Below are positions 1 through 64,000 of a stretch of DNA of 64,000 nt, piece by piece. How positions within the stretch are numbered: the first letter of the stretch is position 1; each line of letters begins with the position of its first letter. The notes beneath the pieces were generated by a model, which did not search any database, was not told the DNA's origin, and worked only from the letters and a program-made list of their open reading frames with translations. The position numbers and the translations under genes were made by a program. Source of the DNA: Schleiferiaceae bacterium (GTDB lineage Bacteria > Bacteroidota > Bacteroidia > Flavobacteriales > Schleiferiaceae); NCBI GenBank assembly GCA_029254375.1, contig JAQWXR010000003.1:1-64000 (forward strand), in the 5' to 3' direction.

Positions 1-1542
1 GCCAAGCCGCACCAGTTGGAGCATATCTGGGATGCCGACAATGCCATTACGACGCAGTTTCAGTACAACACCAGCGGCAGCATCACGCAGATCGACGACC
101 CCAGTCAGGGCATCCCCCAAGAGTTTTATTGGAACGAGGCGCAGCAGCTCACGGGCGTGAAGAACCAACAAGGGGTGCACCACTACATCTACGACCACCA
201 GGGAGAGCGCATCATGAAGTCCTCGCTGATCACTTCGACGGTCTACCTCAACGACCAGGTCATCGATGATGTGAATAACCTAGATCCCTATACCGTCTAT
301 GTGAATCCCTTCTATGTGGTCACGGGGTTCATGGGAGGTGACCGCGTGTCAAAGCACTACTACATGAACCAGCAGCGCGTGGCCACGGACATTTCCATTA
401 ACTACGACCCCAACGGGAATGGTGGCGCGGAGGCTCGAGAGGCTTCCCCACGGGCAAACGCACAAAACCTAGCGCTTGTGGACCTATCGAAGGTGTTGCG
501 CGCGCTGGACCAACCCGAATTGGATACCACGGCACTAACCTTACCGCGTATTGAATCCGTTTATCCGGAACTCCAGCCATCATCCACCACCAGCACAGCT
601 CTCACCGAGAACATCACCAACCGAATTCTGTTCTGGTACCACCCGGACTACCTGGGCAATGTGGACCTAGTAACCGAAAAAGACGGCTATGCCTACGAAT
701 TCTTCGTCTACACCCCCTGGGGAGAAGAAATGCACCAATGGAACGCCAATACGTTCAATTTCAGCTCCCCCTACCGCTTTAACGGCAAAGAACTCGACCC
801 TGAAACCGGACTAGCCTATTACGGCGCCAGGTACTACCAAAATAAAATCGGAGTGTGGTTGAGTGTGGACCGCTTTGCTAATAAATATCCAAATGTGTCA
901 CCATATAGTTTTTGCTACAATAATCCTCAAATATTTAATGACCCAACAGGTGATACAATAGTAAATAAGGCACAATCTGGAACTGAAGAATATATAAGAT
1001 TAGAAAATGGAATATTAAATTTTAAAATTAAATGCCCATCGGCTTATGCCGAAATGCACGCTGCTCCCCAATTGATAGAAATAAACTTCTCTGATAATAA
1101 CCTAATTTCGGATTTAGGACGTGAATTAAATGGAAACACAACTACGAATTATTTGGTCGAAAATAATACTTCAATCTTGCCTCAATCACTAACTAGACTA
1201 GTTATAGAAAATGATGAGATTTTTCCTGAAAAAATATTCAACGGTATTTTTGAAATAAAAAGAGGTCATGACCCATCTGAGTGGATGACGATTTACACAA
1301 GAAACCAATCAATAGTGGAGGTTCAAGGGTTTCAGATTACTATAGATCGACATTTATCCGGATCTGAATTGAATTCAACAATAGGTCATGAATTTGGCCA
1401 TTCGCTTTTTGCACTTCAAAATCCGCTATTGAGTTATATATGGGGGTTAATACAGAATAATTCTCATCCAAATGGACGCGGACATGATAAATATAATCCC
1501 TCAGGACATGAAGCAGTATATTATGGCAATCAAGCAAGGTAA
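1..1542 (+). CDS. RHS repeat-associated core domain protein, C-terminal part (5' truncated by window), with variable tip containing a HEFGH motif
   Basis: RHS core signature YRFNGKELDPETGLAYYGARYYQNKIGVWLSVDRFANKYPNVSPYSFCYNNPQIFNDPTGD, followed by a different tip with GHEFGHS. The listed ORF start at 16 is a TTG inside an open frame, so the gene continues upstream. Confidence 0.92.
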   Translation, partial: AKPHQLEHIWDADNAITTQFQYNTSGSITQIDDPSQGIPQEFYWNEAQQLTGVKNQQGVHHYIYDHQGERIMKSSLITSTVYLNDQVIDDVNNLDPYTVYVNPFYVVTGFMGGDRVSKHYYMNQQRVATDISINYDPNGNGGAEAREASPRANAQNLALVDLSKVLRALDQPELDTTALTLPRIESVYPELQPSSTTSTALTENITNRILFWYHPDYLGNVDLVTEKDGYAYEFFVYTPWGEEMHQWNANTFNFSSPYRFNGKELDPETGLAYYGARYYQNKIGVWLSVDRFANKYPNVSPYSFCYNNPQIFNDPTGDTIVNKAQSGTEEYIRLENGILNFKIKCPSAYAEMHAAPQLIEINFSDNNLISDLGRELNGNTTTNYLVENNTSILPQSLTRLVIENDEIFPEKIFNGIFEIKRGHDPSEWMTIYTRNQSIVEVQGFQITIDRHLSGSELNSTIGHEFGHSLFALQNPLLSYIWGLIQNNSHPNGRGHDKYNPSGHEAVYYGNQAR

Positions 1543-2050
1543 CTGTAAATACTTTTCACGGAAAATAATAATATCCATATTTTTTCTTCTAATTGGTTTT
1601 TCATTGACATCACAAACACTGCAGTTGGACGTAGTACAAATCAAAAAGATATTTAATCAAATATGTGATGAAAATAATGCTAGTTTAGAAATTCGTCTTT
1701 CAACAAACGACAGTGTTTCAATTGTTCCAATATTGATATGTAGTGATTGTGTTAATAATGACACAATGTTTATGAAATTATTGAACAGATTAATTGCATT
1801 GGATCAGGTTAAAATACTTGATCATCGGTTTGAATCTAAAATACCTAATAAAATTGGCCACATAAGTTTTTCAAGTCATTTTCCTGAAATTCGAATAATT
1901 AGCATTTACTATTGTGCTAACGAAATTTTTCGTATTGAAGGGATTGATTTGAATTTATTATTAAAAGTTGATGGGATATTTGGACTTTCTGATAAACTTG
2001 AATTTATCCGTATTTTTCAGGAGCTTTATTTAGTCGATCCTTCGCATTGA
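1523..2050 (+). CDS. Hypothetical exported/membrane-anchored protein, candidate immunity protein for the RHS tip
   Basis: ATG at 1523 overlaps the RHS stop by 20 nt in another frame. N-terminus KIIISIFFLLIGFSLTSQ resembles a signal peptide. Position directly after a polymorphic-toxin tip. Confidence 0.6.
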   Translation: MAIKQGNCKYFSRKIIISIFFLLIGFSLTSQTLQLDVVQIKKIFNQICDENNASLEIRLSTNDSVSIVPILICSDCVNNDTMFMKLLNRLIALDQVKILDHRFESKIPNKIGHISFSSHFPEIRIISIYYCANEIFRIEGIDLNLLLKVDGIFGLSDKLEFIRIFQELYLVDPSH

Positions 2051-2289
2051 TATGGGTCACGGGATATTTCTGGGGACCTAAGGGTTAAAACAAAGATTTT
2101 CTCAAGCCGATAAAGGAAGAATTGGGTATCAATTACCCCAAGCTGACTTTTAGCTTCGCAGGGAGCATTATCCGCAAGCTTCATATTTGTTCAGTAATTG
2201 CTGAACCACGTTTTGGAATGCCCGGAGGCCTGCAAGTCTTAATGGGTCACGGGTTTCGGCCAAAGGGGACTTATGCCGAAAGGGCATAT

Positions 2290-2430
2290 CGTAACATGTT
2301 ACGTTACGCCCTATTTCAGATGATTTTGCACCACTTGTAATCTGTAGTAGCCATATAATCAGAATATTACGGACCTCATTAGAGCGTAACGCCGTGTTAC
2401 GATCGGGCCAAAACGTAACATCATGTTACG
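2290..2430. repeat. Three CGTAAC...GTTACG palindromes
   Basis: CGTAACATGTTACG 2290-2303; CGTAACGCCGTGTTACG 2385-2401; CGTAACATCATGTTACG 2414-2430. Confidence 0.9.
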
Positions 2431-3388
2431 CTTTATCCTTGGAGTCTTTTCGTGCGAGTATTCGGCTTACGCGCATTTTATTGACTCCTGCTTGGCGTGC
2501 AATTTCTGCTTGAGAGAGATCGGGGTTTTGAAAATGCAGAGCGAGGACTCGGTCGCTGATGCCGGGGTGGTCGGCGGCACGCAGCAAGTCGGACTCCTCG
2601 CAATAACCGTCAAACACAAATCCGAGTAATCCATTTCTTGGGGCAAGCCGGCATTTGACTACGTTTTCGGCGCCATAGTTGAGCATTGCCGAGCGCACCT
2701 TGATCTGCTTGATGTAGCGCTGGTCGGTGGACTCGCAGCCTTTACCGATGGCGATAAGGCTGTCGGCCAAGCGCGACAAGCCGGCAGATCCTGCGAGGTC
2801 TGCTTCGCTGATCGATAAACTCTTGTTGCGCTTGGGGGTATGGGCTAAGAGCATGATCGACAGGCGAAATTCCTCTTTAAGGACTTTCATCTCGCGCATA
2901 AAGTCAATGGCCTCCTGAGCGGTTTCAAGGGAATTCCCTGCGAAGTAGGATAGGTTGTCGATGATTAGCACACGGGAGCGGTAGCTTTCAATGTGGCTGC
3001 GGATTTCGGCAAAGACGTCTTGGTTCCCCACTCGCTGTGCTTGGCAGTCGGGATTGTAGCCGATTCGGTACAAATTGGGTGAGAAGGTGTAGGAAATTCC
3101 GGAATGGCTGTAGCGCTGCTCAAACTGCTTGTCGTTGAATTCAAAGTCATAGTACAGCACTCCCTGCCCCGGGACGCCAAGTTGAAATCCGGGGATTGCC
3201 GTCCCGCTGGCTATGGATTGGGCGACCTGTACGGCCAGCAGAGACTTCCCCACGTTGGTGTCGGCAAACAAGATGCACAGCTCCTGCTCAAACCAGAGTT
3301 CGTCGAAGAGCATCATGGGCGTGGGTATCTGCTTGGCGTCTTCCAGACAGCGGTTGGCGGTGCGCACGGTGAAGATGGGCGATTTCAT
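2426..3388 (-). CDS. RepA-like AAA ATPase (mobile-element replication protein) with C-terminal HTH
   Basis: Walker A LFADTNVGKSLLAVQVAQSIASG; VLIIDNLS Walker B-like; C-term LSQAEIARQAGVNKMRVSRILARK resembles an HTH. Confidence 0.8.
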   Translation of the reverse strand: MKSPIFTVRTANRCLEDAKQIPTPMMLFDELWFEQELCILFADTNVGKSLLAVQVAQSIASGTAIPGFQLGVPGQGVLYYDFEFNDKQFEQRYSHSGISYTFSPNLYRIGYNPDCQAQRVGNQDVFAEIRSHIESYRSRVLIIDNLSYFAGNSLETAQEAIDFMREMKVLKEEFRLSIMLLAHTPKRNKSLSISEADLAGSAGLSRLADSLIAIGKGCESTDQRYIKQIKVRSAMLNYGAENVVKCRLAPRNGLLGFVFDGYCEESDLLRAADHPGISDRVLALHFQNPDLSQAEIARQAGVNKMRVSRILARKDSKDKA

Positions 3389-3702
3389 GTTCCGTGGTAC
3401 AGGGCGTTAAGGGACAGGTAGTAGGGACAGCCCGCGGGACAGTCCTCCCGAAATCGATACACCGCCAAGACGGTGTTCACCTCGGGGTGGTGCTTGAGAA
3501 TGTGCCGCAAGGCACGACGAAGCGGCGTCTCCCCTATGGAATTCTCATTGGAGCCATCCAGAATCCGTTTCAAAACGTCTAGATGCCGCGCCATGGATTC
3601 CTTAGAAAGTGTGACGGCACCCTCTGCTGAGGATTCTGCAGCGAGCGCGGTGTCGATGGCGCAAATGAGATCCTGCAGCTCTGAGCGTTGGGTGCGGGTC
3701 AT
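3385..3702 (-). CDS. Hypothetical protein, mobile-element associated
   Basis: ORF overlaps the start of the downstream RepA-like gene and the end of the HTH gene by 4 nt each, suggesting translational coupling. Confidence 0.6.
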   Translation of the reverse strand: MTRTQRSELQDLICAIDTALAAESSAEGAVTLSKESMARHLDVLKRILDGSNENSIGETPLRRALRHILKHHPEVNTVLAVYRFREDCPAGCPYYLSLNALYHGT

Positions 3703-3989
3703 TGCGCGGTGCCGCGTTGCTTGGCATCCAACCAGGCGTCGAGCTGGCTCTTGCGAAACAGCACGCGCTTTCCCTGCTTGATGTGGGGAATGCTTCCCTT
3801 GGAGGTATAGCCGTAGAGGGTATTCTTTGAGATGCGCAGGTACTCGACGGCTTCATCGACGGTTAGCAGCGGCTGCGGGTCAATGGTGATGATGGTCGGC
3901 ACGGGCTCTTCGCCCTCGCGAAGTGCCCGGTAGGATTCGCGGATTAACACTTGAAGTTCTTCTTTGCTGGTGAGAATGATGGGGTCCAT
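3699..3989 (-). CDS. Excisionase/helix-turn-helix domain protein (start adjusted to MDPIILTSK)
   Basis: LLTVDEAVEYLRISKNTLYGYTSKGSIPHIKQGKRVLFRKSQLDAWLD is the typical excisionase-family HTH_17 pattern. Confidence 0.85.
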   Translation of the reverse strand: MDPIILTSKEELQVLIRESYRALREGEEPVPTIITIDPQPLLTVDEAVEYLRISKNTLYGYTSKGSIPHIKQGKRVLFRKSQLDAWLDAKQRGTAQ

Positions 3990-4036
3990 GTGGCAGTTGT
4001 ATTTATGATTACTGCGCAAAGGTTTTGGGAGCCTGT

Positions 4037-4075
4037 CCCTTAGGGTCACCCCACCGAGTACCCTTAGGGTCACCC
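4037..4075. repeat. Two direct copies of CCCTTAGGGTCACCC (4037-4051 and 4061-4075)
   Basis: Exact 15-nt copies with 24-nt period, just upstream of the HTH gene start. Confidence 0.85.
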
Positions 4076-5058
4076 TAGATTCTCAGCTTCTGCATCTCTT
4101 TGTTGAATTTCAGCATGATGGATTCATTCCTGAGGTCCTCAATTAATGGCTTAATTCGGAGCATTCGCTTCAAAACCATGCGTTGATTGCCTTGAAAGGG
4201 GTCGCGGATTTTCTTGTAGAGGTTGTCGTATCCCCTTCCGCTTAAGGCCACCGTGAGCCGCGTGACGGCGGTCATGTCGCACTGGTTAATGTTGGCTTCA
4301 CGAAGCAGAAAGTGCATGACCATGGCCATCTCGGCGTTTTCAAGAGTTTTTGAGTCGCTGAAATCTCCGCCCTCGTCATGGTGCTCGTCTTCGTCCAAGC
4401 AAGTCTCCCGAATTTCTTCCATCAACTCTGGCATACAGGCCATGAGCTCCTTCAGCAAAAGCTCGGGCACCTCGACCAAATCCATTAGGGTCCGCTGGCT
4501 TGAGGTGAGAAGGGCGTTGATGGAGGGCTGCTCTAGAACCAGGACGGCCCACACCATTTTGGTAGCGAGCATGACCTTGTAAATAAAAGCCATCTCACTG
4601 TACATGCCGCGGCGGCAAATCTGCGGCACAGGGGCTATGGCATCGACAGGGTCGGTAAATTCCATGGCGTCTGCGCGGCCGTGAAAAAACTCACGTGCCG
4701 CGACAATCCATTCGCTGAGCCAAGCGCGGTTGCCGTCGTAGAATGTGCCGATGCAACGCTGCAGACCGCGCGTGTCCAATTCACCTATTCCGTTTGGAGA
4801 ATTACTGAGGTGCGTGCTTAGTATCTCGCGCAGTATCGGCCTAGCAAATTCAAGGCAATAAGGGAAAAAATACTCGGGGACCACATTGAACAGCCCCAAG
4901 TCCAACTCTTGAAATCGCCGGGATGGCTGAAATCGAGTCAGTTCATCCAATTTGTCACACAGGTCTTGGCACGGGGCCACTTCGTCCAAAGAGAGTAAGG
5001 TAAATGCGTTCATAGTGGCGACAAGTAACAGCAAAAAACCACCGACAATGATCCGCAA
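4075..5058 (-). CDS. Hypothetical protein; C-terminal part resembles Bacteroidota mobile-element (RteC-like) proteins
   Basis: 327-aa ORF in operon-like orientation upstream of the HTH gene; C-term TRLTVALSGRGYDNLYKKIRDPFQGNQRMVLKRMLRIKPLIEDL. The start may be the internal MNAFTLLS at 5013. Confidence 0.6.
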   Translation of the reverse strand: MRIIVGGFLLLLVATMNAFTLLSLDEVAPCQDLCDKLDELTRFQPSRRFQELDLGLFNVVPEYFFPYCLEFARPILREILSTHLSNSPNGIGELDTRGLQRCIGTFYDGNRAWLSEWIVAAREFFHGRADAMEFTDPVDAIAPVPQICRRGMYSEMAFIYKVMLATKMVWAVLVLEQPSINALLTSSQRTLMDLVEVPELLLKELMACMPELMEEIRETCLDEDEHHDEGGDFSDSKTLENAEMAMVMHFLLREANINQCDMTAVTRLTVALSGRGYDNLYKKIRDPFQGNQRMVLKRMLRIKPLIEDLRNESIMLKFNKEMQKLRI

Positions 5059-5502
5059 ACCTGGAGGGCCAACACCTGTTAATAACCGTGAACCGAGGTT
5101 AAAAGACTATTATTTAACGCGTTATAATGGCAGAGATACCAAAAGTGTGCTCAAGTGCTGCTTAGAATTGCAGGTTTTTGCGCAATGAATAACTGTAAAT
5201 GTTGATAAATTATGGTTTTCAACCACCTGAAAGCGAACAGTTTGGAACACTTTCGGACGGTATGGTACAGGCAGATCATGGGACAAACGGCAGTTTTTGG
5301 CGCGACAAGTGTCGAAAAGCGAACAATCTCAATCAGCCGAGGAGTCCCCAAAAGAGGCTAGAACGACCACCCAAACGAACACAACAAACCCAAAATCATG
5401 ACTCAGCTGCACTGGCCAGAGGGTCGCATCTTTGCCGTCATTTGCGGACTCATTTCAACGTTTTGGTCTGATTTTGTATGCAAATTGTATGCAAATAATG
5501 AA

Positions 5503-5537
5503 AAAAGCACCTACGTCTTTCGATGTAAGTGCTTGAT
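5503..5537 (-). terminator. Hairpin with T tract downstream of the tRNA-Asn fragment
   Basis: Minus strand AAGCACTTACATCGAAAGACGTAGGTGCTTTTTT. Confidence 0.6.
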
Positions 5538-5545
5538 TTTAAGAG

Positions 5546-5590
5546 CTCCTCCTGCTGGACTTGAACCAGCGACCCTCTGATTAACAGTCA
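5546..5590 (-). pseudogene. Orphan 3' half of tRNA-Asn(GTT), probable attachment-site remnant
   Basis: Minus strand reads TGACTGTTAATCAGAGGGTCGCTGGTTCAAGTCCAGCAGGAGGAG: anticodon loop, variable loop, T arm and 3' acceptor are present. The sequence upstream does not form a D arm or a TCCTCCT 5' acceptor. Confidence 0.75.
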
Positions 5591-5833
5591 TAAACATAAG
5601 CCAATTAGGGCAAACCAAGGGTTCGATTACCACACTCTGCGTCGCAACTAACTGAACAACAGTACCATTATGTACCATTTTGTAACAGTGCTGGGTTGCT
5701 TTTTTTAGAGTTGCAAAAAAGCAACCCGCTAAGCAACCCAATGTGGGTACATTTCGTTACACCGGTTCGGACAAAAAAAATGCCCAAAACGTTGGTTTTG
5801 AGCACTTTGATACAGTTTGGTACTGTAGTCTTG

Positions 5834-5920
5834 CGGAGAGAGGGGGATTCGAACCCCCGATACAGTTTCCCGTATACACACTTTCCAGGCGTGCTCCTTA
5901 AACCACTCGGACACCTCTCC
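5834..5920 (-). tRNA. tRNA-Ser(GGA)
   Basis: Minus strand GGAGAGGTGTCCGAGTGGTTTAAGGAGCACGCCTGGAAAGTGTGTATACGGGAAACTGTATCGGGGGTTCGAATCCCCCTCTCTCCG: complete cloverleaf with long variable arm and GGA anticodon. Confidence 0.95.
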
Positions 5921-6005
5921 AAAGCTTATGTGGGCGGCAAAGATACATAAAAGGCATGCCAAGAGAGCCTTTCATAATCTCTGCTTGTGAAGGACCTTTG
6001 GGCCC

Positions 6006-6587
6006 ATGAATTCGGACCTTTCCTATCAAACCTTTTGGGAAAAAGCCTTGCCTGTAGATGCATATTTGGAAGACCTGCTGCATGCGGATCCAAAAAACCT
6101 CGAAGGCATGGACCGCTACCTCCCAATCAATCAACAAAGAGTGAAGCGACTCCTCGGCCGTTTTCAGCTAAATCCAGAGGTAGAAGTGGCCTGCCTAAAT
6201 GCCCCACAAGGTAGCAAGTGGTTGATCCTAAACGAACATTGGTGTGGCGATGGGGCGCAGAGCATTCCCGTTCAAGCAGCGATGCAAAGAGCGAGCAATG
6301 GACGTCTAGAAATTCGGGTGCTCTTCCGCGACCAAAACCTGGAACTGATGGATGCCCATCTCACCAACGGGGGACGAAGCATTCCCATGACCCTTGCCCT
6401 CACGTCCGATTGGACCGTTGGCAAAACCTGGGGCCCTCGTCCCGCATATGCCATGGACCTGGTGGCGCGCATTAAAGCGGATCCGAACATTGCGCACACC
6501 TATTCCGAGGAGCTCCACAAGTGGTATGCCCTAAACAAACAGCAAGCGATTCAAGTAGAGCTTGCCCAGGCCCTTTTGGATCTATAA
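6006..6587 (+). CDS. Thioredoxin family protein
   Basis: KWLILNEHWCGDGAQSIPV...LEIRVLFRDQNLELMDAHLTNGGRSIPMTLAL, thioredoxin_9-like pattern. Confidence 0.8.
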   Translation: MNSDLSYQTFWEKALPVDAYLEDLLHADPKNLEGMDRYLPINQQRVKRLLGRFQLNPEVEVACLNAPQGSKWLILNEHWCGDGAQSIPVQAAMQRASNGRLEIRVLFRDQNLELMDAHLTNGGRSIPMTLALTSDWTVGKTWGPRPAYAMDLVARIKADPNIAHTYSEELHKWYALNKQQAIQVELAQALLDL

Positions 6588-7592
6588 ACTGCGCTCGCCT
6601 GCCAAATTGGACGCGAAGCCTTCGCAAAACGCGGCTCCTTGCTTCCCCTGACCTAAGAGCCACATAGACTTAGTGATGACCGCCTCCAGCGTCATATCCC
6701 CCGCCGATAAGACGCCGGCATGGCGCAAAGTTCTAGACGCCGCATAGGCAGGCTGTCGCACCCCGCCCATAGGACATTGAGACGCATTGATAAAGAGAAC
6801 GCCGCGCTCTTGTCCTTCGTCCAAAATCACTGGGAGCCATGGCCAATTCGGTGCATTCCCACTGCCAAAGCTCTGGAGGATGATGACATCTCGACCTGAG
6901 TCCAAGCAGATGCTCCGCGCCAAACGCTCATCCATACCCGGGAAAAAGCGAAGCACCCCAACACGGGTGACCGTCGCAGGCGCAAAAGCCATAGGACCCG
7001 TGGGTTGCCAAAGTGATGCCGTATGAAGCTGGAGGGTGACTCCTGCCTCCGCTAATGGGGGATAATTGGGACTTTCAAAGGCATTAAAGGCCTGTGACGA
7101 ACGCTTGTACGCTCGATTTGCCCGCAGGAGTTGGTATTCAAAATAGATCGCCACTTCCTGCAGAATGGGCTCCCCACGCTCCTCCTGCATGACGACCTCC
7201 AACGAGGTAATTAGATTTTCACGCGCATCGGATCGGAGCACTCCAATGGGCAATTGGCTGCCCGTGAAGACAATGGGCTTGCCCAAATTCTGGAGCATGA
7301 AGCTCAATGCCGAAGCCGTGTAGGCCATGGTATCTGTGCCGTGCAACACGACAAAGCCCGAATACACTTCTCGTCGCTCATAGATACCCGCCGCCAAAAG
7401 CTCCCAATGGAAGGGCTGCATCTCACTGCTGTCTATCGGCTGCCAGGGCTGCCAGGTTTCCACCGTGGCCGGGAGCTGGGCAAGCTCCGGAACGTGGCTC
7501 AATACTTGCGCAAAGTCAAAAGGCTGCAAATCTCCTTCCGGCCCTTGAACCATGCCAATGGTGCCTCCGGTGTATATGAGTAAGACCTTCAT
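6582..7592 (-). CDS. ansA: Type I L-asparaginase
   Basis: MKVLLIYTGGTIGMVQ and VVLHGTDTMAYTASALSFML motifs. Confidence 0.9.
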   Translation of the reverse strand: MKVLLIYTGGTIGMVQGPEGDLQPFDFAQVLSHVPELAQLPATVETWQPWQPIDSSEMQPFHWELLAAGIYERREVYSGFVVLHGTDTMAYTASALSFMLQNLGKPIVFTGSQLPIGVLRSDARENLITSLEVVMQEERGEPILQEVAIYFEYQLLRANRAYKRSSQAFNAFESPNYPPLAEAGVTLQLHTASLWQPTGPMAFAPATVTRVGVLRFFPGMDERLARSICLDSGRDVIILQSFGSGNAPNWPWLPVILDEGQERGVLFINASQCPMGGVRQPAYAASRTLRHAGVLSAGDMTLEAVITKSMWLLGQGKQGAAFCEGFASNLAGERSL

Positions 7593-7604
7593 GTGGGTTG
7601 TGCT

Positions 7605-8372
7605 TTAAGGGCGGAAGATACGACGGGCATTGTCGCTCGTGATGCGATCCACTTCCTGTAGCGTCAGGCCCAAGTGGTCTGCTAGGTGCTCTGCCACACG
7701 ACGCACATACGCAGATTCATTGCGTTGCCCGCGGTACGGCGTAGGGGCCAAATAGGGACTGTCTGTCTCCAAAACCACATGCTCCAGTCCAACAACAGCC
7801 AGGACTTCCACCACTTTGGCCGTTTTGAACGTGGCGACGCCACCAATGCCCAGATGGTGTCCCATGGCCACAAGCTCCTGCGCAATGTCCAGAGATCCTG
7901 TAAAGCAATGAAGCACACCCGACAACTCTGGACAGGCACGCTGTCGAAGAACGTCCATCGTAGGGCCCCAGGCTTCCCGCACGTGCATGCTGAAAGGCTT
8001 TTGAAAGCGAATACACCAGTCCAATTGGCGATGTAAAGCCTGGATTTGGCGGTCTAGGGTGCTTTTGTCCCAGTACAAATCCAAGCCGATCTCCCCCACC
8101 GCGACGAAGGCGTCAGGATTCGCCTCCCAGAGCGCCTCATAGCGGTCTAAGACCACCTCCCAGTCCTCGGGGACATCGCAAGGGTGTAGGCCCAGCATGA
8201 GCCGAATAGCCTCCGGATAGCGGGCCTGCAGCGCCTGCATTCGGGGCAAGCTCTCATCGTTCACATTGGGCAAAAACATGTGACTAACGCCTACTTCCAT
8301 CGCACGCGCCATCACCGCATCCAAATCGTCCGCCAACTGCGGATTGTCCAAATGCGTATGGGTATCAATCAA
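7605..8372 (-). CDS. TatD family hydrolase
   Basis: MIDTHTHLDNPQ, GEIGLDLYWDKS, LETDSPYLAPTPYRGQRNES motifs. Confidence 0.93.
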   Translation of the reverse strand: MIDTHTHLDNPQLADDLDAVMARAMEVGVSHMFLPNVNDESLPRMQALQARYPEAIRLMLGLHPCDVPEDWEVVLDRYEALWEANPDAFVAVGEIGLDLYWDKSTLDRQIQALHRQLDWCIRFQKPFSMHVREAWGPTMDVLRQRACPELSGVLHCFTGSLDIAQELVAMGHHLGIGGVATFKTAKVVEVLAVVGLEHVVLETDSPYLAPTPYRGQRNESAYVRRVAEHLADHLGLTLQEVDRITSDNARRIFRP

Positions 8373-8384
8373 AATGCAGGGGAT

Positions 8385-9584
8385 TTACAATCCGAGGCCC
8401 TTCTTAGCGTCGCCGCCCAGCAAGTGTTCAACGGGGTTCTCCAAGGCCTCCTTAATAGCCACTAATGTACCCACGGATTCGCGTCCATCGATAATTCGGT
8501 GATCGTAGCTCAACGCCACATACATGATGGGACGAACCACAATCTCGCCATCTACCACCACCGGACGCTCCACGATGTTGTGCATGCCCAAAATGGCGCT
8601 CTGCGGAGGATTGATAATGGGGGTACTCAACATGGAGCCAAATACACCGCCATTCGTGATGGTAAAGCAGCCTCCGGTCATTTCATCGACCGTGATTTTG
8701 CCGTCGCGCACTTTGATGGCCAGGTCTTTAATGGTCGATTCAACGCCCGCAAAATCTAGGGTGTCGGCATTGCGCATCACAGGAACCATCAAGCCTTTAG
8801 GGCCACTCACGGCTACAGAGATATCGGTGCTGTCAAAGCTCACCATGTCGTCGCCATCTATCATGCTAGCTACGGAAGGGTACATTTTCAAGGCACGCAC
8901 CACAGCTAAAGTGAAGAAGCTCATAAAGCCCAAGCCCACACCGTGCTTTTCTCCAAAGGCTTCCTTGTACTGCTTGCGCAAATCCATGATGGGCTTCATG
9001 TCCACCTCGTTAAAGGTGGTCAACATGGCCGTTTCATTCTTCACGGAAACCAAGCGCTGGGCCAATTTTCGGCGTAAGGAACTCATTCGCTGGCGTGTTT
9101 CTCCACGACCGGAGACCGCAGATCCCATAGCCACTTTAGCGTTTACGGCGTCCTCCTTTGTAATGCGTCCGTCCTTACCCGTTCCTTGAACGTGAGCGGC
9201 CGAAATGCCTTTCTCATCGAGAATTTTCTTGGCAGCAGGACTAGGGGTGCCCGTTGCGTAGGTATGGGTAGCAGAGCTAGCCGCCACCGGCATAGGATTG
9301 GGGGCCGTCGTTGCCGCAGGCTTTGATGTGCCACCCGCAGGAGCTTCTGCAGAAGTGTCAATCTTGCATACCACTTGGCCTACCGATACGGTAGTCCCGG
9401 GCTCAACCAGAATTTCTATCACTCCACTCATTTCTGCAGGCAATTCCAAGGTTGCCTTGTCTGAATCCACTTCTGCAATGGCTTGGTCCTTTTCGACGTA
9501 GTCGCCTGAGCTAACTAACCAGCTAGCGATTTCCACTTCGGAGATAGACTCACCAGGGGAAGGAACTTTCATATCTAGAATCAT
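8385..9584 (-). CDS. sucB: 2-oxoglutarate dehydrogenase E2, dihydrolipoyllysine succinyltransferase
   Basis: Lipoyl domain EVDSDKATLELPAE; catalytic domain ALSYDHRIIDGRESV; next to sucA. Confidence 0.95.
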   Translation of the reverse strand: MILDMKVPSPGESISEVEIASWLVSSGDYVEKDQAIAEVDSDKATLELPAEMSGVIEILVEPGTTVSVGQVVCKIDTSAEAPAGGTSKPAATTAPNPMPVAASSATHTYATGTPSPAAKKILDEKGISAAHVQGTGKDGRITKEDAVNAKVAMGSAVSGRGETRQRMSSLRRKLAQRLVSVKNETAMLTTFNEVDMKPIMDLRKQYKEAFGEKHGVGLGFMSFFTLAVVRALKMYPSVASMIDGDDMVSFDSTDISVAVSGPKGLMVPVMRNADTLDFAGVESTIKDLAIKVRDGKITVDEMTGGCFTITNGGVFGSMLSTPIINPPQSAILGMHNIVERPVVVDGEIVVRPIMYVALSYDHRIIDGRESVGTLVAIKEALENPVEHLLGGDAKKGLGL

Positions 9585-9596
9585 GGCACAGAATTT

Positions 9597-12320
9597 TTAG
9601 CAGTCAAATGTTTTTTGGATGGTCGCTTTTTGAATATGGTGCGCAGCTTGGTGCGATCCAGAGGCAGAGGCAGCAGAGGCTGAAGGCGAAACACGCTGAA
9701 GCGGTAAATCAGTATTTGTTCGCAGGTAGGACCATGCACCCATGTTGGCGGGCTCTTCTTGGGCCCAAACTAACTTCACATTAGGGGCGTATTTGCCTAA
9801 TTCTGCCTCAAGGGCCTCCTCAGGCAAGGGATAGAGCTGCTCCAGTCGAATTAAGGCCGTCGTGGTGTCCTGACGATTTTCGCGCTCCTCTAGCAGTTCA
9901 TAGTAAAGCTTACCTGAACACAGCACCACCTTCTTCACGTTTTTGGGATCCAAATCGTCTCCCATCACAGGTTGGAACTGCCCTCCGCTGAGCTCTTCCA
10001 TGGTGGACGTGGCCTTGGGGTGACGCAACAAACTCTTGGGGCTCATCACCACCAAGGGCTTGCGGAATTTCTGATGCATCTGACGGCGCAGCAAATGGAA
10101 ATGGTTGGCTGGCGTGGTGGTGTTACACACAAACATGTTGTTTTGCGCACAAAGCTGAAGGAATCGCTCTAGACGTGCCGAAGAGTGCTCCGCCCCCTGT
10201 CCTTCATAGCCATGAGGAAGCAAAAGGACGATCCCACTCTGCACTTTCCACTTATCCTCTGCTGCTGCCAAGAACTGATCAATGATGATTTGGGCGCCGT
10301 TGGAGAAGTCGCCAAACTGCGCTTCCCAAATGACCAAGGTCTCCGGGCTCGCCATGGCGTAGCCATAGTCATAGCCCAGCACGGCATATTCAGACAAGTG
10401 CGAATTGTAGATCGCGAATCGGCCACGCTTATTGGCTACCTGATCTACTAAGCATACTTTTTCTTCGGAGTCTTCTAATTTAATAATGGCATGGCGGTGG
10501 CTAAACGTTCCGCGCTCTACATCTTCTCCAGAGATTCGAACATTAAAGCCATCCTGCAACAGGGTTCCGTAGGCCATCATTTCTGCCATACCCCAGTCCA
10601 GCGCATTGCGCTCAAAGGCCATTGCGGCGCGATCGCCAATGAGGCGAACAATCTTAGTGAAGAACTTTTTGTCGTCTGGAAGCGTCGTCAAGGCTTTAGC
10701 CACCCTATCTAAACGCTCACGCTCGACTTTCGTGTTTGGTCGGTGGTGCACATCGCCGTTTTTGGCGGCAGGGAAGTTTTGCCACTCATCCAGCATGAAT
10801 GGAACAATGACGTTCTTTTCGATTTTTTTGGCGGTATCAAACTGGCCCTCTAACATGCCCTTGAACTCCTCTTCCAATTGCTTTAGCCACGGGCTAGCCA
10901 CCTGACCCTCTCCAAGTAATTTCTGGAAGTAAATCTCCCGCGGGTTAGGATGGCGTGAGATCTCCTTGTATAGCAAGGGCTGGGTGAAGCGCGGTTCATC
11001 CCCCTCGTTGTGCCCGTATTTACGGTAACACAAGAGATCTATAAAAACATCGCGATGGAAACGCTGACGGTATTCCATCGCAAAGCGAAATGCGTGTACT
11101 ACCGCTTCTACGTCATCCCCATTCACATGAAGGACAGGGGCTAACACTACTTTGGCCACATCGGTGCAGTACGTGGATGAACGCGCATCTATGTAGTTTG
11201 TGGTAAAGCCCACCTGGTTGTTGATCACCAAATGAATGGTGCCACCGGTGGAATACCCAGCAAGGCGCTCCATCTGCAACGTTTCGTAAACAACGCCCTG
11301 TCCTGCCACCGCGGCATCCCCATGAACCAAAATGGGCAGTACGTGATCAAAATTATTGTTGTATTTCGTGTTGCCTTTCGCACGAGCAATGCCCACCACA
11401 ATGGGATCAACCGCCTCCAAATGGGAGGGATTGGGTGCGATGTTCATCTTGATCTTCTTCTGGTTGGCTAAGGTGCGCTCGGTTGAATAGCCCAAATGGT
11501 ACTTTACATCGCCGTCAAAATCATCTTCGGCAAATTCTTTCCCTTCAAATTCAGAGAAAATCTGCGACGCTGGCTTTCCGAATACATTCGTTAAAACATT
11601 CAATCGACCTCGGTGCGCCATCCCGAGCACTACTTCTTTTACGCCTAACTCTGCGCCACGCTGAAGCATAAAGTCCAAACCGGGAATGAGCGATTCAGCT
11701 CCTTCGATGGAAAAGCGCTTTTGACCTACGAACTTGGTATTCAAGAATGACTCAAAGGCCACCGCTTCATTGAGCTTGTGTAAAATATGGTGTTTTTCCG
11801 TCTGACTGAGAATCGGGTAATTGTCATTGGGGTGAATGAAGGACTGAACCCACTTGATCACATCAGGTTGACGAACATACATGTACTCCACCCCAATGGA
11901 ACGACAGTAAATCGCTTCGAGGTGGGCAACAATTTCACGCAATGAGGCCGGACCAGGCAAGCCTACCTCCATGGCCGCTTGAAACACTAAATCCAAATCT
12001 GAGGCATGTAGCCGGAAGTTCTCAAGATCTAGTGTTGGACTATATGCCCTACGCTGACGTACTGGATTGGTATGGGTAAAGAGGTGTCCGCGGGTTCGAT
12101 AACCATTGATCAAATCGAGGACGGCAAATTCTTTGCGAACCTCATCGGGAACGGCTGTCTCTAACTCAAGCAGGTCGCCATATTCCGAACGTGAAAAGTC
12201 ATATCCCTGAAAAAATGATCGCCACGAAGGTTCAACCTCATCTGGATTATTAACATACTGTTCGTAGAGGTCATCCAGAAAGCCAACATGTGAGGTTCCT
12301 AAGAAGGAAAAGCGGTCCAT
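9597..12320 (-). CDS. sucA: 2-oxoglutarate dehydrogenase E1 component
   Basis: MDRFSFLGTSHVGFLDDLYEQYVNNPDEVEPSWRSFFQGYDF and VVLGMAHRGRLNVLTNVFGKP. Confidence 0.97.
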   Translation of the reverse strand: MDRFSFLGTSHVGFLDDLYEQYVNNPDEVEPSWRSFFQGYDFSRSEYGDLLELETAVPDEVRKEFAVLDLINGYRTRGHLFTHTNPVRQRRAYSPTLDLENFRLHASDLDLVFQAAMEVGLPGPASLREIVAHLEAIYCRSIGVEYMYVRQPDVIKWVQSFIHPNDNYPILSQTEKHHILHKLNEAVAFESFLNTKFVGQKRFSIEGAESLIPGLDFMLQRGAELGVKEVVLGMAHRGRLNVLTNVFGKPASQIFSEFEGKEFAEDDFDGDVKYHLGYSTERTLANQKKIKMNIAPNPSHLEAVDPIVVGIARAKGNTKYNNNFDHVLPILVHGDAAVAGQGVVYETLQMERLAGYSTGGTIHLVINNQVGFTTNYIDARSSTYCTDVAKVVLAPVLHVNGDDVEAVVHAFRFAMEYRQRFHRDVFIDLLCYRKYGHNEGDEPRFTQPLLYKEISRHPNPREIYFQKLLGEGQVASPWLKQLEEEFKGMLEGQFDTAKKIEKNVIVPFMLDEWQNFPAAKNGDVHHRPNTKVERERLDRVAKALTTLPDDKKFFTKIVRLIGDRAAMAFERNALDWGMAEMMAYGTLLQDGFNVRISGEDVERGTFSHRHAIIKLEDSEEKVCLVDQVANKRGRFAIYNSHLSEYAVLGYDYGYAMASPETLVIWEAQFGDFSNGAQIIIDQFLAAAEDKWKVQSGIVLLLPHGYEGQGAEHSSARLERFLQLCAQNNMFVCNTTTPANHFHLLRRQMHQKFRKPLVVMSPKSLLRHPKATSTMEELSGGQFQPVMGDDLDPKNVKKVVLCSGKLYYELLEERENRQDTTTALIRLEQLYPLPEEALEAELGKYAPNVKLVWAQEEPANMGAWSYLRTNTDLPLQRVSPSASAASASGSHQAAHHIQKATIQKTFDC

Positions 12321-12414
12321 TGAATCCGTTGATTATTCAAAACAAAATTACGGCAAAAACCACGCCCCAAGCCTGCGAATTCCGCAGAAAATCAAAGGTT
12401 CTATTGAGGGATTT

Positions 12415-13380
12415 TTAGGCTTTTCGGTGGAATATCCATTTGGCCAGCGCGCTGAGATCTGTCGTTTCAGCACCTAATTCCTTGGAGCGCCCTAAAGCTT
12501 CCATGGCTAGTTTAAAATGATGACTGCGCTGTGTTTCCGCATGGGCTAAACTCCCTGCCTCTACCATCGCTGTCTTGATTGCCTCGACTTTTTCTTCACT
12601 TTTTTGCCCCTCCCAAGTGCGAAGTAAGCTCCCATGGGTTTTGGCGAGGTGAATCCAAAGCATCGTTTTTTTATTGGAGCGAATGTCTCCACCTACTTGC
12701 TTTCCTACTAACTCTGCATCCCCAAAAGCGTCCAAAATATCATCGTGAATTTGAAACGAAGTACCCAATTCTAGGCCGAAAGCATACATAGCTTTTGCCA
12801 TTTCTCGGGAGCCCTCAGCCGCAAGAATGCCTAGTTCGAGCGCGCAGCCAAGCAATACAGAAGTTTTGTAGCGAATCATCTGCACATATTGCCCCTCCTG
12901 CACGTGTTCTTCTGTCTCAAAATCCATATCCCATTGCTGGCCTTCACACACTTCAAGGGCGGTTCGATTGAAGACCTCGAGTGCCTCAGGTAATATGCTC
13001 GCCGGCAACGCCCTCAGGCTTTCGTAGGCCATGACAAGCAGGGCATCGCCACTTAAAATAGCCGTATTGTTTCCCCAGGTTTCATGAACCGTTGGCTTGC
13101 CTCTGCGAACAGGAGCTTGATCCATGATATCGTCGTGAATCAAAGAGAAATTATGAAAACGCTCCACCGCATGGGCGGCAGGTAGGGCAACCGTGGCCGA
13201 TTTACCTAGCGCTTCGGCAGCCATTAAGGACAATACCGGACGCAGTCGCTTGCCTCCCATGCCCAAAATGTAGCGCTGAGGCGCATAAAGTCGATCCGGT
13301 TGCCTATTCCATTCTGGCTCGCCAAAACCCGACTCTAAACTTTGCAGAAAAACGCGTTGTAATCGCTCTACCGCCGTCAT
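12415..13380 (-). CDS. Polyprenyl synthetase family protein
   Basis: Aspartate-rich motifs [20 protein letters not shown] and [13 protein letters not shown]. Confidence 0.93.
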
Positions 13381-14237
13381 CCCAGCAAAGATTTCAGATA
13401 TGCCCCGTACCCGCTCTTGAGTAAGGGCTTAGCCAAGGCTTCTAGCTGAATAGAATCAATGAATCCCATGCGATAGGCCACTTCTTCAATGCATCCCACC
13501 TTGAGCCCCTGCCGGCGCTCCATAATTTGGACAAACTGGGCCGCCTCCATTAAGCTATCAAAAGTACCTGTGTCCAGCCATGCTGTACCTCGGTCCAAAA
13601 CGCCCACATGCAACGCACCGCGCCGCAGATATTCGCGGTTGATATCGGTAATCTCATATTCACCGCGTGCCGAAGGTTGCAGATTTGCGGCTATTTCGAC
13701 GACTTGGTTGTCATAGAAGTATAAGCCAGGAACTGCGTAATTACTTTTTGGTTGAGCAGGCTTCTCCTCGATGGAAAGGACCTTTCCATTTGCGTCAAAA
13801 TCAACCACGCCATATCGCTCTGGGTCACTAACCGGATAGGCAAAGACAATTCCGCCCTGCGGCTTAGCGCTCTCTTGCAAGAGTTGGGGCATTTGAGTGC
13901 CATAAAAAATATTGTCTCCCAGTACCAATGCTACGCTATCAGACCCAATGAACTCCTTGCCCAACACAAATGCCTGGGCTAAGCCATTGGGCTCGGGCTG
14001 GACGGCGTACTGGAAGGAGCACCCTAATTGACTTCCATCCCCCAGGAGGTTCTGGAACAACGGGGCGTCATGCGGGGTGCTAATAATCAGAATCTCCCGA
14101 ATGCCCGCCTCTAATAGCGTGCTCAAGGGATAATAGATCATCGGTTTGTCATACACTGGCATGAGCTGCTTGCTCACAGAATGCGTGAGCGGGTGGAGGC
14201 GCGTGCCAGATCCTCCAGCGAGAATGATTCCTTTCAT
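13377..14237 (-). CDS. rfbA: Glucose-1-phosphate thymidylyltransferase
   Basis: [46 protein letters not shown]. Confidence 0.96.
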
Positions 14238-16588
14238 TATTCGTCTTCGGCTAAGTCAATCAAAATATCTTCCATGTCTGACGCACTCATCACCTTGTCC
14301 ATCGACACTAAAAGACTCGGAAGTAGGATCAAATTCGAGAACATGGCGAACACCAAGGTAATAGAAACCAATAGACCAAGAGCCTGCGTTCCGCCAAAGC
14401 TGGAAGCCAGGAAAATAAAGAAGCCAGCAAACAAAACGATGGATGTATAAAACATGGAAGGTCCAGTTTCCCGGATCGCTGATATTGAGGCTTTGGCAAT
14501 ATTGTGTCCATTGCTTATCAATTCCTGACGATAACGGGCCAAGAAGTGTAAGGTGTCATCTACACTTATTCCAAAAGCTATGGAAAAAATGAGGACCGTG
14601 GATGGCTTGACTGGGATTCCAAACCAGCCCATGATTCCTGCCGTCATCACCAAGGGGAGCAGATTTGGGATAATAGCCACCAAGACCATACGGAAGGTTT
14701 TAAACAAGGCTGCCATCAAAAGAGAAATCACGATGATCGCAAGGAGCAGACTCACAACTAAGTTGTTCAAAAGGAACTTTGTCGAGCGCAAGAAAATAAT
14801 ACTAGCCCCTGTGTAGGACAGGTCGTAATCTGATTGACTAAAAATAGCGTTGCTTAACGTTTGTATTCTAAGAACCAAGGCCATCATCTCTGGTCGGGTT
14901 AAGTCTTCTACTTGAACGGATACACGAAGCTTCTGGTGAACATCATCTATGAATCCATTTGTCAAGAACGACATATTTTTCGCGTCGAAACGCGGCATGG
15001 AAGTGGCAATCATTGTACGTTCTTGACTATTTGGCAAGGCATAAAACAATGGATCACCCCCATAATAGGCTTGACGTCCAAACTTGAGTACATCGACCAA
15101 AGAAAGCGACCGACTGACATGTTTCATTGTGTCTAGGGCGCTCTGAAGGCGATCTACGCGCTTCAATACTTTAGATTTTTCTGCCCCGTTTTCTTCTCTC
15201 GTATCAATGAGGATTTCTAATGGAATCACTCCGCCCATTTCACGCTCAAAAAAACGCATTTGGGTAACCAAGGGGTCGGATTCATGGATGTCAGTGGTGA
15301 GATTGCCCGTGGTTTGCATTTTAGACATGCCGATTAGGCCCAGGATGGCAAGAATAAAAGCCCCTAAATACACTTTTTTACGGTTTCCTTCGGCGGTGCG
15401 GATGAGCCATTCAATCCACTTGACCAACCATTTCTGACTCAAGTGTTTGTAGTGACGCTCTTTGGGGGCGGATAAGTAGGAGTAGATCACTGGGATGATA
15501 CTCATACTCATGAGGAAGACCATGAAAATATTGATCGACGCGGCCACGCCAAAATGGACCAAGGCATCGGACGAGGTGAGAATAAATGTGGCAAAGCCCA
15601 TTGCGGTGGTAGCATTGGTCAGGAATGCGACACCTCCTATTTTTTTTATCGTATGAAGCAATGCCGCTTGGACATTCTTATCCTTTGAGAACTCTTGGTG
15701 GTATTTGTTGATAAAGAAGATGCAGTTGGGCACCACGATGACAATTAACAATGGCGGAAGTAAGGCGCTGAATAGCGTGATTTTATAGTCCAACAAGCCC
15801 ATGATGCCATAGAGACCAATCACCCCCACGGTAACAACGACCAGCGCGATCAATGCTGCGCGCAAACTCCGCAATAATATGAGCATAATGAACACCGTCA
15901 TCAGTCCCGTTAAAATCAAGAATAGGTTGATTTCTCCTTTAATGCTGCGCGCATTATTTAGCCGCAAATAAGGGAGGCCAGAAATTTGAATTTCAATCCC
16001 TGTTCGTCGCTCGAAACGTTTTGTTTCAGCGTGTAAGCGATCGAATAAATCAAAAATGATGGCACTGTAATTCGCCTTGTCCGTAATGGTGATCGCCATT
16101 AAATGCGTCTTGTTGTCTCGACTACTCAAGAGGCCGTGATAGATCGGCAACGCATTGTAATGATTCCGGATAGCAAAGGCTTCTTGCGGGCTGTCTACTC
16201 GACCATCCATGATGGTGGAAGTTTCCATTTTTGCCCCCTCTTCGCTTCCTAGATATAGGTCCACCGCATTGTGAAGAGAGAAGACCCCAACCACTTCTTC
16301 TTCCTTTTCAAGCTTTTCGGCCATCTGGGTCCACGCGTTGAGTACGGAAGGGGTAAAGAATGCATCATCTTTTGCGGCAAGAACGATGGTATTTCCCGAT
16401 TCCGTGAAGTCCTCATGAAAATCGATGTACGTGGTATATACCGAATCGGTGGAGGGCAACATTTTGGCAAACTCATAGCTGATATCTACCGATCGGCCGA
16501 AAAAAGCCATGAATGCAATGTAAAGGACCCAGAAGGCTAAAACCCCTTTTCGGTACTTTATTAAAAGTTTGCCAACACGTTCCCACAT
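14237..16588 (-). CDS. RND/MMPL-family transporter
   Basis: Two multi-TM halves; [26 protein letters not shown]-like region. Start adjusted to ATG at MWERVGKLL. Confidence 0.85.
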
Positions 16589-16661
16589 AGTCATCAAAGG
16601 TACAATTGCTTGGAATGCTTATCTCAGGATTGTCCACCCCAAGAATTTAATCAATTTGAGC

Positions 16662-17405
16662 TCAAATAAATTTTCTAAAAACCATCGGGCGGCATGGAGC
16701 CGCATCATTCTCTATGGACGCCACATTCATTTGCAGATGCCAACGACCATCCGCCACGGTGGCGGGTATGTGTAATAATTCTGAAATAGTCGCATCTACC
16801 CGAGAATCAGGCTGGGCTTCGGATAGCCCTAAGGGTACGTTCCAAAAAGCCCTATGGCAGGCTAGGGCGCCCCCATCTTCTTCTCGGTCTACCGAAGGAA
16901 GGTCAACCATCCAATGAAGAATGCCTCCCTCTGCCAACTTGGAACCAACAAGGGGCTCAAAATAAGGGGCATCCGTATTTGAATGATCCATCTCAGGAAC
17001 CCCGGCCACCTCTGAAAAAGCACGGACCAAAAGGGCGGTGGCTCCTTGCAGTCCACCAGCGGTTTCAATAGCCTCTTCGAGCTGAGCCCAACGAATGCAT
17101 TGGCCCATATCCGGATCAATTTGAGAACGAACCGTGACAATCAAGGCTTCTTGCATCCACGGAATGTCTATCTGGTTCACTGGGAAGTGGCCACGGCAAA
17201 CATGCCCTAAGGTCTCCGTATGGCTACCATGGGCATGCGGATTAAACTCGAGTGTTAAGAAATTCACGGCACCGCCTTCATTCAACGATCCCACCCAGTC
17301 GCCTAGGCGGACCGGTCGACGTTGCATTCCTTCAATATACCAAGCGCGCTTTCTGCCGATTTCAACGGCTAAGCTTAAATCAAATGGCCCCTCCACATCG
17401 TTCAT
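16662..17405 (-). CDS. Cyclase family protein (kynurenine formamidase-like)
   Basis: LEFNPHAHGSHTETLGHVCRG resembles the cyclase HxGTHxD-type region; overlaps hemW. Confidence 0.7.
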   Translation of the reverse strand: MNDVEGPFDLSLAVEIGRKRAWYIEGMQRRPVRLGDWVGSLNEGGAVNFLTLEFNPHAHGSHTETLGHVCRGHFPVNQIDIPWMQEALIVTVRSQIDPDMGQCIRWAQLEEAIETAGGLQGATALLVRAFSEVAGVPEMDHSNTDAPYFEPLVGSKLAEGGILHWMVDLPSVDREEDGGALACHRAFWNVPLGLSEAQPDSRVDATISELLHIPATVADGRWHLQMNVASIENDAAPCRPMVFRKFI

Positions 17406-18541
17406 GCCTCTAAGGTACCAAGGCCTCCTGCCGCCACAAAGCCCTCCATCGCAATCCGGTCGCTTAGGAACAGACCCTCATCGCTGAGCACCCATGCATT
17501 GGCCGTTTGTATCATTAGGCCCTGCGCGATGTACGTAGACCAAAGATTATCCAAGGTACTAGCGTAGGCTCCCACTGAGGTTCGAAGCAATCCTTCCATT
17601 CGTCGAAGTTGGGTCATAATCTGTTCATTGACCAACTCCTCAGGGCGAAGCTGCTCCTCTTCAAACCACGATTGGCTTGTTCCAACCTGCCGCAAATACT
17701 GGCCATTATTAGAGACATTCCAGCGCCGAACAGAGGTCCCATCAAAAGAGTGTGCACCTGGTCCAAGTCCTACATATGAAGCCCCCGACCAGTAGGCCGA
17801 ATTGTGCCGAGAGCGATAGCCCGGTAGCGAAGCATTACTCAATTCATACGGCTCCCAGCCCTCTTCTCTCAGCTGCGAGCGAAGCCACAAAAAGTCTTCG
17901 ATCGCTCGATCTTCTTTTGGCGCTTGAGACAGGCCCCGGCGTATATGTTGATGTAAGGCCGTGCGCTCTTCTACCGTCAATGCATAGGTGGATAAGTGCG
18001 GAACCCCTAAGGCCAGCGCCTCCCCCACATTATCCTGCCATTCACCCAGACTCGTATCTGGCAATCCATAGATCAAATCGACTGAAATTGACGCTATACC
18101 GGCATCTTGTGCCCGTCTAATTCCATCGCGTGCATCCTGCCCACTGTGGCTCCGATTCATCCACTGCAAACGACGGTCTACAAAGCTTTGAATTCCCACA
18201 CTTAATCGGTTCACTCCCAATGTCTTCCAACCATTTAAAGCCTCATGACTTAAATCCTCTGGGTTCGCCTCTAAGGTGAATTCTCCTCCTGATATCAATG
18301 GGAAATTATTTGAAAAACTGTCACAGATTTCTTGAGCCATTGCAAATGGGAGAACGGAAGGACTCCCGCCACCCCAATACCAAGTTTGCTTTGGGTGCGG
18401 CTCCTCCGAACGGAGCTTCGCTTCCACTTGGAGCTTTTCTACCATCTGTGGCAGCGTATTTAGCTGCGTCGAAAAGTGAAAATCACAGTAATGGCAAGCC
18501 TTTCTACAATAAGGCACGTGCAAATACAGGCCGGCCATCAA
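17402..18541 (-). CDS. hemW: Radical SAM HemW family protein
   Basis: GLYLHVPYCRKACHYCDFHFS and TWYWGGGSPSVLP. Confidence 0.93.
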   Translation of the reverse strand: MMAGLYLHVPYCRKACHYCDFHFSTQLNTLPQMVEKLQVEAKLRSEEPHPKQTWYWGGGSPSVLPFAMAQEICDSFSNNFPLISGGEFTLEANPEDLSHEALNGWKTLGVNRLSVGIQSFVDRRLQWMNRSHSGQDARDGIRRAQDAGIASISVDLIYGLPDTSLGEWQDNVGEALALGVPHLSTYALTVEERTALHQHIRRGLSQAPKEDRAIEDFLWLRSQLREEGWEPYELSNASLPGYRSRHNSAYWSGASYVGLGPGAHSFDGTSVRRWNVSNNGQYLRQVGTSQSWFEEEQLRPEELVNEQIMTQLRRMEGLLRTSVGAYASTLDNLWSTYIAQGLMIQTANAWVLSDEGLFLSDRIAMEGFVAAGGLGTLEA

Positions 18542-19689
18542 CAGGGAAGCTCAATTCGGAACGTACTTCCTTCTCCCAGTGAAGAACGGAGGACGCTTAG
18601 ACGACCCCTGTGGCCCGATTCTACAATCCGCTTAGCTAGCGATAATCCCAATCCCCAACCTCGCGTTTTGGTGGTGAATCCCGGATTAAATACCGAACGT
18701 TTCGTTCGAGCACTCATCCCACGGCCCGTGTCACTCACATCAATCCATACTTTTTGGTTTTGATGTACGGCGGTAATCGTGACTTCTCCTTTTCCTTCCA
18801 TCGCATCCATGGCATTGCGCAATAAATTTTCAATCACCCAACCCAAAAGAACCGGCTGCATGGGAATCTGTGGCAGGTCTTCTGTAACATCCAGGTGGAG
18901 ATGCATTTCGCCAGGGCTTCGACGCTGCAGATAATCCACCGTATGACGAAGTAATTCTGCCAAATCGCCCAGATCTCCTTTGTTCTCAGCGCCGATTTTC
19001 GAAAATCGATCTGCCACGGTTTGCAATCGGGTCAGGTCTTTTTTGATTTCAGAGACGGCTGCGGGGGAGGCTCCTTCCTCCTCGAGTAAGGTTGTCCATC
19101 CATATAAGGCAGACAATGGCGTCCCGAGCTGATGCGCAGTTTCGCGCGCCATACCGGTCCAAACGCGGTCTTGTTCAGCTTTTCTCGCTCGACTAAAGCC
19201 AAAATAAGCGAGGACAATGTACGCGGCGATGATGGCTAAAAGGAATCTCGGATAGTTGTGCAATCGTCGAACATTAACGGATTCATTTCGATAAATGAAC
19301 TGATCAACCCCGGGGAGTAAATTGACTTGGATGGGCTTTGCATAGGCCATCATCACTTTGAGTTCGCGCTCAATGGCTACACCACTCGTATCAGGACCAG
19401 GCAAATTGCGATGATTGAGAATTACCCCATGTGCGTCGGTAAGAATCAGGGGAATAGTTGTATTCAATTCGATGATTCGAGTCGCCAGAGTCAGGTCCGC
19501 TTCGGGATTGCTTTGAACAATACTTTCTATGGCCTCGGCCCATAGCTCTACTCGCCGTTCTTCCTCAGCTTGAAGATGACTTGCAAATTGCTCAGTATAC
19601 CAGAGTGTAAGCGCACCAATGCCCACCGCAGAAAGCAGTAAGCCCCCTTTCCACAGATTTTTCATTTTGTACACGTCAAAGAATGTCAT
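18538..19689 (-). CDS. Sensor histidine kinase
   Basis: H-box ARETAHQLGTPLSALYGW; HATPase VIENLLRNAMDAMEGKG, DTGRGMS, GWGLGLSLAKRIVE. Alternative start at 19665. Confidence 0.92.
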   Translation of the reverse strand: MTFFDVYKMKNLWKGGLLLSAVGIGALTLWYTEQFASHLQAEEERRVELWAEAIESIVQSNPEADLTLATRIIELNTTIPLILTDAHGVILNHRNLPGPDTSGVAIERELKVMMAYAKPIQVNLLPGVDQFIYRNESVNVRRLHNYPRFLLAIIAAYIVLAYFGFSRARKAEQDRVWTGMARETAHQLGTPLSALYGWTTLLEEEGASPAAVSEIKKDLTRLQTVADRFSKIGAENKGDLGDLAELLRHTVDYLQRRSPGEMHLHLDVTEDLPQIPMQPVLLGWVIENLLRNAMDAMEGKGEVTITAVHQNQKVWIDVSDTGRGMSARTKRSVFNPGFTTKTRGWGLGLSLAKRIVESGHRGRLSVLRSSLGEGSTFRIELPC

Positions 19690-19774
19690 CGGAACGAAGG
19701 TAAAGGGTCTTTTTCATCTTATTTTGAACTACGGAGTGTTTTTTAGGTTCAAGAAGTGTCATTTTTGCACCACG

Positions 19775-20992
19775 ATGCGCAGCCCTCTTTTCCTACTCTT
19801 TCCTTTGGTCTTTTTTTTCGTCCTAGACCTTTTGGCCTTCCAAACGTTCAAAGCATTGGATTTAGGGAAGGTATTCGGGCGTATTTACTGGTTAGTCCAT
19901 GGATTGGGTTATGCGTATATCCTCTATGCAATAATTCAATTCAACCCGCAGGCAAGTCCCGCTGAATTACGCCGAGGAATGCAGGGGTTTATGGTCTACG
20001 CCATTGCACTTTATGTGCCAAAACTTTTTCCCGTCGCTGTAGGATTCATCGAAGATGTATTTCGCTCTGGTGCTTGGGCTACTGGCAAGGGCTGGCAAAG
20101 TCGTCGTCAATTCGTAGCAACCCTAGGTTGGAGCTTGGCCGCCATCCCATTCTTGGGCATTCTCCATGGAGTTTTTCGCGGACGCTCTAAGTATCGTGTG
20201 CTCAACAATGTGGTACGCATTAAAGGATTGCCCAACGCTTTCCATGGCTTTAAAATTTTACAAATCAGCGATATTCACAGCGGCAGCTTTAGTGATCCGG
20301 ATGAAGTCCAAATCGGAATTGACATGGTCATGGCTCAGTCGGTGGATGCCATCGCGTTTACAGGGGACTTGGTCAACAATGTGGCCGAAGAGATGAGCCC
20401 TTGGATTAGCACTTTCCAAAAAATTCAAGCACCATTTGGGGTTTTTTCTATCCTCGGAAACCATGATTATGGGGATTACGTTAAATGGGACAGTGAAAAG
20501 GAAAAATCCGACAACTTCCAAGCCCTCTGTGACACTCACGCCCAGCTGGGATGGGACTTGCTCAGGAATGAACACCGCTTCATTGAAAAAGACGGTGAAC
20601 GCCTAGAGATCGTTGGGATTGAGAACTGGGGGAAGCCTCCGTTCCCACAACACGGAGATCTAAGTAAAGCATTGGAGGGCCTCCATCAAGAAACGCCTAA
20701 GATCCTATTAAGCCACGACCCTTCACATTATGATGCGCAAGTGTCTCAGCACCCTGCGAACATTGCTTTGACCATGAGCGGTCATACCCACGGGATGCAG
20801 TTTGGCATTGAAATTCCGGGTTGGTTAAAGTGGAGTCCAGTTAAATTTAAATATCCAAAATGGGCGGGAAGCTACCCCGAGGCTGATCAGGCTCGAACGC
20901 TCTATGTCAACCGTGGATTTGGCTATTTGGCTTTCCCTGGTCGCGTAGGTATTTGGCCTGAAATTACCATCCACGAACTTCAATCTGCTTAA
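19775..20992 (+). CDS. Metallophosphoesterase
   Basis: ISDIHSGSF, FTGDLVNN, LGNHDYGDY, MSGHTHGMQFG; N-terminal TM region. Confidence 0.93.
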   Translation: MRSPLFLLFPLVFFFVLDLLAFQTFKALDLGKVFGRIYWLVHGLGYAYILYAIIQFNPQASPAELRRGMQGFMVYAIALYVPKLFPVAVGFIEDVFRSGAWATGKGWQSRRQFVATLGWSLAAIPFLGILHGVFRGRSKYRVLNNVVRIKGLPNAFHGFKILQISDIHSGSFSDPDEVQIGIDMVMAQSVDAIAFTGDLVNNVAEEMSPWISTFQKIQAPFGVFSILGNHDYGDYVKWDSEKEKSDNFQALCDTHAQLGWDLLRNEHRFIEKDGERLEIVGIENWGKPPFPQHGDLSKALEGLHQETPKILLSHDPSHYDAQVSQHPANIALTMSGHTHGMQFGIEIPGWLKWSPVKFKYPKWAGSYPEADQARTLYVNRGFGYLAFPGRVGIWPEITIHELQSA

Positions 20993-21016
20993 ACGGCTTG
21001 TTTCTACCTTGCGACT

Positions 21017-21835
21017 ATGAAAAAAAATCTACTCAAAAGCATCCTTGCCCTGATGGCATTGTTCATCATTTCATTTCCAGCATTAACGAATAAAAATGGC
21101 GCTCCCGCGGGCAAAACAGGTTCGCCTCTCAGCAATGGACAAACCTGTTACAGCTGTCACTCCGGACCTTCCGTGAGTACTCAAGGGGTGACTATTTCTT
21201 CCGATATTCCTACAGATGGCTACTTAGACAACACCTCGTATACTATTACGATCACTTCAGATGCCGGATCGGCAGGAATGTCCACAGCGGGATTTGAAGC
21301 CTCCGTAGAAAAAGCAGGTAGCCACCAAGGTAGTCTGACAGCCTCGAGCGGAACTCAACTGAAGCAAAGCAACTTTGTGACGCACACTAGTTCCTCCACC
21401 TCAGCAAGTAATGGGGTCAAATCATGGAGCTTTTCTTGGAATAGCGCAACAGGGTCTGATAGTGTTACGGTATATGCCGCTGGACTTTTTGCCAATGGCA
21501 ACAACCAAAATTCAGGTGACGCTCTGGTTACCTCATCTTTGGAATTCAAGAAGAGTCATGTAGGCCTTGGGGAGTCCAGCTCGCTCATCGAACTGAGTGC
21601 TAGTCCAAATCCCGCCCAAAACGTACTTCGCCTTAGCGCTCCAGATGCGCACGCAGAAGGTCAATTGACGGTCGTCGATGCGCTGGGAAGAGTGGTCCTA
21701 GATTCGCCATGGAATGCCCAGGATGCCTCTGGACGAGTTTTGGAAGTAACATATTGGCCTACAGGGATTTATACCGCATTGATTCGTTTAAATACGGGTA
21801 CAAATGCTCAAGTTCGATTCCAAGTTCTCCATTAA
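21017..21835 (+). CDS. Exported choice-of-anchor V/Reeler-like domain protein with T9SS C-terminal domain
   Basis: Signal peptide; CYSCHSGPS (CxxCH); C-term ELSASPNPAQNVLRLS...WPTGIYTALI, T9SS type A-like. Confidence 0.8.
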   Translation: MKKNLLKSILALMALFIISFPALTNKNGAPAGKTGSPLSNGQTCYSCHSGPSVSTQGVTISSDIPTDGYLDNTSYTITITSDAGSAGMSTAGFEASVEKAGSHQGSLTASSGTQLKQSNFVTHTSSSTSASNGVKSWSFSWNSATGSDSVTVYAAGLFANGNNQNSGDALVTSSLEFKKSHVGLGESSSLIELSASPNPAQNVLRLSAPDAHAEGQLTVVDALGRVVLDSPWNAQDASGRVLEVTYWPTGIYTALIRLNTGTNAQVRFQVLH

Positions 21836-21945
21836 ATTTTGTTCACGATAAAGTTTGGCACGCTTTTAGGAATAAGTTTAGCGAGAGCTTCTGCGTTTAG
21901 GTGATTTTGTTTTAGCGACTCGTTCGTTAGTGAATGCTCTCTGAA

Positions 21946-21969
21946 AACCCCGCTTCTGCGGGGTTTTTT
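21946..21969. terminator. Intrinsic terminator between convergent genes
   Basis: AACCCCGCTTCTGCGGGGTTTTTT. Confidence 0.9.
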
Positions 21970-23416
21970 ATTCCCCTAAATCGATGTAGACGTTTTTGGG
22001 CTCGGTAAAGAAGCGCAGGGCCTCAAAGCCCCCTTCGCGTCCAATTCCAGAGGCTTTTACTCCGCCAAAAGGCGTTCGTAGGTCGCGCACCAACCAATTG
22101 TTAACCCAAACTATACCGCTGTGAATCTGGGCGGCTACGCGATGAGCGCGCTTGAGGTTTTCCGTCCAAACCGTGGCGGCCAAGCCATATTTGGTCGCAT
22201 TGGCTAGGGCGACAGCCTCTTCCTCGCTCTCAAAGGCTTGGATAGTCACGACTGGCCCAAAAATTTCTTCCTGGTTCGTGCGGCAGCTCATGGAAAGTCC
22301 TGTAATAACGGTTGGGGCGATATAAAAGCCACCCTGAACACCTTCTGGATGCAGGGCCATGCCGCCACATTCTACCGTACCCCCCTCTTCTTGGGCGAGC
22401 TGAATGTAATGGAGTATTTTGGCCTGGTGGTCTTGGGAGACGACGGCACCCACTTGGGTGCTGGGATCATCCGGGCGGCCCACCTTGAGGGCCTTGACTC
22501 GTTCAACAAAGGCCGCAACAAATCGATCATAGATGGGTCGCTCCACCAAAATCCGACTACCGCATAGGCAGATTTGTCCCTGATTCGCAAAAGAGGATTG
22601 CAGCGTAGTTCGCAGCATTTTGTCGAAGTCGCAATCTGCAAAAATCACATTGGGGTTTTTACCGCCTAGCTCTAAACTGAGCTTTTTAAACATGGGTGCA
22701 GCAATACTGGAAATACGGGCGCCTGTGGCGGTGCCCCCAGTAAAGGAAATCACGGGTACCTCTGGATGGCTGACCAAGGGTTCGCCAACATTAGGTCCGG
22801 TACCGTGAATAATATTGAGCACCCCGGGTGGGAATCCAACCTCATCCAAAATCTGACTCAGTAGGTAAGCGGTGACAGGTGTCACTTCCGAAGGTTTAGC
22901 TACAACGGTATTTCCAGCCGCAAGTGCAGGTGCAATCTTCCACGTGAAAAGATAAAGAGGCAAATTCCACGGGCTGATACACGCCACGACTCCAATGGGT
23001 CGGCGCAGGGTATAGTTAAAGCCCTGCGCGCCCATGTCATGGCTCTCAGAAGCTTCGTGTAAAATAGCCGTAGCATAAAATGCAAAATTGTCCCGGGCGC
23101 GCGGAATATCCACACGGGTGGCCAGCTTCAAGGGCTTTCCGTTGTCTTTTGATTCGGCAGCAGCTAGCTCATCCAATCGCTCTTCAATGCGATGAGACAC
23201 GCGGAGCATATGCGCACTGCGTTCGGCGGCGGTTAAGCTAGACCAGGTAGGAAAGGCTTTTTTCGCTGCCGCAATGGCGCGTACTACATCTTCGGACCCA
23301 CTGTCAGGTATGTCGCCATAGACCTCCCCCGTGACGGGCGTGATATTCGGAAAGTATTGGCCATTCGCAGGGTCTAAAAACTGTCCGTCAATGTAGTTTT
23401 GGAGACGCATACTCAC
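21968..23416 (-). CDS. Aldehyde dehydrogenase
   Basis: ISPWNLPLYLFTWKIAPALAAGNTVVAKPSEVTP; SLELGGKNPNVIFADCD; FANQGQICLCGSRI. ATG alternative at 23410. Confidence 0.95.
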   Translation of the reverse strand: MSMRLQNYIDGQFLDPANGQYFPNITPVTGEVYGDIPDSGSEDVVRAIAAAKKAFPTWSSLTAAERSAHMLRVSHRIEERLDELAAAESKDNGKPLKLATRVDIPRARDNFAFYATAILHEASESHDMGAQGFNYTLRRPIGVVACISPWNLPLYLFTWKIAPALAAGNTVVAKPSEVTPVTAYLLSQILDEVGFPPGVLNIIHGTGPNVGEPLVSHPEVPVISFTGGTATGARISSIAAPMFKKLSLELGGKNPNVIFADCDFDKMLRTTLQSSFANQGQICLCGSRILVERPIYDRFVAAFVERVKALKVGRPDDPSTQVGAVVSQDHQAKILHYIQLAQEEGGTVECGGMALHPEGVQGGFYIAPTVITGLSMSCRTNQEEIFGPVVTIQAFESEEEAVALANATKYGLAATVWTENLKRAHRVAAQIHSGIVWVNNWLVRDLRTPFGGVKASGIGREGGFEALRFFTEPKNVYIDLGE

Positions 23417-24201
23417 AAATTAGGGGTTCGTCCGCCATCTACAGGGATGTTGACCCCGGTGATGTAGCTGGCGGAAGGAGAGGCCAGGAATGCCACGGCT
23501 TCAGCAATTTCCGCAGGGTCGGCAAAGCGGCCCATGGGGATTTCGTCTAACATGGCTTGTTTCACCGCGTCTTGGCTTTGGCCCGTCTTAACTGCGCGGC
23601 CGTCAATGATGTTGCCCAGACGCTCTGTCAAAGTAGCCCCAGGGAGCACATTGTTCACTGTAATGGCCTGAGATGCAAGCTCATTGGCTAAGGTCTTGGA
23701 CCAGTTGGCTACCGCGGCGCGAATCGTATTGCTCACCCCTAAACCATGCAACGGGGCTTTCACGCTAGTCGATATGATATTGACAATTCGGCCATAGCCT
23801 TCGTTACGCATTCCAGGCACTAGTAATTGTACCAAACGGTGATTATTGATCAAATGGTTGGTAAAGGCCGAATAGAAGGCCTCCGGTGTTGCGTCCACAA
23901 TGGGGCCTGCGGCGGGACCACCGGTATTATTCACTAGGATATGAATCGGATGACCTTCCTCCAAATATTCTTCAAGGGCGGCCTCAACGGTTTCGGGCTC
24001 ATTGTAGTCTGCAACAAGGAAGGAATGTCCCTGGCCGTGGCGACGGTCTAATTCTTTTAGGGTGATTTCTAGTTTTTCACGATTGCGCGCCAGTAGCACC
24101 ACGTGTGCGCCATGAGCTGCCAATACTTTGGCAACCGCCTTTCCAATTCCCTGAGTGGAGCCTGCAACTAAGGCACGCTTTCCGACCAAATTTAGTTCCA
24201 T
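23413..24201 (-). CDS. SDR family oxidoreductase
   Basis: MELNLVGKRALVAGSTQGIGKAVAKVLA; NNTGGP; start adjusted from the longer ORF. Confidence 0.93.
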   Translation of the reverse strand: MELNLVGKRALVAGSTQGIGKAVAKVLAAHGAHVVLLARNREKLEITLKELDRRHGQGHSFLVADYNEPETVEAALEEYLEEGHPIHILVNNTGGPAAGPIVDATPEAFYSAFTNHLINNHRLVQLLVPGMRNEGYGRIVNIISTSVKAPLHGLGVSNTIRAAVANWSKTLANELASQAITVNNVLPGATLTERLGNIIDGRAVKTGQSQDAVKQAMLDEIPMGRFADPAEIAEAVAFLASPSASYITGVNIPVDGGRTPNL

Positions 24202-24235
24202 ACCCCGAAGGTAGTCAAGGCGTAGGTTTAGCCGT

Positions 24236-25078
24236 TCACGAAAAGACGACGATGTCCTGAAAGTCGGTAGTTTGACCCGAGCGTCCCGACCAACGGCCCA
24301 GGTGGATGCGCGCCTCCGTCCAGCCGGCCTCTTCCGCCCAACGCTGAATGTTTTTTGGGGTAAATCCCACGTTAGCCCCCTTGACTTCGGCATCCATGTA
24401 CCAGTCTTCACCCCGTTGAACCTTAAATTCATAGGCACTGCCTCGAGCACTCGCTAATGCTTCTGTGTCCGTTAAAAAGAAGGTGGCCAAAAAGCGTCCG
24501 CCGGGCTTTAGCACGCGGCGCGCTTCGCGGAGATAGTTTTGGACTTCGGTCCGTTCCATGTGGGTAAAGACGGAAGTAGCCCAAGCAAAGTCAAATTGAT
24601 CCTCCGAATATGGGAAGGTAAAGGCGTCGGCAGAAGCCCCCTCGAGGGTATAGAGGTCGTTTACTAAGGAGACATGCTGAAAGTGAAAGTGCGGAAAGCG
24701 CGAAGTAATGCGATGCTGGCAGTCCGCTACCGCCGAGGGCACTACATCAAATCCGTGGTATTCCGCTGAAGCTTCTAAGTAGTCGGTAAGGGGAATCGCC
24801 ATTCGGCCCAACCCGCTACCAATGTCCAGCACAGACTCGTTGGGCTGCAGTCCGCCTAGCCTTTGGAAATAGGACTTAAAAAGCAGCCCGTTCTCCAAGA
24901 AATTTCCGCCGCCTGTGAAGATCTCACCCGGCAAGGGCAAAGGGATGCCGTTGTATCGCGAACGCCCACCATAGCGTAGCAGCGCATAAAGGTCCACCGG
25001 AGCAAAGGCCAGTCGACGCACTACACGACGCGTATGTGGCCCAAAGGCATAGAAAAGACTGCGTAAAATACGTTTCAT
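24236..25078 (-). CDS. Class I SAM-dependent methyltransferase
   Basis: ESVLDIGSGLGRMAIPLTDYL; EARRVLKPGGRFLATFF. Confidence 0.92.
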   Translation of the reverse strand: MKRILRSLFYAFGPHTRRVVRRLAFAPVDLYALLRYGGRSRYNGIPLPLPGEIFTGGGNFLENGLLFKSYFQRLGGLQPNESVLDIGSGLGRMAIPLTDYLEASAEYHGFDVVPSAVADCQHRITSRFPHFHFQHVSLVNDLYTLEGASADAFTFPYSEDQFDFAWATSVFTHMERTEVQNYLREARRVLKPGGRFLATFFLTDTEALASARGSAYEFKVQRGEDWYMDAEVKGANVGFTPKNIQRWAEEAGWTEARIHLGRWSGRSGQTTDFQDIVVFS

Positions 25079-25100
25079 GAAAAGTGTGCTTTGAGGCGGG

Positions 25101-26399
25101 TTAGTAGCGACCGGCCATCAACGCTTCAATTTCATCTACCTCTTTTGGAATGGCCTTCGTCAAATTAATATGACCCTCCTTCGTGACGACAATGTCGTCT
25201 TCGATGCGAATTCCCAAGCCTTCTTCCGGGATATAAATACCAGGCTCGCAGGTGAATACCATCCCTTCTTCGATGGGCGAACCATCCCACAAACCATAAT
25301 CGTGTACATCAATACCCAAGTAGTGACTCGTCCCGTGCATGAAGTACTTTTTGTACGCCGGCCAGGCTGGATCTTGTGCATTTACCTCGGCGGCTGTTAT
25401 CAAGCCTAAGCCAATGAGTTCTTTGGTCATCAACTCCCCAACCTGCACATGGTACTCGGCCAAAATCGTTCCAGGACGTAGTAAGTCAATGGAGGCTTTC
25501 TCCACGCGAAGCACAGCCTCATAGACTTGTCGTTGGCGGGGGCTAAAGGTTCCGTTCACGGGGAAGCAGCGCGTCACATCGCAGGCGTAGTTGGCGTATT
25601 CTGCGCCTACATCAAATAGAACAAGATCGCCCGAGTGGCATTCTCGGTTGTTTTCGATGTAATGCAGAACACAGGCACTTGGGCCACTGCCTATAATTGG
25701 CGTATAGGCAAAGCCACGAGACCGTCGGCGCAAAAACTCATGGGTGAATTCTGCTTCTAACTCAAATTCAGTAACTCCTGGCTTTAGAAACTTTAGAACA
25801 CGATCATAGCCCGCTGCTGTGATGTCTGCCGCAATCTGCATGACCTCTACTTCTTCGGCGGTCTTAACCGCACGTAGGGCATTTAAAGCAGGCGCCGATC
25901 GTTTGTAACTATGGTGAGGAAAGGTCTCCTTGAGCACCTTATTCAATCGCATTGTTCTTGTTTCAACGGGATTGTTTCTACGTAAATGCTCTTCTGTAAC
26001 AAGGTATACATGTTCCGTTTGGCTCATGACTTCCTTGATGATGCGATCCCAATCTTGGAGCCAATGCACCGTTTTAATCCCGCTCACTTCGAATGCTTGA
26101 GAGGCATCCAGCTTGGCCCCTTCCCACACAGCGATATGTGCATTTGTCTCCGTCAAGAAAAGCATCTCGCGATGTTCCGGCTTGCGCGCATCTGGGAACA
26201 GTACGAGGATCGATTCTTCCTGATCCACACCGCTCAGCCAAAAAATATCTGAGGCTTGCTTAAATGGCAAGGTTCCATCGGCCCCGGTGGGGTAGAGGTC
26301 ATTCGAATGGAATACAGCCAATGAATTCGCGGACATCGTGGCGGTAAAGCGGGCACGATTCTGAGCGAAAATGGAAGATTTTAAAGGAAGGTATTTCAT
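25101..26399 (-). CDS. Aminopeptidase P family protein (M24)
   Basis: VLFDVGAEYANYACDVTRCFPVNG; MHGTSHYLGIDVHDYG; FTCEPGIYIPEEGLGIRIEDD. Confidence 0.94.
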   Translation of the reverse strand: MKYLPLKSSIFAQNRARFTATMSANSLAVFHSNDLYPTGADGTLPFKQASDIFWLSGVDQEESILVLFPDARKPEHREMLFLTETNAHIAVWEGAKLDASQAFEVSGIKTVHWLQDWDRIIKEVMSQTEHVYLVTEEHLRRNNPVETRTMRLNKVLKETFPHHSYKRSAPALNALRAVKTAEEVEVMQIAADITAAGYDRVLKFLKPGVTEFELEAEFTHEFLRRRSRGFAYTPIIGSGPSACVLHYIENNRECHSGDLVLFDVGAEYANYACDVTRCFPVNGTFSPRQRQVYEAVLRVEKASIDLLRPGTILAEYHVQVGELMTKELIGLGLITAAEVNAQDPAWPAYKKYFMHGTSHYLGIDVHDYGLWDGSPIEEGMVFTCEPGIYIPEEGLGIRIEDDIVVTKEGHINLTKAIPKEVDEIEALMAGRY

Positions 26400-26432
26400 A
26401 GTGAACGAAGGTAATCGCTTTTGTGTTTATCC

Positions 26433-26463
26433 TTTGCAGCGCGTCACTTGGGCTGTACTTTTG
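26433..26463 (+). promoter_or_regulatory. Bacteroidota-type promoter for sdhC (TTTG-N19-TACTTTTG)
   Basis: TTTG at 26433-26436 and TACTTTTG at 26456-26463, upstream of ATG 26489. Confidence 0.6.
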
Positions 26464-26488
26464 TAACAACCTTGAATTTATCCCTTTT

Positions 26489-27166
26489 ATGGCGACCACA
26501 CGCGGACTCTTTGGATCTTCTCTTGCACGCAAATATTGGATGGCCCTGACGGGGCTCTTCCTGTGCAGCTTTTTGGTAATCCACTTGATAGGCAACCTCC
26601 CGTTGCTCATGGGTAATAAGGAGGCATTTAATGCCTATGCGCATTTTATGACAACCTTTCCTTTGATCAAGGCGGTAAGCTACTTGCTGTATGCGAGTAT
26701 TGTGATTCATTCCGTGGATGGCCTGATGCTCGCTAAGCAAAACATGGCGGCACGTCCAGCCAACTATGTGAAATACAACGGAGCAGCTAACGCAAATTGG
26801 TCTTCACGCAACATGGCCTTGTTGGGTACGTTCACCTTGCTTTTCCTCATCATTCACATGAAGAGCTTTTGGTACGAGATGCACTGGGGTTCTGTTCCAA
26901 TGATTACGGATGCAGAAGGTTCTACTTACAAAGATTTATACACGATTACGGTAGCTGCTTTTGAGCAAGTTTGGTACAGTCTTTTTTACGTCGTGGCGAT
27001 GATTTCATTGGGCTTCCACCTTTGGCACGGCTTCGCTAGCGCCTTTCAAACGATGGGCTGGTCTCACCCTCGATATACCCCATTGATTAAGGCCATTGGT
27101 TACGGTTTTGCGGTACTTATACCTGCCACGTTTGCCAGCATACCGCTGTATATCTTATTGACTTGA
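26489..27166 (+). CDS. sdhC: Succinate dehydrogenase cytochrome b subunit
   Basis: Multi-TM protein, [11 protein letters not shown] and [15 protein letters not shown]; directly upstream of sdhA and sdhB. Confidence 0.93.
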
Positions 27167-27185
27167 TTTTTTAGCTCATTCTGCT

Positions 27186-29192
27186 ATGTCCACATTAGAC
27201 GCCCACATTCCCGAAGGTCCCATTGCGGAAAAATGGACCAAACACAAGGCTAAAATTCCATTGGTTAGCCCCGCCAACAAGCGCCAAATCGATGTGATTG
27301 TCGTGGGCACAGGCTTGGCCGGCAGTTCAGCCGCAGCATCCCTAGCTGAACTTGGATACAATGTGAAAGCTTTTTGCTTCCAAGATTCTCCACGACGGGC
27401 GCATTCTATTGCAGCGCAGGGTGGCATCAACGCCTCAAAGAATTATCAGAACGATGGAGACTCTACGTTCCGTCTTTTTTATGATACCATCAAGGGAGGC
27501 GACTATCGCAGCCGCGAAGCGAATGTGCATCGCCTAGCTGAAGTTTCCGCAAGCATTATTGACCAATGTGTGGCCCAAGGAGTTCCTTTTGCACGCGATT
27601 ATGGCGGTCAATTGGACAACCGCTCATTTGGAGGGGTTCAGGTCAGTCGCACGTTTTACGCCAAAGGGCAAACCGGTCAGCAGCTTCTTTTAGGTGCTTA
27701 CTCCGCCCTATCTCGTCAAGTCGCTAAAGGCCGTGTACAAATGTATGCGCGCCATGAAATGGTCGAATTGGTTGTAGTGGACGGAAAGGCACGGGGCATT
27801 ATTGCTCGCGACCTCGTTTCCGGTGAACTCGAGCGTCACTCGGCGCATGCCGTTCTACTTTGCACCGGCGGCTATGGCAACGTATTTTACCTCAGCACCA
27901 ATGCGATGGGTTCCAACGTCACTGCGGCATGGAAAGCCCACCGAAAGGGAGCCTACATTGCAAATCCTTGTTTCACTCAGATTCACCCCACATGTATTCC
28001 TGTGAGCGGAACCTTCCAGTCCAAGCTGACCTTGATGTCCGAGTCCCTTCGAAATGATGGACGTATTTGGGTTCCGAAGAAAAAAGAAGATGCCGAAGCG
28101 ATACGCGCAGGTAAACTTCAGCCAGTTCAACTAGCCGAAGAAGACCGAGATTATTATTTGGAGCGTCGTTATCCGGCCTTCGGTAACCTTGTTCCTCGAG
28201 ACGTGGCCTCACGAGCTGCAAAAGAGCGCTGCGACGCCGGCTTCGGGGTAAATAAAACGGGGGAAGCGGTGTATCTCGACTTTGCATCGGCCATTGAACG
28301 CTACGGAAAAGAAGCCGCGCACGTTCAAGGCATACACCATCCAAGCGATGAAAAAGTTCGTGAACTTGGCGAAGCCATTGTAGAAAGCAAGTACGGCAAC
28401 CTCTTCCAGATGTATGAAAAGATTACTGCCCAGAATCCCTACAAAACGCCCATGATGATTTACCCTGCGGTACACTATACCATGGGGGGCGTCTGGGTGG
28501 ATTATAACTTGATGACCACGGTTCCTGGCTTGTTTGCCTTGGGTGAAGCCAACTTCTCCGATCACGGGGCGAATCGTCTAGGTGCTTCCGCCTTGATGCA
28601 AGGTCTAGCGGATGGCTACTTTGTGGCTCCATACACGGTAGGAACATATTTGGCGGATGATATTCGGACTGGAAAGATTTCTACCGAATTACCTGAGTTC
28701 GCCGAAGCAGAAACTACCGCGCGCCAACGCATGGAAGGATTCCTCAGCAATGCAGGGAACACTCCCGTAGAAGTTTTCCATCGCGAACTAGGAAAAATCA
28801 TGTGGGACCAATGTGGCATGGCCCGCAACAAGGAAGGCCTAGAAAAAGCCATCCAAGACATTCGCAGCTTGCGTGAGCGATTCTACAAGGAAGTGAAGGT
28901 GCCCGGAAAGATGCATGAGATGAACCCAGAATTAGATAAAGCTGGCCGCGTAGCCGACTTCCTCGAGCTGGGCGAATTGATGTGTTTAGATGCCTTGAGT
29001 CGTGAAGAATCTTGTGGAGGTCATTTCCGTGAGGAATACCAGAGCGAGGAGGGTGAAGCCGTTCGTCGTGACGATGAATTCGCTTACGTCTCCGCATGGG
29101 AATTTGCCGATCAGGATCCCGGAAAAGCAAAACTTCACAAAGAACAACTGGTCTTTGAAAATGTTAAACTGATTACACGCTCCTACAAATGA
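27186..29192 (+). CDS. sdhA: Succinate dehydrogenase/fumarate reductase flavoprotein subunit
   Basis: [49 protein letters not shown]. Confidence 0.97.
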
Positions 29193-29938
29193 AATTTACC
29201 CTCAACGTTTGGCGCCAAAACGGTCCTCAAGACAAGGGCCGCATGGAAACCTACCAGGTGGATCAGGTCAGCGACGATATGTCTTTCTTGGAAATGATTG
29301 ATGTGCTCAACGAGCAGTTGATTGGCCAAGGGGTGGACCCAGTTGTTTTTGACCATGATTGCCGTGAAGGAATTTGTGGAATGTGTTCCATGTTTATTAA
29401 TGGAGAAGCGCATGGCCCAGGTCGTGGCGTCACTACCTGCCAATTGCATATGCGCGAGTTCAAGGATGGGGATGAAATCACCATCGAACCTTTCCGCGCT
29501 AAGGCTTTCCCTGTCATAAAAGATTTGATGGTGGATCGCAGCGCATTTGACCGAATCATCCAAGCTGGTGGCTATGTGTCCGTTAACACCTCGGGCAACC
29601 TGCCTGATGCCAACGCGACGCTCATTGAAAAGCCCCATGCGGATGCAGCCTTTGACGCAGCGACGTGTATAGGATGCGGCGCTTGCGTGGCCACATGTAA
29701 AAACGCTTCGGCAATGCTCTTTACTTCGGCCAAGGTCAGCCAGTTTGCTCTCCTTCCCCAGGGCCAAGTGGAAGCCAAGGAACGCGTGCTCCACATGGTA
29801 AACCAAATGGATTTAGAAGGATTTGGCAACTGTACGAACACCGGTGCATGTGAGGTAGAATGCCCCAAAGGCATCTCCATCGAGAACATTGCGCGCATGA
29901 ACCGCGAATTCCTTTCTGCATCTATTACATCCAAGTAA
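29189..29938 (+). CDS. sdhB: Succinate dehydrogenase/fumarate reductase iron-sulfur subunit
   Basis: [44 protein letters not shown]. Confidence 0.97.
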
Positions 29939-29955
29939 TTGACTACCTTTCCCTT

Positions 29956-30444
29956 ATGAAAAAGATTCTCGCGGCAGGACTAGTGCTAGTAGCACTGGCC
30001 GCCTGTAAAAAAGATCCCACCTTATCTGATCGACTTGAGGGCACTTGGTTGGTCAATGACATCGTTGCCTCGGGCCAACTAGCCTTTGGTGGCCAAAACA
30101 TCCCTTTGGTGGCGAATGATAAAGACATTGCTGCAACGTCTTTATTTACCATGATTCAAGAGCCAAACTCCGTGAATTATGCTGTAGATGCCACCTTAAG
30201 TGTGTCTGCTGGTACCACGTTGGATGTGCCTTGGGCCCAAAGCGGCACAGGCACCTGGATGACCATCGATGGCGGTGGTGTGGCTCCTGACTCGGTGCAT
30301 CTAATTGGCAACGATGGGACCGTCACCAAGTATGAAGTCTTAAGCCTCTTGGATGCGAGTGTTCGTATGCGTACCAAACAGATCGTAGATTTTCAAGGCC
30401 AAGGCGTCGATATGACGATTGAATTCGGCTTCGCCAAGCAGTAA
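29956..30444 (+). CDS. Lipocalin-like lipoprotein (paralogue 1)
   Basis: Lipobox LVALAACKKD; GTGTWMTIDGGGVAPDSVHL shared with the next gene. Confidence 0.75.
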   Translation: MKKILAAGLVLVALAACKKDPTLSDRLEGTWLVNDIVASGQLAFGGQNIPLVANDKDIAATSLFTMIQEPNSVNYAVDATLSVSAGTTLDVPWAQSGTGTWMTIDGGGVAPDSVHLIGNDGTVTKYEVLSLLDASVRMRTKQIVDFQGQGVDMTIEFGFAKQ

Positions 30445-30466
30445 AACGTACCTCTTACAATGTTCT

Positions 30467-30491
30467 AACGGCGTGCCAGTGGCACGCCGTT
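30467..30491. terminator. Perfect hairpin, terminator-like with weak T tract
   Basis: AACGGCGTGCC AGT GGCACGCCGTT. Confidence 0.6.
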
Positions 30492-30537
30492 TGCATTTGA
30501 GCCTGTGTTAATTCGATTAAACCCTCAACCTCATCCC

Positions 30538-31038
30538 ATGAAAAAACTCCTTTCTATTTTGGGCCTCGCTGCTTTGGCCATCTCCTGCGTTAAAGCGCCT
30601 TCTTTGGAAGAAGAATTAGCCGGCATGTGGAATTTGAATGATATCTCAATCACCGGCTCCATGAACATTGCTGGGCAAAGCCTCTCCTTCACTGGACAAG
30701 ACTCATTAATTCGTGCCAACAATATTCTAGAACTGACCTATGTCGAAGACATGGAAAACACATTCACGTGGAACCAAGATGTTCGCATCACCCTTAACAT
30801 GATGGGTCAAATGTTTGGTTCCGACATCCAAGACAACCTATCTGGCACATGGTACGCAGTGGACGGTGGCGGCGCAACCCCAGACTCTATCTATATGACA
30901 GCCAACGGTGAAACGCTAGGATTTGAAGTGCTTTCATTCTTGGAGACGACCTTGAGATTCCGTAATCAAACCTCCGAAGTTGATCCCACCTTTGGTGAAA
31001 CTCTGATGACCACAGAGTACGGCTTCGACAAGCTTTAA
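30538..31038 (+). CDS. Lipocalin-like lipoprotein (paralogue 2)
   Basis: Lipobox AALAISCVK; LSGTWYAVDGGGATPDSIYM; ends MTTEYGFDKL. Confidence 0.75.
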   Translation: MKKLLSILGLAALAISCVKAPSLEEELAGMWNLNDISITGSMNIAGQSLSFTGQDSLIRANNILELTYVEDMENTFTWNQDVRITLNMMGQMFGSDIQDNLSGTWYAVDGGGATPDSIYMTANGETLGFEVLSFLETTLRFRNQTSEVDPTFGETLMTTEYGFDKL

Positions 31039-31062
31039 GCGACGTTTTAACACTCACTAAGG

Positions 31063-31092
31063 AACCCGCTCGGCGAAAGCCAGCGGGTTTTT
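31063..31092. terminator. Intrinsic terminator between convergent genes
   Basis: AACCCGCT...AGCGGGTTTTTTC. Confidence 0.8.
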
Positions 31093-31095
31093 TCT

Positions 31096-32145
31096 TTATA
31101 ATTCGCCTTGAAATGCCGTCCAACCTTGAGCTTCCAGCGGAATGCTTTGGCCCGCGTTGGTAAGCATCTGGAAAACCTTGTCTTGGGTCATGTGTCCAAT
31201 GGGCGTCAGGCTCGGATTGCCTTTAATCTTATCCCAATCGGCAATCGGAATGGTAAATAAGATCTCATAATCCTCCCCTCCATTGAGCACCGCTGTAATG
31301 GGGTTGATGCCAAATTCTTCCGCCAAATGCATCATTTGAGGGTCCATTGGAATCTTGTCTTCATAAATCGTACAGCCCAAGCCACTCTGGGTGCCAAGGT
31401 GTAAAATTTCCGAACTCAGACCATCCGAAACATCCATCATGCTTGTTGGCGTCACCCCCAAATCCTTCAGAAGTGGTCTTAGATCTTTACGGGCTTCGGG
31501 TTTGAGTTGGCGCTCCAATACATACTCATGGCCCTGTAGTTCTGGTTGTAAATTGGGATTAGCTTGATACGCCGCTTTTTCGCGCTCAAGCACTTGAAGC
31601 CCCATGTAGGCCGCACCCAAATCTCCCGTCACGACCAGCAAATCGCCAGCCTGTGCGCCGTCCCGACGGACTGCCGTCCCTTTGGGTACATGCCCCACGG
31701 CCGTCACACTTAAAATCAAGCCCGATTGGCTCGACGTTGTGTCTCCACCAACTAAATCCACCCCATACCTGGAGCAAGCTAGGAGCATTCCGGCGTAAAT
31801 TTCTTCGAGTGCCTCGACGGGAAATCGATTACTTACCGCCATGCCGATCAACAATTGACTAGGTATTCCATTCATCGCATAGATGTCTGAGAAGTTCACC
31901 ACAGCCGCCTTGTAGCCCAAATGCTTCAAGGGGACATAGCCCAAGTCAAAATGCACTCCTTCAACCAGTAAATCCTTGGATACCAGCACTTCGGAATCTT
32001 CAAAATCGAGAATTGCCGCATCATCTCCCACCCCTTTTTTGGTGCTGGGGGCCTTGATTTCAATGGCCGCTGTTAAACGATCAATCAAGGCAAATTCACC
32101 GAGATCAGACAATGGTGTTCTTTGGGGGGAGGGAGAATCAAGCAT
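31096..32145 (-). CDS. thiL: Thiamine-phosphate kinase
   Basis: GVGDDAAILDF, LVSKDLLVEGVHFDL, VGGDTTSSQSGLILSVTAVG, MMDVSDGLSSE. Confidence 0.95.
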   Translation of the reverse strand: MLDSPSPQRTPLSDLGEFALIDRLTAAIEIKAPSTKKGVGDDAAILDFEDSEVLVSKDLLVEGVHFDLGYVPLKHLGYKAAVVNFSDIYAMNGIPSQLLIGMAVSNRFPVEALEEIYAGMLLACSRYGVDLVGGDTTSSQSGLILSVTAVGHVPKGTAVRRDGAQAGDLLVVTGDLGAAYMGLQVLEREKAAYQANPNLQPELQGHEYVLERQLKPEARKDLRPLLKDLGVTPTSMMDVSDGLSSEILHLGTQSGLGCTIYEDKIPMDPQMMHLAEEFGINPITAVLNGGEDYEILFTIPIADWDKIKGNPSLTPIGHMTQDKVFQMLTNAGQSIPLEAQGWTAFQGEL

Positions 32146-32153
32146 GACGCTAA

Positions 32154-33542
<1,389 letters not shown>

Positions 33543-33561
33543 TTCAACCCCTTTTGAATGC

Positions 33562-33593
33562 AAAAGGCCGCCCCGAAAGGAGCGGCCTTTTTT
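33562..33593 (+). terminator. Intrinsic terminator after gdhA
   Basis: AAAAGGCCGC...GCGGCCTTTTTTT. Confidence 0.9.
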
Positions 33594-33610
33594 GTTCAAG
33601 GGGAAAAGGA

Positions 33611-33642
33611 CCGAAGGGCCGAAGGGCTGAAGGGCCGAAGGG
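33611..33642. repeat. Tandem octamer (CYGAAGGG)x4
   Basis: CCGAAGGG CCGAAGGG CTGAAGGG CCGAAGGG. Confidence 0.95.
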
Positions 33643-33791
33643 CGCTGTACGTTGGTCAAATCAAGGGAAAGTTCCGGCGCGCGGCGAAGGTCCGCCAGCC
33701 AGTTTAAGGGTAAAAGAGATTAAGCGTTTAAGGGACAGGGCCTCGCATTCCCCAACTAACGAACAAACAGAGCTCGGGCGAAGTCCTCGCT

Positions 33792-34856
33792 CTAATTCAA
33801 ATCCCAACCCAAGATCAAGGAGGATACATACACGTCTGGGGCCACAATGTCCAAGCCCGGGTTGAATAACGGGGTTACCGATTGACGGGCGGTAAGGTGG
33901 AATTTTTTAAAGCCAACACGGAATTGAACTCCGGCAGTTAGGGGGTTGGTATAATAGCGGGAGCGGACGCGTTCGCGGGTCCAACCATTGTTGCTGTCCA
34001 TGTACTGGAGGGTGCGGGTGGGTGAGCCAAGGCGGATGCCCCCGTAGACACCGGCGGCGGCGCTGAGGCCTTTTTGGCCCGTTCGGCTGCCATTGAGGTA
34101 GAACCAAAGGGGAACCGTGAGGTAGCTAGTGGAAAGCGAACTGTTTCGGAAAGTGATGGAAGGGTTCTCCACCAGGTAGATGCCGTTCAGGTTGGGAATG
34201 AGATCAGTGGTCAAGTAGGCGTGCGTGCCAAAGTCCACGTTATAAAAGTCCAAAGTCAAGCCGGAGCGCAGCCACAAGGGAGAACGCCCCAAACGACGCT
34301 GATGGAAGAATAAATCCCAAGAGATGACGCCGACGCCGCCTGTTTCGGGGAGCCAATCAGAGGGCACAAAGTCCTGGTTGAGGTCCAGGGTGGTCAGGGC
34401 AGCAACGCCAATGTTCAGGCCGCTTCCGGTAAAATTTCGCTTGCGTTTTTTCCATTTGCCCTTGGTGTCGTTTTTGGGTTCGCCGACTTCTTCGATCCAT
34501 TCGGACTGGGCTTTGTTGGCTTCGTGCACTGCGGCATAGGCGCTGGCGATGTCTTCTTCGGGTTCGACGGAGGCTTCTTCGCCGTCTTCAACCCACAACT
34601 GGTCGCCTGCTTTCACTGTGTAGCGCATTAAGTCCGATTGAAAATTCTCCTTGAGGTCGAATTCCCAGGCTTGGGCACTGTCTTTGGTGATGGCGCCAGC
34701 TTCGAGGGCTTCGTTCACGATGTCTAAACGTGCCTGGTACATGACGTAGGCGTTTTCAATGTTGGTGAAGAGGCTCACTTTCGTTTCGTCATCATTAGAC
34801 TGGGCGAAGCTGGTGAATGCCAAAAAGAAGGATACGAGGGTAACTAGTCGTTTCAT
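33792..34856 (-). CDS. Hypothetical outer-membrane/porin-like protein
   Basis: Signal peptide MKRLVTLVSFFLAFTSFAQ; C-terminal beta-rich pattern AGVQFRVGFKKFHLTARQSVTPLFN. Confidence 0.65.
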   Translation of the reverse strand: MKRLVTLVSFFLAFTSFAQSNDDETKVSLFTNIENAYVMYQARLDIVNEALEAGAITKDSAQAWEFDLKENFQSDLMRYTVKAGDQLWVEDGEEASVEPEEDIASAYAAVHEANKAQSEWIEEVGEPKNDTKGKWKKRKRNFTGSGLNIGVAALTTLDLNQDFVPSDWLPETGGVGVISWDLFFHQRRLGRSPLWLRSGLTLDFYNVDFGTHAYLTTDLIPNLNGIYLVENPSITFRNSSLSTSYLTVPLWFYLNGSRTGQKGLSAAAGVYGGIRLGSPTRTLQYMDSNNGWTRERVRSRYYTNPLTAGVQFRVGFKKFHLTARQSVTPLFNPGLDIVAPDVYVSSLILGWDLN

Positions 34857-34975
34857 GGTCTCAAAGATGCGTGGTAAAATAGTTCTAAGCATTCTCCACA
34901 TACAACTTCGGTGCCATTGTTAACTTGCCTGTCACATTTTGCGCTTGAAAAAGGCCGACCTTTGGCCTATCAAAT

Positions 34976-37321
34976 ATGAAGAATTCAAAAAAAAACAAGG
35001 CCCATCGGTCTATGGACGCTGGCTCTTTAGCCTCTCGAATTTTACGCTCTATGGAGCGCCGACCCAGTGTGGTTTTCCCTCTGGGAGATCTGGCCTTGGA
35101 GATGGGGATGATGGAGCGCAGTGGCCGGATTTTGACCAAAGCGGCGATGGATATCTTGATCTCCGCCGGTCATATTAAGGAAATCCAATCCGAAAAGTAC
35201 CAATTAGCCCTGGAAGAGAATCTGATGGAGGGCACCTTACAGCTAACTTCAAGTGGAACCGGCTATGTGGTTCCTGGAGGAGGGCAAGATGATGTGTTTA
35301 TTAAGGAAACGGATTTGGGCGTTGCTTTTGGGGGCGATCGGGTGCGGGTTCAGCTGTTTCCAAGTCGAGCGCGAAAAAAATTAGAAGGTCAAATTATTGA
35401 GGTGCTCAAGCGAGGACGAGATCGCTATGTCGGCACTTTGCAAATCACCCCGCAACACGCCTTTCTGGTTACGGATTCCCGCAAAGTCGGTCCCGATTTT
35501 TACATTCCTCTCAAAGAATTGAATGGGGGTAAGGATGGAGAAATGGTCGTTGTCCAATTGCTCCGATGGGACGACGCTAGTCGCCAGCCCCAAGGAAAAG
35601 TACTCGAAGTTCTTGGCGAGCGAGGAGATCACGATACCGAAATCCATGCTATCCTAAATGAATATGGCCTGCCCTATGCATTCCCCGAGGCGGTAGAAAA
35701 GGAAACCGAGGCGATATCGGAGACCTTGGACCCCAAAGAGATTGCGCGCCGACGTGACCTACGCGAAACCCTAACCTTCACAATTGACCCTGTTGATGCG
35801 AAGGACTTTGACGATGCACTAAGCATTCAGCCTCTCGAGGAGGGGCGCTGGGAAATTGGTGTCCACATTGCTGACGTCACCCATTATGTCCGCCCTGGAA
35901 CTGCTTTGGAGGAAGAAGCACAAAACCGAGCCACCTCGGTGTATTTGGTCGACCGGGTTGTGCCTATGCTTCCTGAAAAACTCAGTAACAAGGTCTGTTC
36001 CCTCCGTCCTAATGAAGATAAATTCACTTTTTCTGTCCTCTTCCAGATGGATGCAGAGGGGAATGTTTTGGACCGCTGGTTCGGAAGAACCGTCATCCAT
36101 TCTGACCGCCGCTTCACCTACGAAGAAGCGCAAGCAGTTTTAGAGGGCGAAAAAGATCCCTTGAGTTCGGAGCTACTCACCATGAACCACATGGCCCAAG
36201 CGCTGCGCAAAGCCCGCATGAAGGCCGGTGCCATTGCATTTGATCGAGCCGAGGTGAAGTTTCGACTCGATGCAAACAACGAACCGATAGGAGCCTACCT
36301 CAAACAGGCCGGTGACAGCAACAAGCTGATTGAAGAGTTCATGTTATTGGCTAATAAACATGTGGCGCATTTCGTCGGGCGTCAAGATGATGGAAAACGG
36401 AGCACGCGCACCATGGTTTACCGTATTCACGACCAGCCAGATCCAAAGAAGTTGGAAACGCTTTCATTGTTTGTTCGACCCTTGGGCTATGCCATGGCTA
36501 CCCAAGGGACCCAAGCAGTGCGCAAATCCATTAACGACCTGCTCAAGCGAGTGAAGGGCACGCCAGAAGCAAATATGCTCGAAACGCTAACCGTCCGTAC
36601 CATGGCCAAAGCGGTATACAGCACCCAAAACATTGGGCACTACGGATTAGCTTTTGATGACTACGGTCACTTTACTTCACCCATTCGTCGATACCCCGAC
36701 ATGATGGCGCATCGACTCCTGCAAGGGTTTCTCGATAAAGAAAAAAACCCTTCCGCTTCGGTGTTTGAAGAGCTCTGCGAACATTCCTCTTCTCGTGAGC
36801 AAAATGCCTCAGAGGCCGAACGCGCATCCATCAAATACATGCAGGCCAAATACATGGAGAAATACCTGGGCCACGAATTCGATGGTATCATCTCGGGCGT
36901 AACCGATTGGGGTGTATTTGTAGAGCTTCCGGGGATGGGCTGCGAAGGTTTGGTGCGTCTACGCGAATTCACGGATGACTACTACTATGTCGAAGCCGAG
37001 AAGTTTCAAATCGTAGGCGAGCGACACGGTCGAACCTATCGACTTGGCGATCCTATTCGAATTAGCGTGAAAGAAGTAGACGTTTTGAAAAAAACGATTG
37101 ACTTTGGCATTCCTGGGAGCAAAATAGCTCGCCATTCTGAAGGCCGATCAAATCAGGGTAAATTTTCGGGTACTCGCCCAACGGAAGCGGGTGGCCGATG
37201 GTCTAGTGGCGGGGCTCGGAGTAGCCATCGTGGCAGCTCTTCGCCTGATTCAAGCGGTCGCGGGCCCAAGTCATTTAAAGCTAAAGGATCCCAGACTACG
37301 CCTAAGAAAAAGCGCCGTTGA
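34976..37321 (+). CDS. rnr: Ribonuclease R
   Basis: RNB motif TIDPVDAKDFDDALSIQPL; GLAFDDYGHFTSPIRRYPDMMAHRLL; C-terminal S1 domain. Confidence 0.96.
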   Translation: MKNSKKNKAHRSMDAGSLASRILRSMERRPSVVFPLGDLALEMGMMERSGRILTKAAMDILISAGHIKEIQSEKYQLALEENLMEGTLQLTSSGTGYVVPGGGQDDVFIKETDLGVAFGGDRVRVQLFPSRARKKLEGQIIEVLKRGRDRYVGTLQITPQHAFLVTDSRKVGPDFYIPLKELNGGKDGEMVVVQLLRWDDASRQPQGKVLEVLGERGDHDTEIHAILNEYGLPYAFPEAVEKETEAISETLDPKEIARRRDLRETLTFTIDPVDAKDFDDALSIQPLEEGRWEIGVHIADVTHYVRPGTALEEEAQNRATSVYLVDRVVPMLPEKLSNKVCSLRPNEDKFTFSVLFQMDAEGNVLDRWFGRTVIHSDRRFTYEEAQAVLEGEKDPLSSELLTMNHMAQALRKARMKAGAIAFDRAEVKFRLDANNEPIGAYLKQAGDSNKLIEEFMLLANKHVAHFVGRQDDGKRSTRTMVYRIHDQPDPKKLETLSLFVRPLGYAMATQGTQAVRKSINDLLKRVKGTPEANMLETLTVRTMAKAVYSTQNIGHYGLAFDDYGHFTSPIRRYPDMMAHRLLQGFLDKEKNPSASVFEELCEHSSSREQNASEAERASIKYMQAKYMEKYLGHEFDGIISGVTDWGVFVELPGMGCEGLVRLREFTDDYYYVEAEKFQIVGERHGRTYRLGDPIRISVKEVDVLKKTIDFGIPGSKIARHSEGRSNQGKFSGTRPTEAGGRWSSGGARSSHRGSSSPDSSGRGPKSFKAKGSQTTPKKKRR

Positions 37322-37396
37322 TAGGCTTTTGGGTTGAGGCGGCCAATCATAGATGTTGAACCGCCAAGCCATTAGCTCTTAAACCCTTTTACCCTT

Positions 37397-39205
37397 TCAC
37401 TCCCCCCAAACGTTATCCTCCCGATTCGCATCGGCGGTCCAACGCTCAGGATCTACCACGACGCGCTCAATTTGCTCTGCGGGCACCTCCACTTGGAAAG
37501 TGAATGTCTTCTGAGTATAATTCCATGGTCCCACCAAAGCCTTGCCTGGCTTGGAGCCAAACATGGCGGCGAGAGGCACGGTATAGTGCAGCACTGTCTT
37601 GTTCTTTAGAATTACATCCACATCCACAGGAAGGGCGAGAGAGCCTTTCCGTGACAATTGAATGTTTGTAAGGTTGCCTCCCGTTGTAAACACCGAGTCG
37701 ATAGCCACATCCGGTACTTTATTCGTTTCAATCCACTGATTCATATACCAGTCCAAAATCATTCCCGATTCTTGTTCAGCAATGCGCAAAAAGTTCTCAG
37801 GGCGAGGATGTTTGAATGCCCATTCATTTTTGTAGCGTTGCATGGTGGACCAAAAGGCCTCCTCGCCGACGATGCCGCGAAGCTGCACAAGGAAGAGGGA
37901 GCCTTTCATGTAGGCGGCCATTTGATACGGGAATTTGCCGTCGAAGTAGTTGGCGAGGGTGCTGGCGGGCTCCATCCAATCTTCGTGGGCGACACGTCCG
38001 TAGCGACCCAGATAGCCAAGATGCGCATTTGGGTAATTCTTACCCGAAACTACATTCATTGCTTCATCCTCTGCGAAGCTCGTGAATCCCTCATCCATCC
38101 AATAATAACGCTGCTCATCGGTCCCCAGCATACCATAAAACCACATGTGGGAGGCCTCGTGGATGATGGTACCTAGCAAACCGTCATAGCTGCCATGCAC
38201 TTGCATGATGGTGGCCATCGGGTATTCCATAGCCCCTTCTCCCCCTTGAATCACGCTAAACTGGGGCCAATCATAGCTGCCAAATCGCTGATGCATGAAG
38301 GCAAAATAGGCTTCGACATCTGATTGAAGTTTCTCGGAGGCCATGTGCTTGCTGGAAGCCGTATCATTCTGGTAAAAGAAGTGAACAGGTAAGCCCGAGG
38401 CGGTCACTCGAATGTCATGTTGCAACTCCTGGTCCGCAACCCAAGCGAAGTCATGTACTTTTTCTGCTTTAAATCGCCATGTAATCCGATCTTTCTTTTT
38501 GAATTTAATCGGAGCCGGTGAGTAGCCATGCCCGATTTCATCGGGGTTTTGAAGCACACCGGAACCTCCAATCATATAGCTGGCCGGCGCCGTTATGTCT
38601 ACTTGAAAGTTGCCGAAATCACCAAAGAACTCCCGGGCCACATAGATGTCTGGGTGCCAGCCGTCCGTATCGTAGACGACCATTTTAGGATACCACTGGG
38701 TGAAGGTGTAGGCTATGCCTTCGGGGTTGTTGCGGCCCGCGCGCTCCACGAGCAAGGGAATGCGGGTAGTGTAGTTCATGTGAAATGTGACCGTTTGGCC
38801 AGGCGCAATGCTAGAAGGAAGCTTCCCATGAAGGATTGTTTGGTCCACTACAAATGAAATGGGCTCCCCATTCAGCGTCAAGCTTTGAATGATTTGCTCT
38901 CCATACTCATTGGACGCGTAGTTTTCCACCTTGTCCCCAATGGCGCGGTCGCGAAATTTTGTCGGAATATTCGCCATGTTGGAAAGCATACTCCCAGGCT
39001 GAAATGCATTCCAATAGAGATGAAAATAGACTTCATCTAATTCATCTGGACTGTTATTGGTGTATTGAAGACTCAAGTCTCCTTGAAGCTGGTGATTTTT
39101 ATCGTCCAAATCCACCTGGATGCGGTAATTGACGTCTTGTTGCCAATACTGAGCATGGCTTGGAAAGCTGATAAGAGCCAAAAGTGAGGCGAGGAAATAC
39201 TTCAT
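37397..39205 (-). CDS. M1 family metallopeptidase, exported
   Basis: GTIIHEASHMWFYGMLGTDEQRYYWMDEGFTSFAEDEAM; signal peptide. Confidence 0.93.
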   Translation of the reverse strand: MKYFLASLLALISFPSHAQYWQQDVNYRIQVDLDDKNHQLQGDLSLQYTNNSPDELDEVYFHLYWNAFQPGSMLSNMANIPTKFRDRAIGDKVENYASNEYGEQIIQSLTLNGEPISFVVDQTILHGKLPSSIAPGQTVTFHMNYTTRIPLLVERAGRNNPEGIAYTFTQWYPKMVVYDTDGWHPDIYVAREFFGDFGNFQVDITAPASYMIGGSGVLQNPDEIGHGYSPAPIKFKKKDRITWRFKAEKVHDFAWVADQELQHDIRVTASGLPVHFFYQNDTASSKHMASEKLQSDVEAYFAFMHQRFGSYDWPQFSVIQGGEGAMEYPMATIMQVHGSYDGLLGTIIHEASHMWFYGMLGTDEQRYYWMDEGFTSFAEDEAMNVVSGKNYPNAHLGYLGRYGRVAHEDWMEPASTLANYFDGKFPYQMAAYMKGSLFLVQLRGIVGEEAFWSTMQRYKNEWAFKHPRPENFLRIAEQESGMILDWYMNQWIETNKVPDVAIDSVFTTGGNLTNIQLSRKGSLALPVDVDVILKNKTVLHYTVPLAAMFGSKPGKALVGPWNYTQKTFTFQVEVPAEQIERVVVDPERWTADANREDNVWGE

Positions 39206-39211
39206 GGGATT

Positions 39212-40057
39212 CTAGTCGTTTAATGGGCGAATTTGAGCCAAGCGCGGGCCTTTTTCCGTGAGTTCGAGGGTACAGGTTTCGTTGGCCGGATCGTGTTCTA
39301 AAAATAAGCGATAGCCTCGATCAGCGGCTTCCGTTAATATCTCCTTTTTTTCGCCCAAGGTTACAAGGGGCCGTGTATCATACCCCATGACATAAGGCAA
39401 AGGGATATGCCCAACCGAAGGCAGAAGATCTGCCATGAAAACCACTTTCTCGCCGCGGTAATCAAGGATAGGACACATCTGGGCATCGGTGTGGCCATTG
39501 ACCACAAAGGTGTCAAACCCCAAGGGGGTGCGCACGCGCTGCTGACCTTCGGGGGCGTCGATGAAGGCGAGTTGACCGCTTTCTTGGAGGGGGAGGATGT
39601 TATCGGCAAGAAAGGAGGCTTTTTCGCGCGCATTCGGCATACTAGCCCATTGCCAATGGCGCTCATTCGTCCAATACGTCGCCTGGGTAAACGCCGGGCG
39701 AAGGCCCTTTTCCGTCCGCTCCACCGCACCTCCTACGTGATCAAAGTGCATATGCGTCAAGAAGACATCCGTGATATCACTTCTTTGGAAGCCCAATGCC
39801 TTTAGATTTCCGTCTAGGCTGTCCGTGCCGTGTAAGTGGTAATGGCTAAAAAACTTGTCATCCTGCTTGTTGCCGATGCCGGTATCCACCATGATGAGGC
39901 GATTCCCATCTTCAATAAGCAGCGAGCGCATGGCCCACGTGCAAAGATTGTTTTCATCAGCAGGATTGGTCCGCTGCCATAATTGCTTGGGAACCACCCC
40001 AAACATGGCACCGCCATCTAGCTTGAAAAACCCTGTATTTAAGGAATGCAACTTCAT
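39212..40057 (-). CDS. MBL-fold metallohydrolase
   Basis: FLTHMHFDHVGG, VVNGHTDAQMCP, FLEHDPANE. Confidence 0.92.
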   Translation of the reverse strand: MKLHSLNTGFFKLDGGAMFGVVPKQLWQRTNPADENNLCTWAMRSLLIEDGNRLIMVDTGIGNKQDDKFFSHYHLHGTDSLDGNLKALGFQRSDITDVFLTHMHFDHVGGAVERTEKGLRPAFTQATYWTNERHWQWASMPNAREKASFLADNILPLQESGQLAFIDAPEGQQRVRTPLGFDTFVVNGHTDAQMCPILDYRGEKVVFMADLLPSVGHIPLPYVMGYDTRPLVTLGEKKEILTEAADRGYRLFLEHDPANETCTLELTEKGPRLAQIRPLND

Positions 40058-40075
40058 AGGACGAAGCTAAAAAAG

Positions 40076-40101
40076 AAAGGGCCGTCCTCCGACGGCCCTT
40101 T
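40076..40101 (-). terminator. Terminator-like hairpin after tadA, just upstream of the MBL gene
   Basis: AAAGGGCCGTC-CTCC-GACGGCCCTTT; minus strand followed by CTTTTTT. Confidence 0.7.
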
Positions 40102-40186
40102 CCAACCTACACTTACGAATGTACCTAGACGTTGTAAAACACATTTTTTCCAATTCAAAAGCATTGCCATTACCGGAAAAATAGAC

Positions 40187-40627
40187 CTATTTCTTGCGCT
40201 TGGAGCGGAAGAATTCACTCATGAGATCTCCGCAGACCTCTGACTCAATTCCGGTCGTCACCTGCGTTTTTGGGTGGAATTGCCCCCCCATGGTTTGGTA
40301 TCCACGCTTTGCATCGCTTGCCCCATAGACAATTCGGCCAATCTGGGACCAAAAAAGGGCTCCAGCACACATGCTGCAAGGTTCAAGGGTCACGTATAAG
40401 GTGCAGTCTGGCAAATACTTGGCTCCGAGGTAATGCGAAGCGGCGGTGATGGCTTGCATTTCCGCATGTGCCGTCACATCATGAAGCTGTTCTGTCAAGT
40501 TGTGTCCTCGGGCAATAATCTGATTGTTCGACACCACAATGGCCCCCACAGGGACCTCATCTACCTCAAAGGCTTTGAGCGCTTCTCGGATCGCTTGGCG
40601 CATAAAATAAACATCATCAAACTCCAT
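40187..40627 (-). CDS. tadA: tRNA adenosine(34) deaminase
   Basis: TAHAEMQAITAAS; TLEPCSMCAGALFWSQIGRIVYGASD. Confidence 0.93.
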   Translation of the reverse strand: MEFDDVYFMRQAIREALKAFEVDEVPVGAIVVSNNQIIARGHNLTEQLHDVTAHAEMQAITAASHYLGAKYLPDCTLYVTLEPCSMCAGALFWSQIGRIVYGASDAKRGYQTMGGQFHPKTQVTTGIESEVCGDLMSEFFRSKRKK

Positions 40628-40660
40628 GGGGATAAAACTACGCAGCCGCTAACGCTTTTT

Positions 40661-40668
40661 TACCTTTG
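40661..40668 (+). promoter_or_regulatory. TACCTTTG -7-type element upstream of aspS
   Basis: TAnnTTTG match 17 nt before ATG 40686. Confidence 0.5.
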
Positions 40669-40685
40669 CAATTCATTTCACGACC

Positions 40686-42443
40686 ATGTATCGTACTCAC
40701 ACTTGCGGCGAACTACGCCTTTCTCATATTGGACAAACCGTCACACTTAGTGGCTGGGTTCAGCGCCGACGGGACTTTGGAGGCATGTCCTTCATTGATT
40801 TGCGCGACCGATATGGCCTGACGCAACTCGCATTTAATGAGGGAGTAGACCCTGCAATGTTGGAGATTGCGCGCAGCGCTCAGCGGGAGTTTGTGGTTCA
40901 AGCAGTCGGTAAAGTAGTCGAGCGAGAGAATAAAAATGGAAACCTCGCGACGGGTGAAGTGGAAATTTTGGTGAGCGAGTTCACCGTGCTCAACCGCGCT
41001 AAGACCCCACCCTTTACGATTGAATCAGAGACGGATGGCGGCGAAGAATTGCGCATGAAGTATCGCTATTTGGACATTCGCCGCGCGCCCGTTCGCGAAA
41101 AATTATTGCTTCGCAACCGCATCAATATGATGGTTCGAACCTACTTGAACGACTTGGGCTTTGCCGATGTGGAGACTCCTTTTCTGATCAAGAGCACACC
41201 CGAGGGTGCGCGCGACTTTGTCGTTCCTTCGCGCGTTCATCACGGCCAGTTCTATGCATTGCCTCAGTCACCGCAAACGTTTAAGCAGTTGCTTATGGTA
41301 GCTGGGATGGACCGCTATTACCAGATTGTCCGCTGCTTCCGAGACGAGGACTTGCGTGCCGACCGCCAGCCCGAATTCACGCAGATAGACTGCGAAATGG
41401 CTTTTGTCGAGCAAGAAGATATCATCGAAACCTTTGAAGGCCTGCTCAAGCATGTACTTCGCGAGGTTCACCATTATGAAGTGGGTAGCATCCCTCGCAT
41501 CACCTATGACGAGGCCATGCGCCTCTATGGTAATGACAAGCCAGACATTCGCTTTGGCATGACCTTCGTCGAACTCAACGACCGCGTCAAAGGCAGTGGT
41601 TTCGCCGTATTTGACAACGCGGAGTTGGTCGTGGGCATCAAGGTGGAAGGCGGTGCGGGCTATACCCGTAAGCAACTGGACGGGCTCACCGACTACGTGA
41701 AGCGTCCTCAGCTTGGAATGTCTGGCCTGATTTGGATGAAAGTCGACGATCAAGGCCAAGCCACATCCAGCGTCAACAAGTTCTTTGACGAAGCCGCTTT
41801 GGCCGGTTGGGCGGAGGCCTTTGACGCCATGGCCGGCGATTTGGTGCTAGTCCTCGCAGGCAACGCGAACAAAACCCGCAAGGCCTTGAGCGAGCTGCGC
41901 ATGCATTTGGCGCAAGAGCTGGGCCTCCGCAAGTCGGATGTATTTGCCCCGCTGTGGGTGCTAGACTTCCCGCTTTTGGAATGGGACGAAGAATCCGGCC
42001 GCTGGTTCGCCATGCATCACCCCTTCACTAGCCCCAAGCCCGAAGACATCCCCCTGATTGATAGCGACCCCGGCGCCGTGCGAGCCAACGCCTATGACTT
42101 GGTCCTCAACGGCAACGAGATCGGCGGTGGCTCCATACGTATCCATGACCGCTCCCTCCAGCAACGCATGTTTGACCTGCTCGGATTCAGCAAGGAAGAG
42201 GCTTTGGAACAGTTCGGCTTCTTGATGAATGCATTTGAATTTGGAGCTCCTCCCCACGGTGGCATTGCCTTTGGCTTTGACCGTTTGGTGGCGTTGATGG
42301 GCGGTGACGAGGTGATTCGCGACTACATCGCCTTCCCAAAAAACAACGCCGGCCGAGACGTCATGATTGATGCGCCTTCACACATCCAAATGACACAATT
42401 GACGGAACTCTCCTTGGGGATTACCCCAAAGGAACAGGCATGA
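40686..42443 (+). CDS. aspS: Aspartate--tRNA ligase
   Basis: [63 protein letters not shown]. Confidence 0.98.
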
Positions 42444-44215
42444 GGCATTCGCTGCAATTATGGGTCAGACGCGTTCTGATTTGGAGGGCTCAGCACCTTC
42501 CCATGCAGCACTTCATTTTCGTTCTGAGCATTTTGGTGGGCCTGATTTCGGGATTGGTTGCAGTTATTCTTAAAAATTCTACCCACGCCATTCAGGAGTG
42601 GATTCGTTCTGAGCGATTTGAGGATTATTACCAACTCTACTATTTTGCTTTTCCACTGGTCGGAATTCTATTGACGGTCGCCCTGGTCCGCACCTTTAAG
42701 TTGCGCACTGGCGAGGGTATCCCATCGGCCATTGAGGCTATTTCGCGTCACGGAGGCATTATTCCCCGATCTCAAATCTATACTTCCTTCCTCACTTCAG
42801 TCGTGACGGTTGGCTTTGGGGGCTCGGTGGGCTTGGAGGGACCGGCCGTCGGCACAGGTTCGGCGATTGGCTCCAATTTGGCTCGTTGGCTTCGGCTGGG
42901 GTTTAAGCAACGCATCTTGTTGATTGCCTGTGCGACGGCCGGTGCGATCGCTTCCATTTTTGGCGCTCCCGTTGCAGCCATCATTTTTACCCTAGAGTTA
43001 TTTAGCATTGACCTCACCCTTAGTTCACTCGTTCCCCTGTTGTTAGCCTCTGCCACAGGTGCTTTGACCGGACTCATGATGAGTGATGGGAGCAAGCTCT
43101 TTTATGCGGAGGGCATTGAGGATTTCGACCCAGTTAACCTCCCATATTATTTGCTTTTAGGGGTCGCCTGTGCCCTGGTGTCCTTGTATTTCAAACGGGT
43201 TTTTGCCTTGAGTGGCCGACTCGTAATGCGCTGGAATAACCGTTGGGCCAAAGCCATAACGGGTGGTGTCTTATTGGGTGCACTCATTTTTGTGATGCCC
43301 CCGCTCTATGGCGAAGGGTTTAGTACGATTCAAGCTGCACTTCGAGGGGATGACTGGTCTATTTTATCCCAAAATTGGCTTGGAGTTGAGGCGGATAATC
43401 TCTTTTGGGGAATCGGATTGCTTATTGGTTTACTCCTTCTGAAAGTCACGGCGGCTTCTTTAACCATTCACGCCGGGGGAATTGGTGGCATGTTTGCTCC
43501 TACCTTGTTCATGGGGAGCATTTTGGGCCTGATTTTCGTGCGGGCATTAGAATTAGCTGGAATTAACGATCTCCCTGCGGTACACTTTGTCTTAATCGCC
43601 ATGGCCGGACTCATGGCCGGCACCATGCATGCCCCCCTAACCGCCATCTTTATGATTTCGGAGATCGGCGGAGGCTATCCGCTGATCTTGCCCTTGATGA
43701 TGACCAGTGCCTTAGCCTTCTTTCTAACGCGTTCTTGGGATCCAAATAGTATCTATACAGAGTACCTCTCTCAACGGGGCCGTCAATGGACCCAGTCCAA
43801 GGATAAAGCTGTTTTGACGCTCCTAGACATGGAAGATGCTATGGAACGAGATATTGAATCTGTCGAACCGGATACCGCCCTGTACCTCTGTCAAGCCACG
43901 TTGGCTCGCTGCCATAGAAACCTTATTGCCGTGACCGAAGATGGCCGAATGGTAGGCTACCTCACTTGGGAAGATATATGGCGGGCACAACGGGAAGATC
44001 ACCATGAGGAAGTCACGGCCAAGGACGCCATGAAATCCGCGCCAGCTCGAATCCAGTACAACGACCCCATGGAGCACGTGCTAAGTCAAATGGAAAAAAC
44101 GGGAATGTGGTACTTGCCTGTCTACCAGGATAATAAGTGGCTGGGTTTAGTTTCCAAAACCAAACTCTTTGAAGCCTACCGAAAACAAGTCCAAGATTTG
44201 AGCCACGAATCCTAA
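42440..44215 (+). CDS. ClC-family chloride channel with CBS domains
   Basis: [49 protein letters not shown]. Confidence 0.95.
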
Positions 44216-44301
44216 GTAGGGGGCGTCGTTCACGCCTTAGTAGAGATTATTTCTAACCTTTCAAAACAAGGGTGAGTCCTTGGTGTTATCTTTAGAGACC
44301 C

Positions 44302-44327
44302 AAGGCTACTTAACAGCCTTTTTTTTA
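44302..44327 (+). terminator. Intrinsic terminator after the ClC gene / in the leader of the next gene
   Basis: AAGGCT-ACTTAAC-AGCCTTTTTTTT. Confidence 0.75.
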
Positions 44328-44344
44328 TTTCACCCTAATAACGG

Positions 44345-47300
44345 ATGCGTATGTTTCGTCCCCTTTTCATTTGCTTCAGCCTTCTTTTTTCGGCTTTTTC
44401 GATGCGTGCCCAAACGACAGCTTCGTATGTCGATTTAATGAATGATCCGACCGTCAATTTTTATGACGTTGTAGAGGCCTTCAACGAATACTGGGAGGGT
44501 AAATCCGTAGAAAAAGGAAAGGGATGGAAACAGTTCAAGCGCTGGGAAGCATTTATGGAGCCCCGTGTCCATCCAACGGGGATTCGTCCCAACGCTCAAG
44601 CACTTTACCAAGGCTATGCTGCAGGCATTCAAGGAACGAGCACTGCCTCGACCGGGGGCTTGGGTCAGTGGTCCATTGTTGGACCCTTTGATGGAAATAG
44701 TTTGGATGGAATTGGGCGCGTCAATGTGATTGCCTTCCATCCTACGATAGCGAATACTTTATATGCCGGAGCCCCAGCTGGTGGTCTGTGGAAGTCCACA
44801 GACGATGGATTAACCTGGTCTACCAATACCGACTTGTTGCCCAACTTAGGCGTTTCGGCCATTTTAATTGATCCGAGCAATCCTTTGATCATGTATATCG
44901 GTACCGGAGATCGCGATGCAGGGGATACGTACTCTTTGGGCGTGATGAAATCGGTTGATGGAGGGCAGACATGGAATCCAACAGGGTTGAGCTTTAATCT
45001 CACGCAATCTGCACGTATTTCCGGAATGGCGATGCACAAAGACAGCACGCATCATTTGGTGGCGGCGACACGTAGCGGAATTTACCGAAGCTTGAATGGC
45101 GGTGCTAGTTGGACTGTTGAAGCGGGAGGCACCTTTGGTTGCCTGGTCCAAGTTCCAGGAACCAATAAGCTTTATGCGGGAACAAGCAGCAACGGCCGCA
45201 TTTGGATGTCTAACGATTTCGGGGATACCTGGACCATGTTAACCAGCGGCCTACCAACGAACGCCGGCCGAGTTGAATTGGCCACAACGGAAGCCGATAC
45301 AAACTATGTCTATGCCCTCTATGGCGCCAATAATAATGGACTGTATGGGGTCTACCGCAGTATCAATGGCGGCACTTCTTGGACGCAGCGACATGGTGCC
45401 TCTCCCAACTTGCTAGATTGGAGCACCAATGGATCGGGATCTGGAGGTCAAGCGTGGTATGACTTGTCGATTGCCGTTTCGCCTTTGGATAAAGACGTCG
45501 TATTAACCGGCGGAGTCAACGTATGGCGCTCCAACAATGGCGGGACTAGCTTCGCGTTAAGTGGCCACTGGTATGGCGGCGGCGGCGCTTCCTTCGTCCA
45601 TGCGGACCACCACTGGATGATTTTCAAATCAGGAACTAATCAAGTCTATGCAGGCTGTGATGGCGGGGTCTATAAATCAGGCAATGGCGGAGTGAACAAC
45701 TCATGGGTTTCCCGCAACATTGGCCTATCTATTACACAGTATTACAAAATTGGAACGACGGAAGCAGATACCACGTTAACTATTGCTGGAGCACAAGACA
45801 ATGGAACCCATCTGAACGATAATGGATGGGACAAAGTCGGAGGCGGTGATGGTATGGACTGTGCTATTTCGGCTTCTGACGGCAACACCATGTACCGATC
45901 AATTTACTACGGGGATTTTGACAAATCCACGAATGGTGGAAATAGCTTCAATTCTTCCTTTAACCTCCCTCCTGCAGGCACAGGCAACTGGGTAACGCCT
46001 TTCTTAGCGAGCCGAATCAACTCTAACACCTTGTATGCCGGCTTCACCAAACTTTGGAAGAGTACCAATGCCGGCGGCAGCTTCAGTGCTACGAGCAGCA
46101 ACAACGTTCAAGGATCGAGCAACATTGACTGCATTGCAGAGGCATTAAGTAATTCTAACGTGCTTTATGTGAGCATTGATGAACGACTATTCCACAGTTC
46201 AGATGGCGGACAGACCTGGAACTGGATCACCTCTAATGTGGGTAGTAGTAATGTTATAAGCGGAATCACGGTGGACCCTAGCAATGAAAACCACGTTTGG
46301 ATTTCCAAATCAGGCTATTACGCGGGCACTAAGGTCTACGAAACCTTTAATGCAGGTGGCTCTTGGTACAACCGCAGCGGCAGCTTGCCCAATATTCCCG
46401 CGAATTGCATTGCTGTTCAGCCAAACAGCAACGGCATTGTATACGTCGGAACAGATCTCGGCGTCTATTACCGCGACGCCTCGATGAGCGATTGGGTTCC
46501 TTTTATGCAGGGATTGCCTAACACGGTCATCAATGACATCGAGATTCTCAACAATGCTGGTATCATCCGCGTGGGAACGTATGGACGTGGCGTCTGGCAG
46601 AGTCCCTTGGCGACGGCTTTCTTGGATCGCCCCGAAGCTAATTTTTCAGTTTCCTCTGAAGTCTTGTGTAGTATCGCTGATACGATTTCCCTGACCGACC
46701 AGTCCAGCAACCTACCAAGCTCATGGTCCTGGACGATTTACCCATCGACCTTTCAGTTTGTGAACGGTAGTAGCTCAACTTCTTCCGATCCTCAAGTGTC
46801 CTTTAGCGCTTCAGGGGCGTACACCATTCAATTGGTGGTGGAAAATGCCTACGGAAAAGACACCCTCACTCGTCCCGCGTACATTCATGTGGGTGGAATT
46901 CAATCCCCCGTAGTGGAGGAATTTGTTGCTGCCATCCCTTCACGATGGACCCTGGAGAATCCAGACTTTGGTCAAGGGTGGGGTATCGCTCCCGTAGGCA
47001 GTGCCAACGATAATACCTCGGCTATTTTCCGAGGATATGGCTACAGTGCCGCCGGACAGACGGACAATTTAATTTCTCCGAGCTACCTCATCGATACGGC
47101 GAGCACCTTGGTCTATGATTTGGCCTACCGCCCGCTGACTGGTGGAGCATCCGATACCCTCACGGTGTTTATCAGCACGGATTGTGGCGACACATGGACG
47201 TCTCTTCGTCAATACGTAGAAACCGGTAATAATACCTTCGCAACGGGGGCCGCTCAAGGCAATGCTTTCGTGCCAAGCTCTAGCAGTGATTGGCGGACGG

Positions 47301-48868
47301 ACAGCATCGATTTGACCGGTTATGCGGGCCAAGTGCAGTTTAAGTTCGAAGCCCGCAATGGCAATGGCAACCATGTGTATTTGGACTTTTTGCGTATCAC
47401 ATCCGCTAGCGTCCCGGCGCCGACCGCTGATTTCTTCAGTGATACGACCACATGTATTAATAAAGCGACTCCATTCTTCTTTGCGGGTACAGGAAGCGGA
47501 TTGAGTTATTCATGGAGTTTCCCCGGAGCTTCTCCAAGTAGTTCTTCTTCGGCTAAGCCCGTGGTTTCCTATCCTTCCGCTGGTCTTAAATCTGTCACAC
47601 TCACTGTGAGCAACAGTGCCGGAAATGCCACGTTGACAAAAACCAGCTACCTCGCGGTTGGAACGCTTTCTAGTCCCTCCGTTTCGATTGTTTCCAGCTC
47701 CACAGCCGCCTGTATAGGGGACACCATCACCTACACGGCAAGCCCAGTTAACGCAGGATCCAACCCGATCTATAAGTGGATTGTCAATGGAGGCCAACGC
47801 GGAGGAAATGCAGCCTCCCTAACGTTGTTTAACTTGAATAATGGAGACAGCGTTCGCTGTGTGGTGACTTCTTCCGAGGATTGTGCGGCCCCTCTTCGCG
47901 CCTCCTCCAACACCCTTCAAGCCAATATTCTTGCCTTGCCCACAGTCAATGCCGGTTCCTATAGCTCGGTGTGCGTGGGCGGTGCGCCTATTAACCTCGT
48001 TGGCACACCGAGTGGTGGAAGTTTCTCTGGTCTCGGTGTAAGTAGCAACCAATTCTTGGCCACCACAGTAGGACAGGGAATCTACACCGTGACTTACACC
48101 TACATGAATAGCAACGGCTGTGTCAATACGGCTACATCGGATATTCAAGTACTTCCGTCTCCAAATATTTTTCTCAACCTACCCATGGCTGTGCTTTGTG
48201 AAAACGATCCCGCTTTTAGCGCATCTGGAGGTTATCCAAGCGGAGGAAATTACTTTGTAGATGGCGTAGCGAGTACACAAATCAATGCATCGGCCTTGTC
48301 GGTGGGAATGCACGAACTCAAATACATCTATACCAATGGGATATGTACTTCTGAGCGCGTAGATAGTTTTGAAGTGCGTTCGGCACCCCCAATGCCCACT
48401 GTTCAAGTTTTTGATGGCGATTCTTTATACTGCCCACAAGCTGCCAACGGATGGGATATCCAGTGGCTTGACGGAAATTTGAACCCCATCTCGGGCGCTA
48501 CGCAAGCCTGGTATGTTGCTCCTGCACCAGGCACTTTCTATGCCCGTCTAAAGCTTGGATTGAGCTGCTTCCCCACTTCGAGCCCAACAGCAGTTACTTC
48601 CATGGAGGAGTTTGCTTTCGGCCGCCTCGCGATTCATCCAAATCCAAGCACAAATTGGTTGACGGTGCAAATGAAATCAAGTGCCGGTCAACCCTATACC
48701 TTGCGATGGACCGATGCCTCTGGTGCCTTGATTTATCAAGAAATCCATAGCGGAACGGGTGAGGTGGTTGAGCACCGTTTTAACCTTCAAAGCTGGCCAA
48801 ACGGAATCTACTTCATTGAGCGTCGTGATGCAGAATTCCAAATCACTGAACGTGTAGTGAAATTCTAA
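44345..48868 (+). CDS. Large secreted VPS10/sortilin-like beta-propeller protein with PKD-like domains and T9SS type A C-terminal domain
   Basis: Repeated Asp-box-like motifs (GLWKSTDDGLTW, MKSVDGGQTW, YRSLNGGASW, YRSINGGTSW); PKD-like regions; C-term LAIHPNPSTNWLTV...GIYFIERRD. Confidence 0.88.
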   Translation: MRMFRPLFICFSLLFSAFSMRAQTTASYVDLMNDPTVNFYDVVEAFNEYWEGKSVEKGKGWKQFKRWEAFMEPRVHPTGIRPNAQALYQGYAAGIQGTSTASTGGLGQWSIVGPFDGNSLDGIGRVNVIAFHPTIANTLYAGAPAGGLWKSTDDGLTWSTNTDLLPNLGVSAILIDPSNPLIMYIGTGDRDAGDTYSLGVMKSVDGGQTWNPTGLSFNLTQSARISGMAMHKDSTHHLVAATRSGIYRSLNGGASWTVEAGGTFGCLVQVPGTNKLYAGTSSNGRIWMSNDFGDTWTMLTSGLPTNAGRVELATTEADTNYVYALYGANNNGLYGVYRSINGGTSWTQRHGASPNLLDWSTNGSGSGGQAWYDLSIAVSPLDKDVVLTGGVNVWRSNNGGTSFALSGHWYGGGGASFVHADHHWMIFKSGTNQVYAGCDGGVYKSGNGGVNNSWVSRNIGLSITQYYKIGTTEADTTLTIAGAQDNGTHLNDNGWDKVGGGDGMDCAISASDGNTMYRSIYYGDFDKSTNGGNSFNSSFNLPPAGTGNWVTPFLASRINSNTLYAGFTKLWKSTNAGGSFSATSSNNVQGSSNIDCIAEALSNSNVLYVSIDERLFHSSDGGQTWNWITSNVGSSNVISGITVDPSNENHVWISKSGYYAGTKVYETFNAGGSWYNRSGSLPNIPANCIAVQPNSNGIVYVGTDLGVYYRDASMSDWVPFMQGLPNTVINDIEILNNAGIIRVGTYGRGVWQSPLATAFLDRPEANFSVSSEVLCSIADTISLTDQSSNLPSSWSWTIYPSTFQFVNGSSSTSSDPQVSFSASGAYTIQLVVENAYGKDTLTRPAYIHVGGIQSPVVEEFVAAIPSRWTLENPDFGQGWGIAPVGSANDNTSAIFRGYGYSAAGQTDNLISPSYLIDTASTLVYDLAYRPLTGGASDTLTVFISTDCGDTWTSLRQYVETGNNTFATGAAQGNAFVPSSSSDWRTDSIDLTGYAGQVQFKFEARNGNGNHVYLDFLRITSASVPAPTADFFSDTTTCINKATPFFFAGTGSGLSYSWSFPGASPSSSSSAKPVVSYPSAGLKSVTLTVSNSAGNATLTKTSYLAVGTLSSPSVSIVSSSTAACIGDTITYTASPVNAGSNPIYKWIVNGGQRGGNAASLTLFNLNNGDSVRCVVTSSEDCAAPLRASSNTLQANILALPTVNAGSYSSVCVGGAPINLVGTPSGGSFSGLGVSSNQFLATTVGQGIYTVTYTYMNSNGCVNTATSDIQVLPSPNIFLNLPMAVLCENDPAFSASGGYPSGGNYFVDGVASTQINASALSVGMHELKYIYTNGICTSERVDSFEVRSAPPMPTVQVFDGDSLYCPQAANGWDIQWLDGNLNPISGATQAWYVAPAPGTFYARLKLGLSCFPTSSPTAVTSMEEFAFGRLAIHPNPSTNWLTVQMKSSAGQPYTLRWTDASGALIYQEIHSGTGEVVEHRFNLQSWPNGIYFIERRDAEFQITERVVKF

Positions 48869-48890
48869 ACACAGGTTTTTTAAGCAACAA

Positions 48891-48922
48891 AAAACCCGCG
48901 GGGATGACCCGCGGGTTTTTTT
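48891..48922. terminator. Intrinsic terminator between convergent genes
   Basis: AAAACCCGCGGG-GATGA-CCCGCGGGTTTTTTT. Confidence 0.92.
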
Positions 48923-48940
48923 GTGAGCAGAAGTAATTAT

Positions 48941-49636
48941 TTATGCCGTGACCATATGGTTCAGAAGGCTATGGAAAAGGTCCAAGCCGTCTGTATTGAG
49001 CAATTGGGCATCGGCTGCGCGCTCTGGGTGAGGCATCATTCCCATTACATTGCGACCGGCATTGCAAACACCCGCAATATTTTGGATCGCTCCATTGGGA
49101 TTCGCGTTGTCCGTAATGGACCCGTCGGACTCACAATATCGGAACATCACTTGGCCCTGATCATTGAGCAGCTTTAATGTTTCTTCATCCGCAAAGTAGC
49201 GGCCCTCCCCATGCGCAATGGGGATTTTGTACGCTTTATTTTCGTTCAAATCAGCCGTCATCAGACTAAGGCTTGAGGCAGGACGAAGAAATACATTTTT
49301 ACAAATGAATTTGTGGCTCGCATTGTGTAAAAGCGCCCCTTTCACAAGTTGGGTCTCAGTCAGAATTTGGAAACCATTGCAAACGCCTAAGACATAGCCC
49401 CCGCGATCTGCGTGCTTAAGCACCTCTTCCATGATAGGAGAAAAGCGTGCAATGGCACCTGAACGCAAATAGTCACCGTAAGAAAACCCCCCCGGCAATA
49501 CGACCATATCAACCCCTTTCAGGTCACGGTCTTTGTGCCAAAGAGCTACCGTTTCACACCCCAAGCCATCGCGGAGGGTGTCTATCATGTCTTGATCACA
49601 ATTGGATCCAGGGAAGGAGACTACGCCAAATTTCAT
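48941..49636 (-). CDS. purQ: Phosphoribosylformylglycinamidine synthase subunit PurQ
   Basis: MKFGVVSFPGSNCDQDM; LPGGFSYGDYLRSGAIARFSPIM; VLGVCNGFQILTE. Confidence 0.96.
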   Translation of the reverse strand: MKFGVVSFPGSNCDQDMIDTLRDGLGCETVALWHKDRDLKGVDMVVLPGGFSYGDYLRSGAIARFSPIMEEVLKHADRGGYVLGVCNGFQILTETQLVKGALLHNASHKFICKNVFLRPASSLSLMTADLNENKAYKIPIAHGEGRYFADEETLKLLNDQGQVMFRYCESDGSITDNANPNGAIQNIAGVCNAGRNVMGMMPHPERAADAQLLNTDGLDLFHSLLNHMVTA

Positions 49637-49658
49637 AGGACAAAGGTAGCCAATGCCC

Positions 49659-50735
49659 TTAGATTCTTCCGTTGGATTTTCCCAACAAATTGCATAGACG
49701 ATAGAGAAGTCGGCTTCCCACATTGGCATCCCAATCTCCTTCGGGACCCGGCGCCACTTCGTTTAAATCAAGTCCAATAATCTGTCGACCAGAGGCCATA
49801 ACTTGCTCCACCAGGAACAAAATTTGCTCCACTTCAAAGCCTCCAGCCACGGGTGTTCCTGTATGTGGACAGAGTTTGGGGTCCAGGCCATCAATGTCGA
49901 AACTGAGATAGACCTTTTGTGGAAGTGCTGCCACGATCAAACCAACTTGAGCAGCCCAGGTGCTTCCCTGGAATTGCGCTTGCTTCAGGTCTCGATCGAA
50001 AAACACGGAAATCCGGTCTCCCAAGTCCTGCATCACTTCCAATTCTTCCTCACAATAGTCACGGATTCCTACTTGGACTAATCGAGCGATGCCCTTATGC
50101 TTCATGGCATTGTACATGATGCTCGCATGGGAATACGTGAAGTCCTCGTAGGCCTTACGCAAATCCATATGCGCATCAATTTGGAGAATCCCCATACCTG
50201 GGTTGCGATCAGCTAGCACTTGAATATAGCCTAAGGGGGTGCTGTGATCCCCGCCTAGGAGAGCCACCAACTGGCCTTGATCCAAATATATTTTCACTTG
50301 CTCGGCCACCCAGTCTATCATAAAACGACAAGCGGCTTCAATCTTTTCATGGTTCTTCAACATACGTTGCATTGGCAAGCCTTCTGCCAAAGCTTCCATG
50401 TAGGCCTCCGCGCGTTCGCGATTTCGCTCGGACTTTGCGGCCAATTTGCTTGGGCTTGGGGCCATCCACAGCCCCATTTTCCATGCCATATCCACGGAGG
50501 GGTCATATAGATCTACTTGAGCAGAAGCTTCACGCATCGCCTCTGGACCGCGCGCGGTTCCCGACGCATAGCTGACGGTCACTTCCCATGGAACGGGAAG
50601 AATGACCACTTCCGCCGATTCTGCGTCAAAAGGAAGTCCATAGACTTGGCCCGGCGCTGCTAAACCATTTGGATCAAAATCCTGGGCCTGTGCTTGGCGC
50701 TTCGCCGCACGTTGGCCAGCCTGTTCTTCTGTCAT
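49659..50735 (-). CDS. Agmatinase/formimidoylglutamase-like ureohydrolase
   Basis: LLGGDHSTPLGYIQ; QIDAHMDLRKAYEDFTYSHAS; LSFDIDGLDPKLCPHTGTPVAGGF. Confidence 0.92.
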   Translation of the reverse strand: MTEEQAGQRAAKRQAQAQDFDPNGLAAPGQVYGLPFDAESAEVVILPVPWEVTVSYASGTARGPEAMREASAQVDLYDPSVDMAWKMGLWMAPSPSKLAAKSERNRERAEAYMEALAEGLPMQRMLKNHEKIEAACRFMIDWVAEQVKIYLDQGQLVALLGGDHSTPLGYIQVLADRNPGMGILQIDAHMDLRKAYEDFTYSHASIMYNAMKHKGIARLVQVGIRDYCEEELEVMQDLGDRISVFFDRDLKQAQFQGSTWAAQVGLIVAALPQKVYLSFDIDGLDPKLCPHTGTPVAGGFEVEQILFLVEQVMASGRQIIGLDLNEVAPGPEGDWDANVGSRLLYRLCNLLGKSNGRI

Positions 50736-50763
50736 CACCCTGCAAAAGTAGGTGGAGCATGCA

Positions 50764-52953
50764 TCACTCCCGCATTTTTAGCATGAATGCCCGGCGGCGA
50801 ATACCCGAAGAGGGGGAAGTCCATTCCAACTCCCATAGCCAGTCTTTTCCAGGAGGGGGCTCCAAAAGACTGGTCCAAGTGCCTTCCGCTGGAAGGATAC
50901 CGCTGGCCTTCCAAGCTGTCCAAGCATCTCCACGAATATGGAGCCAGCGCTCGCGCAATTGCCACGCCCCCTCCTCTCGAAACTGAAAGGCCACCTGAGG
51001 ACGCTGGATAGAGGACCATTCATCTTGAAGCACCTGTACCCGACCCCATACTGACTTGGCGGATACCTCTGGCTGCCATCGTCCCGGGGAGGCCGAGTCG
51101 CCGGACGTAAACCATCCCCCTTCAGTACTTCGTCCCCACGAAAGACCCTCGCTTTGAGCTCCCAAGGCTGACGAGTGACGCATCCCCTCCATATGCTCTA
51201 GCTCCAGCCCGTCACTTCGGAAAAGTCCCACATATCCCCCCTCTTCAATGGCCCATAGATTTTCTGCCAAGGGTCGAATTTTAGTTGAATCTCCGGCCGA
51301 GTATCGTGCTGCACTCTTCCTCGGGTCCTCACTGTAGGCCCAAACTTCCTTTGGCAGGATAAATTCTCCCATTCGACCCAAGCGCCTCCATTCCATTGGC
51401 CACGGGGCATCCCCTACAAATAGAGCCCCCAAATCAAGCACCTCCTTTGTTGCGTTATAGAGTTCAATAAATCTCGGCTCAAAGGGCAAGGGATCCGCCA
51501 GCAATTCTGTCCATAGGAGCTCGCCAGCTTGTGCCATGCGTGGCAAGCCCCAAAACAAGCTGTCAATTTCCCACCTATCCCCAGCGCAAGTACTCCATAC
51601 GCGTGGGAGGCATAGGGCATAAAGCTGCCCGGGAATGGGTGGGACCAGCGGGCTCCAAATACTCAGTCCAGGGCGAACATGATCCCAACGGCCTTCGGCA
51701 TTTGAAGGCAGTGTACTGGGATCTATAGGGTGCCTCCACTCCACATGAAGATTCCATCGCCCGCTACTATCAGGAAGGGCGCGAAGCGAAGGGTAGTTCA
51801 GCGCGATAGGCTGCCTATCCCCGGCCGGAAATCTTCCCAAACTAGCTCCCGAAAGCTCCGTGCACGAATGCCATGTAGCGGGTAGACATGCCTGCTCCCG
51901 GTGGCTAGGTTCCAAACTATAGCCCCCTTGGGCTTTGCCTTTTGGGTGATGCCATGTTTGGCTATAGGTCCATTGGCCTAGAATCTGTCCTGAACTATGT
52001 TCCAATTCGATGCTGGCGTCGCCCGGCAAATCAATTTCCAGTGGCCACAGGATCGCCTCCGGAGGGAGCTGGGACCTGAGGACTTCGGGACCAATCACCA
52101 CCGCTTGCCCGGCTGGGAGCCAGAGGGAGGCCAGAGGATAGCTCCTTTGATTGACCCTCAAAGTCCAGTCTGCCATGAGCTTTGGCCCCACACCGAGGAT
52201 TTCACCTTCCAAAAAATCTACTGGAGGAGAAATCCCTGGAATTAAGGGTTGTGGATTCGAAAAGACTTCGGTCCATCGCCAGTCTATCCATGGCTGCAGG
52301 GCATGATTCGGCTTACTGACGACCCAAATGGAAGACCAGGTGAATTTATCTCGGCGGCTTGCCGAATATTGAGCCACCCAGCGCAATCTATGGATTGGAG
52401 GGACTAGGCTATCTGGCGGCGAGATCACCTCCCCCCAGGAAGCACTTCCCGGCGATGCATACCATCGAAGGTGATAGCGTTTGAACCGGTCGTAGGAGAT
52501 TTCGATGAAAATCTCTGTCTGGCTGTAGTCCAAAACCCCAGCAGGACTGACGCAAAGAAGATTTTCCCCGCGTCCATCCACCCGAAAGAGCGCCAATTCA
52601 TCTTGATTTGCCCCAATACGCAACTCCAGGTAGGAGGAGGAAGTAGCCTGGCATTGAAACAGGCTGTAATTCACAGAGGAAGGGTTAAAACCAAGGGTCA
52701 ATTGAAAAGATACTTGCCAGTCCCCACTAAGAACACAAGAACGCTCTATAAAGCTCATTCCATCCATAGGTGCATCTAACTGGAGGGTATTTCCTTCCCA
52801 GCGAAAGTGGCCAAGATCGCCGCTGCATCGATTTGAATCGGCCCCAGTCCAGTCTATAAAAAAGGCCGAATCTTGCTGGGCTTTGACCAGGTGAGGGCAG
52901 AGGGTCGCCGCGAGGAACAACATTCCGAACAATCGCTGTAGGATCGCGGTCAT
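50764..52953 (-). CDS. Secreted lamin-tail-domain-like protein, Trp-rich
   Basis: Signal peptide MTAILQRLFGMLFLAATLCPHLVKA; LLWTELLADPLPFEPRFIELYNATKEVLDLGALFV is LTD-like. Start trimmed to avoid overlap with asd. Confidence 0.7.
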   Translation of the reverse strand: MTAILQRLFGMLFLAATLCPHLVKAQQDSAFFIDWTGADSNRCSGDLGHFRWEGNTLQLDAPMDGMSFIERSCVLSGDWQVSFQLTLGFNPSSVNYSLFQCQATSSSYLELRIGANQDELALFRVDGRGENLLCVSPAGVLDYSQTEIFIEISYDRFKRYHLRWYASPGSASWGEVISPPDSLVPPIHRLRWVAQYSASRRDKFTWSSIWVVSKPNHALQPWIDWRWTEVFSNPQPLIPGISPPVDFLEGEILGVGPKLMADWTLRVNQRSYPLASLWLPAGQAVVIGPEVLRSQLPPEAILWPLEIDLPGDASIELEHSSGQILGQWTYSQTWHHPKGKAQGGYSLEPSHREQACLPATWHSCTELSGASLGRFPAGDRQPIALNYPSLRALPDSSGRWNLHVEWRHPIDPSTLPSNAEGRWDHVRPGLSIWSPLVPPIPGQLYALCLPRVWSTCAGDRWEIDSLFWGLPRMAQAGELLWTELLADPLPFEPRFIELYNATKEVLDLGALFVGDAPWPMEWRRLGRMGEFILPKEVWAYSEDPRKSAARYSAGDSTKIRPLAENLWAIEEGGYVGLFRSDGLELEHMEGMRHSSALGAQSEGLSWGRSTEGGWFTSGDSASPGRWQPEVSAKSVWGRVQVLQDEWSSIQRPQVAFQFREEGAWQLRERWLHIRGDAWTAWKASGILPAEGTWTSLLEPPPGKDWLWELEWTSPSSGIRRRAFMLKMRE

Positions 52954-53006
52954 AGTATAGAAACAGGCGCTAAAGGAATAGGGTATCATCGTGGTCATGG
53001 CTAGGT

Positions 53007-53014
53007 TACTTTTG
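53007..53014 (+). promoter_or_regulatory. TACTTTTG -7-type element upstream of asd
   Basis: TAnnTTTG match 27 nt before ATG 53042. Confidence 0.45.
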
Positions 53015-53041
53015 TGCAGAATTACTAGTGCACTGTCAGTT

Positions 53042-54040
53042 ATGCGTTTAGCCCTCGTTGGTGCCACCGGAATGGTGGGAGAAGTCATGCAAAGCATTTT
53101 GAAGGAACGAGGATTCCCTCTATCTGAATTTATTCCCGTGGCTTCCGCAAAATCAGCGGGCAAGACGCTCACATGGAATGGACAGCCCTATCTCGTGCGA
53201 ACCCCAGAGGAAGCCTTGGCACTTCAGCCTGATGTGGCCCTTTTCTCCGCAGGAGGTGACACTTCACTCGAATGGGCCCCTCGATTTGCGGCGCAAGGCT
53301 GTTATGTCATTGATAATTCTTCAGCCTGGCGTATGGACCCTTCTATTCCTTTGGTCGTGCCTGAAGTCAATCCAGAGGCTTTGGACATGGATTCTCGCAT
53401 CATAGCCAATCCAAACTGTTCCACCATTCAATTGGTTATGGTTCTCAAGCCGCTTCATCAACGCTTCCCTATCAAGCGCGTCATTGTGAGCACCTACCAA
53501 AGTGTTACAGGCACAGGTAAGGCCGCTGTCGACCAATTGGTTAATGAGCGTCAAGGGATCGAAGGAGCCACAGTATACCCCTATCCCATAGATAAAAATT
53601 GCATTCCTCACTGTGATGTCTTTTTAGACAACGATTACAGCAAAGAGGAAATGAAGCTCAGCCACGAGACCAAAAAAATTCTTTCAGATAACACGGTCCT
53701 GGTATCTGCCACAGCCGTAAGAGTTCCTGTTCAAGGAGGTCACTCCGAAGCCGTGAACATAGAATTTTCGGGCGAGCGCCCTTCGATGGAGGCTGTTCGT
53801 GCGTGCTTGAATGAATTCCCTGGCGTGACGGTTTTAGACAATCCTGCGGCCAACTCTTATCCCATGCCACGTTTTGCAGCGGGGCAAGACGACGTTTTTG
53901 TAGGCCGAATTCGCGAGGATCACAGCCATCCACGAGCAATGCATTGCTGGATTGTGGCAGATAACCTGCGCAAGGGTGCAGCTACCAATGCAGTCCAAAT
54001 CGCCGAAGAATTAATCCGCCAAAAGAAACTTCAGGCGTGA
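53042..54040 (+). CDS. asd: Aspartate-semialdehyde dehydrogenase
   Basis: MRLALVGATGMVGEVMQSIL; IIANPNCSTIQLVMVLKPL; VSTYQSVTGTGKAAVDQL. Confidence 0.97.
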   Translation: MRLALVGATGMVGEVMQSILKERGFPLSEFIPVASAKSAGKTLTWNGQPYLVRTPEEALALQPDVALFSAGGDTSLEWAPRFAAQGCYVIDNSSAWRMDPSIPLVVPEVNPEALDMDSRIIANPNCSTIQLVMVLKPLHQRFPIKRVIVSTYQSVTGTGKAAVDQLVNERQGIEGATVYPYPIDKNCIPHCDVFLDNDYSKEEMKLSHETKKILSDNTVLVSATAVRVPVQGGHSEAVNIEFSGERPSMEAVRACLNEFPGVTVLDNPAANSYPMPRFAAGQDDVFVGRIREDHSHPRAMHCWIVADNLRKGAATNAVQIAEELIRQKKLQA

Positions 54041-54092
54041 TTCTTGTTAAACAATAGAGCGATTCTCGCGTCTAAGTAAAAAATCCAATAGT

Positions 54093-56552
54093 GTGAAATA
54101 CTACATTTTCTTTCTGTTTGCTTTCCTATTTGGGTCCAACACCAGTGCTTTTGCTCAAATGAGCATCCAGGGCCAAGTCGTTGACGGCCAATCCGGAGAG
54201 CCTGTAGTGGCCGCGGTAGTTTCGGCCCTGATTGGTGGCGGCCAAGGACAGCGTCCAACGCCGCAAGTGCTTGGTGTGACGAATACGGAAGGTCAATTCG
54301 AATTTTCCATTCCAGGGACGGCTCGCGGGGTATCCGTAGAGGCTTTTGGTTACAGCCTGAACAGACAACCATGGATTCCAGGAACGACGGATTTGGGTGT
54401 TATTCGTTTGGCTCTAGATGCCAATATTGAATTGGATGAAGCAGATGCAGTAGCCAAAGGGCCCGCTATGCTCAATGGACTTGATCGCAAAGTCTATGAT
54501 GTCGCCGGGGATCTTCAAGTAGCCAGTGGCACCGGGACAGACATCCTGCGTCAAGTGCCCAACGTGACCATGGATATTGATGGTAATGTCGCCCTTCGTG
54601 GAGATGAAAATGTGACTATTCTGATTGATGGTCGCCCTGCTTCGCTCATGGGTTACCAAGGAACCAACGCATTTGACCGTCTTCCCGCGGGCTTGGTCGA
54701 ACGCGTAGAAGTCATTACCAACCCGGGGGCCAAATTTGATGCATCAGGTACCGGCGGCATCATCAATATTGTGACCAAAAAGGGACGCACGATCCCCTTA
54801 AATGGCTCCATTCAGGCGGGAATTGGTACCCGCAACAAATACAATCTTGGTGGAAATGTGTCTATCCCCCTGGGCAACGTTCGCCTGAATGCAAGCATCG
54901 GCGGGGATGATCGACAAATGAGCTCGGGTGGCTATACGTATGGCACCTACCATTACACAGACTCCATCTATAACACCAGCGAAGAATCTACTGGTCTGCG
55001 CCAGAACGTGGGCACAAATGCCCGAATTGGCGTGGATTGGGAAATAGCGAAGAAACATGAAATCGGTTTCTCATTGGGATTCGATCAGGGCAGCGGAGTA
55101 GATTGGGATTCTGCCGTTTTTGTCAACACAGGAAAGGATGGGATTGGGGCAAATGCCATCCAATACACCCGAGAGACCAGTGCTCGCACTAATCAAAATA
55201 TCTCGTTTCGTTATGAACGCAAGTTTTCCGACGAGAATAAAAAATGGACTATTGACCTCAATAACTCCTGGGGGGAAGACCATGATATTGAGGACAGTTA
55301 TTTTACGGTAGACCCCAATTACCCGACGGCCTTTACCTACGGTGCCTACCTCCAACGATTCGATGTTCCAGGGAATTCGTCCCGTGGCAACATTCAAACC
55401 GACGTCGAATGGCCTCTCAATGAAAAAACCCGGGTCGATTTTGGCTGGAGGACCTCCATAAGTAACAATCTGGAAGTTCGAAATGCATCGCAGTTGCTCG
55501 AACCCGTGTCATCGACCTTTATCATGGATACGCTTAGAAGTTTTTTTACGGACATGTCCCAAATCACGCATGCCGGTTATGGAACCTTGGGCTATGTCTT
55601 TTCCCCTAAATGGAAAGGCCAAGTTGGCCTGCGCTACGAAGCCGCCTACATCGACATCGTATTGCGCGATAGTTCCATTCTAAACCGAACTTACCCTGGG
55701 CTGTTCCCGAGCGCTTATCTGACCTACAGCCCAAAACGTGGCCTGGACTTACAAGCCTCTTACTCGATGCGCGTAAACCGACCTGATGGCCGTTGGGGAG
55801 GTAGCCTCAATCCAAACATCGACTACTCTAACCCCAGCGGCTTGCGCAAGGGCAATCCAGATTTGAAGCCAGAATACACTCATTCAGTAGAGATGAGCGC
55901 TGTCCAATTTGGCAAATGGGGATCGGTATCTGGGTCTTTGTATGGTCGTCATACTTTGAACATGATGTCCCGCTATCTAGAAACCTTACCTAGTGGTGTT
56001 CTGATGATGACCTGGCTCAATTTCAACTCTAGGGATAACCTTGGTCTGAGCACCAATGCCATGTTGCGCTTCAACAAATCTATTCAGTTGCAGGCCTCAG
56101 CAGATGCTTTCTATTCGGTCATCAACGGTAGAAATATTGGTTCTAGCCTGATCCAAGGCGGATTTGGCTGGCAAGGCCGGAGTAATTTGATGCTCAACTT
56201 GCCCAAGGAGCAGCAGATTCAAATTACGTTTAATCAATGGGGTGCGGGTCCTACAGGACAAGGCTACCGGCAGGGTATTCAGTTTTGGGATTTGGGCTAT
56301 AAGATTGACCTGATGGATAAACATTGGACCATCTCTGCACGTTTAAGTGATGTGTTTAATCAACGACGTTACCGTTACGATCAATTCACGCCAAGCATCG
56401 ATGTAGAATTTATGCGTCGGCGTGAGAGCCGCATAGGCTTCCTTACCCTCCAATACAATTTCGGCAAGCAAGAAAGAAGCCGCGGGGGTCGTGGGGGACG
56501 CGGGGGCGCCCCAGCAGGTGGAATGGATATGGGTGGAGACCTTGGCTTATAA
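54093..56552 (+). CDS. Outer membrane beta-barrel / TonB-dependent receptor-like protein
   Basis: Carboxypeptidase-like domain, plug RQVPNVTMDIDGNVALRGDENVTILIDGRPASLMGY, long beta-barrel; GTG start. Confidence 0.9.
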   Translation: MKYYIFFLFAFLFGSNTSAFAQMSIQGQVVDGQSGEPVVAAVVSALIGGGQGQRPTPQVLGVTNTEGQFEFSIPGTARGVSVEAFGYSLNRQPWIPGTTDLGVIRLALDANIELDEADAVAKGPAMLNGLDRKVYDVAGDLQVASGTGTDILRQVPNVTMDIDGNVALRGDENVTILIDGRPASLMGYQGTNAFDRLPAGLVERVEVITNPGAKFDASGTGGIINIVTKKGRTIPLNGSIQAGIGTRNKYNLGGNVSIPLGNVRLNASIGGDDRQMSSGGYTYGTYHYTDSIYNTSEESTGLRQNVGTNARIGVDWEIAKKHEIGFSLGFDQGSGVDWDSAVFVNTGKDGIGANAIQYTRETSARTNQNISFRYERKFSDENKKWTIDLNNSWGEDHDIEDSYFTVDPNYPTAFTYGAYLQRFDVPGNSSRGNIQTDVEWPLNEKTRVDFGWRTSISNNLEVRNASQLLEPVSSTFIMDTLRSFFTDMSQITHAGYGTLGYVFSPKWKGQVGLRYEAAYIDIVLRDSSILNRTYPGLFPSAYLTYSPKRGLDLQASYSMRVNRPDGRWGGSLNPNIDYSNPSGLRKGNPDLKPEYTHSVEMSAVQFGKWGSVSGSLYGRHTLNMMSRYLETLPSGVLMMTWLNFNSRDNLGLSTNAMLRFNKSIQLQASADAFYSVINGRNIGSSLIQGGFGWQGRSNLMLNLPKEQQIQITFNQWGAGPTGQGYRQGIQFWDLGYKIDLMDKHWTISARLSDVFNQRRYRYDQFTPSIDVEFMRRRESRIGFLTLQYNFGKQERSRGGRGGRGGAPAGGMDMGGDLGL

Positions 56553-57148
56553 TGTCTAGGATGATCCTGATATCCGCCTTTTGCTCCTTGACATTATTTT
56601 CATGCCAGGGAACCTCAAGTCAGTTAACTCCCATGCCTGAGGACTATATATCTTCTATTGATTCAACTATGGAAACAGCCATTTTAGCCAGCGGATGCTT
56701 TTGGGGCACCGAGTACTTTCTCAAGCGAATCGATGGGGTCGTCAGTACCACCGTCGGCTATACAGGCGGTTTTGTCGAAAATCCTACCTATGAGCAAGTA
56801 TGCTCTAAGCGCACAGGTCATTATGAAGCCGCGGAAGTGATTTATGATCCAAGTAAAACGGATTACGAGACTGTTCTTCGAATGTTCTTCGAAACGCATG
56901 ATCCTACCCAAGTCAATGGACAGGGACCAGACATCGGCCCACAGTATCGAAGTGCTGTTTTCTATCTAAACGAAGTTCAAAAAGCGACCGCTGAAAAGCT
57001 CATGGCATTGCTACGAGCAAAAGGCTATATGGTTGCCACAGAATTGCTGCCCGCATCGGTCTTTTATTCTGCAGAAAACTACCACCAAGACTACTATGAC
57101 ATTAAGGGAGGCAGCCCCTATTGCCATGGCTACCGAGCGCTGTTTTAA
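56552..57148 (+). CDS. msrA: Peptide-methionine (S)-S-oxide reductase, predicted lipoprotein
   Basis: ETAILASGCFWGTEYFLKRIDGVVSTTVGYTGG; FFETHDPTQVNGQGPDIGPQYRSAVF; N-term lipobox TLFSCQG. Confidence 0.95.
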   Translation: MSRMILISAFCSLTLFSCQGTSSQLTPMPEDYISSIDSTMETAILASGCFWGTEYFLKRIDGVVSTTVGYTGGFVENPTYEQVCSKRTGHYEAAEVIYDPSKTDYETVLRMFFETHDPTQVNGQGPDIGPQYRSAVFYLNEVQKATAEKLMALLRAKGYMVATELLPASVFYSAENYHQDYYDIKGGSPYCHGYRALF

Positions 57149-57224
57149 TCGTTAGAATACTTGTTGAAAACTCCATCTAGCATGGATTCAAACTACATGC
57201 GTTCGAATGTATCTTGAGCACTCG

Positions 57225-58283
57225 ATGCCGAATTTACACTATACTCTTGAGCGCCACATCTTCCACCTTCTTTTTCAAGAAGATAGTGTAGATGTGCCTG
57301 GCTTTGGTCGGCTTGAAGCTCAGCGTTTTGGTGCAGAAATTCAGCTGCAGTCAGGGCTGTTTCTTCCTCCGGCACGCCGTTTGAGTTTTAGCCCGGTGGC
57401 GGGGAAAAGTGAGGTGCTCATCAACCACCTTAGCCGTTTTGAAGGTTTACGCGCTGATGAAGCACGCAGTGCTATTGTCCATGAAGTCAATTCATGGAAC
57501 CGCCAATTGCTTGAAGGAAAGCGCTTGCGTCTAGACGGCCTCGGCTCCTTCTCAAAAACTGGATTGCAATGGGTATTCCAAGCGTCCATTGAAGCAAACT
57601 TTTTACCGGAAGCTTATGGCTTGCCCATATTCCGAGTAACACCCCTTTCTCAGCGTCAAAGCCCCAGTCAACAGATTGCCGCCCCCTTGGCCCTTCCACA
57701 AGTTCGCCAACGCAGAGAACAGTGGTTAGCCCCTCTTCGCACGGCAGCGATGGTTACCGGCGTAATCACCCTTTTAGCTTTAGGTACCACTAAATCCGAT
57801 TTTCGTGATTTCGCCCAAAATGCCTCCTTTCAGCTTCAATGGGACCACCTCACTGAGCAGGTTACATCGTGGTTAGACCGCGGCCCTGCAGTGGTAGCGG
57901 TAAAAGATGAATTCGGCGCTCAAGTCGCACCTGAAATCCCCTTCCTGCAAGAAGAACTGCCCTCAGCCATAGAAAGCAGTATTAACCCAGCAATTGAAAA
58001 CGTTGTCCCTGCTCCAAATGAGCCAAGCAGCCCCGTAGCCAAGCCCAAACCTAGCGTGACCAGCGAATCGTACGCCTTGGTTGTTGGCGCTTTTTCTGAC
58101 ATTCAAAATGCCCGCCGTCTCGTTGCACAATTGAAAGAGGCAGGCTATCCAGCCAAGATGGTTTCGGGCAACGTCGGATTGACCAAAGTGGCCCTTCGTA
58201 CTTATGCCAATCGCGATGCAGCTAATGCAGCAAAAGAAGAGGCTAAGACGGCCTTTCCAGCGGTATGGATTTATAGCGAATGA
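57225..58283 (+). CDS. SPOR domain-containing protein with N-terminal HU/CCDC81-like domain
   Basis: VDVPGFGRLEAQRFGAEI...FLPPARRLSFSP; C-term SYALVVGAFSDIQNARRLVAQLKEAGYPAKMV. Confidence 0.85.
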   Translation: MPNLHYTLERHIFHLLFQEDSVDVPGFGRLEAQRFGAEIQLQSGLFLPPARRLSFSPVAGKSEVLINHLSRFEGLRADEARSAIVHEVNSWNRQLLEGKRLRLDGLGSFSKTGLQWVFQASIEANFLPEAYGLPIFRVTPLSQRQSPSQQIAAPLALPQVRQRREQWLAPLRTAAMVTGVITLLALGTTKSDFRDFAQNASFQLQWDHLTEQVTSWLDRGPAVVAVKDEFGAQVAPEIPFLQEELPSAIESSINPAIENVVPAPNEPSSPVAKPKPSVTSESYALVVGAFSDIQNARRLVAQLKEAGYPAKMVSGNVGLTKVALRTYANRDAANAAKEEAKTAFPAVWIYSE

Positions 58284-58801
58284 AGCAGAAACCCGCCTCA
58301 GAGTCCCTTTCCGTCATGACGGAAATAGTTCTTCCGAACGACACAAACAATTTGAATAATCTTTTTGGAGGCCAACTATTGAGTTGGATGGATCGTTGCG
58401 CGGCCATTTCGGCCCATCGACATTGCCGTCGGACTGTCGTTACCGCTACCGTGAATCACGTTTCCTTTAAGCAAGCCATTCCTCAAGGAGCCATTGTCAC
58501 GATGGAGGCCAAGATTAGCCGCTCCTTCACTTCGTCTATGGAGATTTTTGTGGACGTCTTTACTGAAGACCAACGTGGAACCGGGGAACGCACAAAATGC
58601 AATGAGGCGATTTACACCTTTGTCGCTGTAGATCAATTAGGAAATCCAATTGAGGTTCCTTCTGTGCTTGCGATAAGTGACCTCGAAAAAACCCGATTCG
58701 ATGGAGCCCTTCGTCGACGCCAATTGGCTTTAATTCTTTCAGGAAAGATGAAACCCGAAGATGCCACGGAGTTGAAGGCCCTTTTCTTTCCTCCAGCCTA
58801 A
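58280..58801 (+). CDS. Acyl-CoA thioesterase (hotdog fold)
   Basis: TEIVLPNDTNNLNNLFGGQLLSWMDRCAAISAHRHCRRTVVTATVNHVSF. Confidence 0.92.
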   Translation: MKQKPASESLSVMTEIVLPNDTNNLNNLFGGQLLSWMDRCAAISAHRHCRRTVVTATVNHVSFKQAIPQGAIVTMEAKISRSFTSSMEIFVDVFTEDQRGTGERTKCNEAIYTFVAVDQLGNPIEVPSVLAISDLEKTRFDGALRRRQLALILSGKMKPEDATELKALFFPPA

Positions 58802-58804
58802 GGG

Positions 58805-59725
58805 CTATTGGCCTCCCCAGAAGGAGCTAGAAAATGCCGCAGCCAGAAGGCTGATATCTAACAGACGGATCATCCAACTTTTTTTCATGTAGGACTGTAG
58901 GTTCACCATATGAGGTGCTGCAAATACCACTAGAATTGCCGCCGCATTAGATTCTGGCCCCTGCCAGGTATATAATGAGAGCGCCCAAAGAATTCCAATC
59001 CAACTCAGCATTAAGCCTCTACGCTTGGCCTTTTTAGCACTCGTTTGAGCCCGAAAAGTCTCTCCCAAGGCAAGCACGAGCCAAATCCCAATTACCCACC
59101 ATCCCAGCGAGGGCCATTCGTTCACGCCCCAAAATGAATTTAAAGGGACGAAATAGGAGCCTATACTTTGGTTCGTTAGCCCCAAAATGAGGAAGAATAT
59201 GGTTACGCCAATGGCCCATGCCGCCACAATCTGACCATAAATCTTCGCTGATTGTCGTGGATTCTCATTTCGAAGGGCCCACAACGCGGGAAATACTGCG
59301 GACCACCATGCGAGTGAGAAGAGTCCAAGCGACGCAGAATAAAGTCCCAAGTTAGTTCTAGCAATGAGGCCGTTTTTGCGCTCATCTCCTAATTCATAGG
59401 CCATCGCCAACCACACCGAAACGATGACACTCGTCCCAACCGACCCCAATGAGATGCCGTTTGGATGGGTGGCCATAAGCAAGACAAACCAATACCAGCC
59501 TAACACGTAATTCCTACTGAGATAGCCACTTCGGTAGACCAAAACTACGTTGATAAACCAAGCAGCTAGACCAGTGCAGGCAGGAACCAGCCAGCGTGAA
59601 ACCTGATTAATTTCGGACGCCGCGAAAAAGAAATTAAACACCGCAGTGAGTCCTGCCGTTCCCGCAAAGAGAACCACCGCAATGCCCGGGTGAGGATTTC
59701 TGAAAATATGACTTGCTTGGCGCAC
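58805..59725 (-). CDS. DUF6427-like integral membrane protein
   Basis: Multi-TM protein divergent from a small DUF6341-like gene, a familiar Bacteroidota pair; GTG start. Confidence 0.65.
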   Translation of the reverse strand: MRQASHIFRNPHPGIAVVLFAGTAGLTAVFNFFFAASEINQVSRWLVPACTGLAAWFINVVLVYRSGYLSRNYVLGWYWFVLLMATHPNGISLGSVGTSVIVSVWLAMAYELGDERKNGLIARTNLGLYSASLGLFSLAWWSAVFPALWALRNENPRQSAKIYGQIVAAWAIGVTIFFLILGLTNQSIGSYFVPLNSFWGVNEWPSLGWWVIGIWLVLALGETFRAQTSAKKAKRRGLMLSWIGILWALSLYTWQGPESNAAAILVVFAAPHMVNLQSYMKKSWMIRLLDISLLAAAFSSSFWGGQ

Positions 59726-59734
59726 GCTATAGTG

Positions 59735-59742
59735 TAAATTTG
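59735..59742 (+). promoter_or_regulatory. TAAATTTG -7-type element
   Basis: TAnnTTTG with TTG 19 nt upstream; precedes ATG 59764. Confidence 0.5.
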
Positions 59743-59763
59743 CTCAAAATTAATTGGACTCTT

Positions 59764-59934
59764 ATGCCCCTCCGTTCGTTTTTTGAAGGCCTTGGTGATT
59801 TTCTTGAGTGGACCTTCCAACTTCTTCCCTTTATAGGCAATGCAGCCAACTACGTATTCATGGCAACTATTGCTGGATTAGGGATTTACTGGATTATCCA
59901 AATGCGCAAGCACCAGAAAACGGGCGAAAATTAA
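59764..59934 (+). CDS. Small DUF6341-like membrane protein
   Basis: MPLRSFFEGLGDFLEWTFQLLPFIGNAANYVFMATIAGLGIYWIIQMRKHQKTGEN. Confidence 0.7.
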   Translation: MPLRSFFEGLGDFLEWTFQLLPFIGNAANYVFMATIAGLGIYWIIQMRKHQKTGEN

Positions 59935-59958
59935 TCGTCTCCATTCGATCAATGGTCT

Positions 59959-59987
59959 AAAGCCGCCTTCTTACAGGCGGCTTTTTT
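59959..59987. terminator. Intrinsic terminator between convergent genes
   Basis: AAAGCCGCC...GGCGGCTTTTTTA. Confidence 0.88.
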
Positions 59988-60005
59988 ATTACCCTGCAGC
60001 GGTCT

Positions 60006-61289
60006 TTATTGCAATCCAAGATCTACCCCAATGTCATTTCGACGGTAGGCTCCATCAAATTGGATTTGATCCAATCGCTCATAGGCTTTGGCTAAGGCCT
60101 CACTTGGATCCGCGGCCATTCCTGTAGCGCAAAGGACACGGCCCCCATGACTGAGAATCTGCCCTTGTTCCTCCTTCGTTCCCGCTTGAAAAATCAAGAC
60201 CCCTTCCACTTCGTTGTCTAGCCCGCTAATTGGTTTTCCTTTTTCATACGCTTCAGGATAGCCCCCGGAGACTTGCATCACGGCACAGGCGGACATCGCC
60301 GACTGGGCCATTGGGCGAGTGAGCAATTTCTTCGAAGCGGCATCGATAAATAAAGGGATGAGATCTTCATCCACTCTCGGTATCACTACTTCCGTTTCTG
60401 GATCCCCCATGCGGCAATTGTATTCAATCACTTTTATCCCTTTGGCGGTGTGAATCAAGCCGAAGAAAATAAAGCCAACATAGTCTAATTTTTCATGCGC
60501 CAATCCACGAATGGTAGGGACAATGATTTTGGATAATACCTCCTTTTTTACCGCAGCATTCATAAAGGGGACAGGGGAAACTGCCCCCATGCCTCCGGTA
60601 TTAAGCCCTTGATCTCCTTCTCCAATGCGTTTGTAATCCTTCGCTTCAGGCATGAGCATAAAGTCCTTCCCATCCGTCAATACAAAGACGGAGAACTCAA
60701 TGCCCTCGAGAAACTCCTCTACAACGACACGGGATGACGCCGCGCCAAATTTGGCTTGCCCTAGCATCGCGTCCATTTCATGCAAAGCATCCGCCAGATT
60801 GTCCAAAATCAACACCCCCTTGCCTGCCGCCAATCCATCGGCTTTGAGAACATAGGGGCCGTCAATGGTGCTGAGGTAGTCCTTCCCCTCGTCTAGTTGG
60901 TCGGCTGTAAACGTTCGATGGGCTGCCGTAGGAATGCCATGGCGGCGCATAAATTCTTTCGAGAAATCTTTTGACCCTTCTAGCTGGGCTGCTTCTTTCT
61001 TGGGGCCAATCACATGGATGTGTGATAGTTCCGGGCTTTCTGAAAAATAGTCCGCCAAGCCATCCACTAGCGGATCCTCTGGGCCGATCACCACCATATG
61101 GATGTTCTCCGCGGTGCAAAAATGTGCTAGGGCATGGCGGTCTTTCCAATCTACTGAAACACAGTTCCCATAGGCCTTCATTCCTGGATTTCCTGGAGCG
61201 ATAAATAGGCTTTCCACCATGGGCGATTGAGCCATTTTCCATGCTAGAGCAGATTCACGGCCACCAGAGCCAAGGAGTAATACATTCAT
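60006..61289 (-). CDS. purD: Phosphoribosylamine--glycine ligase
   Basis: MNVLLLGSGGRESALAWKMAQSP; LKADGLAAGKGVLI; EYNCRMGDPETEVVIPR. Start trimmed from a TTG. Confidence 0.97.
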   Translation of the reverse strand: MNVLLLGSGGRESALAWKMAQSPMVESLFIAPGNPGMKAYGNCVSVDWKDRHALAHFCTAENIHMVVIGPEDPLVDGLADYFSESPELSHIHVIGPKKEAAQLEGSKDFSKEFMRRHGIPTAAHRTFTADQLDEGKDYLSTIDGPYVLKADGLAAGKGVLILDNLADALHEMDAMLGQAKFGAASSRVVVEEFLEGIEFSVFVLTDGKDFMLMPEAKDYKRIGEGDQGLNTGGMGAVSPVPFMNAAVKKEVLSKIIVPTIRGLAHEKLDYVGFIFFGLIHTAKGIKVIEYNCRMGDPETEVVIPRVDEDLIPLFIDAASKKLLTRPMAQSAMSACAVMQVSGGYPEAYEKGKPISGLDNEVEGVLIFQAGTKEEQGQILSHGGRVLCATGMAADPSEALAKAYERLDQIQFDGAYRRNDIGVDLGLQ

Positions 61290-61419
61290 TTTCGTAGGAT
61301 TTGATGCCAAAAGTACAACCCTGTAATTGCTTGATCCGGTTGTAAACGATTATAAACGTTTAAATCAAATCCCCTTGGCCTCTTGGCCTTGCATCGAAAG
61401 CCCTTCGTACCTTCTCCCC

Positions 61420-63333
61420 ATGGAATCCATACACCTAAGTACCCTGGATATAAGCATCATTGTATCGGCATTAGCCGGGATAATCGCTCTTGGCCTTTGG
61501 GCAGGCCGTTCAACCGAAAAATCTTTGGAAGGCTACTTCCTTGGCGGTCGAAACTTGCCTTGGGCATTAGCAGGGCTTTCCATGGTGGCAACCACATTCG
61601 CGGCGGACACCCCGCTTGCTGTAACAGAGATTGTCGCAATGGACGGGATAAGCGGAAACTGGCTTTGGTGGAATTTGCTTGCGGGCGGCATGCTCACGGC
61701 GGTGGTCTTTGCGCCATTGTGGCGCCGCGCCGGTGTTGTCACCGAAGCCGAACTCATCGAGCTACGTTACCATGGAAAACCTGCTTTATGGCTTCGGGTT
61801 TTTCGTGCACTTTACTTGGGTCTTTTCATTAATCTCTTAATCCTAGGCTGGGTGCATGTTGCCATGACCTCTGTCCTCGAAGGACTCTTTGGGCTGCCTC
61901 CATCCACCGCCTTTTGGCTCACCACCGGCTTGACTGTTTTGGTTGCTATGTACGCGGCCAGCAGCGGCCTTTTTGGTGTTGTATTGACCGATGCGGTCCA
62001 GTTTGTGCTTGCTATGGCGGGTTCAATCGCTCTGGCGGTATTCGTCATTCAATCTCCCGAAGTAGGCGGCTTAGAAGGCTTACAGGCTGCTTTACCCGCT
62101 TCCAGTTTGGACTTTTTTCCGCGTATTGACTCTACTGGCAGCGGCACTGGCTTGGCGATCGGTGTAGGGGCCTTCTTTGCCTATTTCGGGATGATGTGGT
62201 GGAGTGCTTGGTACCCGGGTGCAGAGCCTGGCGGTGGCGGCTATATAGCCCAGCGTGTCATGAGTACAAAAGATGAATCCCATGCCGTGGGTGCGACGCT
62301 CTTTTTCAATTTTGCCCATTATGCCCTGCGCCCTTGGCCCTGGATATTAGTTGGACTGGCAGCGATTACCCTGTTTCAGCTACCCAATCAGGTGCCTGTC
62401 GAGTTGCAGTCCGCATTGTCGGAAGTTCAAGCCATGGAGGGATATCAGCCCAAATGGCTCGTGGGAGAGGCCGCACCGAAGGATCTTCCCTCGGCCACAA
62501 AAGTACTCGTCGTTCGCGAAGGTTTGCGTCAGGCTGCCCAGGATAGCCCTGCCCTTGCGGAGGCCCTCAAATATCACATAGACCCTCGATTCGGCTATAT
62601 TTTTGCCATGAAGCACTACCTCCCCGCTGGATGGATGGGCCTGATGCTCGTGGCCTTCTTTAGTGCCTACATGAGTACGATTTCTACTCAGCTTAATTGG
62701 GGCGCTTCCTATCTCATGAATGACGTTTGGTTGCGCTTGGCAAAGGATACGCCTTCCGGCCGGATCATTGTTCGAAGAAGCTTTGGTTTGGTTCTGGTAC
62801 TGGCTGCCATAAGCTTGATCGTATCGACCCAAATTCACAGTATCAAAAGCGTCTGGCTCTTTATCATGGAATGTGGGGCAGGCCTTGGACTTGTGCTGAT
62901 CCTCCGGTGGTTTTGGGGGCGCATCAATGCCTATGTCGAGATTACCGCCACCTTAGCCCCTTTTCTTGGCTACACTTTGGCGCGAAGTGAATGGCTGTCC
63001 GAAAATCTGAGCACCTTCCCAAATTCGTTCTTTTTTACCGTCGGCTTTACCACTTTGGCTTGGCTGACCGTCCTTTTTCTCACCAAACCTTCCGAGGCTT
63101 GGCCCGGATTTAAGGAGCGTATTTATGCCAAAGGATTGACCTCCCTTCGCGTACTTCTTGCTAGATGGATACTCGCCGTGGTAGCCGCATATAGCCTCTT
63201 ATTTTCTCTCGGTAGTTTCTTGTTGCACGCGAGTACTGAATGGCTTTGGTACGGGCTTTCCTTCCTAATTTCAGGGCTTCTACTCTTGCTTAGCTTCCGA
63301 ATTAAGACGCTTTCACGGATGTTGAAGGGTTGA
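61420..63333 (+). CDS. Sodium:solute symporter family protein
   Basis: GRSTEKSLEGYFLGGRNLPWALAGLSMVATTFAADTPLAVTE; multiple TM segments; start trimmed. Confidence 0.93.
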   Translation: MESIHLSTLDISIIVSALAGIIALGLWAGRSTEKSLEGYFLGGRNLPWALAGLSMVATTFAADTPLAVTEIVAMDGISGNWLWWNLLAGGMLTAVVFAPLWRRAGVVTEAELIELRYHGKPALWLRVFRALYLGLFINLLILGWVHVAMTSVLEGLFGLPPSTAFWLTTGLTVLVAMYAASSGLFGVVLTDAVQFVLAMAGSIALAVFVIQSPEVGGLEGLQAALPASSLDFFPRIDSTGSGTGLAIGVGAFFAYFGMMWWSAWYPGAEPGGGGYIAQRVMSTKDESHAVGATLFFNFAHYALRPWPWILVGLAAITLFQLPNQVPVELQSALSEVQAMEGYQPKWLVGEAAPKDLPSATKVLVVREGLRQAAQDSPALAEALKYHIDPRFGYIFAMKHYLPAGWMGLMLVAFFSAYMSTISTQLNWGASYLMNDVWLRLAKDTPSGRIIVRRSFGLVLVLAAISLIVSTQIHSIKSVWLFIMECGAGLGLVLILRWFWGRINAYVEITATLAPFLGYTLARSEWLSENLSTFPNSFFFTVGFTTLAWLTVLFLTKPSEAWPGFKERIYAKGLTSLRVLLARWILAVVAAYSLLFSLGSFLLHASTEWLWYGLSFLISGLLLLLSFRIKTLSRMLKG

Positions 63334-63345
63334 AGGGTTGAAGGG
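63322..63345. repeat. Tandem octamer (TTGAAGGG)x3 spanning the symporter stop codon
   Basis: TTGAAGGG TTGAAGGG TTGAAGGG; TGA stop at 63331-63333 lies in the second copy. Confidence 0.95.
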
Positions 63346-63404
63346 TATGAGATTTGAACCAAAGCTTGGTTTTGATGTTTTATCCAAATGGAAAAACAGA
63401 ACGT

Positions 63405-64000
63405 ATGACGAGCGCCCTAATTCTCACCAGCCTCCTACACCTGGCGGCTCTAGATAGCGTTTGCACCATTCAGGCGGCCCCAAGTGTGGAGCACTTTGAG
63501 GACTCTGCCTGGCAAATTGGTGCTGTGATTTTTAGCGACCCTGGAGAACTTGATCCATGCTGGTCGAGGACAGATACTGCCGGATATTATTGGACGCCCT
63601 ATGTTGGAATTACTTCCGGCGGTTTTTCAGGGCCTTACAATGGAGTAGGTGGCTCTGGGAAATACCTCTACACCTCCCCAACGGGTCCTGGTCCCTCCAG
63701 CACCTCGTTGATTACTCCACGCTATTATGTGGCCTCTTTAGATACTCCTGCGATCGAGTTTTACACACATATTCTCGCTTTTCCCTCCTCTAATTTTCAG
63801 TCTTTCGTGGTAGCCGCGGATACGGGGAGTGGATGGTTTCCTCTTCAAACGTTTACCTCCTCTACGCAGACGACCAAGTTGTCCCCATGGGATAGACATG
63901 TCCTATACTTAAATCCCTTCCGAGCGGACACGATGCAGTTCAAATTCACTGTGAATCGCTCCCTGAACGCCTTTCTCAAGGTGGGTTTGGATGAATTCTC
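63405..64000 (+). CDS. Secreted protein, MAM-like N-terminal region, truncated by window end
   Basis: Open frame to the window edge: MTSALILTSLLHLAALDSVCTIQAAPSVEHFEDSAWQIGAVIF...; absent from the ORF track because no stop is reached. Confidence 0.7.
   Translation, partial: MTSALILTSLLHLAALDSVCTIQAAPSVEHFEDSAWQIGAVIFSDPGELDPCWSRTDTAGYYWTPYVGITSGGFSGPYNGVGGSGKYLYTSPTGPGPSSTSLITPRYYVASLDTPAIEFYTHILAFPSSNFQSFVVAADTGSGWFPLQTFTSSTQTTKLSPWDRHVLYLNPFRADTMQFKFTVNRSLNAFLKVGLDEF

Follow-up and report, generated by a model that had tools for sequence, protein, structure and literature searches.

Toxicity of the VgrG2b tip depends on its HExxH motif and is confined to the periplasm, and PA0261 neutralises the tip only when equipped with a signal peptide (PMC6899460). 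Zincin-like tips of the Tox-MPTase1-5 and HopH1/Peptidase_M91-like groups have been described on RHS proteins, Bacteroidetes included (Zhang et al. 2012, PMC3482391), with the table in that work listing no immunity protein for the Tox-MPTase/HopH1 families. In the TANFOR/BaCT polymorphic toxins of Bacteroidetes, in turn, the downstream BaCTic immunity proteins are too diverse to align (PMC7073777). The locus presented here lies at the very start of contig C47 of a Schleiferiaceae bacterium (assembly of 1.70 Mb, 88.5% complete), in a window of 64,000 nucleotides that constitutes the whole stretch of DNA analysed. As in the VgrG2b C-terminal domain/PA0261 pair (Tpe-Tpi, Pseudomonas and Acinetobacter; PMC6899460), an HExxH motif is found at the C-terminus of a delivery protein and is followed by a small downstream ORF whose product is predicted from its sequence to be exported like PA0261, periplasmic toxicity itself being a feature of VgrG2b; the carrier, however, is a T6SS spike in VgrG2b and an Rhs protein of Bacteroidota here. 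The zincin-like position at the end of an RHS protein is shared with Tox-MPTase1-5 and HopH1, and the setting of a Bacteroidetes polymorphic toxin with diverse downstream immunity proteins is shared with TANFOR/BaCT, which differ in their N-terminal carrier and in the DNase nature of the BaCT toxin (PMC7073777).

Because contig C47 begins at window base 1, the N-terminus and most of the RHS protein are missing, and its frame runs without a stop from that base to a TAA at 1540-1542. The resolved C-terminal part on the plus strand (1-945, 5'-truncated by the contig start) carries a YD repeat (TIGR01643, 20.2 bits) and the RHS repeat-associated core (TIGR03696 of NCBIfam, 72.2 bits against a cutoff of 32.5, amino acids 237-317), which ends in ...NNPQIFNDPTG near position 945 and is directly followed by an unrelated tip. 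Judged by its sequence, the gene thus fits the layout of Rhs polymorphic toxins, where a repeat-associated core precedes a variable C-terminal tip, and a second Rhs core match was not found in the same assembly. As regards secretion, a T9SS sorting domain is present in another protein encoded in the window (44345-48868), and a search for the T6SS component TssC (PF17541) gave no match in 88 genomes but was equally empty for its controls, and is therefore uncalibrated and uninformative.

The tip itself (946-1542, plus strand) spans 198 amino acids and contains the GHEFGHS sequence and, further downstream, GHDKYNPSGHEA, as the sequence-only reading had described it. The HEFGH motif at 1387-1401 would provide the presumed zinc ligands H463 and H467 and the catalytic E464 (open-frame numbering), and a second conserved element, HDKYNPSG at 1483-1506, comprises an invariant histidine (1483-1485) and PSG (1498-1506), followed by an invariant alanine at 1513-1515. 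It is important to note that an HExxH motif appears in about 2% of shuffled versions of the tip, and the homology argument is therefore carried by the downstream signature; given conservation of the motif in three relatives together with the downstream P/GxxH/PSGxxA elements, a chance origin of the HExxH appears very unlikely.

We find no family for the tip in Pfam, NCBIfam, PADLOC or PHROGs, nor a convincing match among PDB sequences. The earlier statement recognised neither the tip nor the adjacent ORF as a named family, and the searches agree with it for both proteins. More specifically, Tox-MPTase and HopH1-M91 models give no Pfam match at E ≤ 10 for the window tip or any of its three relatives and no NCBIfam match for the window tip, which sets all the present tips apart from the described Tox-MPTase1-5/HopH1 domains. 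GxxH..PSGxxA is not among the motifs reported for the latter ([DE]N with HExxH in HopH1; Y, K or F[DE/DN] in MPTase2-4). Similarly, whereas VgrG2b is often annotated as DUF4157, the tip has no Pfam match to DUF4157-type or VgrG2b C-terminal (Tpe) domains, and the alignments show no conserved glutamate 3' of HExxH. Since no downstream acidic residue is invariant in all four sequences, a glutamate as third ligand, found in VgrG2b 44 residues past the last HExxH histidine, is unsupported here; the invariant histidine at 1483-1485 (H495, within GxxH), 28 residues downstream, is instead a candidate third zinc ligand, and in combination with the xPSG motif it matches no zincin family in Pfam. AlphaFold models from three and four sequences (mean pLDDT 44.5 and 45.1) are too poor to test for a zincin fold, and Foldseek searches with both return no match at E ≤ 0.001, their matches being noise; the same low-pLDDT models place the HExxH in a predicted helix. 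The conserved HExxH in a predicted helix, together with the one invariant downstream histidine, suggests a zinc hydrolase with three histidine ligands. The tip lies outside every family tested, yet it probably works in the same way as the zincin-like RHS tips already described, and is best seen as founding a new and very rare family within a known kind of toxin.

Relatives were sought in 88 genomes of the same family, Schleiferiaceae, and class-wide in 395 genomes. The family set yielded two, both from other genera. In L004 (G399) an intact RHS core end and tip precede a 195-aa partner ORF with an ATG start and a 4-nt overlap, whose N-terminus is signal-like and conforms to a Q-rule-like pattern, MRIFLYILFFWCNQAFC|Q (...AFC|Q). 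In L003 (G424) a displaced tip fragment with an in-frame TAG comes first, next a 207-aa ORF whose N-terminus is hydrophobic, and last an RHS core remnant; only the piece behind the TAG entered the alignments, with the stop left unmended. Upstream of this displaced tip, three ORFs (11440-12498, 12559-13155 and 13213-13764) occupy L009 11440-13764 of the same genome, at least two of them with signal-like or lipoprotein-like N-termini, and this stretch is possibly a store of orphan immunity genes. The class-wide search added a more distant sequence, L062, a free-standing protein of 238 amino acids (E 3.3e-5 for one genome, 395 having been searched) whose own N-terminus is hydrophobic, as would fit a protein active outside the cytoplasm; its C-terminal end reads HELGHYAY...GHLHQDPSGVMAELFELQF, and the common order of HELGH, P, GxxH and PSGxxA makes homology likely rather than certain. 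Its 3' neighbours (L062 1706-3064) are a tandem pair of similar outer-membrane-type proteins that carry signal peptides.

Eleven residues are invariant in these four sequences from four genera: the H, E, G and H of HExGH, a proline, the G and H of GxxH, the PSG and the alanine, where the family size of four includes one sequence broken by a stop codon (L003) and one remote member (L062). Close relatives were absent from viral contigs, genome contigs, plasmids and phages. Several candidates were set aside: the long proteins of L016, L019, L021-L023, L026, L031, L034 and L044 share no more than HELGH and the H(P/F)...LMDY block behind it, L036 and L040 carry HEFGH but lack GxxH..PSG, and L020 and L063 resemble outer-membrane proteins and have no HExxH. 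In L016, L019, L021-L023, L026, L031 and L034, the HELGHG(I/A)F.L.HPF...LMDY block marks another HExxH family, found in large Flavobacteriales proteins. The alignment also bears on whether the tip is a degenerate, non-functional remnant, as could be read from the Rhs gene being cut by the contig end, the in-frame TAG in L003 and the window tip ending some residues short of that of L004; with tip and ORF both open, all 11 of the 11 invariant residues kept and L062 ending at a similar place, we regard this as scarcely credible.

The tip gene overlaps by 20 nt a 175-aa ORF at 1523-2050 on the plus strand, a probable exported immunity protein, in agreement with the earlier description of an ORF with a hydrophobic N-terminus starting shortly before the RHS gene ends. 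The longest possible version begins at 1472 and would encode 192 amino acids; the start at 1523 is preferred because it alone puts a basic stretch and the hydrophobic segment, IIISIFFLLIGFSL, near the N-terminus. The export signal was assessed manually with the Q-rule that describes signal peptidase I sites in Bacteroidetes, by which cleavage takes place before glutamine (PMC5837995): the ORF shows a charge of +4 in its first 15 residues, a 15-residue hydropathy of up to 2.64 and the sequence ...SLTS|QTLQ, and so presents a signal-like Sec/SPI Q-rule pattern of basic n-region, hydrophobic stretch and predicted cleavage before Gln (TS|Q). In none of 20,000 first-order Markov simulations was the frame open throughout the ORF region.

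In composition, too, tip and ORF behave as a unit, whose junction with the resident gene falls within the conserved end of the RHS core. A change-point fit delimits an AT-rich block at 873-2033, extending about 24 codons into the core end, with a GC content of 31% against 54% upstream and 45% downstream, and GC3, at 0.72 in the core, falls to 0.23 and 0.22 in tip and ORF, respectively; in L004, tip and partner are both at 36% GC and the core is at 46%. Such a block is as expected of a horizontally transferred toxin/immunity cassette exchanged by recombination in the core end.

Downstream of this cassette and upstream of a tRNA-Ser gene (5833-5920), a small mobile-element-like module occupies the minus strand at 2426-5058, with genes for an AAA_25/DnaB-like ATPase with a C-terminal HTH, a 105-aa ORF, an HTH_17 (excisionase-like) ORF and a 327-aa ORF without a family. 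Three palindromes of the form CGTAAC-n-GTTACG (2290-2308, 2385-2401 and 2414-2430; 0.01 expected by chance in the window) are found at the 3' end of the minus-strand ATPase gene and look like operator or iteron sites, and where the HTH_17 ORF meets the 327-aa ORF there is a perfect 15-bp direct repeat, CCCTTAGGGTCACCC, with its two copies at 4037-4051 and 4061-4075.

The partners of the two family relatives are homologous to one another (34% over 99 amino acids, E 3e-16), and in the 88 genomes this partner family was confined to the neighbourhood of those two tips; one further weak match (L067) is antisense and due to chance. The window ORF has no relation to them by BLAST or hhalign, and no homologue of it was detected in the collections searched at the sensitivities applied; matches to L049-L053 were read as chance, and a Pfam hit to CdiA_C_tRNase (15.5 bits, cutoff 26.5) lies far below the cutoff, for an ORF that looks exported. 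As the ORF is without a detectable relative, it is named an immunity protein by its position, by its composition and by analogy. What the window, L003 and L004 have in common is the arrangement itself: next to the tip, or overlapping it, lies an ORF whose N-terminus is hydrophobic or signal-like. The sequence-only proposal of a toxin/immunity pair is thus supported in part, by the tip being a separate exchangeable module with a conserved HExxH, by the common composition block and by the partner ORFs in two relatives.

A genuine metallopeptidase-like Rhs tip might also be accompanied by an ORF that encodes an unrelated exported or orphan immunity protein trapped in the cassette, or protection might come from elsewhere. 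The ORF's unrelatedness to the L003/L004 partners and its want of a homologue would fit, and islands of this type often accumulate immunity genes for other tips. We nevertheless consider this quite unlikely, considering the 20-nt overlap, the AT-rich block that covers both tip and ORF, and the matching location and export signal of the partners in the relatives; immunity families are, moreover, often so diverse that they do not align, BaCT being a reported case (PMC7073777).

In light of these results, we regard as the probable explanation that the tip is an Rhs-delivered, zinc metallopeptidase-like antibacterial toxin that acts in the envelope and is neutralised by the exported ORF product, a pair that would resemble VgrG2b and PA0261 in function. 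The tip would be a small HExxH zinc-dependent hydrolase, most likely a metallopeptidase, with zinc held by H463, H467 and probably H495 (nt 1483-1485) and with E464 as the general base; the Rhs shell would bring it to an adjacent cell, whose envelope (periplasm) would be its site of action, and the ORF product, exported by Sec and processed by signal peptidase I, would bind the tip and thus protect the producer and its siblings. That the exported partners belong to at least two unrelated sequence families indicates that toxin and antidote meet outside the cytoplasm; the envelope target and the neutralisation, like zinc binding and peptidase activity, are what we infer. The same exported partners would equally protect if the tip were a zinc hydrolase of another substrate, for example a peptidoglycan endopeptidase or amidase. 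In favour of this reading, they indicate an envelope target, and GxxH...PSGxxA fits no Pfam peptidase family; we hold it to be unlikely, given that an HExxH predicted to lie in a helix is chiefly characteristic of zincin peptidases and that no peptidoglycan-hydrolase family in Pfam or NCBIfam is matched.

Some metallopeptidase tips, HopH1/NleD-type ones among them, are known to hit eukaryotes or to release toxins (PMC3482391), and the tip could accordingly be directed at eukaryotic cells (predators, algae or hosts) or be a processing peptidase rather than an antibacterial effector. We see this as very improbable, because three loci have an exported partner in close linkage with the tip, as an antibacterial toxin would require, and because the tip is the last domain, with nothing behind it to release. 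Reaching beyond the envelope-acting toxin favoured above, we tentatively raise the possibility, doubtful as it stands, of a new zincin-like clan of envelope-acting toxins with HExxH and GxxH..PSGxxA as its metal/substrate signature and at least two unrelated exported immunity families, its Rhs tips perhaps recruited from an L062-like free-standing exported protein.

With these findings the Rhs arsenal of uncultured Bacteroidota gains a toxin family that is very rare and, at the sensitivities applied, absent from Pfam, from NCBIfam and from the other collections. They suggest the envelope as the site of action of metallopeptidase-like Rhs tips in the phylum, together with exported immunity proteins. 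If both partner families do protect, one toxin fold would be matched by unrelated immunity proteins.
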